From NCBI GenBank assembly GCA_017656185.1, contig JACDOK010000013.1, positions 1-60,235 on the forward strand: a stretch of 60,235 nt of DNA, read 5' to 3'. Positions 1 through 60,235 of this stretch are shown one piece after another. The position numbers were made by a program, and so were the translations under genes. A model generated the notes under the pieces. That model made no database searches. It was not told where the DNA came from and was given only the letters and a program-made list of their open reading frames with translations. This DNA comes from Peptococcaceae bacterium (GTDB taxonomy: Bacteria; Bacillota; Desulfotomaculia; Desulfotomaculales; JACDOK01). Numbering within the stretch: position 1 is the stretch's first letter; each line of letters opens with the position of its first letter.

Positions 1-28
1 GACCCAAAGAAATGCCTCAAACTCAATA

Positions 29-59
29 TTACATCGTGTTAATCCTGTTTATCCTGCCT
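29..59. repeat. Short AATCCTGTT-type intergenic repeat
   Basis: The spacer downstream of treY carries the motif GTTAATCCTGTTTATCCTG. The same motif (ATCCTGTTAATCCTGTC and variants) recurs at about 31059-31083, at the 3' end of tsaD, and at 40295-40312, at the 5' end of thiE. It belongs to the window-wide short-period spacer repeats. No gene is visible in bases 1-73. Confidence 0.55.
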
Positions 60-73
60 AAAATAGAGCATAT

Positions 74-2944
74 CTACGCCGGAGCCATCAGGGCAACGGG
101 AAAATTACGGAACACGCCGGCAAGAGGAAGAACACTACCCACCAGCGAGTCTGTACCGGGCGAGGCGGTTACTGTCTCCCCGGTCAGGACGTTACGCCAC
201 CGGTCCGGGCATTGCGCGGGTAAAATGAGACCGGTTTCATCCCATACCGGCTCCCCCAAAGGAGGGGCAGTTGGCAGTTCTTCCGGCGGGACATCACCTG
301 CACCTACCGCCCGGCGCGTGGTTTGAAGCCGTACCAGCAGACGGGGTACTACCACCAAGGCCCAGGTACTCCCTGCGCGGCGGGCAAAGGCACATACGTG
401 TTCGTACCTGGAACCCTTAGTTTCCACAGGGAGGTATTCCCCGGCGGCAAACAGTTCCCGGTGCGCCCGGCGAAAGTGCAGGGCTTTATAAGTAAGGTAG
501 AGCTTTATGTGCCCGTCTCTCCAAGAAGCCAGGAGTTTTTGGGCCAGAACCAAAGGACCGCTTTTTTTTTCCTCTTCCTGAAGCGCGGTCAGCAGCTGCG
601 CCCGTTTTTTAAAATCCACCGGGCGCCGGTTATCCGGGTCAACCAGGCTGAAATTCCAGAGCTCCGTTCCCTGGTAAAAATCGGGTACTCCCGGTGAGGT
701 GATCTTAACCAGGACCTGGGCCAGGGAATTTAAAGCGCCATAATAGGCGATAAATTTTTGAAAGCTCGTGAAGTCCTCCAGAAACCGGTTTTCTTCTTCC
801 GGTTCCAAAATGGACGCGACGAAATTTTTCAGGGCATCCTCGTAACCGGTGTCGAGATCAAGCCAGCTCGTGTGAACCTTGCCCTCCCTGGCCGCTTTAA
901 CCAGGTAAGCCTGCAATCGTTCCTTGAAGGCGGGAACTTCTTCCTCCCGAAGGGGCCAGGCGCCAAGAAGGGTCTGGTAAACCAACAGCTCCATATTGCC
1001 GTCGGGCACGCCTTTACCATTGACTACCGGTTTTTTCGATTGGTTTAAGCGGCACCAGTGCTCAAGCCGCTCAGCCCATACAGCAGGGATCTCCGAAAGC
1101 ACGTTCACCCTTGCCCGCACATCTTCGCTCCGCTTGGTATCGTGGGTGGACGTGGCGTTGAGGGTATGGGGCCATCGCTCCTGCCTTTTCTTATTGCGGC
1201 GGTGAAATTCCGCGACCGGTATCCCCGTCGTGCCGGGATCACCTCCCACCTCATTGAGAGAAACCAGCCGGTTGTACACGTAAAGAGCGGTATCCTCGAA
1301 ACCTTTGGCCATAATGGGGCCGGTAAACTGCTGCCAGCGCATGACAAAGCGCAGCCAATCCTGCCGCTGCTCTGCAGGCAGGTAGTCCGGGAATTCCAGC
1401 AGCAATACCCGCCGCAGGAAGTCAAAGGCCGGGCCCAGGGCGGGGTGCTGCTCCCCGGCCGCACCTACTGTCCGTTCAATGTACCTCCGGTCCCGGGCCG
1501 TGATCGTAAAGTCGCGGAGGTAGGTTCGGTAAACGGGAAGGCGCGCGGTCACTTCCACAAGGGCATCCTCCAGCTGGGTCAAGGTAAGGTCGCGGCCGTG
1601 GCGGTCACGCTCCGCCAGGCGCCCCAACGACCGCGCCAGGGTCCGTACCTCACCGGCGAACAGCTTTTTCATTACCCGCCGCTTCTGCGCCAAGACCACG
1701 GAAGTAAAGTCCGCTTCGGACCCGGTAAGCCGGCAGTAAATTTTATCCAGGACTGCAGCCCCTTGCCCGTCAACAAAGAGACCATTCACAGTATTCAGAA
1801 AGTCGTAGCCCGTAGTGCCGTAAACAGGCCAGTCCCGGGGCAGTTCCTCTTCGCCGCTGAGTATTTTTTCCGCCACCACGTAAAAGCCGGAACGGCCTAC
1901 CCCCGAAGACAGGCGATTTTGCAGCCGCTCCAGGTAAGTCGTGGGATCGTGCAGGCCGTCAATATGATCGACCCGGAGCCCGGTGACCTGTCCCGCCCCG
2001 GCAAGCTGTAACACAAGGGCATGGGTAGACGAAAACACCTGCCCGTCCTCCATCCGGAGCGACACCAGCTCGCTGACATCGAAGAACCGCCGGTAATTGA
2101 TTTCCTCCCTCGCCACCCGCCAAAAGGCAAGCCGGTAGGCCTGCTCGGACAGTATTCGATCCAGACGGTCAAAACTTGCCGGGTCCTCCTTGCGGCCATT
2201 TAACAGCCGTAGGTTTTCATCAATAAATTTCTTGATTTCCGGGTAGGCATAGTATAACTGCCAGAGCCTCTCTACGACCCGCTGGAAAGCCGCCCGGTCG
2301 CACAACTCATCCGGAGAACCGGCCAAATTCTTAAGTTCCCGCACCGCCGGGTGGCCCGCCCCGAGGGTTTTAGCGAGTTCTTCCAACCGGTACCTTAGGA
2401 TCCGGTGGTACGACCTCGGGCTAAGAGGTAGGCGCCACTCGTGGTAACAAACCCAGAAACCATTCTCTGCCAGGGTCAGGGTGAGCTCCCGGTTCTCCAG
2501 CGTTTTACCGTAAGGCGCACCCAAGATCGGAATCAGAACCTTGCCGGTCAAACCCGGCCTGGCAGGATGCCAGTCGACATCGAAGTAACTGGAGTAGGGA
2601 GAATCGGGGCCGTGGCGAAGGACGTCCACCCACCACGGGTTTTCGCTGCTGGCGGCCATGTGGTTGGGCACGATGTCCAGCAGCAGCCCCATCCCGTGCT
2701 GTTTTAACGACTCCGCCAGCGCCGAAAACGCCTCTTCACCCCCCAGTTCCGGGTTTAACCGGGTCGGGTCCGTTACGTCATAACCGTGGGGACTTCCCTG
2801 CCGGGCTTTGAGCAAAGGGGAAGCATAAAGGTCGGTAATACCCAGGGCCTGCAGGTAGGGTACCAGGGCCCGGGCATCACTGAAACGAAATTGCCTGTTG
2901 AACTGCAACCGGTAAGTGGCGCCGGGAATCCGCAAGTGCGCCAT
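74..2944 (-). CDS. treY: Malto-oligosyltrehalose synthase TreY
   Basis: GH13 enzyme that turns the reducing-end glucose of a maltodextrin into an alpha,alpha-1,1-linked trehalosyl end, the first step of the TreY-TreZ trehalose pathway in the cytoplasm. The N-terminus (IPGATYRLQFNRQFRF) and the early DLYASPLLKARQGSPHGYD block are typical of TreY. The catalytic Asp lies in RVDHIDGLHDP near residue 328 and the acid Glu in VVAEKIL near residue 360. At about 956 residues it is slightly longer than many TreY proteins (700-850). I chose the ATG at 2944 because GGAGGGG precedes it by 7 bases and because it lies 1 bp after the upstream gene's stop. The open frame continues upstream, but without family similarity. 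It is the last gene of the malQ-treZ-GH57-treY operon, and its neighbours support the assignment. Confidence 0.95.
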   Translation of the reverse strand: MAHLRIPGATYRLQFNRQFRFSDARALVPYLQALGITDLYASPLLKARQGSPHGYDVTDPTRLNPELGGEEAFSALAESLKQHGMGLLLDIVPNHMAASSENPWWVDVLRHGPDSPYSSYFDVDWHPARPGLTGKVLIPILGAPYGKTLENRELTLTLAENGFWVCYHEWRLPLSPRSYHRILRYRLEELAKTLGAGHPAVRELKNLAGSPDELCDRAAFQRVVERLWQLYYAYPEIKKFIDENLRLLNGRKEDPASFDRLDRILSEQAYRLAFWRVAREEINYRRFFDVSELVSLRMEDGQVFSSTHALVLQLAGAGQVTGLRVDHIDGLHDPTTYLERLQNRLSSGVGRSGFYVVAEKILSGEEELPRDWPVYGTTGYDFLNTVNGLFVDGQGAAVLDKIYCRLTGSEADFTSVVLAQKRRVMKKLFAGEVRTLARSLGRLAERDRHGRDLTLTQLEDALVEVTARLPVYRTYLRDFTITARDRRYIERTVGAAGEQHPALGPAFDFLRRVLLLEFPDYLPAEQRQDWLRFVMRWQQFTGPIMAKGFEDTALYVYNRLVSLNEVGGDPGTTGIPVAEFHRRNKKRQERWPHTLNATSTHDTKRSEDVRARVNVLSEIPAVWAERLEHWCRLNQSKKPVVNGKGVPDGNMELLVYQTLLGAWPLREEEVPAFKERLQAYLVKAAREGKVHTSWLDLDTGYEDALKNFVASILEPEEENRFLEDFTSFQKFIAYYGALNSLAQVLVKITSPGVPDFYQGTELWNFSLVDPDNRRPVDFKKRAQLLTALQEEEKKSGPLVLAQKLLASWRDGHIKLYLTYKALHFRRAHRELFAAGEYLPVETKGSRYEHVCAFARRAGSTWALVVVPRLLVRLQTTRRAVGAGDVPPEELPTAPPLGEPVWDETGLILPAQCPDRWRNVLTGETVTASPGTDSLVGSVLPLAGVFRNFPVALMAPA

Positions 2945-2945
2945 T

Positions 2946-5378
2946 TTATTTGCCCCTCCGTATCCGCAGCTTGTCGCCAAGAGCACTAAAGCGATCCACC
3001 CACAGCCGGGCGTCTTTATCCCCCTGCCCCGCCTTCTGCTTAAAGTCCAGGTAAATGGTTTTCAGCAATTCGTAATAGATGTTCTGCACCTTCCACAGGT
3101 CAACCTCAAAGGGAAGCGAACGGGCTAGATCACATGCCGCTTCCAAGTGCTCGAGCAAAGAGGGGTCGGTGGGCCGGTCCCGCAGCTGTTCTCCCATCCG
3201 TTCCAAGGTCTTTTGGAGGGCATGCCCCAGGACTTTACCATCGAGAGAAACGCCGGCCTTTTCAGCCTGGTTTAAGAAGTTTTTAACATGTTCGAGATCC
3301 AGTACTTCCTTTGCAAAGGCCCGGCGCAGGCTGGTGTTCAAGACGAATTCGGCGGCGGCCCGCAGGACATTGGGCTGGGGAATGTTTAATTCTTTTAAAA
3401 AATGCATCAAAGGAGCGTGCCGCTCGTATATCTGCCGGTAATCAGCCGCTATCTCCTCGAGGGTGGAATTAAGAACCAAATCCAATATTTCCCTTTGTTT
3501 GTCCCGGAAAAGCTGCCTCAGCGAGAAGGTTGCTCCTTCAAAATGCTGGTCCAGGAGCCGGGTGACTTCGGAAAAATCGTACCGGTCGAAAGCGCTGGTT
3601 ATCTCCCCTACCATCTTCTGATAATTCTCCTCGTCCTGGTAAAGCCGGACTCCACAATTCACATTGGTGTCGCCGAAACTGATCACCCCGTAACTCAGTG
3701 TTATCGATTCCCGTGTAATCTCCGAGATGATCCAGGCCCGTCCTACTGCTAATCTGGCCACTCTGGTCTCCCGGTTTTGGTGGTCTTGCCGCCGGACAAT
3801 ATAGCAGAATATGCGGGACTTGTCGTCATAGGACTCGAACAGCGAGCAAATGGCATAATGCGCGCCGACCTTAACCAAATCGATCATAGCCGGTTTGGCG
3901 AATTTTTCGTAAACATGGCAACCATCCCTGTGCTCGGGAATGTTGCTTTTTGCCTGAACGAGCATCTCGCAGAAGTGGGGTTCCAACGAATCGCCAAACA
4001 ACTCCTCGGCAAGCTGGATAACGCGCGCGGCGTACTGGAGAATCTGTACGCTCTCGATCCCCGAGATCTCGTCAAAAAACCAGCCACAGCTCGTAAACAT
4101 CAGCATGGCGTGTCGCTGCATTTCAAGTAACTTTAAGACGCGTACCTGCTCCTCCACGTTTAGCGGGCGGGTTCCGTGCTTCTCAAGAAAGCAATCGATA
4201 CTTTCCGGCGAGCGGTCCAGGACAACCGAAATGTAGTCGTTCCGCGCCGCCCAGGGGTCCTTAAGGAACTGGTGTGCGTGTTCCTGGTACTTAGGCGCTA
4301 GCGTGTTCCGCAACCAATTCAGGGCGTTGCGCAGCGGGGCACGCCAGGCCTGGCTCCATCCCGGGTGCATACCGGAGTTGCAGCCGCAGTTACTCCGCCA
4401 CCGCTCGACCCCGTGGGCACAGCTCCAGGAACTATTTTCGTTAATCTCCACTTCAAAGGTGGGCGGGTTCTTTTCCAGGTACTCACCGTAATTAGTAATC
4501 CGCGCCAGCTTGTGCGACTCAATGTAGTCAATGGCATAGGCCAGAGCCATGTCGCCGTGCCGGTGGTGATGGCCGTAAGTCTCGCCGTCGGTGGCAATGT
4601 TGACAAGCTGGGGCGTGCCGTGCTCATCGTTAAAGGCACTGATCAGCCGCTTGGCAAAATGCTCACCGTTCTTCAAAAGCCCCTCAAAAGCAATGGCCTG
4701 GGAGATATCGCCGTTGTAAAAGAAAACGCTGATCGTCCGGCCCGACCCGGGCAGGTGAACCAGGTAGGGTACGGTGGTATCAATTCCTTCGGGGCCCACA
4801 TCATACCACTCGCCAGTATCGATTCGACATACCCGCTGGGCCTGGTAAGGAGCCAGGATGGTAAAACGAATGCCGAGTTCGGCCATAATGTCAAGGGTTT
4901 CCAGGTCCACCGCCGTCTCAGGCAGCCACATTCCTTCCGGCCGCCGGCCAAAGCGGCGCTCAAAATCCCGGATGCCCCAATACACCTGGGTATATTTGTC
5001 GCGCCGGTTGGCCAGGGGCATGATCATGTGGCTGTAGGCCTGCGCGATGGCTGAACCGTGGCCGGAAAAGTTTTTCTGGCTTTCCCGGTCGGACTCGATT
5101 ATGGCCTGGTAAACTTCCGGCTCGTGTTTTTCCATCCAGGAAAGCAGCGTAGGGCCGAAATTGAAGCTGATTTTGGCATAGTTATTGACAATCTTCTTGA
5201 TCCAACCGTCGCCGTTTAAAATGCGCGAGGCCGTGTTAGGTTCGTAAGACTCGGCGGTAATCCGTTCATTCCAGTCGTGATAGGGATAGGCCGAGTCCTG
5301 GAGCTCAATGTCCTCCAGCCAGGGGTTCTCCCGCGGCGGCTGGTAAAAGTGGCCGTGAATGCAGACGTACCGTTCCAT
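2946..5378 (-). CDS. GH57-family glycoside hydrolase with DUF3536
   Basis: About 810-residue cytoplasmic protein (no signal peptide) with an N-terminal GH57-type fold. The opening HGHFYQPPRENPW, the FGRRPEGMWLPETAVDLETL block near residue 140 and the later DGETYGHHHRHGD are typical of GH57 alpha-amylase/branching-enzyme relatives. The C-terminal half matches what is known as DUF3536. Substrate specificity is not established for this subfamily; members commonly sit in alpha-glucan or trehalose clusters, so action on maltodextrin or glycogen is an inference. The ATG has GGAGGAG 8 bases upstream. The gene starts 5 bp after the treZ stop and ends 1 bp before treY, so it is probably translated as part of one operon. 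It may supply or trim the linear glucans used by TreY. Confidence 0.88.
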   Translation of the reverse strand: MERYVCIHGHFYQPPRENPWLEDIELQDSAYPYHDWNERITAESYEPNTASRILNGDGWIKKIVNNYAKISFNFGPTLLSWMEKHEPEVYQAIIESDRESQKNFSGHGSAIAQAYSHMIMPLANRRDKYTQVYWGIRDFERRFGRRPEGMWLPETAVDLETLDIMAELGIRFTILAPYQAQRVCRIDTGEWYDVGPEGIDTTVPYLVHLPGSGRTISVFFYNGDISQAIAFEGLLKNGEHFAKRLISAFNDEHGTPQLVNIATDGETYGHHHRHGDMALAYAIDYIESHKLARITNYGEYLEKNPPTFEVEINENSSWSCAHGVERWRSNCGCNSGMHPGWSQAWRAPLRNALNWLRNTLAPKYQEHAHQFLKDPWAARNDYISVVLDRSPESIDCFLEKHGTRPLNVEEQVRVLKLLEMQRHAMLMFTSCGWFFDEISGIESVQILQYAARVIQLAEELFGDSLEPHFCEMLVQAKSNIPEHRDGCHVYEKFAKPAMIDLVKVGAHYAICSLFESYDDKSRIFCYIVRRQDHQNRETRVARLAVGRAWIISEITRESITLSYGVISFGDTNVNCGVRLYQDEENYQKMVGEITSAFDRYDFSEVTRLLDQHFEGATFSLRQLFRDKQREILDLVLNSTLEEIAADYRQIYERHAPLMHFLKELNIPQPNVLRAAAEFVLNTSLRRAFAKEVLDLEHVKNFLNQAEKAGVSLDGKVLGHALQKTLERMGEQLRDRPTDPSLLEHLEAACDLARSLPFEVDLWKVQNIYYELLKTIYLDFKQKAGQGDKDARLWVDRFSALGDKLRIRRGK

Positions 5379-5383
5379 GACAG

Positions 5384-7237
5384 TTACTCCTCCTCAGCTC
5401 GTTCCAGCAGAAGGCACGTTTTGGGACTTAAGACGAGAGGGATCTCCCCCTGGGACTCAAGTGTGGCGGGCACTGCGCTGCCGCCGCCCAGCCAGCGCTC
5501 CTCCGCAGCGTCCAGCCGTTTGCGCCAGCGTCCCACCGGCACGGGCAGGACGACGGTTGTTTCAGCATCGTTAAAGGAAAAGACCAGGCATACTTCGTTG
5601 TCGCCGTTCCAGCGCCGAACAAAAAGCACCTGTTCCTGCTCGTAAGCGCGTACTTCCATATTTTCCCTATCCGGTTCCGCTAAGGCAGGTAATTCCCGGC
5701 GCAGCCGGATCAACTGCTGGTAGAAATTGTAGAGCACTAGGTGATGTCCTTGCCGGCGCAACTCGCGGTTGATACGGGAACATAAAAAAGTAGCCTCGTC
5801 CTGCGGGTCCGGCACCTCATCTTCCCATTCAAAGGCGGCAAACTCCTCCCGCCGGCCTTTGCGCACCGCTTCCGCCAGTTCCGGGTCCGAATGGCTGGTA
5901 AAATACTGAAAAGGCGCCATCTCGCCGTACTCTTCGCCCATAAACAACAGGGGAAGATAAGGAGAAAGGAGTACGACACCCGCAGCCAGCTTCAAATCGG
6001 AAAAGGGAACCAGCGCGCTCAGCCTTTCACCGCACGCCCGGTTACCCACCTGGTCGTGGTTCTGGGCAAAGACGACAAACTGGCGCGCGGAACACAAATG
6101 GGTGGCGTTGCCGTGCCGGCGGTTCCTGTAGGCGGAGTACTGGCCGGTATAGACATAACCCTCGCGGAAAGCCTTGGCCAATTGTTCCAAACGACCGAAG
6201 TCCCGGTAATATCCCCTCCGCTCCCCCGTCAACAGGGCGTGCAGGGCATGATGAAAGTCGTCGCTCCACTGGGCGTCCAAGCCGTACCCCCCTGCTGCCC
6301 GGGGCCGGATTACCCCGGCATCGTTGAGATCACTTTCCGCGATCACGTACACCCGGCGACCCAGCCGCTCGGCCTGCCGGTGCACCGCGGCGGCCAGTTC
6401 CTCCAAAAAAGGCAAAGCCGCCTTGTCCATAATGGCGTGAATGGCATCCAACCGCAGGCCGTCCATATGAAACTCCGTAATCCAGTAAAGGGCGTTTTCA
6501 ATAAAGTAGTGCCGCACTTCGTCACTGCCAGGCCCATCGAAGTTAATAGCCGGTCCCCACGGAGTACGATAACGGTCGGTGAAGTAGGGTGCGAAATCTC
6601 CTAAATAGTTTCCCTCGGGTCCCAGGTGGTTATAAACCACGTCGAGGAAAACGGCCAATCCCCACTTGTGGCAGGCGTCCACCAGCCGCTTCAGTCCTTC
6701 CGGCCCGCCGTAAGAGTTCTGTACGGCAAAGGGGTAAACCCCGTCGTACCCCCAGTTGCGCTTTCCCGGGAACTGGGCTACGGGCATGAGTTCGATGGCA
6801 TTAACGCCCAGCTCTTTAAGCTCGTCCAGGTAAGGAATGACGGCCTCAAAGGTTCCTTCAGGTGTAAAGGTCCCTACGTGGATCTCGTAGAAGATCAGGT
6901 CTGGTTGAGCCAGTCCAAACCAGCAGCCGTCGGACCAGGTAAAGGCGCGGGGATCCACTACCTGTGAGGGTCCGTGAACACCCTGCGGCTGGTAACGCGA
7001 AGCAGGATCGGGCCGTTTTTTTTCTCCGTCGAGGAGGTAAAAGTAAAGGCTGTCCGGCTCCACTCCCGTCACCGTGCCGCAGAAATAGCCCCGTTCATTC
7101 CGAGTAAGCGGTATCAGCTGCTCCCGGGGCTCTATGATATGTACGGCAACGCTGTCGGCCCGGGGAGCCCATACGCGAAACCGGCAGCAGCCATCCCCAA
7201 GGTAAATGGCACCAAGACTTGCGTCGTACTTGTTCAT
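5384..7237 (-). CDS. treZ: Malto-oligosyltrehalose trehalohydrolase TreZ
   Basis: GH13 enzyme that releases free trehalose from the trehalosyl end made by TreY. Domain order: N-terminal CBM48-like beta domain (CRFRVWAPRADSVAVHI, residues about 17-35), then a TIM barrel with MDGLRLDAIHAIMD (nucleophile Asp near residue 266), VIAESDLND (acid Glu near residue 300) and FAQNHDQVGNR (near residue 392), then a C-terminal beta domain. Its 617 residues match the family. The ATG overlaps the malQ stop by 4 bp (ATGA), which suggests translational coupling, and GGGGG lies 9 bases upstream. Family and context agree; a glycogen-branching enzyme is the main alternative but is made unlikely by the adjacent treY. 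Confidence 0.95.
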   Translation of the reverse strand: MNKYDASLGAIYLGDGCCRFRVWAPRADSVAVHIIEPREQLIPLTRNERGYFCGTVTGVEPDSLYFYLLDGEKKRPDPASRYQPQGVHGPSQVVDPRAFTWSDGCWFGLAQPDLIFYEIHVGTFTPEGTFEAVIPYLDELKELGVNAIELMPVAQFPGKRNWGYDGVYPFAVQNSYGGPEGLKRLVDACHKWGLAVFLDVVYNHLGPEGNYLGDFAPYFTDRYRTPWGPAINFDGPGSDEVRHYFIENALYWITEFHMDGLRLDAIHAIMDKAALPFLEELAAAVHRQAERLGRRVYVIAESDLNDAGVIRPRAAGGYGLDAQWSDDFHHALHALLTGERRGYYRDFGRLEQLAKAFREGYVYTGQYSAYRNRRHGNATHLCSARQFVVFAQNHDQVGNRACGERLSALVPFSDLKLAAGVVLLSPYLPLLFMGEEYGEMAPFQYFTSHSDPELAEAVRKGRREEFAAFEWEDEVPDPQDEATFLCSRINRELRRQGHHLVLYNFYQQLIRLRRELPALAEPDRENMEVRAYEQEQVLFVRRWNGDNEVCLVFSFNDAETTVVLPVPVGRWRKRLDAAEERWLGGGSAVPATLESQGEIPLVLSPKTCLLLERAEEE

Positions 7238-9297
7238 TGAGATTTACCCCCTTCCCGGCGCAAGCGATTAATCTGCCGCAGCATCTCCAACACTTCAGGC
7301 ATCCGGCTGAATTCCTCAAAAGCACAGCGGGTTTTGCGCCGCCAGTTGGGGCACTCCTCACCCGTAGTACCGGGAACATTTTGGGGCCTCTGCTCCTGCC
7401 ACAAATCCTCCAGGTTAACCAGGACAATCCGGGCCCGGCTTGCGGCCAAGTACGCAAGGCAGGCTTCCAGGACGGCCCTTGTATTGTCCGTGGGAGCTTC
7501 AAGCCAACCCTTCCGGGCCAAGAAGCTTGTGAGGACAGCCTGGTCGTCCCGGTCCTTCTCCCGCCAGAAAGCAGCAAAAGGAGGCATATCGTGGGTATTG
7601 AGGCTTGCCACGACATTGATAGAAGGAGCGCGCAGCGCTTTATGCGGGTCCGGCGTAAACTCAAACGGAAGCACGTACATGCGGTGTATCTTGTGCCTAC
7701 CCATGGCCGACCGGATATAACGGGGTACCGTTCCCAGGTCCTCGCCCACGATAAGCGCCTTATGCCGGTGAGATTCCAAAGCCAAAATAGCATAAAACTC
7801 ATCGGCCCGGTAAGACACGTACACCCCGTCCCGGGCAGGCAGGCCGCGAGGTATCCAGAAAAGCCGGTGCAGTCCCATTACGTGGTCAATGCGTAACGCC
7901 CCGGCGTGCCGGAGGTGGTGGCGCAGACAGGCAATATAGTAGCGGTAACCCTGTTCCCGAACGCGCTCCGGGTGCAGGGGCGGAAAGCCCCAGTCCTGGC
8001 CCTCAGTAAAAAACGGATCCGGGGGCGCACCGCCGCTGGCATCCAGGACGAAGATGCCGCGCTCGCGCCAGACGTCGTACCCGGCGCGGTGAACCCCCAG
8101 CGGTAAATCCAGGTAGAGCCCCGGCCCGTGCTGCCAGGCCAGTGTTGAAAGAGACTGCATCTGTTCACGGGCCAGCCACTGCACGTACAGGTGATATCTC
8201 GCGACTTCCGGGTCGTAGTCTCCTTCCCGGAGGACGCCATTCTGCATTCGCTCGGGCCATGCCGGCCAGCCGGCACACTGCCGTTCCACGGCGGCCCGGA
8301 AGCGGGCGTAATCACTTACCGCCGGGTACGCCTTCACCCAGCGTTGAAAAGCGGCCTGCCGCTCGCCATCCGCGGTAAAAAAGCAACGGGCCAGGTGCTC
8401 AAGAACCCGGCGTTTAACCGTCATCTCGTGCCGGTAATCTACCAGGGGTTTCGCCCGCAGGCGTGCAAGCTCATCTTGAAAAGCTGCGGACTCCAGCAAT
8501 TCCCGTGCCGGTGGGCACGATTTAAGCTCCGGAACGCGGGTAATATCCAGGTAGAACTCGTTCCAAAACAGGCGGCTGACCGGTTCATAAGGGCTTGGGT
8601 TAAAGGGCTCATCCAAAAAAGAAGCCAACAGCGGCAAAACGCCGGCTAAACTACCTCCCAGTCCCCCTACCCAATGCAGCAAATTCCCCAGATCGGAAAA
8701 GTCGCCGGCACCCCAGCTTTTCATAGAACGCAGTGCATAGAGCGGGAGAAAGACCCCCCATATCCGGCTCGCCTTATCGGTAAGGGTATATGCCCTGCGG
8801 GGAGCGGTGATGACCAGGGTTTCCCAAGAACGGCCTGACAAAGCCAGTGTCAGGCGGTGATACCCCCAGGGTAACCCCGGCGGCAAATTAAGCCGTTTGA
8901 CCACGTAATCCACACCCTCTACCGCAGCTGCCTGCAGCACGGGCAGATTGGCCAAGCGGCAGGTCCAGGACAGCACATTCCCGGTTTCCAACTCCAGCCG
9001 GCAATCAACCAAACCGTCTGCTTGGCTCGCAGCCAGGCGCAGTTCAAGATAAGCGGGCTTTCCGTCCCACGCTACAACCACCGGTTCGCAAAAGCGCTGC
9101 CAGTGTGCTTGCCGTGCCTCCCGCAGGGCGCCGGGAACGTCGGCCAAATTCCGAACCGGTACCCCCAGCGCGCGGAGCACGGCCAGCAGCGAACGCGGCG
9201 CGGCCAAGCGGCGGCGGCGGTTAACATCGTAATAAGCGGTCTGCACGCCGTGAAATCGCGCCAGTTGATGAAGCAAGCGGACCTGTTTTCCGGACAT
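7234..9297 (-). CDS. malQ: 4-alpha-glucanotransferase (amylomaltase) MalQ
   Basis: GH77 disproportionating enzyme that transfers glucan segments between maltodextrins, supplying chains long enough for TreY. Recognisable GH77 blocks are MKSWGAGDFSDLGNL near residue 193, the nucleophile region ALRIDHVMGLHRLFWIPRG near residue 470, LIVGEDLGTVP near 520, and LNTHDMPPFAAFW near 567. At 687 residues it is the longer bacterial type with an extra N-terminal region of about 170 residues. The ATG at 9297 is preceded by GGGAG at 9 bases. It is the first gene of the operon malQ-treZ-GH57-treY; no obvious regulator or glucan phosphorylase lies nearby. Confidence 0.94.
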   Translation of the reverse strand: MSGKQVRLLHQLARFHGVQTAYYDVNRRRRLAAPRSLLAVLRALGVPVRNLADVPGALREARQAHWQRFCEPVVVAWDGKPAYLELRLAASQADGLVDCRLELETGNVLSWTCRLANLPVLQAAAVEGVDYVVKRLNLPPGLPWGYHRLTLALSGRSWETLVITAPRRAYTLTDKASRIWGVFLPLYALRSMKSWGAGDFSDLGNLLHWVGGLGGSLAGVLPLLASFLDEPFNPSPYEPVSRLFWNEFYLDITRVPELKSCPPARELLESAAFQDELARLRAKPLVDYRHEMTVKRRVLEHLARCFFTADGERQAAFQRWVKAYPAVSDYARFRAAVERQCAGWPAWPERMQNGVLREGDYDPEVARYHLYVQWLAREQMQSLSTLAWQHGPGLYLDLPLGVHRAGYDVWRERGIFVLDASGGAPPDPFFTEGQDWGFPPLHPERVREQGYRYYIACLRHHLRHAGALRIDHVMGLHRLFWIPRGLPARDGVYVSYRADEFYAILALESHRHKALIVGEDLGTVPRYIRSAMGRHKIHRMYVLPFEFTPDPHKALRAPSINVVASLNTHDMPPFAAFWREKDRDDQAVLTSFLARKGWLEAPTDNTRAVLEACLAYLAASRARIVLVNLEDLWQEQRPQNVPGTTGEECPNWRRKTRCAFEEFSRMPEVLEMLRQINRLRREGGKSQ

Positions 9298-9438
9298 GGC
9301 TGTTAACTCCCAGCTTTAAGGTACTCAGAATATTATCCCTTCTTTGATGGTTTTGTATGAGGGATGATTTCTTTGGACCAGTGGGGCGGTGTCTTGATTT
9401 TCTTACCGGGAGTATGATAAGATATATAAGTCCGGGTT

Positions 9439-9514
9439 GGGCCCGTAGCTCAGATGGGAGAGCACTTGACTCGCATTCAAGAGGTCGGGGGTTCAAGTCC
9501 CCTCGGGTCCACCA
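9439..9514 (+). tRNA. tRNA-Ala (anticodon CGC)
   Basis: A complete 76-nt cloverleaf can be drawn: acceptor stem 9439-9445 with 9504-9510, D stem GCTC/GAGC, anticodon stem CTTGA/TCAAG with loop CTCGCAT (anticodon CGC at 9472-9474), T arm GGGGG-TTCAAGT-CCCCT with a terminal pair mismatch, and an encoded CCA at 9512-9514. The acceptor stem contains the G3-U70 wobble pair that defines alanine identity. CGC reads the GCG codon. It is a single gene with a terminator just downstream. Confidence 0.97.
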
Positions 9515-9530
9515 GAAATCAAGAAATTAA

Positions 9531-9557
9531 AAGGCTTCCGAAGTGGAAGCCTTTTTT
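9531..9557 (+). terminator. Intrinsic terminator after tRNA-Ala
   Basis: A perfect 9-bp stem, AAGGCTTCC/GGAAGCCTT, with loop GAAGT is followed by a T run. It ends the tRNA transcript 16 bp after the CCA. Confidence 0.9.
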
Positions 9558-9709
9558 ATTAATGTTAAGTTGAATGCATGCATCTTCTCTACTATTCCTG
9601 TAGGTTTATGTTAAGTTATTGTGGTATAATTATCCAAGATATCATTAACCAGTTAAGGAAAGATACAGCATATAATTTGCTGGATAAAAAGAGCGTGGAG
9701 TAGAAACGT

Positions 9710-10315
9710 ATGATAAACATACTGGTGAGCGGAAAGCAAGTTCTGCAAAATACCTTTAGCAAAGATTACACACTAAAAGATATGGATCTAGTTTTTCTCG
9801 ATATTTACCTGGGAGAGATAGATGGTTACGAGGTATTAAAAAATATAACCACGTCTTACCCCGACCTACCGGTTATTATGATGAGCGTCGACAGAAAAAA
9901 AGAAAATGTCCTAAAAAGCATTGAATTAGGTGCAAATGTAGATAGGGCCACCCGGGTAAATACCCCATTGACAGTTTTAATTCTAAAAATAGATACTAAG
10001 AAAGAAATCAGACACGATATTTTAAATAATCTTAAGGAAAACCTGTCAAAAATATTGAGAAGAATAGACAGCGTGTTTGTTTATGAGAGGTCCATAATAT
10101 TAATCCTGCCTTTGACAAACAAGAACGGTCTAAAAATCGTCAAAAGTAGAATATCAAAAGTCTTTATGGATGCAGGTATTCATTATAGCGATATGCGTGA
10201 AGAAATCTTTTTCTTCCCCGATGATGTCAAAGAAAAGGAACTTATTCAAAACTTTGATAACTACAAAATTAAAGATCTGATTTTACAAAAAATTAAAGAC
10301 ACAGTAACGAATTAA
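9710..10315 (+). CDS. Degenerate receiver/GGDEF-like protein, possibly a decayed response regulator
   Basis: 201 residues. The first third resembles a CheY receiver core: VFLDIYLGEIDGYEVL (phospho-acceptor-like Asp near residue 31) and PDLPVIMMSVDRKKENVLKSIELGA. About 20 residues of a normal receiver N-terminus, including the acidic pair, are missing, as is the conserved Lys after beta-5. The rest (RVNTPLTVLILKID, then FVYERSIILILPL) looks like a GGDEF-type cyclase fold that lacks the GGDEF motif, joined abruptly to the receiver. This suggests an internally deleted response-regulator/GGDEF gene that has stayed in frame. GGAG lies 9 bases before the ATG. The gene is AT-rich like the next two, which points to a shared origin different from the GC-richer neighbours. 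Function unknown; catalytic activity is unlikely. Confidence 0.6.
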   Translation: MINILVSGKQVLQNTFSKDYTLKDMDLVFLDIYLGEIDGYEVLKNITTSYPDLPVIMMSVDRKKENVLKSIELGANVDRATRVNTPLTVLILKIDTKKEIRHDILNNLKENLSKILRRIDSVFVYERSIILILPLTNKNGLKIVKSRISKVFMDAGIHYSDMREEIFFFPDDVKEKELIQNFDNYKIKDLILQKIKDTVTN

Positions 10316-10359
10316 ATTTATTTAGGTTATGAGCGAAGTGCAACTTCTCCTGATTAACC

Positions 10360-10386
10360 CTCGCGGTTTCATTATTTCAACGCGAG
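10360..10386 (+). other. Hairpin in the leader of the FIST gene
   Basis: CTCGCG at 10360-10365 pairs with CGCGAG at 10381-10386, enclosing a 15-nt AT-rich loop in which GTT and AA can extend the stem. No T run follows, so it is not a simple terminator. It sits 25 bp upstream of the ribosome binding site. Confidence 0.4.
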
Positions 10387-10423
10387 ACTACCTCCGAAGC
10401 CTGTGCACGTGGAGGTCCCTGAT

Positions 10424-11569
10424 ATGCAAGTGGGTATCGGTTACAGTCAAGAGAGAGATCCCGCCCAGGCGGGACGGTTGGCGGCAGGACAAGCCGTAGA
10501 GCAAAGCGGAGAACCTGCCATTACCTTTCTATTTTGCACGGCTAATTATGCTCCGGAACTTATATGGCAAGCCGTTAAAGGCGTCATTGGCAAATCTAAA
10601 TTGGTAGGCACGAGCACTCCAGGAATTATTACCAACAACGACAGGATCCTTGAACAAGGGGTAGGCGTCTGTACGATCAGCGGTCCCAAAATCCAGGCCG
10701 TCACGAGTTTGCAGGAAAATATAGCTCTATCCCCCTGGAAAAGTGGAGAGGAAACAGGTCACAAACTGCGTACCAGCGGTATTGACTCAGGCACGGTATT
10801 TGTGTTTCCAGATGGATTTGCAGCCAACATCTCCGATCTTTTAAGAGGAATATATAATGTTTTGGGGCCACATTTTACCTATATCGGTGGAGGATCCGGT
10901 GATAATCTAAAGTTCTTTAAGAGCTATCAATTTACTGATCAAGGGTTTGCCCACAGTGCCCTGGCGGTTGCCTTAGTGCAAGGAATTAATTTTCAGATTG
11001 GTACAGGTCACGGCTGGAAGCCTAGCGGGCAACCCATGGTGGTTACCAAAGCAAGGGGAAAGAAGGTTTACGAAATTGACGGACGTCCGGCATTTGAGGT
11101 ATATGCTGAGTGCCTGGAGGATATTGATAAAAGTAATTTCTCCTACTACGGCATGAAGCATCCTTTAGGTATCCCGAGTGTGGGTAATAATTTTCTTATC
11201 CGCGATCCACTCAAGGTTGAAGATGATAACGCGATAACGTTTATTACCGAAGTTCCACAAAACACCGTGGCAACCTTAATGGAGGGGGCAGTCGACGACC
11301 TCATTACAACTGCCGAAAAAGTAGCCAACTCAGCAGTAACTGCGGTAACATTCCCCAAGGTCGCATTTTTATTTGATTGCGTTTCCCGCTATTTATTAAT
11401 GGGCAAAGAATTTGAACGGGAATTAAGAGCAGTCAGGAATGCTGTGGGATCGAACGTACCTATGGTAGGTATGCTTACATTCGGCGAAGTGGGTACTTTC
11501 TCTGGCATCCCGTTTTTCCATAACAAAGCTCTTGCGGTGGCGGTAGGAGGCGTAGCAGATGTCTTTTGA
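10424..11569 (+). CDS. FIST-domain sensory protein
   Basis: About 381 residues made of a FIST_N domain (ITFLFCTANYAPELIW, KLVGTSTPGIIT, TVFVFPDGFA, YIGGGSGDN) followed by a FIST_C region (HPLGIPSVGNNFLIRDPL, VAFLFDCVSRYLLMG, PMVGMLTFGEVGTF). FIST is a proposed small-ligand (amino acid) sensing module found in chemotaxis receptors, kinases and cyclic-di-GMP enzymes; here it stands alone. I chose the ATG at 10424 because GGAGG lies 8 bases upstream; a GTG 21 bp earlier has no good site. The gene overlaps the start of the GGDEF/HD-GYP gene by 11 bp, so it likely acts as the detached sensor for that enzyme. The partnership is an inference from coupling. Confidence 0.88.
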   Translation: MQVGIGYSQERDPAQAGRLAAGQAVEQSGEPAITFLFCTANYAPELIWQAVKGVIGKSKLVGTSTPGIITNNDRILEQGVGVCTISGPKIQAVTSLQENIALSPWKSGEETGHKLRTSGIDSGTVFVFPDGFAANISDLLRGIYNVLGPHFTYIGGGSGDNLKFFKSYQFTDQGFAHSALAVALVQGINFQIGTGHGWKPSGQPMVVTKARGKKVYEIDGRPAFEVYAECLEDIDKSNFSYYGMKHPLGIPSVGNNFLIRDPLKVEDDNAITFITEVPQNTVATLMEGAVDDLITTAEKVANSAVTAVTFPKVAFLFDCVSRYLLMGKEFERELRAVRNAVGSNVPMVGMLTFGEVGTFSGIPFFHNKALAVAVGGVADVF

Positions 11570-13757
11570 TGTATCGGAGCTTTTAATTCTATACGACATT
11601 GCCTCTTTCTCGTTTCCAGAGCGCGAGGATGATTTAATGCATGAGATCATTGAAAAGGCAACCCGTCTGTTCGGCGTCCGCCGTTTAGCCCTTATCACTG
11701 GTAACCAAGACCGGCGAAGATGTTTAGGAAATTGGGGTTTTCAAAAGGGACAAGATATTTGGAAAACGATAGAAGAAAGTAGGAAGAACTGCTTTTTATA
11801 TCACTTGAACCAAGGAAAATTAGGTTTACTGTATTTAGAACAGTCAAACCCTCTCTCCAATCGGGACAGGAGACTTTATACCATTTTTGCCCGCCGCATT
11901 GAAGAAATACTGAGGGTCAAATATTTGGAACGGGAGCAGCGTGAACTGGAAAAAAGGAAATCTCGGGAACAAAAATTGCTTCTGGACAGCATACCCATTC
12001 AAGTTTGGTATGTAAAAGATATTGAAACATACGGAGCGGCTAACAAAGCTCACGCCGAGTTTTTCGGAATAAAGAAAGAAGAACTAGAAAACAAGAACCT
12101 ATTTGACATCCGCACAGAAAACGAAGCAAAGATTTGTATTGAAGGAAACAAGAAAGTTTTCACGGAAAAACGGCAGATTCAAACGGAAGAATGGGTTTAT
12201 AATGCTCATGGAGAAAAACGCCTGTTATCGATCGTAAAAACCCCCAGTTTTGACAGCAATGGAAACGTAAAATACGTAATATGTGCCGCGGAAGACATTA
12301 CCGAGCGTAAGCGGGTTGAACAGGCCTTACGGGAAAGCGAAGAAAGATTTAGAAACATCTACTCGCAATCACCTATCGGAATTCAATTGTATGATGCCGA
12401 CGGCCAATTGCTCCACGCCAACCAAGCCTGTCTCGATATATTCGGAGTATCTGATCTCAAAGAAGTGAAAGGATTTAAACTTTTTGAAGATCCCAATGTT
12501 CCAAATGAAGAAAAAAAGAAGCTTCTTAAAGGAGAAATCGTGAGGTTCGAAGTCGAATTTAACTTTGATACCGTCAGGAAAATGGCGTTGTACAAAACTA
12601 CGAAATCAGGAACTGCTTGTCTTGACTGCCTAATAACTCCTTTAAGGTCTGCAGAAGGCGCTATTCAAGGATACATGGCGCAAGTTCAAGACATCACTGA
12701 ACACAAACGTGCGGAGGAACAAATTAGATATCTCAGCTTTCACGACAAATTAACTGGCCTTTATAACCGGGCCTACTTTGAAGAAGAACTGGAACGGCTG
12801 AATACTGAAAGACAATTACCTTTAAGCTTGATACTGGGGGATCTTAACGGTCTAAAGCTCGTTAACGATACTTTTGGGCATCATGAAGGAGATAAACTGT
12901 TGAAAAATATTGCCCAGGTACTGAAACAATCCTGCCGAAAGGAAGATATTATTGCCCGCTGGGGTGGAGATGAATTTGCTATCCTTTTGCCACAGACCAC
13001 CGCAAAGGCCGCTATCGAGGTTTGTAACCGCATAAGACAGGCGTGTTGTACATTCCCCAAAGACCCTATACAGCTCAGCATTGCCTTGGGAACTGCAACC
13101 AAAGAGAAACCTACTCAGGATATACACGAAATCCTCAAAAAAGCCGAAGACAGGATGTACAAGAGTAAGTTGGTAGAAAGCAAGAGTGCCCGCAGATCTA
13201 CTATCTTCTCCTTACAAAAAACACTACAAAAGAAGACTTGCGAAACGGAAGAGCACACTCGGCGTTTGCACAAACTGGCTTTGGAAATGGGACATGCTCT
13301 TGATTTGCCGGTTAACCAGTTAAACGATTTAGCCCTTCTGGCTATTTTGCACGACATTGGAAAGATCGCCATTCCGGAGGAGATCATTCAAAAACCAAGC
13401 CGCTTATCACCGGAAGAGTGGAAAACAATGCAGAAACATGCCGAAATAGGCTGTCGTATTGCACGGTCGTCTCCGGAATTGGCTCATATAGCCGAAGCTA
13501 TTCTGGCCCACCACGAGCGGTGGGACGGAACCGGTTATCCCCAAGGACTTAAAGGTGAGGAAATCCCACTTATCTCCCGCATTATAGCCATTGTTGATGC
13601 ATACGATGCAATGACCCACGATCGCCCGTACCGAAAGGCAATCTCCCGCGAGGAAGCTATAGAAGAATTAAAAAAGGGTGCCGGTAGTCAGTTCGATCCA
13701 AAGCTGGTTGAGATATTTATAAAGGTGCTGTTAAATTCGCGGCATATTCTAAAGTAA
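11559..13757 (+). CDS. PAS-PAS-GGDEF-HD-GYP cyclic-di-GMP signalling protein
   Basis: 732 residues with no membrane segment. Order: an N-terminal GAF-like region (about 10-115), a basic/acidic linker helix, PAS 1 (about 140-250, ending in CAAEDITERKRVEQ), PAS 2 (about 262-385, ending in QVQDITEHKRAEE), GGDEF (about 395-550, with intact RWGGDEFAI near residue 467), then HD-GYP (about 570-730, with HDIGKIAIP near 597 and HHERWDGTGYP near 650). Both catalytic signatures look intact, so it could make and degrade cyclic di-GMP; the GGDEF domain may instead be regulatory. AGGAGG precedes the ATG, inside the end of the FIST gene, and the 11-bp overlap indicates coupled translation. Confidence 0.93.
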   Translation: MSFDVSELLILYDIASFSFPEREDDLMHEIIEKATRLFGVRRLALITGNQDRRRCLGNWGFQKGQDIWKTIEESRKNCFLYHLNQGKLGLLYLEQSNPLSNRDRRLYTIFARRIEEILRVKYLEREQRELEKRKSREQKLLLDSIPIQVWYVKDIETYGAANKAHAEFFGIKKEELENKNLFDIRTENEAKICIEGNKKVFTEKRQIQTEEWVYNAHGEKRLLSIVKTPSFDSNGNVKYVICAAEDITERKRVEQALRESEERFRNIYSQSPIGIQLYDADGQLLHANQACLDIFGVSDLKEVKGFKLFEDPNVPNEEKKKLLKGEIVRFEVEFNFDTVRKMALYKTTKSGTACLDCLITPLRSAEGAIQGYMAQVQDITEHKRAEEQIRYLSFHDKLTGLYNRAYFEEELERLNTERQLPLSLILGDLNGLKLVNDTFGHHEGDKLLKNIAQVLKQSCRKEDIIARWGGDEFAILLPQTTAKAAIEVCNRIRQACCTFPKDPIQLSIALGTATKEKPTQDIHEILKKAEDRMYKSKLVESKSARRSTIFSLQKTLQKKTCETEEHTRRLHKLALEMGHALDLPVNQLNDLALLAILHDIGKIAIPEEIIQKPSRLSPEEWKTMQKHAEIGCRIARSSPELAHIAEAILAHHERWDGTGYPQGLKGEEIPLISRIIAIVDAYDAMTHDRPYRKAISREEAIEELKKGAGSQFDPKLVEIFIKVLLNSRHILK

Positions 13758-13789
13758 TAGATGATAACAAGGGTTTGTTAACAACCTCT

Positions 13790-15274
13790 TTAAAGATAGT
13801 TGTTTCGCTTCAACAGTATATAAGCCACCCGCGCAGCCTCAGCCCGGGAAAAAGATTTGTCTGGATAAAAACTTCCAGGCTCAGGTACCTGCATAAGCCC
13901 CTGTTGTAACGCCGCTAACACGTATGGGTAGGCCCAATCATCCATTTTTTCGTAATCGCTTTCAAAATACCGTTTGATTATGATTTTAGCTGTGAACGGA
14001 TCGGCAAGTTCAGCCTCTGCCGCCCGAGATAATATTGCCGCCGCTTGTTGCCGGGTGACAAAGGCATCCGGACGAAACTCCAACCCCCCGCTTTTACCCG
14101 GAATACCTGAGAACAAACCGAACCGGGTGGCTGTCTCAATAAGAATACAATCGTATACCGGAACGCCCTGCAAATCACTGTAGGTGGGGTTTATAAGAAC
14201 ATCCTTGGGTGACACCAAAGGTAAATGCAAGGCCTTCACCAAAACGCTGGCCATTTCTTTGCGTGTAATGGGCATTTCGTCGTTATCTTGGGCAAGCAAA
14301 CCAAAATAACCCGATGGCACTGGAGTACCGTCAGGATATTTTTCCAGAGGTGACATAACCCCCTTAGCCCACAAAGTAAGCACATACGGGCGACTCCAGG
14401 CCACTCTCGACTGTTTCCCGTCCTGCCGGTAAAAATCACGAAAATCGCCGGTCATTTTTACCACGACGTAATGACCAAAGGCATCTCGGGGCAGGGGCAC
14501 GGTGATGGTCTGAGCTTCGGTATCCACCACCCCGCCCAGGTTGCGGGCGATACCAACCGGAAATCCCATCCCGACGGAATAGTACGGTTCCATGCGCAGT
14601 ACCGTAAGCAAGTGCGCCTCTGTCTGACTGACAGCAGGTTCATATGATAATGTCAGGGTAGGGCCTGCTGTTAAGCTGCAACCTCTATTAGAAGCTGAGG
14701 CCGTAAAGGAAAAAATGTTACTCATATAGGTAATGCCAGGAGAAGGCTTAAAATGAGGTTTGGTGACCGAAAAATTGACCTTTTGATCAGTGGCAACTTG
14801 GTCATTATGCAGTACGACGTGCTTGTCAGGCAGTTCCAATTTAAAGGCGCCCCCGAAAAGTTCTAGTCTGCCCTTTGCGATGGAAAAATCGCTGATGATA
14901 TACTTTGAACCCGGGATGTTGTCGTCAAGATAGTAAACGTGACGTGTTTCAGTGCTACTATCCCCTTTCTTCTCGCCCTCGGTCACCACCTGCAGCGTAT
15001 TGTCACCGGGCTTCAGGGAAACGTCGTACAGTACCCAATACCCGCCGCCGTGTTCCTGGGCCGATTCACCGTTTATCGTCACGCTGGCAACACTGCTCTT
15101 AGTTTTCACAGTGACGGAAATGATGTTGCTTAAGGAGACGTCCTTGTATTCCGTATACCCAACTTCACCGTCAAAATCGATACTGTAAATGCTTGTCGCT
15201 TCGGCCGGTAGAACACCGGTCAACATTAAAAGACCAACCATAATTAACACAAGCAGCAATTTTTCAGCCCTCAT
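13790..15274 (-). CDS. Secreted S-layer-homology (SLH) domain protein
   Basis: About 494 residues from the ATG at 15274. The N-terminus is a clear signal peptide (MRAEKLLLVLIMVGLLMLTG, then an AEA-type cleavage site). The upstream in-frame extension shows no signal and weak initiation, so I left it out. The middle contains beta-rich, Ig/fibronectin-like segments with no named match. The last 170 residues hold two to three SLH repeats (MPITRKEMASVLVKAL, FRPDAFVTRQQAAAILSRA, FYPDKSFSRAEAARVAYIL), the module that binds secondary cell-wall polymer. The protein is therefore probably attached to the cell wall. It converges with the HD-GYP gene. Its specific role is unknown. Confidence 0.85.
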   Translation of the reverse strand: MRAEKLLLVLIMVGLLMLTGVLPAEATSIYSIDFDGEVGYTEYKDVSLSNIISVTVKTKSSVASVTINGESAQEHGGGYWVLYDVSLKPGDNTLQVVTEGEKKGDSSTETRHVYYLDDNIPGSKYIISDFSIAKGRLELFGGAFKLELPDKHVVLHNDQVATDQKVNFSVTKPHFKPSPGITYMSNIFSFTASASNRGCSLTAGPTLTLSYEPAVSQTEAHLLTVLRMEPYYSVGMGFPVGIARNLGGVVDTEAQTITVPLPRDAFGHYVVVKMTGDFRDFYRQDGKQSRVAWSRPYVLTLWAKGVMSPLEKYPDGTPVPSGYFGLLAQDNDEMPITRKEMASVLVKALHLPLVSPKDVLINPTYSDLQGVPVYDCILIETATRFGLFSGIPGKSGGLEFRPDAFVTRQQAAAILSRAAEAELADPFTAKIIIKRYFESDYEKMDDWAYPYVLAALQQGLMQVPEPGSFYPDKSFSRAEAARVAYILLKRNNYL

Positions 15275-15781
15275 ACTGTTTCCGGTTTGTTCCACAAGGG
15301 AAAACCTTATACCCTCCCCGGCAAGTCTTTCTAATTTGCGGTAATATTCAACACTGGTGGCGCAATTCCTTTTTATAACTTGTCCAACGCTGCGTTGATA
15401 GCACAAATATCCCGTTGACGAATGATTGCTCCTAATGACTAAAATCGAGTAGGAAGGGGCACACCAGCAAACCTGGCGATCCGATATCCCCGTTTGGTAA
15501 TCTCATTATCAAAAGGTAAATGTTGTTCAGTAGCAGGCTAATCACTTCACCCCGGGAGTTCTTGTGTATGGTAATTTGTGGCATGTTATAATTTTTGGTG
15601 TTTTAGTATCAAAGATTTTTTATAAAGGTTCCTGGCTATGGTTAAGCTATCATCACGATGCGCGTTCTTCCCAAAAACATCTCTTCCAATTCCCCCTCTT
15701 TAGGGGAACTGCAAGGCCTAACTGGGCTTGAGACATATAAAGACTCCAAAAAAAATCTAGGAGAGGAGTGCCATTAACACA
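15275..15781. other. Spacer with a small hairpin; no convincing gene
   Basis: Some 500 bp between the SLH gene (leftward) and the 105-residue gene (rightward). It holds TTCCCC/GGGGAA, a 6-bp stem with a 7-nt loop near 15689-15707, and a possible -10 (TATAAT at 15587-15592) with a poor -35. A 39-codon open frame at 15658-15777 has no ribosome site and is not called. Promoters for the two divergent genes presumably lie here. Confidence 0.4.
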
Positions 15782-16099
15782 ATGTTCGATTACGATCACG
15801 CTCGTACCGGGGAAAACATATATCCCCCTCTGAATAAACCAGAAGTGGTAACAGTAGTGGGATATGACAAAAAGGATGGCGATCTTATTGTCGCCAAAGA
15901 AAACCTGATTATCGGGCGTGTTAAAGGCGTACCGTACAACAGCCACCGTGTCTTCTTGCAAATTGCACCGCATCTCAAGTGTTCTGAAACAAGCTCGGTA
16001 GTATGGGTAGAACCGGTCTTATCCTGCCGTGTTCGATTACTTTCCCAGAGCCATAAGGGGGATATGGCTGATTACGCTTTTGTGGAGTGGGTCAAATAA
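15782..16099 (+). CDS. Small protein resembling an ATP-dependent DNA ligase C-terminal OB domain
   Basis: 105 residues, no signal or membrane segment. Residues 21-53 (EVVTVVGYDKKDGDLIVAK, then LIIGRVKGV) and especially 72-86 (VVWVEPVLSCRVRLL) resemble the OB-fold domain that ends LigD-type ATP-dependent DNA ligases, where a WVxPxLVxxV strand is typical. No nucleotidyltransferase domain or KxDG lysine is present here or upstream, so it is either a stand-alone OB protein or a remnant of a ligase gene. A GGAG site is 13 bases from the ATG, which is rather long. The similarity is judged by eye and is uncertain. Confidence 0.5.
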   Translation: MFDYDHARTGENIYPPLNKPEVVTVVGYDKKDGDLIVAKENLIIGRVKGVPYNSHRVFLQIAPHLKCSETSSVVWVEPVLSCRVRLLSQSHKGDMADYAFVEWVK

Positions 16100-16100
16100 A

Positions 16101-16131
16101 CCGAAAAATAAACGAGGTTAAAACCTCGTTT
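16101..16131 (-). terminator. Terminator hairpin between convergent genes
   Basis: AAACGAGGTT at 16110-16119 pairs with AACCTCGTTT at 16122-16131. Read on the minus strand the hairpin is followed by TTATTTTTCGG, so it mainly serves the leftward DUF1540 gene pair. The rightward T tract is weaker. Confidence 0.7.
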
Positions 16132-16152
16132 ATATCTTATAAAAAATTTTTT

Positions 16153-16527
16153 TTAATCTTCCCGTAAATCTTCATCTATCATCCGCGAGGTCATGTCGCC
16201 GCCCCGCTCCTCGGCTTGCTCCTCCCCTTTCTCCCGGTCATAAGCGGCGTAATCCCAGTAATCTCCTAGAACCGCACCTGCAGTGGTTAAGCGGGCGTCA
16301 TCATCACCTGTCACGCCCGTTACGATACCGGGATAAACCCCGCCAGTATGATTTGCCCCGGTAGCAATAATGTCAGTGGCCGCCGTATTCCGGACCAGGG
16401 TATCACCTCTGTACCGCCCCGCTGTCTTCATCTCAGGATCGCCGAGAGCTACATCGGTCGCCTGGGTTCTGGTATCGCCAAACAAATTGATGTTGCCTGC
16501 CGCTTTTTTTACTTCTTTATCCGTCAT
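16153..16527 (-). CDS. Hypothetical acidic protein paired with a DUF1540 gene
   Basis: 124 residues, hydrophilic and acidic, rich in Gly, Ala, Thr and Asp (AATDIIATGANHTGGVYPGI; acidic tail ending DEDLRED). It has no signal peptide, no membrane segment and no family that I recognise. Its start overlaps the stop of the upstream DUF1540 gene by 4 bp, so the two are co-translated. As DUF1540 proteins are often found in spore formers, a spore-related role is possible but not shown. Confidence 0.7.
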   Translation of the reverse strand: MTDKEVKKAAGNINLFGDTRTQATDVALGDPEMKTAGRYRGDTLVRNTAATDIIATGANHTGGVYPGIVTGVTGDDDARLTTAGAVLGDYWDYAAYDREKGEEQAEERGGDMTSRMIDEDLRED

Positions 16528-16772
16528 GACTGTTTCATAATCCCGTCAACAGATTTTTCGGGCGCGTCTTTGGCAACAAATGTCTTACAACAGGTTTCCA
16601 TACAGCTGCCGGTCGGCGTTTCCTGAAATTGGGCGGCCATTTTGGCATCAACCTGGTCGGGCAGGTCAACAGCTTTACTGTCCGAGGTTACTATAATCTC
16701 CGAAGCTTTGCAAACGTTGCCCTGAGACCAGTAATGACAGTTGCTGACGCTGCAGTGAATATGTTGTGCCAC
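16524..16772 (-). CDS. DUF1540 domain protein
   Basis: 82 residues. The first half has the cysteine spacing of DUF1540 (CSVSNCHYWSQGNVCKASEI) and the second ends the module with CMETCCKTF; the conserved cysteines suggest metal or disulfide binding. The start is a GTG at 16772 with GGAGGG about 7 bases upstream. The function of DUF1540 is not established; it is common in Clostridia and Bacilli, often as small proteins expressed during sporulation. It is followed in a 4-bp overlap by an acidic hypothetical protein. Confidence 0.85.
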   Translation of the reverse strand: MAQHIHCSVSNCHYWSQGNVCKASEIIVTSDSKAVDLPDQVDAKMAAQFQETPTGSCMETCCKTFVAKDAPEKSVDGIMKQS

Positions 16773-17086
16773 AAAAATCCCTCCTGTATTTAATCTAAAA
16801 TTTAAAATACCCTTCTTTGCAGGAAACTAAGCGGCACAAAATTATACAAACCTACCTTATACTACTTGCTATTATTTGGAAAACTAAAAGTTATTAATTT
16901 ACTAAAAGCTGCTAGTTTAAGGAAGGTTTTGGGTGGTTTGTGGCGAATTTAGGAAAATGCTTTTGCATATAAGGGTTTTGTCCCCGAGGACGCCGATAAA
17001 CTTTATGCCGACAAGATAATGGAGACTCGTAATAAAAATTTATATAATATCATCCGGCGGGTATTTCTATTGAATACTCTACTGTC
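16773..17086. other. AT-rich spacer, no gene seen
   Basis: 314 bp between the DUF1540 gene and the germination operon. It is AT-rich, and part of it must hold the promoter of the DUF1540 gene. A rightward 62-codon open frame starting at 17019 lies opposite the small membrane gene and lacks a ribosome binding site. No terminator with a clear T run is visible for the germination operon. Confidence 0.4.
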
Positions 17087-17263
17087 TTACCCCCGCGCGT
17101 TCGAGTACCACCACACCAATATGGGGGCAATTAAGGTTATCCAGGCGATAATCCAGCTCCCGACCGCCCCGCGTTTATTGTTCTTGTGCCAGGCCCACAG
17201 GCCGTAGCTGGCCGTGTGTATAACCACACCTAAAACGAAAATCATTACCATAACCTTTAGCAC
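17087..17263 (-). CDS. Small membrane protein at the end of the germination operon
   Basis: About 58 residues with two predicted membrane helices (VMVMIFVLGVVIHTASYGLW and SWIIAWITLIAPILVWWY) joined by a short basic loop (KNNKRGA). I took the GTG at 17263 as start because GGGGGTGA, at the stop of the germination C gene, sits about 8 bases upstream. A longer frame starting at 17293 would overlap that gene by 26 bp. Small two-helix proteins are often found beside ger operons (GerD/GerX-like accessory roles have been proposed); no function is assigned here. Confidence 0.65.
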   Translation of the reverse strand: MLKVMVMIFVLGVVIHTASYGLWAWHKNNKRGAVGSWIIAWITLIAPILVWWYSNARG

Positions 17264-17267
17264 GTCA

Positions 17268-18533
17268 TCACCCCCGTACCGGGAAGCTCTCATGTACCAA
17301 CCCGATACGCCGGATCTTGAAGTCCACCCGCACCCTGATTACGGCATCGGGAAAGCGCTCCGGCCAGTTGTATTCCATCCAAGCCGGCCAGGTAGCAAAT
17401 TTCTTTTTGACATGATCACCGAAACCGAAGATGTCAACCTCCATCTCCTGGCTCTTGGTAACCGTTTTTTCCATTTTTCGCTTCAAGTCTCTTTCAATTA
17501 AGGACTCCGCAAGATGAATGTTCTCCGGGTTGTCGTATTCGACGCCGCTCTGGATACTTATAACATCTCCCTCTAAACTTACTCCAGCACTGATCTCAGC
17601 CGTCCCGTCGTCTCTCAAACTTACATCTATCTGGGGCGGCTGGCGGGGGTGAATCTCAACGATAACAAAATCCTGGGGGCTTCGCGGATCTGCTACATCG
17701 ACCACGGTTTGCCGAAAAGTGCCGGAGAGCATCTTCATTGCTCCCACCTCGCTTCCGTTCAGAACGCCCACCATGCGGCCCTTTTTGAATACCGCAGCCC
17801 CGATTAATTCGATCTTGCCGCCTCCCTTACGCGGAAGGTGCCCGGCATAATAGACACCTTTGGGCTTTGCCGACGCGTTAGGAAAGACCGGCTCTTTCTT
17901 CTCCAACGCCGCCAGGGCGGCAATGCCGCCCCCATAGCCCGGAGACTTGGCTTTCGAGTAGAAAAGGTGGAAAGGCGTAAACGGGATAAATTCGGTGTAC
18001 CGCCACCCTCTGGCCATTAAATCGTAGTATTTACTGGCACTATCTTCCAAAACAGGTTGTCCTTTTTCTAAAAGCTCTGCGGCGCGGCCCTGTGCAACTA
18101 TTACCGTAGTACTGTGCCGGAATTCCCGGAAACGAATCAAGGGTGCTAGGTATCTACTGATACCTTCTTCGGCCAGTTCCCGCCCGAAGACGATCCAGCG
18201 GGTATGGGAAAGATTTACACGCCGGTCCATAACGCTGTTCAATAGCTCCCGCGCTCCTAAAAGGGTCTCAGCTTCAAAGGAGATCGGCTGAAAAGTGCCA
18301 GCCCCGCCTTCTCCGCCTTGCGCCGGCTGTCCACCGCCCCCGCCGGCGATGGCCTTGGGCACCGCTACCACAAAGGTTACCGTTATCCGGTTCTGTTCCC
18401 CTTTATCCAGGCCGATGGCCTGAACCCAGGCAATTTCATCAGGTTCCCCGTAGCTCCAGCAGCCGGTAAGTACACCCGCAAGAAGTAATACCGTCACCAC
18501 AAGCAGGGCCCGTTTTTCAGGTCCGCGGCGCAT
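17268..18533 (-). CDS. Ger(x)C family spore germination lipoprotein (C subunit)
   Basis: 421 residues. A lipoprotein signal peptide ends with the lipobox LTGC (Cys25); mature protein begins CWSYGEPDEIAWVQAIGLDK, a typical Ger(x)C start. It is followed by the N-terminal germination domain (WIVFGRELAEEGISRYL) and the C-terminal Ger(x)C domain (LIGAAVFKKGRMVGVLNG). The protein would be anchored on the outer face of the spore inner membrane as the C subunit of a GerA-type nutrient receptor. A glycine-rich insert (AIAGGGGGQ...) near residues 60-80 is unusual but tolerated. It overlaps the B-subunit gene by 17 bp, as is usual in ger operons. The germinant cannot be read from sequence. Confidence 0.94.
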   Translation of the reverse strand: MRRGPEKRALLVVTVLLLAGVLTGCWSYGEPDEIAWVQAIGLDKGEQNRITVTFVVAVPKAIAGGGGGQPAQGGEGGAGTFQPISFEAETLLGARELLNSVMDRRVNLSHTRWIVFGRELAEEGISRYLAPLIRFREFRHSTTVIVAQGRAAELLEKGQPVLEDSASKYYDLMARGWRYTEFIPFTPFHLFYSKAKSPGYGGGIAALAALEKKEPVFPNASAKPKGVYYAGHLPRKGGGKIELIGAAVFKKGRMVGVLNGSEVGAMKMLSGTFRQTVVDVADPRSPQDFVIVEIHPRQPPQIDVSLRDDGTAEISAGVSLEGDVISIQSGVEYDNPENIHLAESLIERDLKRKMEKTVTKSQEMEVDIFGFGDHVKKKFATWPAWMEYNWPERFPDAVIRVRVDFKIRRIGLVHESFPVRG

Positions 18534-19623
18534 GTGCCTCGTCCCCCTTTCGCTCCCGCCACCAGGTCAGCCCGGCCAGGGTCACCACGATAGCCCCGAC
18601 AATTACATAACCATACCGGCGTAAAACGTTAAGATCCCAATTGATGGCTTCCGATACGTTGGCAGGTATAAAAGCCACAGCAATCACCAGTACCGCCATC
18701 GGCAGAATAAGAGGCCGGTAGTAGGGAAGCCTAAGAGTGCGCGCCATAAGGGCAGAAACCAGGTAAAGGCCGACCGACATTTTGATCAGTGAAATAAGCA
18801 CCCACATCGGCAGGAATAAGGTTTCCAATCGCTGGCCGAAACGCCCGATGCTGATCGTCCGCGTCACCTCGAAAAAGGGTACGGCCAACTCCGCGCTGGC
18901 CGGAAAACTGAATACCAGAAGCACGCTGATAACGCCAAGAAAAAGGAATAATCCCGACAAGCCGATGCTCCAGAAACCAACGCGCCTGAGAGACCCCCGG
19001 GGCAAAAAAGGTGCAATCACGGCCAGCAGAAAAATCTCCATGAACACCCCCGAGGCCACCAGGGAACCCTTAATCAACCCCACCGGTCCGTTGCCCCATA
19101 ACGGGTAAAGCGCGTGCCCTTCCCACAGGGGGGACGATAATACCACCACCGTCAGCCCACTGAGAACCAGGAAAACGATAAAAACGCGGGCCGTACGGGC
19201 AATAACTTCAAAGCCCAAGTAGGCTACCGGAACAACGCCGGTCATAAAAAGTAAAACCACTGCGCTGATCGGAGTGTCCGGAATGAAGCCGGTCAGGGCA
19301 CGCTCGGCAAATTGGCGTAATATCAGGCCTACCAGCCCCACAAAAATAACCGCCAGTATGATGCCGAAAAAGGTATTGATCACCGGACCTACCAGTTCCT
19401 CGCCGATTTCAACAATGGTTTTACCCGGATGACGTTCCAGCAGCCAAGCTAAAACCAGAAAAGCCCCGATCGTCAGCACGGTTTGGATCAGCGGAACCAT
19501 CCAGGCCGCATTGGCCGCAAAGTGAAACAGGTGTACCTGGTACGACAAGAACAGCTTGGCAATTATAAAGATAATGGTAACGGCGACGGCTTCCCGTACA
19601 CCAACTTTAGGAGCGCCCGTCAT
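18517..19623 (-). CDS. Spore germination protein, GerAB family permease (B subunit)
   Basis: 368 residues with about ten membrane helices, APC-superfamily type; the helices run from VGVREAVAVTIIFIIAKLF to the last YVIVGAIVVTLAGLTWW. In GerA-type receptors the B subunit binds the nutrient germinant within the membrane. It overlaps the A-subunit gene by 1 bp (19623) and the C-subunit gene by 17 bp, giving the order A-B-C. A short basic tail (RERKGDEAHAPRT) follows the last helix. Confidence 0.94.
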   Translation of the reverse strand: MTGAPKVGVREAVAVTIIFIIAKLFLSYQVHLFHFAANAAWMVPLIQTVLTIGAFLVLAWLLERHPGKTIVEIGEELVGPVINTFFGIILAVIFVGLVGLILRQFAERALTGFIPDTPISAVVLLFMTGVVPVAYLGFEVIARTARVFIVFLVLSGLTVVVLSSPLWEGHALYPLWGNGPVGLIKGSLVASGVFMEIFLLAVIAPFLPRGSLRRVGFWSIGLSGLFLFLGVISVLLVFSFPASAELAVPFFEVTRTISIGRFGQRLETLFLPMWVLISLIKMSVGLYLVSALMARTLRLPYYRPLILPMAVLVIAVAFIPANVSEAINWDLNVLRRYGYVIVGAIVVTLAGLTWWRERKGDEAHAPRT

Positions 19624-21437
19624 CAGGAACCCCCGCCCCCTTTACGCCGCATACGCCACCAGCCCCGGCTTATGCGCGGCTGGCGCCGGCCCCGCAGCGG
19701 ATCAAGGTAGTCGGGACGGCGTTCCTGCCGCCACACAGGGCCGCGCAGGAAGTAATCCGGGCTGCTGCCGGTAGTAGGCGCTACCGGTGCCATATATGGT
19801 ACTCCAAAACTTCTTAAGTTCACCAAAAAGGCGACATGCAGAAAGATGCCAACCACAATGCCAAAAAGGCCCATTACAGCCGCGAGCAATATATAAATAA
19901 AGCGCTGCATACGGACACTCAGGCCTAAGCCGTAGGCAGGAACGGTAAAACCTCCAATTGCCGTTACCGCTACAATTACAATAAGGATAGGGCTGACGAT
20001 GTTGGCCGCCACGGCGGCCTGGCCCAGGATCAGCGCCCCTATGATGCCCAGGGTGGTACCGACTACACCCGGCATTCGGATACCGGCTTCCCGGATAAGC
20101 TCAAAGGAAACCTCCATTAGCAAAACTTCAATGATCGTCGGAAACGGTACTTTTTCCCGAGCGCCGGTCATAGCCAGCAGAAGGTCCGTGGGGATAAATT
20201 CCTGGTGATAGGTAGTGACGGCTATATAAAGGGCCGGCAGAAACAGTGCGAGGCCCAACCCGAACCACCGTACAAGCCGGAGAAGGGACCCAAACGGCCA
20301 GCGAACGTAAGCATCCTCCGACGACTGTATTAACCCGAAAAAGGTCATCGGTACGATCATGACGTACGGGTTGCCATTAACAAAAATGGCCACCTGTCCT
20401 TCCATAATGTTGGCCGCCACCCGGTCGGGACGTTCAGTGGCCAACACCTGGGGCGCCATACCGTAATGTTTGTCCTCAATAAAGTTTTCCAGAAGCCCCG
20501 ACTCCTGGACATAATCGGCTTTTATCGATTTCAGACGACGCTTTACCTCCGAAACGATAGCCGGGTTTACCACATCGTCCAGGTACATGATGGCGCACTG
20601 GGTTTCGGTCATGTCACCGACCTTAATAAACTCAGTTATCAAGGACGCCTTGCGGATGATCTTGCGTACCAGGGCGATGTTGATCCGGATTTGTTCGGTA
20701 AAGGCCTCCTGGGGGCCGCGCACCACCGATTCGACCTCCGGTCGCTGCACTCCCCGGTTTGGCCAGGCCTTGGTCTCGATGGACAGTGCCCGGTCCGACC
20801 CATCAACCAACAAAACACTATCCCCGCTGAGCACGGCGGCCGCGACTTCTTTATAAGTTGTTACCGTCTGTACCTGGTTGCCGGGCAGCAATGCATCTTT
20901 AACACGGTCAAAGTACTCGGAGTTTCCCTTGGGACTTTTTTCAGCCTGTTTTTTATTCGTTTTTTGATCTGTTTGATTTTTCCGCTTAGGATCGTCTTCC
21001 CGCAATCCGGACAGCAGCATTAAGGGCTGCAGGATAGCAAAGTTTTGGATGGTTTTATTCGACAGCCCGTCATAAAACACGAGCATCGCCCGTACCGGGT
21101 TATCGGTACCGATGGTAAACACACGGATGATAGGATCGTCATTAATATCCGTACGGAAAACGTTCTCCAGTACCTTTTTGTTTTGGTCCAAGTCATTGGA
21201 CAAGGAAGCTTCCATCTCAAAAACCGTTTCCCGTGTTTCCGCATCCCGCGCCGCTTTCTGCGCGGCAGGGCGTACTTCATCGGGCTGTACTTCATCACGA
21301 CCTGCTTTTTGATCTTGCTTTTCCGTTCTTTCTTGCCGTTGTTGCTGCCGGTCCTCGGCTCCGGCGACGAATTCCGTCGGAGGCTCTTGGGGTTCTTTGA
21401 ACAGCAGAAAGTCGGCTAAGCTCTGCCACCAAAACAT
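19623..21437 (-). CDS. Spore germination protein, GerAA/GerKA family (A subunit)
   Basis: About 604 residues from the ATG at 21437, which has GGGGGT about 10 bases upstream; an earlier TTG gives only seven more residues. The N-terminal cytosolic domain includes a highly charged Gln/Arg/Glu/Lys-rich segment (about 20-75) and a second Lys-rich loop near 170, both variable in the family. The conserved GerA core follows (VLLVDGSDRALSIETKAWPNRGVQRP), then MYLDDVVNPAI, then five to six membrane helices (PYVMIVPMTFFGLIQSSEDAY onward). Recent structural work proposes that A subunits form ion channels in the spore inner membrane. The C-terminal tail is rich in Arg, Trp and Gly. It is the first gene of the A-B-C operon. 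Confidence 0.95.
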   Translation of the reverse strand: MFWWQSLADFLLFKEPQEPPTEFVAGAEDRQQQRQERTEKQDQKAGRDEVQPDEVRPAAQKAARDAETRETVFEMEASLSNDLDQNKKVLENVFRTDINDDPIIRVFTIGTDNPVRAMLVFYDGLSNKTIQNFAILQPLMLLSGLREDDPKRKNQTDQKTNKKQAEKSPKGNSEYFDRVKDALLPGNQVQTVTTYKEVAAAVLSGDSVLLVDGSDRALSIETKAWPNRGVQRPEVESVVRGPQEAFTEQIRINIALVRKIIRKASLITEFIKVGDMTETQCAIMYLDDVVNPAIVSEVKRRLKSIKADYVQESGLLENFIEDKHYGMAPQVLATERPDRVAANIMEGQVAIFVNGNPYVMIVPMTFFGLIQSSEDAYVRWPFGSLLRLVRWFGLGLALFLPALYIAVTTYHQEFIPTDLLLAMTGAREKVPFPTIIEVLLMEVSFELIREAGIRMPGVVGTTLGIIGALILGQAAVAANIVSPILIVIVAVTAIGGFTVPAYGLGLSVRMQRFIYILLAAVMGLFGIVVGIFLHVAFLVNLRSFGVPYMAPVAPTTGSSPDYFLRGPVWRQERRPDYLDPLRGRRQPRISRGWWRMRRKGGGGS

Positions 21438-21507
21438 AAATAAGGTACCCCCAGACAAAGCTAGGATATAAAGTAGGATATCCCGGAAAAAGGAAATTTA
21501 CGCAAAC

Positions 21508-21668
21508 TAGTAATCAGTAATCAGTAATCGGTGAGGAGTGAGGGGTAATAAAGAAACCTGTTGCGTTCTTAAGTTCTCCCCGTAGTGGACCGGTAATTTT
21601 GTTCTGTCATGTACGGTTGGCTTGGGTAATTGGGTAATTGTTCATTGTTCACTGTTTACTGTTCACTG
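21508..21668. repeat. Intergenic 7-bp-period repeat tracts
   Basis: Two tracts in the spacer before the 135-residue gene: TAATCAG repeated with variants at 21508-21533, and GGGTAAT followed by TGTTCAC/TGTTTAC units at 21622-21668. The units drift by one or two bases but keep a 7-bp step. The same units occur in at least seven other spacers of this window. Confidence 0.7.
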
Positions 21669-21721
21669 AGGAGGAATTTGCGGGGCAGGGTCTAAGATAT
21701 TAGTCCGGAGGGTTTCATGAT

Positions 21722-22129
21722 ATGAGTATTTTTCGCCGCATGAGCTGGTTTACCACGTTCATTATTCCCGTAACTGTAGCACTCGTTATTGCCTTTGCCG
21801 GTATTGTTATGCCGGGCATACCACGCATCTACTTTATCGTTGCCTTCCTGGCAGCACTGATTTTCCTGCCAGGTGTGTTCATTGGCCTTAAGATCGCCAA
21901 AACCCCGGCGACTATTGAAAAAACCATTATGGTAGGCTTAAAAGCGGAAAACCTAAACATTGTTCACCTGCAGCATCCCGACGGCAGTATCCGGGCGTAT
22001 ATGGATACCTCGCTGGCCAATGCCTACCGGGCAGGAACAGTTAAAAAAGGGCAAATTATTAAGGTCATAATACGGGACGATGTTATGTTAAAGTGGGACA
22101 AAGAAGACGAACATGCAGAAGAGGACTAG
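21722..22129 (+). CDS. Small membrane protein with a soluble C-terminal domain
   Basis: 135 residues. Two membrane helices (FTTFIIPVTVALVIAFAGIV and YFIVAFLAALIFLPGVFIGL) are followed by a roughly 80-residue soluble, beta-rich part (IVHLQHPDGSIRAYMDTSLA, then KKGQIIKVIIRDDVMLKW) that reads like a small barrel, and an acidic tail (EDEHAEED). No family is recognised. GGAGGG lies about 10 bases before the ATG. It stands alone, transcribed divergently from the germination operon; a link to spores is only suggested by position. Confidence 0.7.
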   Translation: MSIFRRMSWFTTFIIPVTVALVIAFAGIVMPGIPRIYFIVAFLAALIFLPGVFIGLKIAKTPATIEKTIMVGLKAENLNIVHLQHPDGSIRAYMDTSLANAYRAGTVKKGQIIKVIIRDDVMLKWDKEDEHAEED

Positions 22130-22131
22130 CA

Positions 22132-22160
22132 TATTCCACTGTGTATTCTACCGTACATTA
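22132..22160. repeat. Short 12-bp-period repeat (ATTCTACCGTRT type)
   Basis: ATTCCACTGTGT is followed by ATTCTACCGTAC, two units of the 11/12-bp family that is better developed at 32122-32217, 34360-34423, 37851-37907 and 41730-41784. Confidence 0.55.
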
Positions 22161-22212
22161 TTGCTCTACATTAAGTCCTTCATAAAACCGCTGCGGTTGA
22201 CCGGTAGGCGTA

Positions 22213-23130
22213 TTACCCCCAAAGCCCCGTCGACATGTACTTTTCCCCGCCGTCCGGGAAAATTGTTACGACCGTTTGGCCTTTTGTATCGGAACGGCTC
22301 GCGATTTCGAGGGCCGCACGGCATGCCGCTCCGGAGGATATACCCACCAGCAGTCCCTCCCGGCGGGCCAGTTCCCGGGCTGCCGCCACGGCATCCTTAC
22401 TTGACACGGTTATTACTTCATCTATCAGTTCCCGCTGTAAAACATCGGGAATAAACCCGGCACCGATACCTTGAATATCGTGGCGCCCAGGCTTTCCTCC
22501 CGATAATACGGGTGACTCGGCCGGTTCTACCGCTATCACTTTAACTGCCGGTTTACGTGCTTTTAATACCCGGGCCACGCCCGTCAGGGTGCCGCCGGTA
22601 CCCACCCCGGCCACGAAAACGTCAACTTGTCCCCCGGTGTCGTGCCAGATTTCCTCCGCGGTGGTACGGGCGTGCGCCGCAGGATTGGCCGGGTTGCTAA
22701 ACTGCTGGGGAAGATAGGTTTTTGGCAAATCCCGGGCCAGTTCCCGGGCCCGGCGCACCGCCCCCGCCATACCTTCTTCAGCCGGCGTTAAAATAATTTC
22801 CGCCCCGTAGGCCTGGAGCAGTTTGCGCCGCTCCACACTCATGCTTTCGGGCATGGTTAAAATCAGCCGGTAGCCTTTCAGGGCTGCGATCCAGGCTAAG
22901 CCGATACCGGTATTACCGCTGGTGGGTTCAATAATAACCGTCTCTTTATCCAGCAGCCCCTTCTCTTCGGCATCCTGCAGCATCGCCAGGGCAATACGGT
23001 CCTTAACGCTCCCGCCGGGGTTGAAAAACTCCAGCTTGGCCAAAACCTCGGCCTGCAGCCCTTGAAAATTATGCAGCCTGAACAGCGGGGTATGACCGAT
23101 CAAATTGGTGAGGGAGTCTACTACAGGCAT
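22213..23130 (-). CDS. cysK: Cysteine synthase (O-acetylserine sulfhydrylase)
   Basis: PLP enzyme that makes L-cysteine from O-acetylserine and sulfide. At 305 residues it has the family length. The PLP lysine is Lys43 in NPGGSVKDR, the substrate loop is TSGNTG near residue 70, the phosphate-binding glycine loop is [11 protein letters not shown] near 176-186, and SSGAA near 265 contacts the cofactor ring. GAGAGG lies 8 bases upstream of the ATG. It is monocistronic between repeat-bearing spacers. A cystathionine-synthase-like specificity cannot be excluded, but the loops fit CysK best. The upstream region (23131-23205) shows no Cys or SAM riboswitch. Confidence 0.95.
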
Positions 23131-23205
23131 AATTTTACCTCTCTTTTTGACATTTATGGTTTGACATGATTAAAGGAAACAGGAAACAGTTAAATAGAAT
23201 AAAAA

Positions 23206-23229
23206 AGACTACGGCTTACTGCTTCCTGC
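23206..23229. repeat. TGCTTCC 7-bp-period repeat
   Basis: CTTACTGCTTCCTGCTCACT is a short tract of the same 7-bp units found at 31005-31060. It directly abuts the stop codon of the cation transporter gene. Confidence 0.6.
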
Positions 23230-24147
23230 TCACTCTACTTCACATTCTTCCCGCTTCACACAGTGCTCACATTTTTCATCACAGGGCTCAACATGAATCA
23301 AAACATTGGCCTTGGGAACGGCATCGGTAATAGCATCCTCAATCCGATCACACAACCCGTGAACATTATCAAGCGAACTGTGGCGGGGCATGACCAGGTG
23401 AAGGTCAATATGGCGTTCCGAGCCGGATTTTCTTGTACGCAGGGCATGAAATTCCACAAATTCACTACCGTACTGCGTGACCGCGGCCCGAATGGCCTCT
23501 TCCTCAGGCTCCGGCAGTTTTACATCCAGAATACTGGCACCCGAGTCGGCAATCAGCTTGAAGCCCGCCTTGCCAATAAGAACGGCGATAACAACTGCTG
23601 TCAGGGGATCCCAAAACTGCCATCCCGTCAGGTGCATCGCCCCAATACCGCCCAGCACTCCGGCGGAAGTATAGACGTCGGTGCGCAGGTGCCAGGCATC
23701 GGCTTCCAGGGCGGGAGAACCGGTTTCCCGCGCCACCTTAAAAAGGTACTGCGACACTGCCAGGTTGACCCCGGCGGAAAATCCCATTATCAAAGCTCCC
23801 AGGCCCAGCGCTTCTACCGGCGTGGCCGTAAAAAACTTATTGGCGGCCTGCCAGATAATTATCATGGCGGCACCGATAATCAACAGTGCCTCGATAATGC
23901 CCGCCACATTTTCAAATTTACCATGACCGTAACGGTGTTTGGCGTCAGCAGGTTGAGCGGCCTTTCTCACCGCGAAAAAGGCAATCAACGCCGCTACCAG
24001 GTCCATACCGGAATGGACGGCTTCGGAAATGACGCTGACTGATCCCATCATCAGGCCTACAACCAGTTTACCAATAGTAAGAAAGCTATTGGAAATTACT
24101 GAAACGCACGCCGCTTTAACCTTACGGTCCAAAAAACCATCTCCCAT
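23230..24147 (-). CDS. Cation diffusion facilitator (CDF) family transporter
   Basis: About 305 residues with six membrane helices and a cytoplasmic C-terminal domain; such proteins export Zn2+, Fe2+ or Mn2+ in exchange for protons. The CDF metal site is visible as HSGMDL in helix 2 and KHRYGHGKFENVAG in the loop to helix 3, with a second acidic pair (DAWHLRTDVYTS) in helix 5. The C-terminus ends with an unusual cysteine-rich tail (CDEKCEHCVKREECEVE) that could bind an extra metal. The ATG at 24147 is chosen because family similarity begins there; a longer frame from 24216 exists. Initiation signals are weak. The metal is not predictable. Confidence 0.9.
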   Translation of the reverse strand: MGDGFLDRKVKAACVSVISNSFLTIGKLVVGLMMGSVSVISEAVHSGMDLVAALIAFFAVRKAAQPADAKHRYGHGKFENVAGIIEALLIIGAAMIIIWQAANKFFTATPVEALGLGALIMGFSAGVNLAVSQYLFKVARETGSPALEADAWHLRTDVYTSAGVLGGIGAMHLTGWQFWDPLTAVVIAVLIGKAGFKLIADSGASILDVKLPEPEEEAIRAAVTQYGSEFVEFHALRTRKSGSERHIDLHLVMPRHSSLDNVHGLCDRIEDAITDAVPKANVLIHVEPCDEKCEHCVKREECEVE

Positions 24148-24285
24148 TTTGTGATCCACTATTATTTTACCGCAGGTACGATGAAACGTACCAGGATTAA
24201 ATTCATTCCGGCACACTTATAGCAAATTTCCATATAATACTAATATTAGCAAACGCTCCATCTTATGGGAAGGAGGTATCTTCTT

Positions 24286-24495
24286 ATGGCTTATAAATAT
24301 CCTGAAGAATGCAAAGAAAAACGGGATTATCCCGGTGTACTTCCGCCGCGCATTCAACTGGCAGAAGCCTATGTTCCCATTCAGCTGTATGATGAACGTT
24401 TTTGCCCGGAAGTTGCCTTGATGAAAGGAACCTTGTTCCCGTCACTGTACCGTCCTTATTGTCCGGAAGAAATGTATTCAAAAACGAGAAGATAG
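24286..24495 (+). CDS. cotJA: Spore coat protein CotJA
   Basis: 69 residues carrying the CotJA core PPRIQLAEAYVPIQ followed by ERFCPEVALMKGTLFPSLYRPY. In Bacillus subtilis the cotJABC operon is made in the mother cell under sigma-E and its products enter the inner coat. I chose the ATG at 24286 because AAGGAGG lies 9 bases upstream; an ATG at 24265 precedes the ribosome site. A CATATAAT sequence at 24231-24238 resembles a sigma-E -10, but the -35 is unclear. First gene of cotJA-cotJB-cotJC. Confidence 0.92.
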   Translation: MAYKYPEECKEKRDYPGVLPPRIQLAEAYVPIQLYDERFCPEVALMKGTLFPSLYRPYCPEEMYSKTRR

Positions 24496-24507
24496 GGGGG
24501 AAATTTG

Positions 24508-24789
24508 ATGGCTAATAAGGATCCGGATCGTGAAGAACTGCTGCGGGAAATACAGGAGTGGCAATTTGTTGCCACAGAACTAACCCTGTTTTTAGATACA
24601 CACCCTGAAAACCGCGAAGCCCTGAGAGATTATAATATGGCGCACGAGCGGTTAAGGAACCTTCACCGCCAGTGGGAAACCCGTTATGGCCCGCTTACAA
24701 GCCAGGGTCATTCCCCGAGCCAGTATCCCTGGCAGTGGGTAGAAGAACCGTGGCCATGGGAACTTGAGAAATGTAAAGGAGGCTTATAA
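24508..24789 (+). CDS. cotJB: Spore coat protein CotJB
   Basis: 93 residues. The core LLREIQEWQFVATELTLFLD followed by THPENREALRDYN and LRNLHRQWETRYGPL is typical of CotJB. The C-terminus (YPWQWVEEPWPWE) is Pro/Trp-rich, also usual for the family. The ATG at 24508 is preceded by GGGGGG at about 9 bases; a TTG just before it is a less likely start. Lies 12 bp after cotJA and 2 bp before cotJC. It acts as a coat component of the forespore envelope, with no known enzymatic activity. Confidence 0.92.
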   Translation: MANKDPDREELLREIQEWQFVATELTLFLDTHPENREALRDYNMAHERLRNLHRQWETRYGPLTSQGHSPSQYPWQWVEEPWPWELEKCKGGL

Positions 24790-24791
24790 AG

Positions 24792-25397
24792 TTGTGGGTA
24801 TATGTTAAACACCTGCAATTTCCTGTGAGAATTCGAAGGCCCGACCTTAACATGGCTAAATATATGTTTACCCAGTTTGGCGGCCCGGACGGCGAGTTCA
24901 GTGCCGCCTGGCGCTATCTCAGCCAGCGTTACGCCATGCCTACCGGTATTACCAAGGCCATTGTCACTGACATCGGAACCGAAGAGCTGGCCCATTTGGA
25001 AATGATCGGTACCATGATCTATAACCTGATGCGGGATGCCACCGTTGAAGAGTTAGAAGCTGCCGGTCTTGGAACACACTACTCCATGCACGGGCGTAAT
25101 ATGTTCTTACAGAACTCCGCCGGCGTCCCCTGGACGGCTGCCTATTACCAGTCCCACCAAGACGTAATCGCCAATTTGCACGAAGATATGGCCGCTGAAC
25201 AAAAGGCGCGGGCTACTTACGAATACCTCATTAATATGACCCGTGACGAAGGTCTCATCGAGGCTCTCTCTTTTTTGAGAGAGCGCGAAGTGGTGCACTT
25301 CCAGCGCTTCGGGGAAGCTCTTGACCGGGTGCAGGCTTACAATAATGAACATCACGTTTTCCCCGGTCTTGATTTCAGCCGCAAACAAGGTGAATAA
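24792..25397 (+). CDS. cotJC: Spore coat protein CotJC, manganese catalase-like
   Basis: 201 residues with the ferritin-like four-helix fold of dimanganese catalases. Metal-ligand helices are visible as DIGTEELAHLEM near residue 60, HEDMAAEQKARATYEYL near 134, and REREVVHFQRFGEAL near 165. It is shorter than a free-living Mn catalase, as is normal for CotJC, and may protect spores from peroxide. The start is a TTG at 24792 with GGAGG about 10 bases upstream, overlapping the end of cotJB's ribosome region. Third gene of the operon; a bidirectional terminator follows at 25411. Confidence 0.94.
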   Translation: MWVYVKHLQFPVRIRRPDLNMAKYMFTQFGGPDGEFSAAWRYLSQRYAMPTGITKAIVTDIGTEELAHLEMIGTMIYNLMRDATVEELEAAGLGTHYSMHGRNMFLQNSAGVPWTAAYYQSHQDVIANLHEDMAAEQKARATYEYLINMTRDEGLIEALSFLREREVVHFQRFGEALDRVQAYNNEHHVFPGLDFSRKQGE

Positions 25398-25410
25398 CAG
25401 GTTTACACAC

Positions 25411-25440
25411 AAAAGTCCCTGCCTTGCGGCAGGGACTTTT
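25411..25440. terminator. Bidirectional terminator between cotJC and groEL
   Basis: AAAAGTCCCTGCC at 25411-25423 pairs perfectly with GGCAGGGACTTTT at 25428-25440 around a TTGC loop. A and T runs at either foot let it serve both convergent genes. Confidence 0.93.
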
Positions 25441-25451
25441 GGCCATCGTCG

Positions 25452-27098
<1,647 letters not shown>

Positions 27099-27112
27099 TT
27101 ATTTTAAAATGC

Positions 27113-27397
27113 TTACTCCAAAACACCTAAAATATCGCCTTCACGCAGAATCAAATACTCTTCGTCGTTAATCTTGATTTCGTTACCGGCATATTTGGAG
27201 TATAAAACTGTTTCACCAGGCTTGAGATCAATGGCAACGCGCTGGCCGTTGTCCAAAAGACGGCCAGGACCCACCGCTACTACTTCGCCCTTTTGGGGCT
27301 TTTCTTTCGCGGTATCCGGAAGAACAATGCCTCCTTTAGTAACTTCTTCCTGCGGTAATGGTTTTACCACTACCCTTTCACCTAATGGCCTGATCAC
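27113..27397 (-). CDS. groES: Co-chaperonin GroES (Hsp10)
   Basis: 94 residues, the standard length. The protein caps the GroEL ring. Family motifs: IRPLGERVVVKPLPQEE at the N-terminus, then the mobile loop KGGIVLPDTAKEKPQKGEVVAVGPG, and KYAGNEIKINDEEYLILRE at the C-terminus. First gene of the groES-groEL operon, with AAGGAGG upstream of the ATG and the CIRCE operator about 56 bp before the start. Confidence 0.98.
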   Translation of the reverse strand: MIRPLGERVVVKPLPQEEVTKGGIVLPDTAKEKPQKGEVVAVGPGRLLDNGQRVAIDLKPGETVLYSKYAGNEIKINDEEYLILREGDILGVLE

Positions 27398-27452
27398 TAA
27401 ATACCCCTCCTTGTTATTAAATTGTTATTAGTTGGTACTATGATAATTATTG

Positions 27453-27479
27453 TTAGCACTCGCTAGTAATGAGTGCTAA
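27453..27479 (-). promoter_or_regulatory. CIRCE operator (HrcA-binding site)
   Basis: A perfect 9-9-9 inverted repeat TTAGCACTC-N9-GAGTGCTAA, the consensus site for the HrcA heat-shock repressor. It lies between the presumed groES promoter (AT-rich region about 27490-27530 on the minus strand, with a possible TTGCGT/TATCAT pair) and the groES start. hrcA itself is not in this window. Confidence 0.97.
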
Positions 27480-27687
27480 CACTGATGCCTGTATTATGAT
27501 ATATAAGCCTGCAATTTAAACGCAAATCCGGAAAATTAACGATTTTGCCCTTTTAGAAGGAAACTTAGGAAATATCATCAAGGAAGCTTTCCTTACTCGT
27601 CCTTTTTTGTAAAATCCTCCGTTTTCTCGATTTGCAAATTTCCCCTTTTATCTCGCTAAGATTTTTTCCATTGGAGGAATAATTTAT

Positions 27688-27746
27688 ACACAGTGAACAG
27701 CAAGCAGTGATCAGGAAGCAGTGGGGAGTAAGGCGTGAGGCGTAAC
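27688..27746. repeat. GCAGTGA/GAAGCAG 7-bp-period repeat tract
   Basis: Reverse-complement orientation of the TGCTTCC/TGTTCAC family: CAGTGAACAGCAAGCAGTGA, then CAGGAAGCAGTGGGGAGTAA. It sits in the spacer upstream of groES, next to the 103-bp inverted-repeat element. Confidence 0.65.
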
Positions 27747-27767
27747 TTATATAGAACGTAGGGCGGT

Positions 27768-27870
27768 GCCCAGCACTCAGGGCTGATTACCATAAGTAAG
27801 GGCGCTAAGAGTCGAGTTATATAAACAAGAAGGGACATTTGAACGCTCTATTGTTGACTGAGTGCTGGGC
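27768..27870. repeat. 103-bp element with 13-bp terminal inverted repeats
   Basis: Bounded by GCCCAGCACTCAG at 27768-27780 and its exact complement CTGAGTGCTGGGC at 27858-27870. Related elements lie at 33373-33473 (both ends exact) and at about 34348-34439 (one end degenerate). The interior differs between copies and has no open frame, so it looks like a small non-autonomous inverted-repeat element. Confidence 0.7.
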
Positions 27871-27894
27871 GTGTCACAGCGAGCATGAGCGCTG

Positions 27895-28095
27895 CTAAAA
27901 ACACCCCAAATCGCAATCCTTGATTTTGACACCGGCAAGATCACAAGCACGACCAATAACGCGATTCGGCACTCCCAGCTTCTTGGCCAGTTCCCGTGCC
28001 TGCGGGCAAGTAAGGTAGCCGGCAGGTGAAGCTTCCCTTACTGCCTCAAGAATTTCTTCTCCCGGTTCTTCATACGGATAGTCCTGGCGACCCAT
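27895..28095 (-). CDS. Small conserved-looking hypothetical protein next to fdhD
   Basis: 66 residues. The core PAGYLTCPQARELAKKLGVPNRVIGRACDLAGVKI reads like a short helix-turn-helix with two cysteines, and the tail KDCDLGCF adds two more, so metal binding is conceivable. GGAGG lies 6 bases before the ATG at 28095; an in-frame start 21 bp earlier precedes the ribosome site. It is transcribed divergently from fdhD, a pairing that suggests a role connected with molybdenum-enzyme maturation or its regulation. That is inference only. Confidence 0.7.
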   Translation of the reverse strand: MGRQDYPYEEPGEEILEAVREASPAGYLTCPQARELAKKLGVPNRVIGRACDLAGVKIKDCDLGCF

Positions 28096-28219
28096 AGTCA
28101 TCCTCCTCACGCGCATAAATTTTATTTTTGGTTCAAAATATCGGCATTGACCTGTTATGTTTTTAGTCCTAGGTTTATAATAAGGAAAATCCTAGGCGCT
28201 TGTCCAGGGAGGGTTAAAA

Positions 28220-28984
28220 ATGGGGCATATTTCGAGAACACTTGCCATGCTGCGCCCGCTATACCGTTTCGCTTCTTCAGGTCAGGCGGAAGCTTGGGAT
28301 GAGGTCGTATTGGAAAGTAATGTAAGTATTTACCTTAACGGGGCACTTAAGGCCGAGCTGCTCTGTCTTCCAATCAAACTGCGTGAGCTGGCCGTAGGAC
28401 ACCTTACCGTTTCGGGTCACTTGGATGGTACGGAACTTATTCAGGACATTATCGTCCAAAATGACTGTTCCGCCGTAAATGTAATCGCTACCCGTACCGT
28501 TAACCGAAATGAGGAACGAAGGAAACAAAGCGAAGCACGCAGGGAATTTAGCATAAACGCTGATAAGATAACGGCTCTTGCCGGCCAATTACCGGTGATT
28601 TCCGAACTCTTCCGGCGTACGGGGGGTGTCCATACCGGAGGGTTGGCTAACGCCGATGGTCATCTCCAATTTATATACGAGGATACCGGACGCCATAACG
28701 TACTGGATAAAATATACGGTCGCTGCCTCTTAGAAAATATTGATCCCCGCAACAAGATACTGCTGTTCAGCGGCCGGGCCACAGCCAAGATCATCGACAA
28801 GGTGGCCGCTATAGGTATCCCGGTTATCATTGCACGCGGTGCCACCACTACTTTGGCCATTGACCAGGCCGACCGCGCCGGTATCACCCTGGTTGCTTTT
28901 GCCCGCCCCGAACGCTGCAGCGTATATACTCACCGGTACAGGATCATTTTTCCCGGTACCCCGGAGTTTACCGGCAATCGATAA
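28220..28984 (+). CDS. fdhD: FdhD-family protein lacking the CxxC motif
   Basis: 254 residues. FdhD normally carries sulfur from IscS to the molybdenum cofactor of formate dehydrogenase. Family blocks are clear: LPIKLRELAVGHL near residue 50, TGGVHTGGL near 134, YEDTGRHNVLDKIYGRCL near 150, and FARPERCSVYTHRYRI near 230. The usual CGxCG loop, which should fall around residues 100-115, is absent: that stretch reads TVNRNEERRKQSEARREF. The SGRxSxEM motif is also changed to SGRATAKI. The protein may therefore not transfer sulfur by the known route. No formate dehydrogenase gene is in the window. The last 17 bp overlap the convergent cyclo-ligase gene. Confidence 0.88.
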   Translation: MGHISRTLAMLRPLYRFASSGQAEAWDEVVLESNVSIYLNGALKAELLCLPIKLRELAVGHLTVSGHLDGTELIQDIIVQNDCSAVNVIATRTVNRNEERRKQSEARREFSINADKITALAGQLPVISELFRRTGGVHTGGLANADGHLQFIYEDTGRHNVLDKIYGRCLLENIDPRNKILLFSGRATAKIIDKVAAIGIPVIIARGATTTLAIDQADRAGITLVAFARPERCSVYTHRYRIIFPGTPEFTGNR

Positions 28985-29540
28985 CCCGCTTCTCGGTAAC
29001 GATGATATCAACGGGCATATCATGGGAATCGGCGTAAACACCGGGACAGATCTGAAATTCATAGGCCAGCCCGATGAGAGCCGCGTCCCGCCGTACATCC
29101 CGTAAAAAACGATCATAGTAACCTCCCCCGTAACCCAGCCGGTAACCGTCAGGATCAAAGGCCACTCCCGGAAGAAGCAGGCAGTCTATGTCTTTCACAT
29201 GCACCGGCGCATAGTTGCCTTCAGCCGGTTCCGGGATACCGTAAGCCCCTTCCACCATTGGCCCTGGATAGCTCGTTATCATAACCGGGATCAGCTGCTT
29301 CCGTTCCCGGTCAGTTATGGGCAAGGCTACCTTTTTTCCAACACTCATAGCCGCAACGATAAGTCCCCCGGTCTGCACTTCATTTCGGACGGCATTATAA
29401 GCCATTATAATCCTAGCCCGGGCAAAGCACGGGAGAGAGAGCACACGGTGTGCAATAACAGCGCTTTTGTCCGTAACTTCCCGCGATGTCAGGCCACGTC
29501 TTTTTTTGAGCATCTCCCGGCGCAGCTCTTGTTTACCCAT
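28968..29540 (-). CDS. 5-formyltetrahydrofolate cyclo-ligase
   Basis: 190 residues. ATP-dependent conversion of 5-formyl-THF to 5,10-methenyl-THF in folate metabolism. The N-terminal basic motif (KQELRREMLKKRRGL) and the C-terminal LLLPGVAFDPDGYRLGYGGGYYDRFL with its glycine-rich ATP/substrate loop are diagnostic. Begins 6 bp after the upstream radical SAM gene, so the two are probably co-transcribed. Its 3' end overlaps fdhD on the other strand by 17 bp. Also known as YgfA/MTHFS. Confidence 0.94.
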   Translation of the reverse strand: MGKQELRREMLKKRRGLTSREVTDKSAVIAHRVLSLPCFARARIIMAYNAVRNEVQTGGLIVAAMSVGKKVALPITDRERKQLIPVMITSYPGPMVEGAYGIPEPAEGNYAPVHVKDIDCLLLPGVAFDPDGYRLGYGGGYYDRFLRDVRRDAALIGLAYEFQICPGVYADSHDMPVDIIVTEKRVIDCR

Positions 29541-29546
29541 TCTGTT

Positions 29547-30890
29547 TCACCATCCAACTACTTTAACAGGTAAATCGCACGCCTGCTGCAGGTCCAGATA
29601 GGAAACACCCCGCAGATCCCGCCCCCGGTAATCAAAAGGGGCGGCAGGCACCAGTAGTTTTTTTGGCTGCCAGCCCCGCTTATCAGTAAGGTAGCCGCGC
29701 ACCGCAGCCAAAATATCTTGGACCGTCAGCAAACCGGCACATGCAATGGAACCACCGAACCACCGGTTGGGTACGGGACAAAGGCGCACCCGGTCCTCGT
29801 AAATTTCGGTCTCCAGAGCTTTCCGCAACACGGGTATGCCAAGCAGCGAAGCAGCCAGCAAGGTATTTTCGTCAAGGGAATTCCTGATGTCATCCAGCAT
29901 CACAGGATCAATATCATAATCAAAAACGGCACCGGACGCCGTACCGGAAGTTTTATCCAAACGAACCCGGTGGTGCAGCCCCCGCCGCCGGTACTCCACT
30001 AAGGGGCCGGTGCTATTCTTGAGACGGCGGTAGGCTTCTACCCGGCTCGCCGGAACTTCATTATCGACGGACAGTATCACATCACCCGCCTGTAATCCGG
30101 CCCGTGCCGCCGGCGTTTCCCTAATTACCCCCCTGATAACCGGAGTCAGGTTATCCACTAACGGTGGTTCAACTACTAACGGCGTATCAAAGTCGCAGCG
30201 TATTTTGTCCACAAAAGCACGGATCTCGGACCACAGCCCGTCCTTAAAATGCAGGTTCGGTGGTGCATAGCGAGTATACCCGGGAAGGAAAAGGCGCACC
30301 GTTTGGGCACCGCACACAACTAAATATTCAATGGTACGCTGCAAATCGTGCCACCCGGTGATATGAGGCATTGCAACCACACTGCCGTGAAATTCCACAT
30401 TATAAGCACCAAGCAGGGCCGCCCCCTCTATAGCCCGGTGGGCATGGGCATCGCGCATCAGGAGACGTCTTTGTTCCGGGTCGGCACTGTTAAGAGAAAG
30501 GTACAGCAATAGCGGTTTTAACTCCGCCAGAAATTTCACCGTGCGCCGGTCCAGGTAGCTGCCGTTGGTAGTGATATGGATAGGGGTTTGTGGAAATTTA
30601 TGCCGCAGCGCGACCAAAATATCCGGAAATTGCGGGTAAGCAAAAGGTTCCCCCTCTATAATGGGCGTGGCCGACTCACCTATGATCACGGGTCGTGCAG
30701 GGTCAAGCAAGTCGATCGTGGCAATTATTTCTTCGGTAGTGCGCTGCGGCAGGCGCACCACGGAAATACCTGGCGGGTTCATGCGGTGGCTGCAAAAAAT
30801 ACAGCCCAGGTTGCAGGAAGAGGTAACGGGAAGAATATTGGCCTCCTGTATGGTGCGTAAAATCAGTGATTTAACGTAGCCTTCGTTCAT
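29547..30890 (-). CDS. Radical SAM protein with internal PDZ domain and DUF512-like C-terminus
   Basis: 447 residues. The radical SAM cluster motif is CNLGCIFC (Cys26, 30, 33). The barrel continues through VIIGESATPIIEGEPFAYP, HITTNGSYLDRRTVKFL and LSLNSADPEQRRLLMRD to about residue 235. A PDZ module follows (IRETPAARAGLQAGDVILSV, near 255-275). The C-terminal 150 residues resemble the DUF512 region of PDZ/radical SAM proteins. In the described family the PDZ domain is N-terminal, whereas here the order is radical SAM, PDZ, C-terminal domain. Substrate unknown. The ATG lies about 160 bp below tsaD, with repeats between, and 6 bp precede the cyclo-ligase start. Confidence 0.85.
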   Translation of the reverse strand: MNEGYVKSLILRTIQEANILPVTSSCNLGCIFCSHRMNPPGISVVRLPQRTTEEIIATIDLLDPARPVIIGESATPIIEGEPFAYPQFPDILVALRHKFPQTPIHITTNGSYLDRRTVKFLAELKPLLLYLSLNSADPEQRRLLMRDAHAHRAIEGAALLGAYNVEFHGSVVAMPHITGWHDLQRTIEYLVVCGAQTVRLFLPGYTRYAPPNLHFKDGLWSEIRAFVDKIRCDFDTPLVVEPPLVDNLTPVIRGVIRETPAARAGLQAGDVILSVDNEVPASRVEAYRRLKNSTGPLVEYRRRGLHHRVRLDKTSGTASGAVFDYDIDPVMLDDIRNSLDENTLLAASLLGIPVLRKALETEIYEDRVRLCPVPNRWFGGSIACAGLLTVQDILAAVRGYLTDKRGWQPKKLLVPAAPFDYRGRDLRGVSYLDLQQACDLPVKVVGW

Positions 30891-31004
30891 AGTTGCGCTC
30901 CGACAATATCTTTATTATTAATTACCTTAGTTAACCGTACATCATTAGGAAAACTATCAGGTCCAAATGTAGGAACCTTAGAACGCAATAAATTCCTTAA
31001 TTAC

Positions 31005-31083
31005 TGCTTCCTGCTTCCTGCTTCCTGCTTACTGCTCACTGCTTCCTGCTTACTGATTACATCCTGTTAATCCTGTCTCTTGT
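31005..31083. repeat. Long TGCTTCC 7-bp-period repeat array
   Basis: The clearest array of the family: TGCTTCC occurs four times, mixed with TGCTTAC, TGCTCAC and TGATTAC, in an unbroken 7-bp step from about 31009 to 31058, then changes to ATCCTGTTAATCCTGTC. The right-hand part lies inside the tsaD reading frame and encodes its last few residues and stop codon. Confidence 0.8.
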
Positions 31084-32096
31084 CCCTCCCCCAGGGGCAG
31101 GTTTGCCACGGCATTGAGGGTCAACGGGGCGAAATCCTGTTTTAAATAATGGTAATAACCGGCACATGCCACCATCGCGGCATTATCGGTACACAACACC
31201 GGGGGAGGGATGGTAACGGGAATATCCCGTTCCGCCGCGCGACACTGCAGCTCCTTACGCAGCGCCGCGTTGGCCGCTACCCCTCCCGCGAGCCAGATAC
31301 CCGCAGGCTGATAAGTCTCGGCGGCGGCCATTATTTTATCCACCAGCACCCCGGTCACGGCCTGTTGAAAAGCCGCCGCTACATCGGCCTCATTTATCTT
31401 CCGGCCCTTTTGTCGTTCCCGTTCCAGGTAATTGATTACCGCCGTCTTTAGGCCGCTAAAACTAAAATCATAGGTGCCTTCCTCCAGGTAAGCCCTGGGG
31501 AATTCAATAGCGTTTGGGTCTCCTTGGGCAGCAGTTTTTTGAATGGCAGGACCGCCGGGATACCCTAAGCCAAGTACCCGGGCTACCTTGTCAAAGGCTT
31601 CACCGGCGGCGTCATCCCGCGTCCGCCCCAGGAGGCGGTAATGGCCAAACCCGTTAATCAAAAAAAGATCGGTGTGCCCGCCGGAAACCACCAGACAGAG
31701 CACAGGAAAGCCGGGAGCCGGATCAACCAGGAGATTGGCACAAATATGCGCCTCCAGGTGATTAATGCCGATTAAGGGAATATTAAGCGTATAGGCCAGG
31801 GCTTTGGCCGTCATCAACCCTACCAGCAGGGAACCCAGCAACCCCGGACCACAGGTAACGGCCACGGCATGCAGGTCTTTAAACCCGATTCCGGCCTTTT
31901 CCAGAGCCTCGCCGATAACAGGATTAAGAGCCTCAAGGTGGCGGCGTGAGGCCACTTCCGGCACCACCCCGCCGAATTTGCGGTGCAGGTCGATCTGTGA
32001 AGCGATAACATTGGAGCATATTTCCTCGCCGTCAGCCACCACGGCGGCGGAAGTTTCATCACAACTGGTCTCAATACCCAATATCAGCGTTGACAT
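31050..32096 (-). CDS. tsaD: tRNA N6-threonylcarbamoyladenosine transferase TsaD
   Basis: 348 residues. Catalyses transfer of the threonylcarbamoyl group to A37 of ANN-decoding tRNAs together with TsaB and TsaE, which are encoded at 35417-36599. Kinase-fold motifs: LGIETSCDETSAAVV at the N-terminus, the metal-binding INHLEAHICANLL near residue 107, VVSGGHTDL near 136, DDAAGEAFDKVARVLGLGYPGGP near 160, and the C-terminal TDNAAMVACAGYYHY. The terminal residues (ETGLTGCNQ) come from the spacer repeat and are unlikely to be functional. AGGAGG lies about 9 bases before the ATG. Confidence 0.96.
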   Translation of the reverse strand: MSTLILGIETSCDETSAAVVADGEEICSNVIASQIDLHRKFGGVVPEVASRRHLEALNPVIGEALEKAGIGFKDLHAVAVTCGPGLLGSLLVGLMTAKALAYTLNIPLIGINHLEAHICANLLVDPAPGFPVLCLVVSGGHTDLFLINGFGHYRLLGRTRDDAAGEAFDKVARVLGLGYPGGPAIQKTAAQGDPNAIEFPRAYLEEGTYDFSFSGLKTAVINYLERERQKGRKINEADVAAAFQQAVTGVLVDKIMAAAETYQPAGIWLAGGVAANAALRKELQCRAAERDIPVTIPPPVLCTDNAAMVACAGYYHYLKQDFAPLTLNAVANLPLGEGQETGLTGCNQ

Positions 32097-32121
32097 AAAA
32101 TATGCCTCCTGCTTTTTTTAT

Positions 32122-32217
32122 TACAATAGAGTATACGATAGAGATCCGGTGGATACAATGGAGACACAGTAGAGACACAGTGGTGATACAGTTGTGACAC
32201 GGTGGAGTATACAATTG
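32122..32217. repeat. 11-bp-period repeat array (ACACAGTNGNG)
   Basis: Units step by 11 bp: ATACAATGGAG, ACACAGTAGAG, ACACAGTGGTG, ATACAGTTGTG, ACACGGTGGAG. It lies upstream of tsaD and is the reverse complement of the array at 34360-34423. The next 80 bp hold a half copy of the GGGCGGG palindrome (32268-32280) and a TTCGCTCGCTG tract also seen at 33318-33340. Confidence 0.75.
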
Positions 32218-32300
32218 TCATTCGCTTGCTTCGCTCGCTGCATTGTTGGGGTATTCCTCCTGGGTCACGGGCGGGCCTCGAAAACTTTTTCTCCTGCGTG

Positions 32301-32329
32301 TTGCATTTAATCAGCTTGTGGGATATACT
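32301..32329 (+). promoter_or_regulatory. Sigma-A-type promoter of the zinc-ribbon gene
   Basis: TTGCAT (32301-32306), a 17-bp spacer and TATACT (32324-32329) give a good housekeeping promoter. The transcript would start near 32336 and have a leader of about 115 nt. Confidence 0.7.
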
Positions 32330-32336
32330 ATTATTG

Positions 32337-32451
32337 TAACTCTAAGGTGAAAACTCAGGTGGACCCAGCTATCTCTCCTTTGTTCGGGGGAAGCTCAGTG
32401 GGCCCCGGTTTGAACCTCGGAGAAATTTTGGTTCTAAGGAGAGATGGTTTG
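32337..32451 (+). promoter_or_regulatory. Structured leader that can sequester the ribosome binding site
   Basis: ATCTCTCCTT at 32371-32380 is perfectly complementary over 10 bp to AAGGAGAGAT at 32436-32445, which contains the ribosome binding site of the zinc-ribbon gene. Between the two arms GAACC and GGTTC can form an inner hairpin, and GGGGG with CCCC another. Two similar blocks, CTCAGGTGGACCCAGCT and CTCAGTGGGCCCCGGTT, occur as imperfect direct repeats. This resembles a translational switch; no known riboswitch class is recognised. The region is open in the gene's frame, but its translation looks unlike protein. Confidence 0.5.
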
Positions 32452-32745
32452 GTGTTCCAGGACAAAACTTTGCAGTGCCGGGATTGTGGTGCGGAATTCG
32501 TGTTTACCGCCGGTGAGCAGGAATTCTACCAGGAGAAAGGCTTTCAAAACGAACCCGCGCGCTGCCCTGCTTGCCGTGCCGCCAAAAAAGCCCAGCGTCG
32601 TGGCGGAGTACCACGGCAGATGTATCCCGCCGTGTGTGCGGCATGTGGTTGTGAAACCGAAGTACCGTTTGAACCGAACGGTTCCCGCCCGGTTTACTGC
32701 CGGGACTGCTTCCAAAGCCAACGGCAGAAATATGTCGTCAGGTAA
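32452..32745 (+). CDS. Zinc-ribbon domain protein
   Basis: 97 residues with four CxxC pairs in two ribbons: CRDCGAEFVF with CPACRAAKKAQRRGG, and CAACGCETEVPF with CRDCFQSQRQ. The sequence between (TAGEQEFYQEKGFQNEPARC) is typical of a small zinc-ribbon family common in Clostridia and Chloroflexota. It probably binds two Zn2+ ions and nucleic acid, but no function is established. I chose the GTG at 32452 because AAGGAGAG lies 7 bases upstream. A longer open frame to 32347 would make the structured leader coding, which seems unlikely. Followed by a terminator at 32777. Confidence 0.85.
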   Translation: MFQDKTLQCRDCGAEFVFTAGEQEFYQEKGFQNEPARCPACRAAKKAQRRGGVPRQMYPAVCAACGCETEVPFEPNGSRPVYCRDCFQSQRQKYVVR

Positions 32746-32776
32746 CCCCAAAAATAACAATTTCATAAGTTGAACC

Positions 32777-32805
32777 AAAGAGGCCCCTGTTTTCAGGGGT
32801 CTTTT
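32777..32805 (+). terminator. Terminator after the zinc-ribbon gene
   Basis: AAAGAGGCCCCTG pairs with CAGGGGTCTTTT around a TTTT loop with one bulged base, ending in a T run. It closes a short monocistronic unit. Confidence 0.85.
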
Positions 32806-32876
32806 ATATGGTTTAAAATGGAACAGGTAAAGGATTTTATAAGCAATAAAACGAACTAAGCCAGCAGGAGTTGATA

Positions 32877-33317
32877 ATGATGCTCTCAATGCTGCTTTCG
32901 TTAATAAAGAGATTTATCATTGTCATAATTTTTGTCGCCCTGGCCGGAGCCGCATTGTGGTATATTCCCAACCCGGGAAAAGCCCTTTTCGCAGCCGCCT
33001 ACCAACCGGTACTGGAAGGAGTACTTGTCGACCCCCAAAACCCGTACCGGGAAACAACCTATCCTTTACCGGGCCATACTGGTCTCTGGCAGAAAAATAA
33101 AGGTCAATCCGTCTATCTTTCCTGGAATAACTTTACCGATATCGAGCATTATGCCAAAGAAACAATGCCCCAGAACGGCTGGACATACGTAGACCGGATG
33201 GGAGCCGCCTTTTTCTTCGAAAAGTCCGGCTACCGCCTCACTCTTACCGCGCATAGATACCTTAATTTCTTTGGCAAACCGGCATACAAGCTTACGTATA
33301 CGGTGCCAAGGGTATGA
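32877..33317 (+). CDS. Membrane-anchored extracytoplasmic hypothetical protein
   Basis: About 146 residues. One N-terminal membrane helix or uncleaved signal (LIKRFIIVIIFVALAGAALW) is followed by an outside domain of about 110 residues rich in aromatic residues (TYPLPGHTGLWQ, SVYLSWNNFTDIEHYAKETM, NGWTYVDRMGAAFFFEKSGY). The pattern of a short amphipathic helix followed by a strand with an aromatic core resembles small domains seen in lipoproteins of Clostridia, but I cannot name a family. GGAG lies 6 bases before the ATG at 32877. Lies alone between a terminator and repeat-rich DNA. Confidence 0.7.
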   Translation: MMLSMLLSLIKRFIIVIIFVALAGAALWYIPNPGKALFAAAYQPVLEGVLVDPQNPYRETTYPLPGHTGLWQKNKGQSVYLSWNNFTDIEHYAKETMPQNGWTYVDRMGAAFFFEKSGYRLTLTAHRYLNFFGKPAYKLTYTVPRV

Positions 33318-33372
33318 GTTTCGCTCGCTGCGCTCGCTGTAATACGCTCCCTTCGGTCGCTGTCATCCGTTC

Positions 33373-33473
33373 GCCCAGCACTCAGGGGTAAACACTGGCA
33401 GGCAGCAGCATTAAAGTAACATTAAAAAGCTAAAAGTTCGTGAGAAAATTTTACCGCTCACTGAGTGCTGGGC
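33373..33473. repeat. 101-bp element with 13-bp terminal inverted repeats (copy 2)
   Basis: Ends GCCCAGCACTCAG (33373-33385) and CTGAGTGCTGGGC (33461-33473), identical to those at 27768-27870. The interior also has a nested GGGTAAA/TTTTACC pair. No open frame. The flanking bases 33318-33372 are TTCGCTCGCTG-type low-complexity repeats; no gene is seen in the 367 bp before the regulator gene. Confidence 0.7.
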
Positions 33474-33501
33474 TGAATAATTGGGGTATTCTTTACGGGT
33501 C

Positions 33502-33529
33502 CGGGCGGGCATGGAGACCCGCCTCTACC
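33502..33529. repeat. GGGCGGG/CCCGCC palindromic repeat
   Basis: CGGGCGGGCATGGAGACCCG followed by CCTCTACC forms a GC-rich hairpin. Copies: 42806-42851 (longest), 57144-57169 and a half copy at 32268-32280. Two of them are preceded by TTGGGGTATTC, suggesting a composite unit. Confidence 0.6.
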
Positions 33530-33684
33530 TTTTAGGGGTTTGGGATTAGAGGTTGATTTAGAGTATTTCTTTGGGCCCTCGGGATGTCCCCCTTACCCTC
33601 ACCATACTGTCCATATCAGAGCTTTACGGAGACACAAGAGATAATTATACTTATGATATACGTTAATAGCGGAGGGGTTTAACC

Positions 33685-34266
33685 TTGCAGGTTGGAGAGA
33701 TTATCAAACAAGTACGCAGTGCCCAGGGTTTGAGCCAGCGTGCCTTAGCTCGTTCTTCAGGGCTTTCACCACAGTACATCAGCGATATAGAAAAGGGACG
33801 GGCCAAACCCAGCCTCAATTCATTGGAAAAAATGGCCGCCGCCCTGCAGATACCTGTGGCACATTTGCTGCGGAGCAAAGATACCACTACCGAAGAAGTC
33901 GTGGAAGTTCCTTTACTGGGAAGAGTACCTGCCGGGGGGCCGGTAATGGCGGAGGAGAATATTCTGGGCACCATACCCTTTCCGGCCAGATTTGTACGCG
34001 GCACAATGTTTTGCCTGGAAGTAAAAGGCCAGAGTATGATTGACGTAGGCATTGAAGATGGCGATTTTATACTGGTACGCGTGCAGCCTACCTGTGAAAA
34101 CGGCCAAACGGTAATCGCCCGTGTTAACGGAGAAGTAACCTGCAAGCGTTTTTACCGCTGCAACGGCAAAATTCGCCTGGAACCTGCCAATCGTACTTAC
34201 CGGCCTATTGAAGCCGAAGACGTGGAAATCCTGGGTATCGTCACTTATGTGCTCAAAAAAATGTAA
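33685..34266 (+). CDS. XRE-family HTH / S24 peptidase-like repressor
   Basis: 193 residues. The N-terminal HTH_3 domain (residues about 5-60: IIKQVRSAQGLSQRALARSS, GLSPQYISDIEKGRAKPSLN) is followed by a LexA/CI-type S24 domain: likely Ala-Gly cleavage site in GRVPAGGP near residue 81, catalytic Ser in GQSMID near 116 and catalytic Lys in GEVTCKRF near 154. The layout matches repressors that cut themselves when RecA is activated, such as phage CI-like and ImmA/HdiR-type proteins; it is not LexA itself, whose HTH differs. TTG start with GGAGGGG 7 bases upstream. No phage genes surround it, so its regulon is unknown. Confidence 0.9.
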   Translation: MQVGEIIKQVRSAQGLSQRALARSSGLSPQYISDIEKGRAKPSLNSLEKMAAALQIPVAHLLRSKDTTTEEVVEVPLLGRVPAGGPVMAEENILGTIPFPARFVRGTMFCLEVKGQSMIDVGIEDGDFILVRVQPTCENGQTVIARVNGEVTCKRFYRCNGKIRLEPANRTYRPIEAEDVEILGIVTYVLKKM

Positions 34267-34269
34267 TTC

Positions 34270-34334
34270 AGTTTACAGTTTACTGTTTACTGTTCACTAA
34301 AATGTACAAGGGGAGGGTCTATGACCCTCCCCTT
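34270..34334. repeat. TGTTTAC repeat and 12-bp perfect hairpin after the S24 repressor gene
   Basis: TTTACTGTTTACTGTTCACT (7-bp family) is followed at 34308-34334 by AAGGGGAGGGTC-TAT-GACCCTCCCCTT, a perfect 12-bp stem with a 3-nt loop. There is no T run on the plus strand, but the hairpin could stop or stabilise either convergent transcript. Confidence 0.65.
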
Positions 34335-34347
34335 GACTTATAAGGAA

Positions 34348-34439
34348 TACCCAAGCACTCCTACCGTATCACCACTGTATTTCCACTGTATCTCCACTGT
34401 GTCTCTACCGGATCTTTACTGCCATAACTGAGTGCTGGG
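34348..34439. repeat. Third inverted-repeat element with an internal 11-bp repeat array
   Basis: The right end CTGAGTGCTGGG (34428-34439) matches the 13-bp terminal repeat, and the left end CCCAAGCACTCCTA is a degenerate partner. Inside, CACTGTATTTC, CACTGTATCTC and CACTGTGTCTC step by 11 bp and are the reverse complement of the array at 32122-32217. The element touches the stop codon of ymaF. Confidence 0.65.
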
Positions 34440-34784
34440 TTACGCCTTCGGTCTATCGGGTCCCGTAGTTCCTTCTAAAACGTGATAATGATCTTTTATT
34501 ATTTTTATAGAAGTTTTTCCTTTATAAACGTGATAATGCCGCCTATCCTGTTCAAATATTGCTAAACCGGTCTCACCCTCTAGCTGGTGTAGGTGATCCT
34601 TATGAATATCGGTAAAACCTTTTAAACGGTGAATATGAGAATCCCCTCGGGGAACAGGCGGACCTGTTAAACCGGCATATGTGTGACTACCGCCTGACGC
34701 ATACGCCACTATCCCCTCAACCACGTGTACATGGTCGCGGTTGCCCTTACTACTGGATCTACTTCTTTGTTCCGAACCGGGCAT
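34440..34784 (-). CDS. ymaF: YmaF family histidine-rich protein
   Basis: 114 residues built from repeated HxH units about 15-20 residues apart: RDHVHVVEG, GSHTYAGLTG, DSHIHRLKG, KDHLHQLEG, RRHYHVYKG and KDHYHVLEG. This is the pattern of YmaF proteins of Bacillus and Clostridia; a metal-binding or spore-envelope role has been suggested by composition only. The ATG has GGGGGGAG 6 bases upstream. The promoter must lie in 34785-34956, an AT-rich spacer in which I see no other feature. Confidence 0.87.
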   Translation of the reverse strand: MPGSEQRSRSSSKGNRDHVHVVEGIVAYASGGSHTYAGLTGPPVPRGDSHIHRLKGFTDIHKDHLHQLEGETGLAIFEQDRRHYHVYKGKTSIKIIKDHYHVLEGTTGPDRPKA

Positions 34785-34956
34785 TGCATTCTCCCCCCTT
34801 ATCTTAACGTACCTTTGTTAACCTATGCTTTTTTCACGGCAATTGTTAATAAAAGGGGGAGCCAAGCAGACCCGTAAACGCAAAAGTCTCAATCCTTGGC
34901 CTAAATTAACATAAATTAAAAATTGAGGAAAAACTACTAATACCTTGGAAAAACGT

Positions 34957-35415
34957 TTACTGAAATGCCCTGAGATCATCCTTCCACATGATAATAGCGT
35001 CCTCTTGGTTATTTTGATAGTAACGCGGACGCCTGCCTCGTTCTACAAAACCCAGATCATTGTACATTTTACGGGCTATGGTATTGGAGGGCCGTACTTC
35101 CAGTGTCATACGTAAGGCCCCAAGTTCCCGCGCTCGTCGCATAATTTCCAACATCAATCTTCGTCCCAGCCCTTTCCCCCGGTAATCAGGATGCACGGCA
35201 ACATTAGTGACATGCGCATCATCCAGTACCATCCAAAAGCCCCCGTAACCAACCACTTTGCCATCAACTACGGCTACCACATAGTGCGCCAATTCATTAT
35301 AAAAAAGTTCAAATTCGAGAGTCTGTACCGGCCAGGGATTTGCAAAAGAGAGCCGTTCTATCTCAGCAACCATATTAATATGGTCGGCGCGCATATCACA
35401 AAAACTAACATTCAC
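34957..35415 (-). CDS. rimI: [Ribosomal protein bS18]-alanine N-acetyltransferase RimI
   Basis: About 152 residues. GNAT fold enzyme that acetylates the N-terminal alanine of ribosomal protein S18. The acetyl-CoA loop is VAVHPDYRGKGLGRRLM (RxxGxG/A type), with LEVRPSNTIARKMYNDLGFVERGRRPRYY after it, as in RimI. I chose the GTG at 35415: AAGGTGAG overlaps the end of tsaB and the start lies 2 bp from its stop, implying coupling. The longer frame to 35511 would read deep into tsaB. Order thiL-tsaE-tsaB-rimI is a common Bacillota arrangement. Confidence 0.92.
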   Translation of the reverse strand: MNVSFCDMRADHINMVAEIERLSFANPWPVQTLEFELFYNELAHYVVAVVDGKVVGYGGFWMVLDDAHVTNVAVHPDYRGKGLGRRLMLEIMRRARELGALRMTLEVRPSNTIARKMYNDLGFVERGRRPRYYQNNQEDAIIMWKDDLRAFQ

Positions 35416-35416
35416 A

Positions 35417-36124
35417 TTACTCACCTTGGTTTCGCTTGAGCCAATTTGCTTCAGCTGATGAGAGGCGTACATACTCCGGGACAAGTTCTTCGGCACGGGA
35501 TCCCTTACCATCCTTTAAACGGTGCAGACCCAACTCGGCCACCACCGCCCCCCGGGGGTCATGCAGTGCTTCCGGGGCTAAATCCGGGACTGTGCCCAAT
35601 TGACGGCGTAAAAACTCCCGGCAGGAACGGGCCGCCTCCCCTACAAAGAGAAACGGCCGCCTGGTACTGCGCACCAAACCAACCAGCTGGTCCAATTCCA
35701 GAGCTGCCGGGCCAAACACAATAACGGGCATATCACCGCTGGTATCATAAAGGGCGGCGTATACCTCACCCTTACGGGCCGTTACCAGGGGACAAACCAG
35801 CCTGGCCGATCCCATCAGCGGCTGCGCCAGCACCTCCAGTGAAGGTACTCCCACTACCGGGATATCCAACACTTGCGCAATGATTTTGGCTGTCGCCACC
35901 CCAATACGGATACCGGTAAAAGACCCGGGTCCGTAAGAAACGGCCACCCCTTGCAGTTGCCCGACTTCCAAACCGGCATCATTTATTACTTCCTGGATCA
36001 AAGGGATCAGCCGTATAGAATGAATGCGAGGCCCTTTCATACTCTTCTCGGCCAGCAATTTTTCTTCATTAACCACGGCTACGCTGCAGGTCTGCCCCGA
36101 TGTTTCAATCCCGAGAACATTCAC
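35417..36124 (-). CDS. tsaB: tRNA threonylcarbamoyladenosine biosynthesis protein TsaB
   Basis: 235 residues. Non-catalytic partner of TsaD with the same ASKHA fold but without the metal-binding histidines. N-terminal [16 protein letters not shown] and the YGPGSFTGIRIGVATAKIIA segment near residue 65 are diagnostic. GTG start at 36124 with AAGGAG 10 bases upstream. It overlaps tsaE by 20 bp and precedes rimI by 1 bp. Confidence 0.95.
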   Translation of the reverse strand: MNVLGIETSGQTCSVAVVNEEKLLAEKSMKGPRIHSIRLIPLIQEVINDAGLEVGQLQGVAVSYGPGSFTGIRIGVATAKIIAQVLDIPVVGVPSLEVLAQPLMGSARLVCPLVTARKGEVYAALYDTSGDMPVIVFGPAALELDQLVGLVRSTRRPFLFVGEAARSCREFLRRQLGTVPDLAPEALHDPRGAVVAELGLHRLKDGKGSRAEELVPEYVRLSSAEANWLKRNQGE

Positions 36125-36599
36125 AATTCCGGATCTCCTTTAACAGTTTAAGGTACTGCTCCCCATAAGCTTTAAAGTGCAGCACCCGCATACTTTCACC
36201 AGTCCGCTCAATGCGAATATCAAGTCTTTCAGGCGGTAAGGCTTCGGCCACGCGGTCGGCCCACTCCACCAAAGCCACACCCTCGTCATAAAAGTATTCC
36301 TCATAGCCCAGCAAGGCAAAATCGTCGGCCCCTTCCAACCTGTAGGCATCAAAATGGTATAAAGGTAGGCGGCCCTGGTACTCATTGATCAGGGTGAAAG
36401 TCGGGCTCGTCACCCGACCGGTAATACCTAACCCCCGGGCTACGCCCTGGGCAAAAGCCGTCTTGCCGGCACCTAACCCGCCGTAAAGACAGATAATATC
36501 ACCCGGCCTCAACAACTTTCCCAGCCATTCACCAATGGCCCGGGTTTCCTCCGGGGAAAACGATTGTAGCGATACAGTTTTGGGTTTAACACTATCCAT
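36105..36599 (-). CDS. tsaE: tRNA threonylcarbamoyladenosine biosynthesis ATPase TsaE
   Basis: 164 residues. P-loop ATPase that regenerates the TsaBD complex during t6A synthesis. The Walker A is [13 protein letters not shown] near residue 40, followed by [14 protein letters not shown] and [10 protein letters not shown]; the EWADRV block near residue 114 is also family-typical. The ATG at 36599 has AGGG 10 bases upstream. Overlaps tsaB by 20 bp and lies 53 bp downstream of thiL. Confidence 0.95.
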
Positions 36600-36652
36600 A
36601 ATCTTTTACCCTACTACTTTATACCGGTAAACGTATCCTAATCTAATCTTTA

Positions 36653-37666
36653 TTATAAACCCCGACCCTTAAAATGGTCATACCCGCGCGGTAATAACGG
36701 TGTCTTATCGTCCCCTTTTACCAGCCGCATGCCATCCCCCAGAGGAGTAATACGGCCAATACAAGACACCTGTTCGCCGATAACCGCCAATCGTTCTTCT
36801 ATTTCTTGTGCCGCATCCGGCCGGACGGTAAAAAGAAGCTCATAATCTTCGCCTCCGTTCAACACCCATTCCAATGGATCAACCTGCGCATACCGGGCAC
36901 ATTCCCGCACCGTTTCGGATACCGGAAGATGAGAAGCATATATTTCACACCCTACCCCGGAGGCGGTACAGATATGGCCCACGTCACTGGACAACCCGTC
37001 GCTGATATCGATCATAGCCGTGACGAGCCTGCTCTCTGCCAAGCTTACGGCTGCTGTTACCCGCGCGACAGGACGCAGATGTGCCTGCCGCACTGCCAAT
37101 CGCACGTGTTCCGGACAGGTAATCGCCGGGTGCTGTAACAGGTACAAGCCCGCTGCCGAAGACCCCAGGTTTCCCGTAACGTAGATAAAATCACCTACCC
37201 GGGCCCCGGCACGGTAAACGACCCGGTCTTTGGGACAGGTCCCCATCACGGTCACCGTAACGGTCCACCCCTGCGGGCTATATACAGTATCTCCACCCAC
37301 CAGAGAGACATTATAAGCCCGGGCCGTTTCATCCCACCCGGCCATAAAAAGCCGTACCTGGTCCTCGCGTACACCGGAAGGCAGTCCCAAGCTTAAAAGA
37401 GCGTAAAGCGGCCGTCCTCCCATAGCCGCTATGTCGCTAACGTTAACGGCAAGGCTTTTTACCCCGAGGTCATCCGGTCCGTAATACGCCAGGTCAAAAT
37501 GTATGCCCTCCAACAGGGTATCGACCGTCCAAAGACACACTTGTCCATTGCCTGCATTTAATACCGCGGCATCATCACCAATACCTCGCAATACTCCCGG
37601 ACCACCCGGCGTTCTTTGCGCAATAAGGTCAATAAGGTCGAATTCGCCAAGTTTGTTCAGATCCAT
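36653..37666 (-). CDS. thiL: Thiamine-monophosphate kinase ThiL
   Basis: About 337 residues. Phosphorylates TMP to TPP, the last step of thiamine biosynthesis. Motifs: LGEFDLIDLIAQR at the N-terminus, GIGDDAAVL near residue 26, LAVNVSDIAAMGGRPLYALLSLGLP (metal/ATP site), VGGDTVYSP, and DISDGLSSDVGHI near 220. The start is one of two adjacent ATGs (37669, 37666) with AGGA close by; a longer frame to 37726 is repeat-derived. Although downstream of thiC on the same strand, it is separated by 264 bp of repeats, so it may have its own promoter. It heads the thiL-tsaE-tsaB-rimI cluster. Confidence 0.95.
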   Translation of the reverse strand: MDLNKLGEFDLIDLIAQRTPGGPGVLRGIGDDAAVLNAGNGQVCLWTVDTLLEGIHFDLAYYGPDDLGVKSLAVNVSDIAAMGGRPLYALLSLGLPSGVREDQVRLFMAGWDETARAYNVSLVGGDTVYSPQGWTVTVTVMGTCPKDRVVYRAGARVGDFIYVTGNLGSSAAGLYLLQHPAITCPEHVRLAVRQAHLRPVARVTAAVSLAESRLVTAMIDISDGLSSDVGHICTASGVGCEIYASHLPVSETVRECARYAQVDPLEWVLNGGEDYELLFTVRPDAAQEIEERLAVIGEQVSCIGRITPLGDGMRLVKGDDKTPLLPRGYDHFKGRGL

Positions 37667-37765
37667 CATCCTAAAACTGGTAATTGGTAATCGGTAAGTA
37701 AGCGGTTCCAACATCACATTTCCCACTTCTCATTGGGCTCCCGGAGCCCAGAGGAATACCCAAAA

Positions 37766-37806
37766 ACTGTTTACCGTTCACTGTTCACCATTCACTATTT
37801 ACTGTG
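37766..37806. repeat. TGTTCAC 7-bp-period repeat
   Basis: TGTTTACCGTTCACTGTTCA followed by CCATTCACTATTTACTGTG, in 7-bp steps. It lies between thiC and thiL together with a 12-bp-period tract and a short GGTAATTGGTAATCGG tract at 37677-37695. Confidence 0.7.
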
Positions 37807-37850
37807 TTATAGCGCCGCTGGGCACATATTTCTACCAGCTTACTACCGGC

Positions 37851-37907
37851 ATTCTACCGTATATTCTACTGTGTACTCTACCGTGTATTCTACGTATACT
37901 CTACGGT
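37851..37907. repeat. 12-bp-period repeat array (ATTCTACCGTRT)
   Basis: ATTCTACCGTAT, ATTCTACTGTGT, ACTCTACCGTGT, ATTCTACGTAT and ACTCTACGG follow each other directly. The unit is the reverse complement of ATACGGTAGAAT-type units at 41730-41784. Confidence 0.75.
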
Positions 37908-37930
37908 AATTAGTTCATTTTGTGAGCTGA

Positions 37931-39220
37931 TTATCGTTTGTTTAGAAACTCCTCCACCAACCTGATGGCACAGTACTCCCCACACATGCTGCACTGCTTA
38001 CCCGGCCCCTCGGGGTTGCGTTCCCGGTGGCGGCGCCGCGCCAGTTCAGGGTCAAGAGCCAGTTCTATTTGTTTTTCCCAGTCCAGGTTTTTCCGGGCAC
38101 GCGATATATCGTCGTCCCACTGCCGCGCCCCGGGAATTTGTTTGGCAACATCACCGGCGTGGGCGGCCAGGCGTGCGGCCATAACACCCTCCCGTACATC
38201 TTCCGGCGTAGGGAGTCCCAAATGTTCGGCAGGTGTAACGTAGCAGAGGAAATCCGCTCCCGCCATCGCAGCCACCGCACCGCCGATAGCTGCTGAAATG
38301 TGATCGTAACCGGGGGCCACATCAGTAACCAGCGGGCCAAGCACGTAAAAAGGTGCTCCCCGGCACAAGGACTTCTGTAATTTTACATTTACCGCTACTT
38401 GATCCAGGGGTACATGGCCCGGGCCTTCCACCATCGCCTGAACCCCCCGGCTGCGGCTGCGGTCAACCAGTTCTCCAAGAATAAGTAATTCCTGCACTTG
38501 CGCCCGGTCGGTGGCATCGGCCAGGCATCCCGGCCGTAACCCGTCTCCCAGGCTTAAGGTAACATCGTACTCCAGACAGATATCAAGCAGGCGGTCAAAC
38601 TGTTCATAAAGAGGGTTCTCCAAACCGTGATGAAGCATCCAGCCTGTTAAAAAGGAACCACCGCGGCTGACAATATCAGTAACACGCCCCTGCTCTTTTA
38701 AGCGCTTTACCGTCTGCAGGGTTACCCCACAATGCACGGTTATGAAATCGACACCGTCCCGCGCGTGCCGTTCAATAACATCAAAAAGCTCGTCCGCCGT
38801 CATAGCAACAATATTCCCGTGCTGTTCCCGGGCTTCCACCGCCGCCTGGTAGATTGGCACCGTACCCACCGGAACCGGGGAATTGGCAATAATTGTCCGG
38901 CGCAGATGGTCCAGGTTACCACCGGTACTGAGATCCATCACGGCATCGCTGCCGGCTTCCAAAAGCACTTTTAATTTTTCAATGTGCACTTCTTCCGATT
39001 CCATCCCCTTGGAGGTACCAATATTGGCGTTAACTTTTGTACGTAAACCTGCACCAAAACCTACCGGGGATAGATTAGTGTGGTTCTTGTTCGCAGGAAT
39101 GACAATGGTACCCTTGGCCACTCCCGCCCGGATAAACTCCGGGTCACGCCCCTCCTCCCGGGCTACCTTTTCCATTTCCGGCGTAATAATCCCCTGCAGG
39201 GCAGAAAGCATCTGTGTCAT
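37931..39220 (-). CDS. thiC: Phosphomethylpyrimidine synthase ThiC
   Basis: 429 residues, the short anaerobe type. Radical SAM enzyme that rearranges aminoimidazole ribotide into HMP-P for thiamine. Diagnostic features: [72 protein letters not shown], and the C-terminal non-canonical Fe-S motif CSMCGEYC (CX2CX4C). The ATG overlaps the thiE stop by 4 bp. Controlled with thiE by the TPP riboswitch at 40385-40484. Confidence 0.97.
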
Positions 39221-40278
39221 TGTGATCCTCCTGTACCGTGATATATGGCCCCGTACAAAGCCGCAGCGGCGGCACGGGCATCCGGCGCGGCGGCCACAGC
39301 GCTTACCACCGCCACGCGGCAGGCACCCGCCTGCAGTACTTGTTCAATATTGGCAGAGTTAATACCACCGATAGCAAAAAAGGGAATACGTACTGACTTG
39401 GCAACCTCTGTTACCAAACCCAATCCTACCGGGGTACAATCCTTGGTTGTAGTGGGAAAGACCGGACCTACCCCGATATAGTCCGCTCCCCGCCTCTCAG
39501 CCTCTTGTGCCTGTCGTATGCTGTGGGTGGAAATACCTATGATCTTGCCTATTCCCAACACACGCCGGGCATCCTCTATGGGGAGATCGTCCTGCCCCAG
39601 ATGAACCCCGTCGGCGTCTACCGCCGCAGCGATATCGACACGGTCGTTTATGATATACAGCACGCCCCGTTCCCGGGTAATTGCACGCAATTCCCGGGCT
39701 AGCGGCATTACTTCCCGGACATCGTTTGTTTTCTCACGAAGCTGGACAATTCTTGCCCCACCGGCTATAGCCTCTTCAACTACCGCGCGCAATGGCCGTC
39801 CTCCGGTATCCGCCCGCCCGACCACAAAGTATAAATGCGCTCGTGATAACTCATTCTTCTTTTGATACAAACCTGCTCGCTCGTAGTAGAGTTTTTCCAG
39901 GTCGTAGGCATCAAATCTGATATGTTTAGCTTGGTAGGCGGCTCCCCCGGCCACGGTCCTCATTACTTCTTCCAGCACCCGCAGGGCTTCCTGGACCCGT
40001 TTCCACCCGGCCGCCGCCAAGGCAAAAGCATCTTTGCGGTACCGTTCCTCAGCCACCCGCGCTCCCACGTCACCGGCGGTATCGCGTGCTGCGACCAATA
40101 CTGATCGCCCGCCAGGAAAACGTTCTTCCAGTAAGGAAAGCCGGTGACGGAGTTCCTTTAGGCTTGCGGCCAGCTCGGCTTCTTCCAATACCAGGCGGCA
40201 AACGTCCTCAACTACCCGCAGCCCTTCACGAGCGCGATTAAAATTTACGTCCGCTATCCGGGCAATTTCGTTTACGAT
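39217..40278 (-). CDS. thiE: ThiD2-ThiE fusion (thiamine phosphate synthase) with unclear start
   Basis: The C-terminal 215 residues are thiamine phosphate synthase: [80 protein letters not shown]. The N-terminal 135 residues match the ThiD2 domain, an HMP-P kinase type first described in cyanobacteria; its characteristic [19 protein letters not shown] lies at 40204-40260. The nearest standard start codon in frame is a TTG at 40188, inside the domain. Between the upstream stop (about 40320) and 40260 this frame has no ATG, GTG or TTG, so the 5' end given (40278, an ATC) is nominal. A GTG at 40286-40289 is one base out of frame across a run of six A. The gene may use a rare start, carry a frameshift, or contain a sequence error. 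Confidence 0.85.
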
Positions 40279-40350
40279 TTTTTCACCACTTTCGGACAGG
40301 ATTGACAGGATGTATATTATTTAACATTAGAAAGAATTAAATAGACCATA

Positions 40351-40375
40351 AGGAAAGCACCCTGGAAAAGGGTGC
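40351..40375 (-). terminator. Expression-platform hairpin of the TPP riboswitch
   Basis: On the minus strand GCACCCT and AGGGTGC form a 7-bp stem followed by TTTCCTT. The U tract is short, but its position just after the aptamer and before thiE fits a transcription attenuator. Confidence 0.6.
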
Positions 40376-40384
40376 CGAATGACC

Positions 40385-40484
40385 ACACCCATTTCCCTAC
40401 GCTGGTCTGAACCACACAGGTTCGAAGGGTAAAGCGCCCCGGCGCTTTTCTCAGCCCGCCCTCGCGGACACCCCCATGGGTTGA
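40385..40484 (-). promoter_or_regulatory. TPP riboswitch (THI element)
   Basis: Minus-strand sequence contains the conserved blocks in order: GGGGGTGTCC, GGGCTGAGA, ACCCTTCGAACCTG, and GCGTAGGGAAATGG. The closing helix forms between ACCCAT and ATGGGT at the ends. It lies upstream of ThiD2-ThiE and thiC, so TPP binding should lower their expression. Confidence 0.95.
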
Positions 40485-40551
40485 TGCAAAACATACCTAT
40501 GTTTTTTCATAACCTTATTCTCAACTACCCGAAAAATCCCTGCTTTACTGT

Positions 40552-41709
40552 TTACGAATTATAAACCAACCGGCCGTTGATGTACACCCGCTCGACACGG
40601 GAGCGCACGTCAAAAAAGTCGCGGTCTAAGACAATGATGTCGGCGTCCTTACCGGGTTCAAGGCTCCCAAGACGCTTATTCAACCCCAGGATCCTTGCCG
40701 CGTCAATGGTCACAGCACGCATAGCCTGTTCTTCATTCAGGCCGCCCCGTACGGTCAGCGCGGCTGAAAATCCCAGATACCGGATGGGTACTACCGGGTG
40801 GTCGGTCATAATGGCAAAGGCTACCCCTTCTTCCGCCAGTTTACGTGCGGCCTCAATGGTGATATCCTTTAATTCAACTTTGGCACGGTGGGAAATAATG
40901 GGACCAATAACAACGGGCACTTTTTCTGCGGCAAGTTCTCCTGCCACTTTATAACCCTCGGTAGCATGCTCTACAACTAACCGTACGTTAAATTCCCGCG
41001 CGATGCGCAGTGCCGTCATAATATCGTCAGCCCGGTGAGCGTGAACGCGCAGCGGTATCTCGCCACGCAACACTCTGACAACCGACTCCATCTGCAGGTC
41101 GCGTTCCGGCGGGTCACCTTTACCTGCGGCAGCCTGTTCCAGTTTCCGGAGATAATCCTGTCCCCGGGCCAGGGTACTGCGTAACAATGCAGCGCTGGCC
41201 ATTCTGGTGTAAGGTGCCTTCTTTTGCTCTCCGTAGACCCGCTTTGGGTTCTCTCCCAAAGCAGCCTTGAGACCCACCGGATGTTTAATCACCATCCGGT
41301 CCACTACGTTCCCCGCTGTTTTCAGGACCGCCATCTCTCCGCCGATAACATTGGCACTGCCCGGCGCCACGCACACGGTCGTCACTCCACCTGCCAGCGC
41401 GTCCTGAAAAGCAAGATCTTCCGGGTTTACGGCGTCGACAGCCCGCAGGTGCGGTGTCACAGGATCCGTTATTTCGTTCGTATCGTTACCTTCTATACGA
41501 TAGATTTCTTCCATTATCCCGACGTGACAGTGCGCGTCGATTAAACCGGGCATAATGATTTTGCCGCTCGCATCGACCACCTGCGCTTTGTCCGGCACTA
41601 TAACCCCGGCACCTACCTCTTTGATCTTACCGTTTTCCACCAGTACCGTACCGTTGGGAATATCCTTTCCGGCCATAGTAACCACATACCCGTTGACAAG
41701 GGCCAGCAT
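40552..41709 (-). CDS. Metal-dependent amidohydrolase (imidazolonepropionase-like)
   Basis: About 385 residues. Amidohydrolase fold: beta-sandwich N-terminus (ALVNGYVVTMAGKDIPNGTV), metal motif IMPGLIDAHCHVG near residue 57, later metal histidines in RVHAHRADDIMTALRIA and LVVEHATEGYKV, and the catalytic Asp in IMTDHPVVP. The tail (GSLEPGKDADIIVLDRDFFD) is typical of the imidazolonepropionase/prolidase-like branch. Substrate unknown; a peptide, cyclic imide or nucleoside derivative is possible. The ATG at 41709 has AAAGG 9 bases upstream. It is followed by a spacer and then the riboswitch-controlled thi operon, and is not obviously part of it. Confidence 0.9.
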   Translation of the reverse strand: MLALVNGYVVTMAGKDIPNGTVLVENGKIKEVGAGVIVPDKAQVVDASGKIIMPGLIDAHCHVGIMEEIYRIEGNDTNEITDPVTPHLRAVDAVNPEDLAFQDALAGGVTTVCVAPGSANVIGGEMAVLKTAGNVVDRMVIKHPVGLKAALGENPKRVYGEQKKAPYTRMASAALLRSTLARGQDYLRKLEQAAAGKGDPPERDLQMESVVRVLRGEIPLRVHAHRADDIMTALRIAREFNVRLVVEHATEGYKVAGELAAEKVPVVIGPIISHRAKVELKDITIEAARKLAEEGVAFAIMTDHPVVPIRYLGFSAALTVRGGLNEEQAMRAVTIDAARILGLNKRLGSLEPGKDADIIVLDRDFFDVRSRVERVYINGRLVYNS

Positions 41710-41729
41710 GTCTCTCATCCTTTCGCCTT

Positions 41730-41784
41730 ACAATAGATTATACGATAGATTATACCGTAAAATATACGGTGGAATATACAATTG
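41730..41784. repeat. 12-bp-period repeat array (GATTATACCGTA)
   Basis: GATTATACGATA, GATTATACCGTA, AAATATACGGTG and GAATATACAATT follow each other in 12-bp steps. A TGCTCCC/TGCTTAC tract of the 7-bp family follows at 41891-41925 and runs into the end of the amidotransferase gene. Confidence 0.7.
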
Positions 41785-41915
41785 GTGATTAATAATTAAG
41801 GAACTCTTACCTTACTTACGTTATGCTCTGTTCCGGCCTAACATATGTCCACCCTAAGTTACGTTGGCCTGGGGGATTGGTAATAAAGCTACAGCTCACT
41901 GCTCCCTGCTTATGC

Positions 41916-42614
41916 TTACCTGCTGCTGGCATTAACAAGGGCGCGGAAGAGGTTTAGAAAAACCGGGTATCTCTCCCACATCGTTTCAGGGTGCCATTGT
42001 ACTCCTACCGTAAAAAGCCCCGGCCCCTCTATTGCTTCTAACACGCCGTCTTTGGACCAGGCGACGGCCCGCCACCCCGGCGCTACCCGGCGTATTACCT
42101 GATGGTGAAAGCTGTTCACTCTGAGTCGTTCTGTTTGCAGGATGGTGGCCAATCGCGATCCGGAAATGATGCTAATTTCGTGAGTGGGATACCAGCGGGG
42201 AGCTTCCTGGCTGTGTTTTAAAGGTTTACCCGTCCACTGGGCGATATCCTGGCAGATATCGCCCCCGGCGGCGATGTTTATTACCTGCATCCCCCGGCAA
42301 ATACCGAGTACGGGAAGGTCGTTAAGTAAAGCCCACCGCGCCAGGCGTATTTCAAAGTCATCACGCTCGGGATTAATGGCGCCGGTACCAGACAAGGGTT
42401 CTTCCCCGAAATATACCGGGTCAACATCCCCTCCCCCGGACAGGATAAGTCCATCCAGATTTTTGACCAGTGCCGCCAGGTTTGCCGCCGGAGGCAGGGG
42501 CGGTAAAACCACCGGCGTGCCGCCCGCCTTCGCCACGGCGCGGAAATAACCTTCACTTAAGGAAATACGCCCGGCACTATCATCCTGCGCGGCCGTAATA
42601 CCTATGAGGGGCAA
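41916..42614 (-). CDS. Class I glutamine amidotransferase-like gamma-glutamyl hydrolase (PuuD/YvdE type)
   Basis: 232 residues. Peptidase C26 family: the nucleophile Cys is in VLGICRGMQVIN near residue 103, and the His-Glu pair is in VGVQWHPETMW near 210. GGGGDVDPVYFGEE, DDFEIRLARWAL and NSFHHQVIRRVAPG are typical of gamma-glutamyl-GABA hydrolases. It could hydrolyse gamma-glutamyl amines or related glutamine derivatives. TTG start at 42614 with GGAGGAG about 6 bases upstream. Position between the amidohydrolase and the glutamine synthetase cluster makes a nitrogen-salvage role plausible. Confidence 0.92.
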   Translation of the reverse strand: MPLIGITAAQDDSAGRISLSEGYFRAVAKAGGTPVVLPPLPPAANLAALVKNLDGLILSGGGDVDPVYFGEEPLSGTGAINPERDDFEIRLARWALLNDLPVLGICRGMQVINIAAGGDICQDIAQWTGKPLKHSQEAPRWYPTHEISIISGSRLATILQTERLRVNSFHHQVIRRVAPGWRAVAWSKDGVLEAIEGPGLFTVGVQWHPETMWERYPVFLNLFRALVNASSR

Positions 42615-43058
42615 AAAAACTCCTCCCTAAGAATGACGTGATAGTAAAGGATATACGTCCGGGTAGAGGTGATTGAGTGGTAATAAGTGGTAAAAAAGGT
42701 GGTATAAATGAGAGCCAAAAACGTGAGAAGTTCAAGGTGGAATTTAGTATTCCTCAAAGGTCGGCGGGAGGGTCGCAGACCCGGAAAAGGTAACTTAGCG
42801 GGCTTGTAGGGGAGCCTTTGGGCGGGCACAGAGACCCGCCCCCTCTCCTACCACAAGAAAGTTAAGAGTTTCCTTAATCACTAATTACCCATACAAATCT
42901 ACCTTAGAAGTGCAAACATTTCTCCGAATAAAGTCTTTCGATAAAAACGTACCACTAACTTTATTACCAATTACCCATGCTAATGTGTATTAATTAGCAA
43001 ATTCAACAACAAAGATAATCCAAACTGGAACGGAAAAAGTTCCTTAATTACCTAGTTA
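42615..43058. other. 444-bp spacer with a long GC palindrome and TTACC repeats
   Basis: A strong imperfect hairpin spans 42806-42851 (GTAGGGGAG against CTCTCCTAC outside, GGGCGGG against CCCGCCC inside). The rest holds AATTACC-type 7-bp units (42873-42891, 42960-42980, 43044-43060) and GGTAATA-like tracts (42677-42710). No gene or promoter is convincing; the first part probably carries the promoter of the amidotransferase gene. Confidence 0.5.
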
Positions 43059-44390
43059 CTAAAACTTCGTCAAATACTCTTCCAATTCCCACTGGTGGAC
43101 CTGCATCCGGTAACGGTCCCACTCAATACGTTTGGCATCCAGGTAGCGCCGGAAGACGTGTTCGCCCAGAGCTTTCCTCATCACTTCACTCTGTTCCAAT
43201 TCGTCCAAGGCTTCTTTAAGATCTTCGGGCAGGCTGCCAATACCGGCAGCAGCCCGTTCCTCCGGAGTCATGACATAGATGTTGCGGTCACAGGGTTTAG
43301 GCGGGGCTATTTTCTTTTTAATACCGTCCAATCCCGCCTGAAGGCATACTGCCAGAGCCAAGTAAGGGTTGCAGGACGGGTCGGGACTGCGCAGTTCCAC
43401 ACGCGTGGACATCCCCCGCTTGGCCGGTATCCTCACCAGGGGACTGCGGTTGCGATAAGACCAGGCAATGTATACCGGTGCTTCATAACCGCTCACCAGG
43501 CGTTTATACGAGTTTACGTTAGGGTTGAGAATAGCCGCCATAGGCCGTGCGTGGTGCAAGAGGCCTCCTATGTAATAAAGACAATCTTCGCTTAATTGCG
43601 CCGGACCATTCTCGTCAAAAAACGCATTTTTGCCATTTTTAACAAGCGACTGGTTCAAGTGCATTCCCGAACCCGCAACGCCAAAAAGCGGTTTGGGCAT
43701 AAAAGTGGCATGCAATCCGTGCCGCTGTGCCACCGAACGCACTACGGAACGAAAAGTGACAATTTTATCGGCAATATCTAAAGCATCGTCATATTTAAAG
43801 TCAATTTCGTGCTGCCCGGGCGCCACCTCATGGTGTGAAGCTTCAATTTCAAACCCCAATTGTTCCAGGGTAAGGATCATATCGCGGCGGGCTTCTTCAC
43901 CGAGATCTACCGGAGCCAGGTCAAAGTACCCGGCTCGATCGTGCGTATGGGTGGTGGGTTTGCCTTCCGCATCTATGTGGAATAAGAAAAATTCTGCTTC
44001 CGGACCAACGTACATTGTATATCCTAATGCTTCGGCGTCAGCAATGGCTCTCCGCAAAACGTAACGCGGGTCACCTTCAAAAGGCGTACCGTCCGGGTTG
44101 TAGATATCACAAATCAGGCGGGCTACGGCCCCCTCCTTGTTAGCCCACGGGAAAATAACAAAAGTATTGGGGTCCGGACGCAGGTACATATCCGATTCCT
44201 CAATGCGTACAAAACCTTCAATAGAAGAACCGTCGAACATTAGCTCGTTATTAAGGGCCTTATCCAACTGCTCCACAGTGATGGCAACATTTTTTAGAAT
44301 CCCAAAAATATCGGTAAATTGCAGGCGAATAAACTTTACACCGTGCTCCTTAGCCAACTGGCGTACATCATCTTTACTCAACTGGTTCAA
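43059..44390 (-). CDS. glnA: Glutamine synthetase type I (copy 1)
   Basis: About 443 residues. Forms glutamine from glutamate, ammonia and ATP. All catalytic blocks are intact: [12 protein letters not shown] near 50, [10 protein letters not shown] (metal Glu pair) near 130, [13 protein letters not shown] near 190, [12 protein letters not shown] (metal His) near 250, [24 protein letters not shown] (flap Glu and phosphate Args) near 300, and [19 protein letters not shown] start at 44390 with GGTGGG 5-6 bases upstream; the frame extends further but family similarity starts here. No ANTAR element is seen in its 80-bp leader, so it is probably read through from the gltB operon, of which it is the last gene. 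Confidence 0.96.
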
Positions 44391-44470
44391 ACAAACCCAC
44401 CCCCAATCAATACTACCTACGTAATATACCATGAATAACTTATAGAAAAAAGCCAAAGTTTAAGTGTTAC

Positions 44471-45844
44471 CTAAACCATAATTGATTGCCCTCTGACATC
44501 CGCTATCGCCTCCATTAAGGCCTCGGACATTGTCCCACGAACCAATCCTGCTCCCGTATACGCCTTTTCTACCGGAACTTGTAAATGAACGGCCAAACTT
44601 GCGTTTACCAGAAGTTCGGACGCGGACCTTCCTATAATATGCACCCCTAGAATACGGCCCGTCAGGTGGTCGGCCACTACCTTCACCAAACCGTCGTCGT
44701 GCCCCCTTAAACAACCCCCCAATGTATCCCGGAAGGCGAATTTGCCGGTGCAAACATTGTAGCCCCGGGCCTGGGCCTGTTCCGTCGTAAGCCCGATACT
44801 GCCTGCCGGAGGGATGGTAAAAAGATAGAGAGGAACAATGTCCGGATCAAAATAACCTGGTACGCCCAAAATATGGTCAGCAGCCACTTCGCCCTGGTAG
44901 GCGGCACCCTGTGCCCCTACCGTTGTACCGGTGACCTCACCTACCGCATATATCCCGGGTACGGAGGTCTCCATTCTGTCATTGACCAAAACCTCTCCCC
45001 GGCGGCCCAATGTGATGCCTAACGCTTCTAACCCCATCCCAGTGGTCCGGGGCCATCGTTCATGGGCATTTACTATTTTTGTAACCATCATATTGATCCC
45101 TTCACCCAGGCAGCAGCGCCAACCACCAGGGCAATGGCGGACTTCCCGCAGTACAGTCCCTTCCAGGATGGTAACTCCCTGGCGCAGCAGGATATCGGAC
45201 ATCTCCGTTACCAAATCCCGGTCCATTCCCGGCAGAAACTCCCCGGGAACCGCCAGGGTCACCGCAACCCCCAGTTCTGCAAAAGTTGATGCCAGCGAAC
45301 AGGCTTCTGCATTACCCCCGAGCACCAGCATGCTTTCAGGCAAGTCCGTCAGGGCATAGGCTTCTTCAGGAGAAATAAAAGCAAGCCTCTCACCTGTTTC
45401 TTTTATATATGCCGCCGGAGTGGAACCACATGCCAATATAATATTGGCCGTGTCAAGGTATAACTCGTTGCCATTTTGTTTCACCAGTACAGTGGTATTT
45501 GTATATACGAAACCAAAACCAGGGTAGAAGTCGATACGGTTTCTCTCCAATAACGCGTATAACCGGTTCTGCAGTTCCTGCCACAATTTTTCTTTTCTAT
45601 TTTCAACCGCGGTCAAATCGATTACGCATTTAGATGTACCTCTCCCCAAAGGGGCATCGCGAAAATCCCTGTGTAAACCAGCGGTTGCGGACAAAAGTAA
45701 TGCGGGTACTAGGCGGTTTTTTAAGCAGGAACCGCCCAAATCATCCTTTTCTACTAAGGCCACCCTAGCCCCTGCACGCGCTGCCCGCACGGCTGCCGTA
45801 AAGCCTCCCAGGCCACTACCAATACACACAACGTCATACCGCAT
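44471..45844 (-). CDS. Dihydrolipoamide dehydrogenase-like flavoprotein lacking the redox cysteine pair
   Basis: About 457 residues with the full class I disulfide-reductase layout: FAD motif CIGSGLGGFTAAVRAARAG, NAD motif LVLGGNAEACSLASTFAELG near 175, second FAD motif PGIYAVGEVTG near 308, and a dimerisation domain. Where active members read GGTCLNxGCxP, this protein reads GGSCLKNRLVP, so the second cysteine is Leu. The C-terminal HPTxSE active-site His is also replaced (VRGTMSEAL). It should bind FAD and NAD(P)H but cannot do dithiol chemistry. Lying between the glutamate synthase genes and glnA1, it may be the pyridine-nucleotide input for a GOGAT that lacks GltD. That role is inferred. 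ATG at 45844 has GGGG 9 bases upstream. Confidence 0.88.
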   Translation of the reverse strand: MRYDVVCIGSGLGGFTAAVRAARAGARVALVEKDDLGGSCLKNRLVPALLLSATAGLHRDFRDAPLGRGTSKCVIDLTAVENRKEKLWQELQNRLYALLERNRIDFYPGFGFVYTNTTVLVKQNGNELYLDTANIILACGSTPAAYIKETGERLAFISPEEAYALTDLPESMLVLGGNAEACSLASTFAELGVAVTLAVPGEFLPGMDRDLVTEMSDILLRQGVTILEGTVLREVRHCPGGWRCCLGEGINMMVTKIVNAHERWPRTTGMGLEALGITLGRRGEVLVNDRMETSVPGIYAVGEVTGTTVGAQGAAYQGEVAADHILGVPGYFDPDIVPLYLFTIPPAGSIGLTTEQAQARGYNVCTGKFAFRDTLGGCLRGHDDGLVKVVADHLTGRILGVHIIGRSASELLVNASLAVHLQVPVEKAYTGAGLVRGTMSEALMEAIADVRGQSIMV

Positions 45845-45863
45845 GCCAGTCATCCCCTTTCAG

Positions 45864-46640
45864 TTAGCTGACATACAACCGACCATAGGGGCGATGAGAA
45901 ACCGGCAGCAGCTTGGTGTACTGATCCTTTTTCAACTCGGCGGCGTCCACTCCAAAGTAATTACCGAATTCGTCCAATAAGCCCCCGAGCAGTTTCCAAT
46001 CTTGGTCATTAAGGTCGAACATCTGTACTTCTTTACCCAAGAGATGTTCAGCAACCCTACCGCGTAGATAGATCACCCCCCCGTGCATACCGGTAGCCAG
46101 GTAATCACCGGTAAGAGGCTGCCCCGGTAAGCGGTCCAGGCCAAGTACGACCAGTACCCCCCCGGCCATATACTCACCACAGAAAGCACCGGCCCTTCCA
46201 CCGACCACCAGTACCGGAACCTGTTCGCGATACTCCTTCATGTGGATACCAACCCGGTACCCTACATCCCCTCGTACAAACAGGCGCCCGCCGCGCATTC
46301 CGTAGCCCAATACGTCACCCGCACTGCCGTCCACAATAACGGTACCGGAATTCATAGTGTTGGCAATGCCGTCCTGGCCGTTGCCGTGCACCCGAATGGT
46401 AGGCCCGTTCATAAAGACGGCCAGGTCGTTGCCCGGTACACCGTTTATTTCGATATAGGCAGGAGTAGAAATGCCGGCGCCAATATATCGTTGCCCGTTG
46501 ACATTGTCCAAAATAATTTCTCTATACCCGGCACTGAGCGCGGCGCGGATAGTCTCGTTCAATTGGCGGTGATGCATCCCCTGGGCATCTATCCGGTACG
46601 GTTCAACCGCCTCCACCCGGTTTCTCAGCTCACATCCCAT
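45864..46640 (-). CDS. Glutamate synthase GXGXG (alpha-subunit C-terminal) domain protein
   Basis: 258 residues forming the right-handed beta-helix that closes the large subunit of glutamate synthase, encoded here as its own gene as in archaeal-type enzymes. Repeated glycine-rich turns: YIGAGISTPAYIEINGVPGN, VHGNGQDGIANTMNSGTVIV, GDVLGYGMRGGRLFVRGD, VGGRAGAFCGEYMAGGVLVVL, GMHGGVIYLRG. Located 18 bp after the FMN subunit gene and 19 bp before the flavoprotein gene. It packs against the FMN subunit; no catalytic residues of its own. Confidence 0.93.
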   Translation of the reverse strand: MGCELRNRVEAVEPYRIDAQGMHHRQLNETIRAALSAGYREIILDNVNGQRYIGAGISTPAYIEINGVPGNDLAVFMNGPTIRVHGNGQDGIANTMNSGTVIVDGSAGDVLGYGMRGGRLFVRGDVGYRVGIHMKEYREQVPVLVVGGRAGAFCGEYMAGGVLVVLGLDRLPGQPLTGDYLATGMHGGVIYLRGRVAEHLLGKEVQMFDLNDQDWKLLGGLLDEFGNYFGVDAAELKKDQYTKLLPVSHRPYGRLYVS

Positions 46641-46658
46641 ATCTTACTCCATACCTCC

Positions 46659-48254
46659 TTATCGTCCCGCGGGCTTGACACCCAGAATTTCCAAGTCCTG
46701 TTCACTCAAGCCCACACCGCGCAAGCGCAGCCGGCTGCCCCGCAAACTTTCGATCGCATTGATCCCTAATGATCCGAGAATTTCTTTCAACTCCAGGGCC
46801 CAACCCCGCAGCAGGTTCGCCAACCGCTGTCCCGCCTCTTCAGGATTAAGGTGCCGGGTCAATTCCGGTCGTTGGGTGGCGATACCCCAGGAACAGTTAC
46901 CGCTAAAACACTGCTGGCAGACGTGGCAGCCCATCGCGATAAGGGCCGCTGTTCCAATAGCCACAGCATCGGCCCCGAGGGCGATAGCCTTGGCTACATC
47001 ACCACTGTGGCGGATGCCGCCGGCCGCAATCAGTGAAACCTGGTTGCGAATACCTTCCTGCCGCAAACGATCATCAACGGCCGCCAGGGCCAGTTCAATC
47101 GGAATACCTACGTGATCACGGATTATCATCGGCGTCGCACCCGTACCACCGCGGAAGCCGTCTATATAGATCACATCGGCCCCGGCCCGGGCAATCCCGC
47201 TGGCTATGGCAGCCACGTTGTGAACGGCGGCAATTTTGACCCCTACCGGCTTGGTATAAGCTGTGGCTTCTTTTAGGGCTGAGATCAGCTGGGCCAGGTC
47301 TTCAATGGAATAGATATCATGATGGGGCGCCGGGGACAGGGCGTCGGAACCGACGGGGATCATACGCGTGCGCGATACTTCTTCATCCACTTTTTCACCC
47401 GGCAGGTGCCCCCCAATACCCGGCTTGGCACCCTGACCGATTTTGATTTCCAACATCGCCGCCCGTTCCAGGTACTCAGGGTTGACACCAAAGCGTCCTG
47501 AAGCCACCTGACCGATGATATGGTCAGCATAGGGATAAAGGTCACGGTGCATTCCGCCTTCTCCCGTATTCATCAATACCCCGCACTCCTTGGCGGCCAT
47601 CGCCAGGGCTTTTTGAGCGTTAAGGCTGATCGCACCGTACGACATAGCGGCAAAAACGATTGGTATTTCAAGCTTGACCTGCGGGGTAAGCTTGGTTTTC
47701 AGCACCGGCTCCCCGTCGGAATCCTGTTCGATTTCCAGAGCCTTGGGACGTGACCCCAGGTAGGTCCGCAGCTCCATCGGCTCACGCAGAGGGTCGATAG
47801 AAGGGTTGGTAACCTGGCAGGCATCCAGCACCAGGTGATCAAAATAACTGAAATAAGGTTTATCGTTGCCGGAACCGGTAAGAATCATCCCGCCGGACTC
47901 AGCCTGTTTAACGATATTCTTCTGATAATGCGGCAACCAGTAGTGGTTGGCTTTATAGGCCAACGGGTTGGGTTCAATATTGATGGCCCCTTCGGGACAA
48001 TGGGTTACACAGTAGTGACACTGGACACATTTCCTGTTATCAGCCACCACCCTGTCCGGGACATATTCTTCAACATGCGCGATAACCTTCTGCAAATCCT
48101 CGGTACTTCCCTGAAATAACTCTTTCGCCCGGTGCCAAAAACTATGTTCAAAACTAAGCGCTCCAAAACCGCAATTTCTCACGCAGCGACCACAGCGGCG
48201 GCACCGGTCTTGGTCAATACGTACGATATATTCCGGCGGCAATAAGCTCCTCAT
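46659..48254 (-). CDS. gltB: Glutamate synthase FMN/Fe-S subunit (archaeal-type split GOGAT)
   Basis: About 531 residues. N-terminal ferredoxin domain with two 4Fe-4S motifs (CRRCGRCVRNCGFG near 22-35 and CVQCHYCVTHCPEG near 80), then the FMN-binding glutamate synthase barrel: PIVFAAMSYGAISLNAQKA, NTGEGGMHRDL, KIGQGAKPGIGGHLPGEKV, IDGFRGGTGATPMI, GGIRHSGDVAKAIALGADAV, and the 3Fe-4S-like CHVCQQCFSGNC. It receives ammonia from the glutaminase subunit and electrons for reducing 2-oxoglutarate. ATG at 48254 overlaps the glutaminase stop by 4 bp with AGGAGG 9 bases upstream; the longer frame is discarded. Confidence 0.95.
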   Translation of the reverse strand: MRSLLPPEYIVRIDQDRCRRCGRCVRNCGFGALSFEHSFWHRAKELFQGSTEDLQKVIAHVEEYVPDRVVADNRKCVQCHYCVTHCPEGAINIEPNPLAYKANHYWLPHYQKNIVKQAESGGMILTGSGNDKPYFSYFDHLVLDACQVTNPSIDPLREPMELRTYLGSRPKALEIEQDSDGEPVLKTKLTPQVKLEIPIVFAAMSYGAISLNAQKALAMAAKECGVLMNTGEGGMHRDLYPYADHIIGQVASGRFGVNPEYLERAAMLEIKIGQGAKPGIGGHLPGEKVDEEVSRTRMIPVGSDALSPAPHHDIYSIEDLAQLISALKEATAYTKPVGVKIAAVHNVAAIASGIARAGADVIYIDGFRGGTGATPMIIRDHVGIPIELALAAVDDRLRQEGIRNQVSLIAAGGIRHSGDVAKAIALGADAVAIGTAALIAMGCHVCQQCFSGNCSWGIATQRPELTRHLNPEEAGQRLANLLRGWALELKEILGSLGINAIESLRGSRLRLRGVGLSEQDLEILGVKPAGR

Positions 48255-49351
48255 TGAGCTGATCCTCCTTCCAATTCCACTATCACCGGTTCGCCTCCCC
48301 AAACGGCCCGCACTTCATCAGGTTCGCCGAAGATCCGGCGCAGAGCACTCTCTTCACTACCCATCAGGACAAAATCACCCTTGCGGGCATACACCAGGGG
48401 ACGCAGCTTGATACGGTCATTAAGCCCGATTAAACCTTTACCATGAGCGACAATAATGCTGAAAGGACCGTTGAGCAAAGCGGAACCGTAAACCTGTCTG
48501 AGCGCGGTATAAAGCCGGCGTTGTGGTTCAGGCATGCGGTCGATGTCTTTCCAAAACGGCGCGGCCAATACCCGGCAGACCAATTCCAATGGTAGATCAT
48601 GGCGCCGGTGCAAGAGGTCAAAAAGATAGGCCACGACTTCCGTATCGGTCTGTAACTCAAGACGATAGCGGAACATCTCCAGGTAGCGCTTGTTGGCCCC
48701 GTAAGACGATATCTCACCGTTATGAACCACGGACCAATCTAAAAGGCCAAGGGGATGTGCCCCACCCCACCATCCGGGAGTATTGGTCGGGAAACGGCCA
48801 TGAGCGGTCCAAAGGTAACCCTCGTACTCCTCAAGGCGGTAAAAAGCAGCTATGTCCTCGGGGAATCCCACTCCCTTAAAGACCCCCATATTTTTACCGG
48901 AAGATGCCACGTAAGCCCTATCGCAGTGTTTGTTGATCTTCATGACTACGGAAGTTACCAGGTTCCCTTCTGCGGTGGAGGAACAACCAACCGCCTTTTC
49001 GGGCCGCACCCTTGCAAAATAGCGCCAAACAGCCGGGGGGTTTTCAATCCCGATGACCTTCCGGGTCGGAATCGGTTCACTCCGGTCGATCAAGAAATTT
49101 TGGCGCAGTAACTCTTCGGCATCCAACCTGCCCTGCTCTGTTTCACAAAGCAGGTGAAAGGCATAATGGTCCTTAAACTCGGGATAAATGCCGTAAGCCG
49201 CAAAACCGCCACCCAGGCCGTTCGACCGCTCACGCATACAGGCAATCGATTGGGTAATGGCTTCACCGTTAATGCATCGTCCCTTGACATTTAGAATAGC
49301 GCTGACCGCACACCCCGACGGGATGCGTACTTCCCCTTCCCTTAACAACAA
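48251..49351 (-). CDS. Glutamate synthase glutaminase (class II amidotransferase) subunit
   Basis: 366 residues. Releases ammonia from glutamine for the FMN subunit encoded just downstream. Ntn-type GATase signatures: catalytic-type Cys in RIPSGCAVSAI (Cys14, so a 13-residue propeptide must be removed if it is the nucleophile), WTAHGRFPTNTPGWWGGAHP, and WSVVHNGEISSYGANKRYLE. TTG start at 49351 with AAGGCAGG about 7 bases upstream. First gene of the glutaminase, FMN subunit, GXGXG, flavoprotein, glnA1 operon. The 150-bp spacer above it contains the glnA2 terminator and a small hairpin. Confidence 0.93.
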   Translation of the reverse strand: MLLREGEVRIPSGCAVSAILNVKGRCINGEAITQSIACMRERSNGLGGGFAAYGIYPEFKDHYAFHLLCETEQGRLDAEELLRQNFLIDRSEPIPTRKVIGIENPPAVWRYFARVRPEKAVGCSSTAEGNLVTSVVMKINKHCDRAYVASSGKNMGVFKGVGFPEDIAAFYRLEEYEGYLWTAHGRFPTNTPGWWGGAHPLGLLDWSVVHNGEISSYGANKRYLEMFRYRLELQTDTEVVAYLFDLLHRRHDLPLELVCRVLAAPFWKDIDRMPEPQRRLYTALRQVYGSALLNGPFSIIVAHGKGLIGLNDRIKLRPLVYARKGDFVLMGSEESALRRIFGEPDEVRAVWGGEPVIVELEGGSAQ

Positions 49352-49441
49352 GTAACACCTGCCTTCTTTAGCTTAATTGTCATCATTGACAAAACCGGCT
49401 CTATAACTAAGTTCTAGCTCTTTCGCCGGTTCTCCGCCGGT

Positions 49442-49481
49442 AAGAAAAAGAAGCCCTTGCCGGGCGTATTCCCCGGCAGGG
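49442..49481 (-). terminator. Intrinsic terminator after glnA2
   Basis: Minus strand CCCTGCCGGG pairs with CCCGGCAAGGG (one bulge) and is followed by CTTCTTTTTCTTA. It separates the ANTAR1-glnA2 unit from the glutamate synthase genes, though read-through remains possible. Confidence 0.8.
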
Positions 49482-49523
49482 TAGAAAATAATATTATAGT
49501 TAATTAAATAAGCAGTTGATGAT

Positions 49524-50852
49524 TTAGTATTTGGTGAGGTACTCACGCACCTCCCATTCGTGAACCTGCATCCGGTAACAATCCCATTCCTGCGTCTTAG
49601 CTTCGACAAATTTCTCAAAGACGTGATCGCCGAGAGCATTGATAATTACCTGATCCTGCTTCAATTCGTCCAGAGCTTCTTTTAAGCTGCCCGGTAAGCT
49701 CGGGATGCCCATCTCTTCCCGCTGTTCCGTAGTTAAGTGGTAAATATCCATCTCGCTCTGTTTCGGCGGCTGGATCTTGTTCTTAATCCCGTCAAGCCCC
49801 GCTGCCAGCATCGCTGCCAGAGCCAGGTAAGGATTACAAGACGGATCGGGGTTGCGCAGCTCAACGCGTGTGGAGAGACCCCGCTTGGCCGGAATACGAA
49901 TGAGAGCACTCCGGTTGGCCTGGGCCCAGGCCAGGTAGACCGGCGCCTCGTAACCCGGAACCAGTCTCTTGTAGGAGTTAACCGTGGAGTTGGTTACTGC
50001 CGTCAGTGCACGGGCGTGTTTTAAAAGCCCGCCCACATAGTAGTAACATTCCTGGCTGAGCTGGTCGGGTGTACTGGGATCATAAAAGGCATTTTCGCCG
50101 TTTTTAAATAAGGACTGGTTCGTATGCATACCGGAACCATTAATGCCGAATACCGGTTTTGGCATAAAGGTGGCGTGCAGGCCGTGACGTTGGGCTATGG
50201 TACGTACGACAAATTTGAAAGTGACAATTTTATCGGCACAATCCAGGGCATCGCTGTATTTGAAGTCGATTTCATGCTGGCCGGGCGCCACCTCGTGGTG
50301 CGACATCTCAATTTCGAATCCCATTTCCTCCAAGGCCATTACGATTTCACGCCGCGCATTTTCACCCTTGTCGACGGGAGCCAGATCAAAATAACCTGCC
50401 TGGTCATGGGTTTCCAAGAGCGGCCGCCCCTCGTTGTCTACGTGAAACAGGAAAAACTCCAGTTCCGGACCGACATACATCGTGTAGCCCATCTTCTTGG
50501 CTTCGGCCAACACCCTCCTCAAGGTCTGCCGGGGGCAGCCGGCAAACGGTGATCCATCGGGGTTGTAAACGTCGCAGATCAAACGCGCCACGGCCCCATC
50601 ACGCGGCCGCCACGGGAAAATAGTGAAAGTATTAGGGTCCGGCCTCAAGTACATATCAGATTCATGAATTCGCGTGAAACCGTGAATGGATGAACCATCA
50701 AACATTAGTTCCCCATCAAGAGCTTTTTCGAGTTGTTCCACGGGAATGGCGACGTTCTTAAGAACGCCGAGGACGTCGGTAAACTGCAGTCTTACGAATT
50801 TGACACCCAGCTGCCGCGCCTTTTCCATAATCTCCTGTTTTTGTTGTTCCAC
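49524..50852 (-). CDS. glnA: Glutamine synthetase type I (copy 2)
   Basis: 442 residues and close to copy 1 along its full length. Intact motifs: [90 protein letters not shown]. The adenylylation loop tyrosine region of enterobacterial GlnA is absent, as in GSI-alpha enzymes controlled by feedback and protein partners. ATG at 50852 preceded by AAAGGAG at about 12 bases. It lies 157 bp below the ANTAR1 regulator gene in the same transcription unit, whose leader carries the antitermination element. Confidence 0.96.
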
Positions 50853-50886
50853 CTTTGATTACTCCTTTCTAAGATTTTGATGGTTT

Positions 50887-50971
50887 CCTCAAGGTTCTTG
50901 TAAGAGTGAACCTCCTGAGGATTTCTTTATTGAAAAGGCGCCTTCGCCGTGCTAAGGTCCCTCGTCGGACC
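50887..50971 (-). other. Hairpins between ANTAR1 and glnA2
   Basis: Two stems on the minus strand: GGTCC-GACGAG-GGACC (50956-50971) and a larger CCTCA(GG)AGGTTC / GAACCTTGAGG (50887-50920) just before the glnA2 ribosome site. A GGCG-AAGG-CGCC stem lies between them. None has a following T run, and the hexaloop starts with G, so they do not fit the ANTAR consensus. They may affect mRNA processing or glnA2 translation. Confidence 0.45.
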
Positions 50972-51009
50972 AGGTCATCACTTTCCAGCATTTTAAGAGA
51001 GCGCTCCCT

Positions 51010-51591
51010 TTAATCCAAACTATGGGCCAGAATAATGGCCTCAGCCACAGCGCGCATCGAAATGCGCTTGTTCATGCTCTGCTTTTGAATTTTGCGAAAG
51101 GCTTCGGCTTCCGTCAGCCCGAGAGTATGCATCAAAATCCCCTTGGCCTTTTCTACAATTTTTCTTGTTTCCAGCTTCTCTTGCAGTTCTTTTACCTGCT
51201 CCTCCAACCGTACAACTTCAGAATAATTGGACAGGGCGATTTCCACTGTAGGGATCAGGGAAGCCTCACCAACCGGTTTGACAAGATAGCCGAAGGCACC
51301 GGCCAGTTTTGCTTCTTCCAATGTTGCGTGGTCGTAATTACTGCTGATTAATACCACCGGAGCAAGTTTATCGTCGGAAACAATACGTGCAAGTTCCAAC
51401 CCACTCATAGCCGGTAAAAATACCTCTGCAATAACCAGGTCGGGCTGGCGAACACGGATAAGTTTTAAAGCTGTTATACCGTCGGTGGCTTCCCCGATGA
51501 TTAAAAACTCGGCCGCCTGCAGCATTGCCCCTATATTTTTCCGAGAAGCGTCATCATTAATCGCAATGACAACGCGGTGCTGCCTGGGCAC
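51010..51591 (-). CDS. REC-ANTAR transcription antiterminator (ANTAR1)
   Basis: 193 residues. N-terminal receiver-like domain (RVVIAINDDASRKNIGAML, DLVIAEVFLPAMSGLELA) in which the phospho-acceptor Asp position reads Glu (AEVFLP), so phosphorylation is doubtful; the beta-5 Lys is kept (GYLVKPVG). A coiled coil (EEQVKELQEKLETRKIVEKA) leads to the RNA-binding ANTAR domain KAKGILMHTLGLTEAEAFRKIQKQSMNKRISMRAVAEAIILAH. The start is a GTG or ATG-equivalent at 51591 after AGGAGGTAGGGG. Its own leader (51657-51737) has an ANTAR hexaloop pair overlapping a terminator, so it probably autoregulates and controls glnA2. Known relative in principle: NitR-like regulators of clostridial glnA. Confidence 0.93.
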   Translation of the reverse strand: MPRQHRVVIAINDDASRKNIGAMLQAAEFLIIGEATDGITALKLIRVRQPDLVIAEVFLPAMSGLELARIVSDDKLAPVVLISSNYDHATLEEAKLAGAFGYLVKPVGEASLIPTVEIALSNYSEVVRLEEQVKELQEKLETRKIVEKAKGILMHTLGLTEAEAFRKIQKQSMNKRISMRAVAEAIILAHSLD

Positions 51592-51656
51592 AAACCCCTA
51601 CCTCCTAACCACACTGTCATGCTTAATATGTCTTTTATCGTTCGGCAGCAATCTTA

Positions 51657-51702
51657 AAACAAAAAGCCCTCACACAAACCCCGAAAGAGGTCTGCTGAGG
51701 GC
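51657..51702 (-). terminator. Attenuator terminator in the ANTAR1-glnA2 leader
   Basis: Minus strand GCCCTCA (51702-51696) pairs with TGAGGGC (51672-51666), with an inner CAGACC/GGGTTTG stem, followed by TTTTTGTTTT. It lies about 65 bp before the ANTAR1 start. Its 5' arm shares bases 51700-51702 with the second ANTAR hairpin, so the two folds exclude each other. Confidence 0.85.
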
Positions 51703-51737
51703 ACCATTGCCATTACCGAACACTTCATTGTATCCGG
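51700..51737 (-). promoter_or_regulatory. ANTAR antitermination RNA element of ANTAR1-glnA2
   Basis: Two hairpins with six-base loops and a 4-nt linker. P1: CCGGATAC-AATGAA-GTGTTCGG (51737-51716, 8 bp including two G-U). P2: GGC-AATGGT-GCC (51711-51700). Both loops have A at position 1 and G at position 4, the bases recognised by ANTAR domains. Binding of an ANTAR protein would hold P2 and prevent the terminator. Confidence 0.82.
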
Positions 51738-51771
51738 AACCGTACTATTAATTTTATTTAATTTTATTTGT

Positions 51772-51800
51772 AGTATATACAGTTAATTAGTTAAGATCAA
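51772..51800 (-). promoter_or_regulatory. Promoter of the ANTAR1-glnA2 unit
   Basis: TTGATC (51800-51795), 17-bp spacer, TATACT (51777-51772) on the minus strand. The start would fall near 51765, giving an AT-rich stretch before ANTAR hairpin P1. Confidence 0.7.
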
Positions 51801-51821
51801 TACTTTGACGAAAAGTATACA

Positions 51822-53399
51822 TTATCCTAGAATTTGATCTACTTCTTCCTCATCAACGTCCATAATGTACTTAATACCACTGATCCGCGCTGCTTCGGGG
51901 GTAAGGGCCGCAACATCGTCCCGGCTAATATACTGCAGAGCGAATTTGCGGGCCCCACACATCAGCTGGCGCAGCCCCTGAGCCAGGCGCTCGTAATAGG
52001 TATACACACCGACAGCACCAACCGGTAAACGGTCAAAGTCCTTACCCAGTTTATTCTTAAGCTCAGCCGCACAGACAAAAATTTGCTCGATGGTTTCGCC
52101 GTATTTCTTGTATTCCGGCAGCACCTTGCCCTGTTTGATCGCTTCGCCGACAGTCTTACCGACCATAGCCGCCGCCAGCGGCGAACGGGACATTCCGATG
52201 GCCTTGATATACGGCGCACTGAGAGCAAAACCCTTGAACATATGATCTTCCAGGGTTAAGCCGCCAGCAATAGCGATCGGCGGAATGTAGGCACCCTTGG
52301 CCGCCAAACGGTCACAATATTTGGTAAGTAAAGCTTGGAGGTAAACGGTCGGAATACCCCACTCATTCATCATCCGCCAGGGGCTCATACCCGTACCGCC
52401 ACCGGCACCGTCCACCGTCAGCAGGTCAAGTTTCGCGTCAGAGGCAAACTTAATGGCACGTGCCAAATCAGCCGGGCGATAGGCACCGGTTTTTAAAGTA
52501 ATGTATTTTGCACCGGCAGCCCGGAGCTGGTCCACACGTTCCTTAAAGCTCTCCCATTCCACCATACCGATGCGGGAGTGTCTTTCAAATTCCTTGAAGG
52601 CCCCGGCCTTAAAAGCTTCCTGTACGGTGGGATCTTCCGGGTCGGGCAGTACAATATAACCCCGGCTTTTTAGCTGCAGGGCCCGTTCCAGGCTGTTGAG
52701 CTTGACCTCACCACCGATGTCTTTTGCGCCTTGACCCCATTTAAGTTCTACCACCTCAACACCGTACTTCTCTATAACCCATTCCTGCACGCCAATCCGG
52801 GTATCTTCCACGTTGGCCTGCACGCCGATGAAGCCTTCGTCTCCAGCCCACTCCTGGAACGACTTAATGCGGCGCTCCATGTTCGGTGAGCTAATAATAC
52901 GTCCATCCTTGATCTCAGCATTGGGATCCATCGCGCAAACGTTTTCACCGACAACAATACCCCCACCGGCCAATGCCACACCTGCCGCCAGGTGCTCCCA
53001 GTTATTCGCGGCAACATCGGTGGAACCCATAGCGGCACAAATAATGGGCAGGCGCAGCTTAAGGCTGCCGTCGGCACCGATCGAGGTACTGAGATCTACC
53101 GCCGGGAAAATGGCTTTATCGGGGTCGGGTTCAACGCCGATAGCCCCAACAGCGGTTCCCATGATACTGAAATGCGAATAGTCGACAGGATATTTCTTTT
53201 GAGCGGCGGAAGTGGTTTTACCAAAAGGCTGGGGATATAACATTTCCTTGCCCCGCACCGCCGACTTGCCGATTTCACAGAGACCCGGGCAGCCGTCGAG
53301 GCAGGTCACACACATACCACTCTGGGGACATCTGTTATCTCCCGTACGCAGTCTGGTTTGTGTAGCAGCACTGGCATTAGTACCGATACTGAAGTTCAT
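51822..53399 (-). CDS. FMN-binding glutamate synthase family protein
   Basis: About 525 residues. N-terminal cysteine cluster (CPQSGMCVTCLDGCPGLCE), probably a 4Fe-4S site, then a glutamate-synthase-type FMN barrel: LPIICAAMGSTDVA, GENVCAMDPNAEI, VVELKWGQGAKDIGGEVKL, ITLKTGAYRPADLARAIKFA, DLLTVDGAGGGTGMSPWRMMNEWG, IPPIAIAGGLTLEDHMFKG. No glutaminase domain or GXGXG domain, so ammonia handling would need a partner; activity as a GOGAT is unproven. ATG at 53399 with GAGGAGG 9 bases upstream. Between glnA3 (148 bp upstream) and the ANTAR1 promoter, and possibly co-transcribed with glnA3. Confidence 0.9.
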   Translation of the reverse strand: MNFSIGTNASAATQTRLRTGDNRCPQSGMCVTCLDGCPGLCEIGKSAVRGKEMLYPQPFGKTTSAAQKKYPVDYSHFSIMGTAVGAIGVEPDPDKAIFPAVDLSTSIGADGSLKLRLPIICAAMGSTDVAANNWEHLAAGVALAGGGIVVGENVCAMDPNAEIKDGRIISSPNMERRIKSFQEWAGDEGFIGVQANVEDTRIGVQEWVIEKYGVEVVELKWGQGAKDIGGEVKLNSLERALQLKSRGYIVLPDPEDPTVQEAFKAGAFKEFERHSRIGMVEWESFKERVDQLRAAGAKYITLKTGAYRPADLARAIKFASDAKLDLLTVDGAGGGTGMSPWRMMNEWGIPTVYLQALLTKYCDRLAAKGAYIPPIAIAGGLTLEDHMFKGFALSAPYIKAIGMSRSPLAAAMVGKTVGEAIKQGKVLPEYKKYGETIEQIFVCAAELKNKLGKDFDRLPVGAVGVYTYYERLAQGLRQLMCGARKFALQYISRDDVAALTPEAARISGIKYIMDVDEEEVDQILG

Positions 53400-53565
53400 A
53401 TGATATTTCCTCCTCATTATGGTGTCAATAGTAGATAACGTTCTATACGCCTTTTATTAACCGATTTTTCTGTTAACCACGGGTTCCTTGGTGCATTCCC
53501 CCTTTCATTTCAAGGAAAAATTCTTATCACTAATGTTGCCTCTGGTACAGCAAATCCTATCCGGC

Positions 53566-54891
53566 TTAGTAATTTCTCAGATACTCTTCAAGTTCCCAGG
53601 GATGAACCACAGAGAGGAAGCGTTCCCATTCATTTTCCTTGATCTCCCGGAACCTGTTGTAAATCGCTTTGCCAAGCATCTCTTTGATCAGAGTATCACC
53701 TTCCAACGCGTCAAGGGCGGCCGCAAGACTGCGGGGCAGGCCTCTCTCCCTGGCCAATTCCCGCAGTTCATCTCCCGAGGAACATTCCCCGTCCGTTATT
53801 ATTGGAGGGGGTGCAATCCTGTTCGTTATGCCGTCCATCCCGGCTGTCAGAATGGCTGCCAGGGCCAGGTAAGGGTTAACCGTGGGGTCGGGGCTGCGAA
53901 GGGTTATACGGGCATCCCCGACCTGTTTCTCCGGTACACGGATCATTGTGTTGCGGCTGGTGCTGGACCATGCCGCCAGAAACGGGGAATGGTAACTGGG
54001 AACAAAACGCTTGTAAGAGTTTATCAAAGGACAGGTAAGAGCCGTTACCGCCCCGGCGTGATGCAAGAGTCCCCCAATAAAATACCGGGCGGTATCGCTT
54101 AAACCCATCGGATCATCAGAAGACTCAAAAAGATTGGTCTCTCCCCGCCAGAGGGAAAGATGCAGTTTTAACCCTGAACCGGCTTCATTGTTTAAGGGTT
54201 TGGGCATAAAGGATGCGTGCAGACCGTGGCGCTGAGCCACAGTGCGTACTACAAACTTGAAGGTGGCAATTTTATCAGCCAATACCAGAATATTGTCATC
54301 CTTAAGGCCGATTTCGTGCTGGCCGGGTGCCATCTCGTGATGTGAAGACGCTACTTCGATGCCCATTTCTTCAAGCGTGAGTACCATATCCCGGCGCGCG
54401 TTCTCACCCAGGTCTACCGGAGTTAAATCACAAAAACCGGCCTGGTCGTGGGTGATTGTCGTCGGTCTGCCCTGCTCCCCGCTGTGGAATAAAAAGAATT
54501 CAATCTCGGCCCCGGCCATTAGGCGTATCCCATCTTTTTCAAACCGGGATATAACCTTTTGCAATCTGCTCCGGGAGCACCCGGGGAAAGCTTCTCCCCG
54601 GGGAGTAAGGGCGTTGCAGATCAAACGCGCCACCGCACCGTCCCGGGGGCGCCAGGGGAACACTACGAAAGTAGCGGGATCAGGTTGGAGTAGAATGTCC
54701 TTTTCACAGTACCCGCGAAAGCCTTCAAATACCGCGCTGTCAAACAGCACCTGTCCTGCCAGGGCCCGTTCAAGTTCTTCTACCGTAACAGCTACATTTT
54801 TTAAGGCACCTAATATATCGGTAAACTGCAGTCTGATAAATTTAACATGGTATTCTTTTACCAATTCACGAACTTGTTCAAACTCTGTCAC
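53566..54891 (-). CDS. Glutamine synthetase homologue with altered active site (copy 3)
   Basis: About 441 residues, full-length GSI fold but divergent from copies 1 and 2. Kept: AEIEFFLFH and HHEMAPGQHEI metal Glu residues, RHGLHASFMPKP, and the phosphate Args (SRNTMIRVP). Changed against Salmonella numbering: metal His269 is Lys (GSGLKLHLSL), flap Glu327 is His (VPSYHSPF), metal Glu357 is Thr (ARITLRSPD), and FDGSS is FDSAV. These losses argue against normal glutamine synthesis; a regulatory protein or a different ligase is more likely. GTG start at 54891 with GGGGGAG 10 bases upstream. Preceded by promoter, ANTAR element and terminator. Confidence 0.9.
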   Translation of the reverse strand: MTEFEQVRELVKEYHVKFIRLQFTDILGALKNVAVTVEELERALAGQVLFDSAVFEGFRGYCEKDILLQPDPATFVVFPWRPRDGAVARLICNALTPRGEAFPGCSRSRLQKVISRFEKDGIRLMAGAEIEFFLFHSGEQGRPTTITHDQAGFCDLTPVDLGENARRDMVLTLEEMGIEVASSHHEMAPGQHEIGLKDDNILVLADKIATFKFVVRTVAQRHGLHASFMPKPLNNEAGSGLKLHLSLWRGETNLFESSDDPMGLSDTARYFIGGLLHHAGAVTALTCPLINSYKRFVPSYHSPFLAAWSSTSRNTMIRVPEKQVGDARITLRSPDPTVNPYLALAAILTAGMDGITNRIAPPPIITDGECSSGDELRELARERGLPRSLAAALDALEGDTLIKEMLGKAIYNRFREIKENEWERFLSVVHPWELEEYLRNY

Positions 54892-54918
54892 AATTAACAC
54901 ACTCCCCCGAAAATCCTC

Positions 54919-54971
54919 AAAAAAGAAAAGCATCCCCAAAAACCCCGTCATCACAGGGTTCCCAGGGACGC
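54919..54971 (-). terminator. Attenuator terminator in the glnA3 leader
   Basis: Minus strand GCGTCCC (54971-54965) pairs with GGGGATGC (54937-54930), with AACCC/GGGTT inside, followed by TTTTCTTTTTT. It ends 28 bp before the GTG start. Its 5' arm overlaps the 3' arm of ANTAR hairpin P2. Confidence 0.85.
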
Positions 54972-55011
54972 CCTTGCCCCAAAAGCCACCATATCAGTAT
55001 CTTAAGGTTGC
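54965..55011 (-). promoter_or_regulatory. ANTAR antitermination RNA element of glnA3
   Basis: P2 is clear: GGGGC-AAGGGC-GTCCC (54980-54965), five pairs with a hexaloop having A1 and G4. P1 (55011-54985) is weaker: GC.ACC and GGT.GC close a bulged stem whose tip can present ACTGAT, also A1/G4. The linker is 4 nt (TTTT), as in the ANTAR1 leader. Confidence 0.7.
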
Positions 55012-55016
55012 CTATT

Positions 55017-55046
55017 ATTATAGATATAAACCAAAAAAATTGTCAA
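55017..55046 (-). promoter_or_regulatory. Consensus promoter of glnA3
   Basis: Exact TTGACA (55046-55041) and exact TATAAT (55022-55017) on the minus strand, 18-bp spacer. Transcription would begin near 55010, at the foot of ANTAR hairpin P1. Confidence 0.85.
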
Positions 55047-55059
55047 CAATCCTTTTATT

Positions 55060-55650
55060 CTAGCATTGGTTCTCAAACCATTTGATAATGTCTTTGGCAA
55101 CTTTTGCAAGAGAACGCGACTGGTCCATACTTAACTTTTGGAGGTAATGAAAGGCCGCTTGTTCAGTAAGGCCCCTGTATTCCATTAATAAACCTTTGGC
55201 TTTTTCAATAACCTTTCTGGCTTCCAGCATCTTTTTAAGTTTAATGTTTTCCTGCTCAACCTCGTTCAACTTATCATAATTAGCCATGGCAACTTCAATG
55301 GCCAGGTACAGCTCCCATTCCTCATAAGGCCGGATGACGTAACCAGATACCCAACTGGAACGCACCCGTATAATAACCTGCTCCGGATTATCGGCTACCA
55401 AAACTACCGGCGCCACTCGCTGTTCGTCAAGAACCTGCATTATGCCCAAGCCGCTGTAATCAGGAAGGTTATTATCAAGTATAATAACATCAGGATGTAT
55501 CTGGAAAGCCACTCTTAAAACTTCTTTGGCTTGGCGTACCTGGCTGACAACAAGGTATCCGCCCTTACGCAGTTTATCCGTAACCTGTCTTATTTCAACG
55601 CCATCAGCCATGGCAACAACGACACGACTTTGTAGCATAGTACGCAGCAC
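55060..55650 (-). CDS. REC-ANTAR transcription antiterminator (ANTAR2)
   Basis: 196 residues. Receiver domain with DVIILDNNLPDYSGLGIM (acceptor-like Asp kept) but no acidic pair at the N-terminus (SRVVVAMADGVEI) and no beta-5 Lys (GYVIRPYEEW). A coiled coil (LNEVEQENIKLKKMLEARKV) leads to the ANTAR domain KAKGLLMEYRGLTEQAAFHYLQKLSMDQSRSLAKVAKDIIKWF. It ends just upstream of the glnA3 promoter and is the obvious candidate to act on the glnA3 leader and perhaps on that of ANTAR1. Divergent from the MFS gene; its own leader has no ANTAR element. Confidence 0.92.
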   Translation of the reverse strand: MLRTMLQSRVVVAMADGVEIRQVTDKLRKGGYLVVSQVRQAKEVLRVAFQIHPDVIILDNNLPDYSGLGIMQVLDEQRVAPVVLVADNPEQVIIRVRSSWVSGYVIRPYEEWELYLAIEVAMANYDKLNEVEQENIKLKKMLEARKVIEKAKGLLMEYRGLTEQAAFHYLQKLSMDQSRSLAKVAKDIIKWFENQC

Positions 55651-55755
55651 CTATAAAAGCCTGATTGTTTTATTGTAACACACCCCTTTATAGAAGGATA
55701 GTTATCCCTTCATCACTAATTACCCATACTAGTGGCACTGGGAGGGGTTTGGTTC

Positions 55756-57048
55756 TTGCACATCATCGAAGATTATTTTGCCATCTTTCGACGCTACCCC
55801 GTGCTGTTAAGCGTAGGAGTGTTGACCTTTCTCGCTACGGCGGGGTGGGCCGTGGTCTTACCGATGCTATCCTTGTACCTCGCCGAAGACGTGGGTATTG
55901 GCACCGGTTTCATCGGATTGATTTTCGGAGCCTACGCCATAAGCGAAACCATCCTGAAAACCCCTTTCGGCATTATCAGCGATCATACCGGTCAGCGTCC
56001 CGTAATCATCGCCGGATTATTAGCGGCTCTGGTCGTCCCCGTTTTGATGCTGTGGGCATACCACCCGGTATGGTTTCTGGTACTGCAACTTATGAACGGA
56101 GCCAGCATCGCCGCCTTTTGGCCCATTATGGCCTCCTTTACCGCTGTCAGCGTAGATTCGCAGGACCGTGCCACCGCTATGACCGTCTTCAACCTTTCCT
56201 ATCTTCTTGCCCTGGGAATCGGCCCGGCCCTGGGCACTTTTGCCAGCCACGCCGCGGGAACTTACCGCATTTCTTTTTATTTGGCCATTGCCTTTTTCAG
56301 CCTGGCCGTGCTGCTGGCCCTGGCCGGTCTCCGGCACAGGTCTTATGGTCGCCCCCGACCCGACAACTCCCGGTACAGTGATGCTCTTAGGGAGCACCTG
56401 CTTCCGGATATCAAGAATTACGGGGGAATAATGGCCCAGTTAAGTTTTCTATGGCAAAACAAAACACTTGCCGCCATACTGAGCATTTCCTTACTGCAGA
56501 ATTTTGCAATCGGCTTTCTTGCCCCTATTTTCATTCTTTTCATTAAACAGGAACTGGGTTATGATTTATTCCAAACGGGTAAGGCCATCATAATCCCCAT
56601 TGCGATAATAGGGGTACTGGCCCTGCCGGTGGGAAGGTTCTCCGATACTATTGGCAAGCACAGGGCCGTACGCGCAGGTTTTTTACTGGCCGCGTTCAGT
56701 ATTTTGGCATTACCCCGGGCCGAACAGTTGTGGCAGCTGGTCACCGTAATCGGTCTTTTGGGTTTGGCATATCTTATAGCCGCCCCGGCCTGGTTTGCCT
56801 TTACTTCTCTCTACGCTCCCCGCACCAGCACCGGTACCGCCATCGCCTCGGTGAGCGCCGTACAGAGCCTGGGATTTATTCTCGGGCCGGGAGTAGGAGG
56901 CTTACTCTATGAAAAAGTTAACCCCACAGTTCCATTTATCGGCTGCGGGGTATTACTCCTGCTTTGTTCTCTGTTGTGCTTAATCTTTGTAAACAATGAT
57001 GCAAAGCCGGGCAGCGGTCATTCAGACGATCTGATCAAGACAGGCTAA
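55756..57048 (+). CDS. MFS transporter
   Basis: About 430 residues and 12 membrane helices. The motif-A loop between helices 2 and 3 reads GIISDHTGQRPVII and its repeat between helices 8 and 9 reads GRFSDTIGKHRAV, both typical of drug:H+ antiporter-1-type MFS proteins. Substrate unknown. I chose the TTG at 55756 because GGGAGGGG lies 8 bases upstream; the GTG at 55732 precedes that site. An AAGGATA-GTT-ATCCCTT near-palindrome at 55694-55710 could be an operator. Next to the nitrogen island but on the opposite strand. Confidence 0.92.
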   Translation: MHIIEDYFAIFRRYPVLLSVGVLTFLATAGWAVVLPMLSLYLAEDVGIGTGFIGLIFGAYAISETILKTPFGIISDHTGQRPVIIAGLLAALVVPVLMLWAYHPVWFLVLQLMNGASIAAFWPIMASFTAVSVDSQDRATAMTVFNLSYLLALGIGPALGTFASHAAGTYRISFYLAIAFFSLAVLLALAGLRHRSYGRPRPDNSRYSDALREHLLPDIKNYGGIMAQLSFLWQNKTLAAILSISLLQNFAIGFLAPIFILFIKQELGYDLFQTGKAIIIPIAIIGVLALPVGRFSDTIGKHRAVRAGFLLAAFSILALPRAEQLWQLVTVIGLLGLAYLIAAPAWFAFTSLYAPRTSTGTAIASVSAVQSLGFILGPGVGGLLYEKVNPTVPFIGCGVLLLLCSLLCLIFVNNDAKPGSGHSDDLIKTG

Positions 57049-57083
57049 TGACAGTTCCAGCCTGCGCGATAGGCAAACGCCGG

Positions 57084-57169
57084 CAGTGAACAGTGAATAG
57101 TAAATAGTCAATAGTTACCCAATTACCAACTACCCACTCAGTCGCGGGCGGGCAAGAGACCCACCCCTA
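57084..57169. repeat. 7-bp-period repeat and GGGCGGG palindrome
   Basis: CAGTGAACAGTGAATAGTAA followed by ATAGTCAATAGTTAC (57084-57119) is the complement of the TGTTCAC family; AATTACC units follow, then CGGGCGGGCAAGAGACCCAC (57146-57165). Both repeat families also occur together at 33.3-34.4 kb. No gene lies in 57049-57247. Confidence 0.7.
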
Positions 57170-57247
57170 TATTCTTTATAAGTCGCTTAGACTAATTACT
57201 AATCACCTAAACAAACTAAACAATATTGAGAAGCAACTATTGCGGTC

Positions 57248-57640
57248 TTACACCCACGACTCTACCCGGTTCCGTTCCTCCATTTTTTTACCGGAAGGTC
57301 CCGGGAAGTCACCACTCTGGCTTAAGGCTCCGTAAGCACAAACTTCAATGCAGCGGCTGCAAAAAATGCACCGGCAGGGGTCATAAACGTGCACCCAGGT
57401 AAGCTCGTTGTTTTTCCCGTAATCCCGCGCCCCCTTTTCCAAATCATCCCATATGGTATCCAGTCTGATGGCGTGGGAGGGACATGCCCGCTCGCAGTCA
57501 CCACAGAACTCACATCGCGCCGGCTTAAAGATAATCGCCCCGCGTGATCCCGGAAACGGCTCCCTGCGCTGGTAGGGATGACGACGGGTTACGGGACCGG
57601 TTAAAATATTTTTGAAAATATTCCCGATCATCCTGGGCAC
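57248..57640 (-). CDS. Orphan 4Fe-4S ferredoxin protein (NuoI/Ech-subunit-like)
   Basis: 130 residues. Two ferredoxin cluster motifs, CEFCGDCERACPSH near residue 43 and CRCIFCSRCIEVCAYG near 89, separated by about 45 residues, with an N-terminal IGNIFKNILTGPVTRRHPY typical of the electron-transfer subunit of energy-converting hydrogenases or complex I (EchF/NuoI-like). No other subunit is nearby. Such an orphan could carry electrons to the glutamate synthase system 8 kb away, but there is no direct evidence. GTG start at 57640 with GGGGGA 7 bases upstream. Confidence 0.85.
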   Translation of the reverse strand: MPRMIGNIFKNILTGPVTRRHPYQRREPFPGSRGAIIFKPARCEFCGDCERACPSHAIRLDTIWDDLEKGARDYGKNNELTWVHVYDPCRCIFCSRCIEVCAYGALSQSGDFPGPSGKKMEERNRVESWV

Positions 57641-57817
57641 AAATAAATCCCCCTTTTACACTTTACACTGGCGGTAGGAAAAACCTTTAATCTCCAAAAT
57701 ATGTATATACCGTTATACAGCAGTATAGCTTGCGCTTTGGATTTGTGTCAATATTTTTAATATTCATATTTTCTGCATTTGGAGAACCGGTCGAAGGAAT
57801 ATGAGGTCCGGTTATGG

Positions 57818-57846
57818 AATGCTAGAAATGCTAGAAATGCTAAAAT
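57818..57846 (+). repeat. Tandem GCTAGAAAT repeat upstream of the VUT transporter gene
   Basis: Three 9-bp units, GCTAGAAAT twice and a variant, in the leader just 20 bp before the start of the transporter gene. AACCGG (57785-57790) pairs with CCGGTT (57808-57813) upstream of it. No preQ1 riboswitch consensus is recognised. Confidence 0.55.
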
Positions 57847-57865
57847 TAAAGAAGGGTTGAGGTCT

Positions 57866-58558
57866 ATGAAGAATAGTATCACAAGTAAGAAATATTCTCT
57901 TTGGTTTGTTTTGGTGACTACTATCTTTATAACTTCTCTCATCACGTCCAACATCATTAGCGTAAAACTTGTGAACATTTACGGCCTGATATTGCCGGCG
58001 GCTGTAATTATTTTCCCCATCAGTTACATTGTAGGCGATGTACTTACAGAAGTTTATGGCTATCGCATTACACGGCGCGTTATCTGGTTGGGATTTCTCA
58101 GTAATTTGTTCGCCGTTACGGCCATTTGGCTCGGCGGTATCCTGCCGCCGGCCGGTTTCTGGGATGGCCAGGAAGCGTACCAGCGTATTCTGGGGTACAC
58201 TCCCCGCATTCTGCTGGCCTCTTTTGCGGCCTACCTGGTGGGGGAATTCGCCAACGCCTTCGTGCTGGCAAAACTGAAAGTGGCCACCGAAGGACGCTGG
58301 TTGTGGCTTCGAACGATATCCAGCACTATAGTAGGACAAGGACTGGATTCAGCAGTCTTTATCACCCTGGCCTTCCTGGGCACCATTCCCACAGCAGCCA
58401 TCATCTCTACCGTTGTTACCCAGTGGCTTTTTAAGGTTGGGTATGAAACAGCCGCCACTCCCCTAACGTACCTTGTCGTTAACTTCCTTAAACGCCAGGA
58501 AGGACTGGATACCTTCGACCGGGAAACCCGCTTTAACCCGCTGCTTATCAAAGAATAA
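57866..58558 (+). CDS. VUT/YhhQ family transporter (likely queuosine precursor)
   Basis: About 230 residues with six membrane helices. Family features: LVTTIFITSLITSNIISVKLV, then FPISYIVGDVLTEVYGY, GQGLDSAVFITLAFLGT and KVGYETAATPLTYLVVNFLK. YhhQ/QueT-type proteins import queuosine precursors such as preQ0/preQ1 for tRNA modification. The ATG at 57866 has GAGG close by; a longer frame to 57779 runs through the GCTAGAAAT repeat and is not credible. Next to the ttuA/ttuB tRNA-modification pair, which fits. Confidence 0.9.
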   Translation: MKNSITSKKYSLWFVLVTTIFITSLITSNIISVKLVNIYGLILPAAVIIFPISYIVGDVLTEVYGYRITRRVIWLGFLSNLFAVTAIWLGGILPPAGFWDGQEAYQRILGYTPRILLASFAAYLVGEFANAFVLAKLKVATEGRWLWLRTISSTIVGQGLDSAVFITLAFLGTIPTAAIISTVVTQWLFKVGYETAATPLTYLVVNFLKRQEGLDTFDRETRFNPLLIKE

Positions 58559-58630
58559 GATAAGACTGCTGCATAACTATTTGCAAACGCATTTGTTTGG
58601 GCGGCACTAGATAACCACATATTATGCCTT

Positions 58631-59563
58631 TTATTCAGTTGCAAACGCCCTGTGCACGGCCAGAGGATCCAGTCCGGCCCTTTCCATCTGCCGGCAGAAA
58701 CTGCATACCTCAGCGGTAGTAGGCTGTCCACAACTTGAACACGCTTTTAACTCCGGCTCTTCTGTGTTTTCGAGGAAGTAGCGCTGTCCCTCACGTAAAA
58801 ATCCCAGGTAGAATTGATCTTTAGTCCCTGGAGCATGGTTTTCCAGGAAGTTCAAGACTTCTTTATACCGCAGGCTGGTGGCCCCTACAGACATAGGGCA
58901 TTCTTCTATAATGTAGTCTATCCCTTTGATCACACAATAAGCAGCGGTTTCCCTCTCGGTTAACCTGCAAAGCGGCTTGACCTTGCGTGCAAGACCGCCC
59001 GCGGCCGGCATGTTCGGTGACTGGCGCCCCAGGTAACCGACCTGCCAGTGCAGCACATTTCCCAGCAAAGTAGTGGCTTCATCATCTAAATTGTGTCCCG
59101 TAACAATGGCGGCATATCCCCCCCTGGAAGCCGCCAGGTTCATAATATAACGCTTAACCAGTCCACACGCGGAACAGTAGGCCTTGGACGTCTTTTTGGC
59201 AATATGTTCGACCCCTACGCCGTAGATCTCTTTTAGGGAAACTATGTACAGTACTGCGTTTCTGGAAGCGGCAAAATTGGAGCTTTTTTCCTTTGATCTA
59301 ACTGAATAGTCGCCAATCCCCAGGTTAATGTAGAGACCATCCGCTTGATACCCGAGATCGAGCAACATGTCCCACAGGGCCAGGCTGTCTTTCCCTCCGG
59401 ACACGGCAACCAGTAATTTTTCATTGGGTGCAAACATTTTAAATTTCTTGATGGCTCTCGCCACCTGGTTCTGCAAATGCTCTATTAAATGTTCCGGGCA
59501 GAACGCAGCCCGGTGGCGGCGGATTTCCATGCACGCCTTTTGTCCACACTTCTTACACCGCAT
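58631..59563 (-). CDS. ttuA: tRNA-5-methyluridine54 2-sulfurtransferase (TtuA/TtcA family)
   Basis: About 310 residues. N-PP-loop ATPase that adds sulfur to tRNA. Zinc fingers at both ends: CKKCGQKACMEI with CPEHL near the N-terminus, and CSSCGQPTTAEVCSFC near the C-terminus. PP-loop LVAVSGGKDSLALWD near residue 52; Fe-S cysteines in YCSACGLVKR near 130 and EECPMS near 225; VTGHNLDDEATT near 150. This is the TtuA layout, which makes 2-thioribothymidine at position 54 in thermophiles. ATG at 59563 has CAGGTGAG 6 bases upstream. 46 bp downstream of the sulfur-carrier gene. Confidence 0.92.
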   Translation of the reverse strand: MRCKKCGQKACMEIRRHRAAFCPEHLIEHLQNQVARAIKKFKMFAPNEKLLVAVSGGKDSLALWDMLLDLGYQADGLYINLGIGDYSVRSKEKSSNFAASRNAVLYIVSLKEIYGVGVEHIAKKTSKAYCSACGLVKRYIMNLAASRGGYAAIVTGHNLDDEATTLLGNVLHWQVGYLGRQSPNMPAAGGLARKVKPLCRLTERETAAYCVIKGIDYIIEECPMSVGATSLRYKEVLNFLENHAPGTKDQFYLGFLREGQRYFLENTEEPELKACSSCGQPTTAEVCSFCRQMERAGLDPLAVHRAFATE

Positions 59564-59609
59564 TGGCAACTCACCTGCTTGAGACAAAAATAACAATCTG
59601 TGGTCAGGT

Positions 59610-59804
59610 TTACCCACCGGAAACTACAGGCAAAATCTCTATTTCTCCATCCTCTTCAACCACAGTATCCCGGGGCACCAACTGCCCATCCTTTATCACC
59701 AACACGGTTTCCGGGTTGATCTCCAACATCTTTAGAACCTTTCCCACCGTATGCCTTCCCTTAATTTCCTTTACCGTATTATCCCTGCGGATGACCACGC
59801 GCAT
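59610..59804 (-). CDS. ttuB: Ubiquitin-like sulfur carrier protein (TtuB/ThiS family)
   Basis: 64 residues with a beta-grasp pattern (RVVIRRDNTVKEIKG, VLKMLEINPETVLVIKDGQL, EIEILPVVSGG) and the C-terminal Gly-Gly that is activated as a thiocarboxylate. Next to ttuA it most likely donates sulfur to tRNA; ThiS for thiamine is the alternative, and it is the only ThiS/MoaD-like gene in this window although thiamine genes lie 20 kb away. GGAGG lies about 6 bases before the ATG. Confidence 0.93.
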   Translation of the reverse strand: MRVVIRRDNTVKEIKGRHTVGKVLKMLEINPETVLVIKDGQLVPRDTVVEEDGEIEILPVVSGG

Positions 59805-60134
59805 GCTTTTACCTCCCGTGCAGGTAGTTTACAAAAAACCCGGCAAAAAAGCAATTAATCCTAGAATACTTATAACCAATACCATTATAATTATTGTCCT
59901 GGCTTTTGAACCAGTAACGCAACCCCGGGAAGCTCGCCCCGGGGTTACCCTAGTTTTTATGTAGCCAGCAAGAAGGAAACAATTGACCTGATTGAACAAC
60001 CGAGAAGCTTTTTGCAGGTTGTCGGTAAATTAATTGATACCGGAGGAGCAGATTTTTCGAATACAGGTAGCAGCCAGCTAACAGGTATTTATAGAGGCGA
60101 GGCCTACTGGAAAAAAGTATTTCGCCCAGCAGGG
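59805..60134. other. Spacer with a 9-bp palindrome; uncertain open frame
   Basis: AACCCCGGG (59921-59929) pairs with CCCGGGGTT (59938-59946); a T-rich stretch follows on the plus strand only. A rightward frame open from 59910 to the window edge reads like protein (PRSFLQVVGKLI, GIYRGEAYWKKV) but has no ATG/GTG/TTG in a sensible place and overlaps the HD-GYP gene, so it is not called as a gene. Promoter of ttuB presumably lies in 59805-59920. Confidence 0.4.
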
Positions 60135-60235
60135 CTAAAAGGGTACAAAAAGGTACCCCTCGGAGGCGGCAATATCTTCCATTTCGTCTTGCGGAATCCG
60201 CAGGAAAGCCTCCACCACCCGGGGATCAAACTGCT
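60135..60235 (-). CDS. HD-GYP domain protein, 3' end only (partial)
   Basis: The last 32 codons plus stop of a gene that starts beyond the right edge of the window. The fragment QFDPRVVEAFLRI is the typical end of an HD-GYP cyclic-di-GMP phosphodiesterase domain (compare QFDPKLVEIFIKV in the protein encoded at 11559-13757), followed by a short tail to a TAG at 60135. Nothing upstream can be seen. Confidence 0.75.
   Translation of the reverse strand, partial: QFDPRVVEAFLRIPQDEMEDIAASEGYLFVPF

Follow-up and report, generated by a model that had tools for sequence, protein, structure and literature searches.

A conserved, probable ANTAR-type attenuator and a candidate single-hexaloop variant in a nitrogen-assimilation gene cluster of Desulfotomaculales

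Introduction

How is transcription of the ANTAR1-glnA2 genes controlled, and which protein would act on their leader? We considered this question in a Peptococcaceae genome of the order Desulfotomaculales. The window, that is, the whole stretch of DNA analysed, is 60,235 nucleotides long. A preliminary description of the window had proposed an ANTAR antiterminator element upstream of ANTAR1, here called E1.

Ramesh et al. 2012 (PMC3369931) described dual-hairpin elements in Desulfotomaculum reducens, at genes for glutamate synthase, and 13 attenuators in D. acetoxidans; thus E1 adds to an already known kind of element. These predicted regulons (PMC3369931, Figure 9) come from the same order, have several elements per cluster, and include the same kind of targets: glutamate synthase, glutamine synthetase and nitrogen genes. 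The genome considered here is described separately from them and retains fewer elements.

Three glutamine synthetase genes lie within 12 kb of the window (43059-44456, 49524-50852 and 53566-54954, all minus). Glutamate synthase is split into an amidotransferase (48251-49351), a synthase core with a ferredoxin domain (46659-48302) and a GXGXG part (45864-46640), all on the minus strand. A second gltB-like gene occupies 51822-53417 (minus). At gathering scores, Rfam reports no ANTAR match in the window, only a tRNA and a TPP riboswitch (40376-40485, minus; RF00059, 61 bits).

Results

The leader of ANTAR1-glnA2

The leader contains two successive hairpins with six-nucleotide loops, the second of which overlaps an intrinsic terminator (Table 1). 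Read directly on the minus strand, P1 consists of the arms CCGGATAC (51737-51730) and GTGTTCGG (51723-51716) around the loop AATGAA (51729-51724), two of its eight pairs being G-U. After the linker TAAT (51715-51712), P2 consists of GGC (51711-51709), the loop AATGGT (51708-51703) and GCC (51702-51700). The terminator reads GCCCTCAGCAGACCTC-TTTC-GGGGTTTGTGTGAGGGC, then TTTTTGTTTT; its 5' arm shares GCC with the 3' arm of P2, and the two structures are mutually exclusive. A simple terminator scan overlooks it because of a bulge. The preliminary description had given the same stem and loop of P1, the same loop of P2, the 4-nt linker, A at position 1 (A1) and G at position 4 (G4) of both loops, and three shared bases; all of this, including every coordinate, is exact to the base. 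It had also placed a good promoter 35 bp upstream. A sigma-70 type promoter does end 34 nt before P1; its score is modest, but most relatives have one at the equivalent place (TTGxxx-17-TATAAT).

Table 1. Features of the ANTAR1-glnA2 and ANTAR2-glnA1 regions (positions in the window)
Feature	Positions	Strand	Remarks
Terminator after glnA2, intrinsic	49454..49481	minus	-20 kcal/mol, z -3.4, then TTCTTTTTC
glnA2, glutamine synthetase	49524..50852	minus	PF00120 483 bits
E2, diverged dual hexaloop (GGUCC-GACGAG-GGACC, GGC-GAAGGC-GCC)	50933..50972	minus	model R2, 22 bits, E 4e-4 in 20 kb
ANTAR1, pseudo-receiver and ANTAR domain	51010..51591	minus	GTG start; PF03861 82 bits, PF00072 64.5 bits
E1 terminator, U-tract (UUUUUGUUUU)	51656..51665	minus	direct reading
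E1 terminator, intrinsic	51666..51702	minus	first three bases are the P2 3' arm (GCC 51702-51700)
E1 P2, antiterminator hairpin GGC-AAUGGU-GCC	51700..51711	minus	3 bp; A1 and G4
E1 linker UAAU	51712..51715	minus	4 nt; about 2-12 nt in relatives
E1 P1 hairpin	51716..51737	minus	8 bp; hexaloop AAUGAA (A1, G4)
E1 promoter, sigma-70 type, TTGATC-17-TATACT	51772..51800	minus	9/12
E0, single hexaloop hairpin and overlapping terminator, glnA1 leader	54930..54980	minus	model R3
glnA1 leader promoter TTGACA-18-TATAAT	55017..55046	minus	12/12
ANTAR2, degenerate receiver	55060..55650	minus	PF03861 77 bits

The leader folds with an energy of -38.6 kcal/mol (RNAfold; z = -5.5 against dinucleotide shuffles). 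In the minimum-energy state P1 and the terminator are formed, and enforcing P2 costs about 8.7 kcal/mol; thus the predicted unassisted state is termination. We scanned strictly for pairs of hairpins with A1/G4 hexaloops, totalling 11 bp or more, and an overlapping terminator; on both strands of the window, E1 was the sole match. The same pattern occurs at 3 sites per 1000 dinucleotide-shuffled 60-kb single strands.

Conservation in Desulfotomaculales

We used ANTAR1 as a query against sixty genomes of the same order and retained the 30 best loci, including the one considered here. Named loci found subsequently (Desulforudis, Pelotomaculum propionicicum, Desulfotomaculum copahuensis, Desulfovirgula and Desulfocucumis) point to Desulfotomaculales. 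Nearly all 30 regions have the gene order ANTAR2 - glnA1 - gltB-like gene - E1 - ANTAR1 - glnA2. One locus was lost to a contig end; in 26 of the 29 countable loci (this genome and 25 of 28 relatives) P1, P2 and the overlapping terminator are found upstream of ANTAR1. The exceptions are L014, where P2 has decayed, L020, where the P2 loop has another length, and L023, which has no P1. A covariance model, R1, was built from 23 relatives with the window sequence left out. In the whole 2.3-Mb genome its single significant match is E1 (43 bits, E 4.6e-8), the next match having E 0.97.

Covariation backs P1 far more than P2, as the P2 pairs are nearly invariant, though paired in all relatives counted. 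In P1, three of the six pairs show changes on both sides (four of six in a set of 70 sequences), and the paired fraction of all cells is 99%, compared to 93% in shuffles and at most 54% with slid partners. The invariance of P2 is expected if it is bound by a protein and is also part of the terminator. The G4 of the E1 loops never varies among relatives. Position 1 of the P1 loop is G instead of A in five of them (L005, L010, L011, L012, L015), and two, L012 (G040) and L015 (G020), have G at this position in both loops. This candidate rule, with G4 fixed and A or G at position 1, fits the structure of EutV, where, of all bases, G4 alone is specifically recognised (PMC8934654).

Relation to known ANTAR elements

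A second model, R2, was built from 70 elements of these nitrogen clusters. It finds matches in loci of Clostridium, Paenibacillus and Brevibacillus, and none among the searched ANTAR-homologue-encoding loci of Chloroflexota, Armatimonadota and Actinomycetota. In Clostridium tunisiense the match (L150 8021-8061, 32.4 bits) has the sequence AAGCAC-AAGGTC-GTGCTT ... GGC-AACGGA-GCC. It is situated between a eutW-like kinase gene and a eutA-like gene, followed, by inspection, by homologues of eutB, eutC and eutL. Since R2 recovers this eut element, the nitrogen and eut elements constitute one RNA family, the ANTAR dual-hexaloop family. The sequence features of that family are seen in E1: two successive hairpins of at least 3 bp, each with a 6-nt loop, A1 and G4 in both loops, an overlap of P2 and the terminator in the correct orientation, a profile shared with a eut element, and ANTAR-domain proteins in the same genome. 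There are exactly two of the latter (PF03861), ANTAR1 and ANTAR2, both in the window. Weak extra matches at other sites of the genome (E at least 0.2) were judged to be due to chance.

The eut antiterminators recognised by EutV of Enterococcus faecalis (PMC3369931, PMC8934654) share with E1 the two A1/G4 hexaloop hairpins, a short linker, a P2 stem of about 3 bp and the overlap of P2 with the 5' arm of the terminator. In E. faecalis the eut linkers have 5-12 nt, and cutting a linker to 3 nt reduced induction (PMC3369931). The 4-nt linker of E1 is thus at the short end, just below the eut range, and we accepted it as being inside the range of its relatives, which go down to about 2 nt. There are also differences from the eut system: the target of E1 is nitrogen assimilation, its putative regulators have degenerate receivers, and the relatives of E1 tolerate G at loop position 1. 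The leaders controlled by AmiR and NasR (amiE of Pseudomonas, nasF of Klebsiella) follow the same logic of P1, P2 and terminator, but respond to other signals (amides, nitrate) with other sensor partners.

The earlier reading of E1 as an ANTAR antiterminator is thus strongly supported by orthologous elements, covariation, uniqueness in the genome and cross-recognition of a eut element.

ANTAR1 and ANTAR2

ANTAR1 aligns with EutV (E 3e-36) and Rv1626. It lacks the EutV-type phospho-acceptor site, consisting of an acceptor Asp and an acidic pair: Glu is found at the phospho-Asp position and Ile-Asn replaces the acidic pair. Of 30 ANTAR1 orthologues, 22 carry Glu at the acceptor position, 7 carry Asp and one carries His. 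ANTAR2 has kept the Asp, lost the acidic pair and has Arg for the conserved Lys. Both proteins look like pseudo-receivers, similar to AmiR (PMC3369936), and are thus unlikely to be controlled by phosphorylation. In the open reading frames of 44.0-60.2 kb we saw no kinase gene. The two proteins probably respond to the binding of another protein or of a metabolite, not to a kinase.

Of the EutV residues contacting RNA, as defined in PMC8934654, ANTAR1 has kept Arg142, Lys143, Lys147, Lys149, Glu160, Met172, Asn173 and Arg175, with Tyr164 changed to Phe and Arg168 to Gln. ANTAR2 has Asp and Ser in place of Asn173 and Arg175.

The glnA2 side of the unit

The terminator after glnA2 limits the E1 unit to ANTAR1-glnA2, and transcription from E1 probably ends there. 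The preliminary description, which spoke of an ANTAR1-glnA2 leader, overlooked a second element, E2, between the two genes, at the same place as E2 of the relatives. Both loops of E2 have G at position 1 here, and no terminator fold was found behind it. We therefore rejected the idea that E2 still works as an attenuator here; it has probably decayed in this genome. At the same site the relatives have a working-looking version. They also carry more dual elements, E3 after glnA2 and E4 further downstream.

A single-hexaloop element upstream of glnA1

Another candidate attenuator, E0, is located 3 kb from E1, in the gap between ANTAR2 and glnA1. Its hairpin GGGGC-AAGGGC-GUCCC (54980-54965) has A1 and G4 in the loop, and the 3' arm starts a terminator that runs to 54930. 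Unlike a dual-hexaloop element, E0 has one A1/G4 hairpin. Each of the 27 ANTAR2-glnA1 gaps that we examined contains it; G4 is invariant, and A occupies position 1 in 26 of them.

A hidden P1 before E0 was considered and rejected. Upstream hairpins of at least 3 bp occur in 5 of the 27 gaps, compared to 5.6 expected, which is not beyond chance. Hairpins of at least 5 bp occur in none of the 27, compared to 20 of 27 for E1.

One position of the E0 3' arm covaries with its antiterminator partner (GC 13, AU 10, GU 2) and also with its terminator partner (CG 12, UA 9, UG 3). Such three-way covariation directly supports two mutually exclusive folds. Model R3, built without this genome, finds E0 in the whole genome with 47.8 bits (E 2e-7). 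It also matches the part of E1 formed by P2 and the terminator, with 30.6 bits.

Upstream of the glnA1 promoter, many relatives (L044, L048, L053, L054, L056, L062, L066 and others) have a palindrome-like DNA motif, TGTATACAATATT, which is perhaps a GntR-type operator. It is absent here.

Distribution of elements and ANTAR proteins

Four genomes without any ANTAR protein (G016, G038, G041, G055) have neither the dual element nor E0. An E0-type match is found in all five genomes with one ANTAR protein. In G013 the elements are present and no ANTAR protein was found; this exception is perhaps due to an assembly gap.

Discussion

Very probably, E1 attenuates transcription of ANTAR1-glnA2 as a member of the ANTAR dual-hexaloop class, with P2 overlapping an intrinsic terminator. 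The two hairpins, the mutual exclusion of P2 and the terminator, their conservation and the family identity, all read from sequence, suggest the following mechanism. Transcription would start near 51765, and P1 would be the first hairpin made in the RNA. By default, the terminator (51702-51666) would form and RNA polymerase would stop before ANTAR1. An active dimer of ANTAR1 or ANTAR2, presumably under nitrogen shortage, would engage P1 and then P2. With P2 held by its GGC/GCC pairing, the terminator would lose its outermost base pairs adjoining the U-tract, and the polymerase would then read on through ANTAR1 and glnA2 to the terminator at 49481-49454.

Which of the two proteins would act is a closer question. 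One possibility is positive autoregulation of ANTAR1, as the preliminary description had predicted. The other is a cascade: ANTAR2, whose own transcription would not depend on an ANTAR leader, would open E1 (and E0), with ANTAR1 serving as an amplifier or acting at other sites. E1 would then not be chiefly a site of autoregulation; this contests only the autoregulation step. We consider the cascade a serious candidate, a little short of an even chance, and about as likely as autoregulation. We found no element preceding ANTAR2, and genomes G050 and G011 carry dual elements and E0 while keeping only the ANTAR2 orthologue; thus, activators of E1 other than ANTAR1 have to be reckoned with. On the other hand, ANTAR1 immediately follows E1 in almost all relatives, and it is ANTAR1, not ANTAR2, that has kept the RNA-contacting Asn173 and Arg175.

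It is very unlikely that the structures are just an ordinary terminator of the gltB-like gene (ending at 51822) and an unrelated hairpin, without regulated read-through. The terminator is indeed 120 bp downstream of the stop codon of this gene and could also end its transcript. However, a promoter lies between the two, and the A1/G4 loops, the covariation in P1 and the overlap of P2 are kept across about 25 species. Chance resemblance to an ANTAR element, conceivable for a short motif with a P2 of just 3 bp, is practically negligible given the rarity of the pattern in shuffles, the position of E1 in the leader of an ANTAR gene, its unique significance under a model that never saw it, and its conservation in relatives.

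Attenuation by E1 thus remains the preferred reading, and we regard E1 as a solid, order-wide case of ANTAR attenuation on a core nitrogen-assimilation operon. The degenerate receivers raise the question of which signal ANTAR1 and ANTAR2 read.

The locus bears on two points left open by the 2022 structure of EutV with RNA, namely, regulation by single hexaloops and the loop bases that matter. On the latter, natural variation keeps G4 constant and allows A or G at position 1, and the change of A1 to G in both loops of E1 does occur. On the former, Walshe et al. 2022 redefined the minimal ANTAR binding motif as one hexaloop, maintained that antitermination at eutP needs successive contact with both hexaloops at the proper distance, and asked for further study of targets with a single hexaloop (PMC8934654). 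E0 may well be such a target: we slightly favour its being a second class of ANTAR attenuator, with one hexaloop, without P1, and exclusive with its terminator, on which ANTAR proteins would act. Leaders of this type would escape the search of Ramesh et al. 2012, since it demanded two hairpins (PMC3369931). If an ANTAR dimer opens E0, two hexaloops would not be needed for antitermination, contrary to the present eutP rule. E0 and E1, side by side in one cluster, offer a natural comparison of whether one hexaloop suffices.
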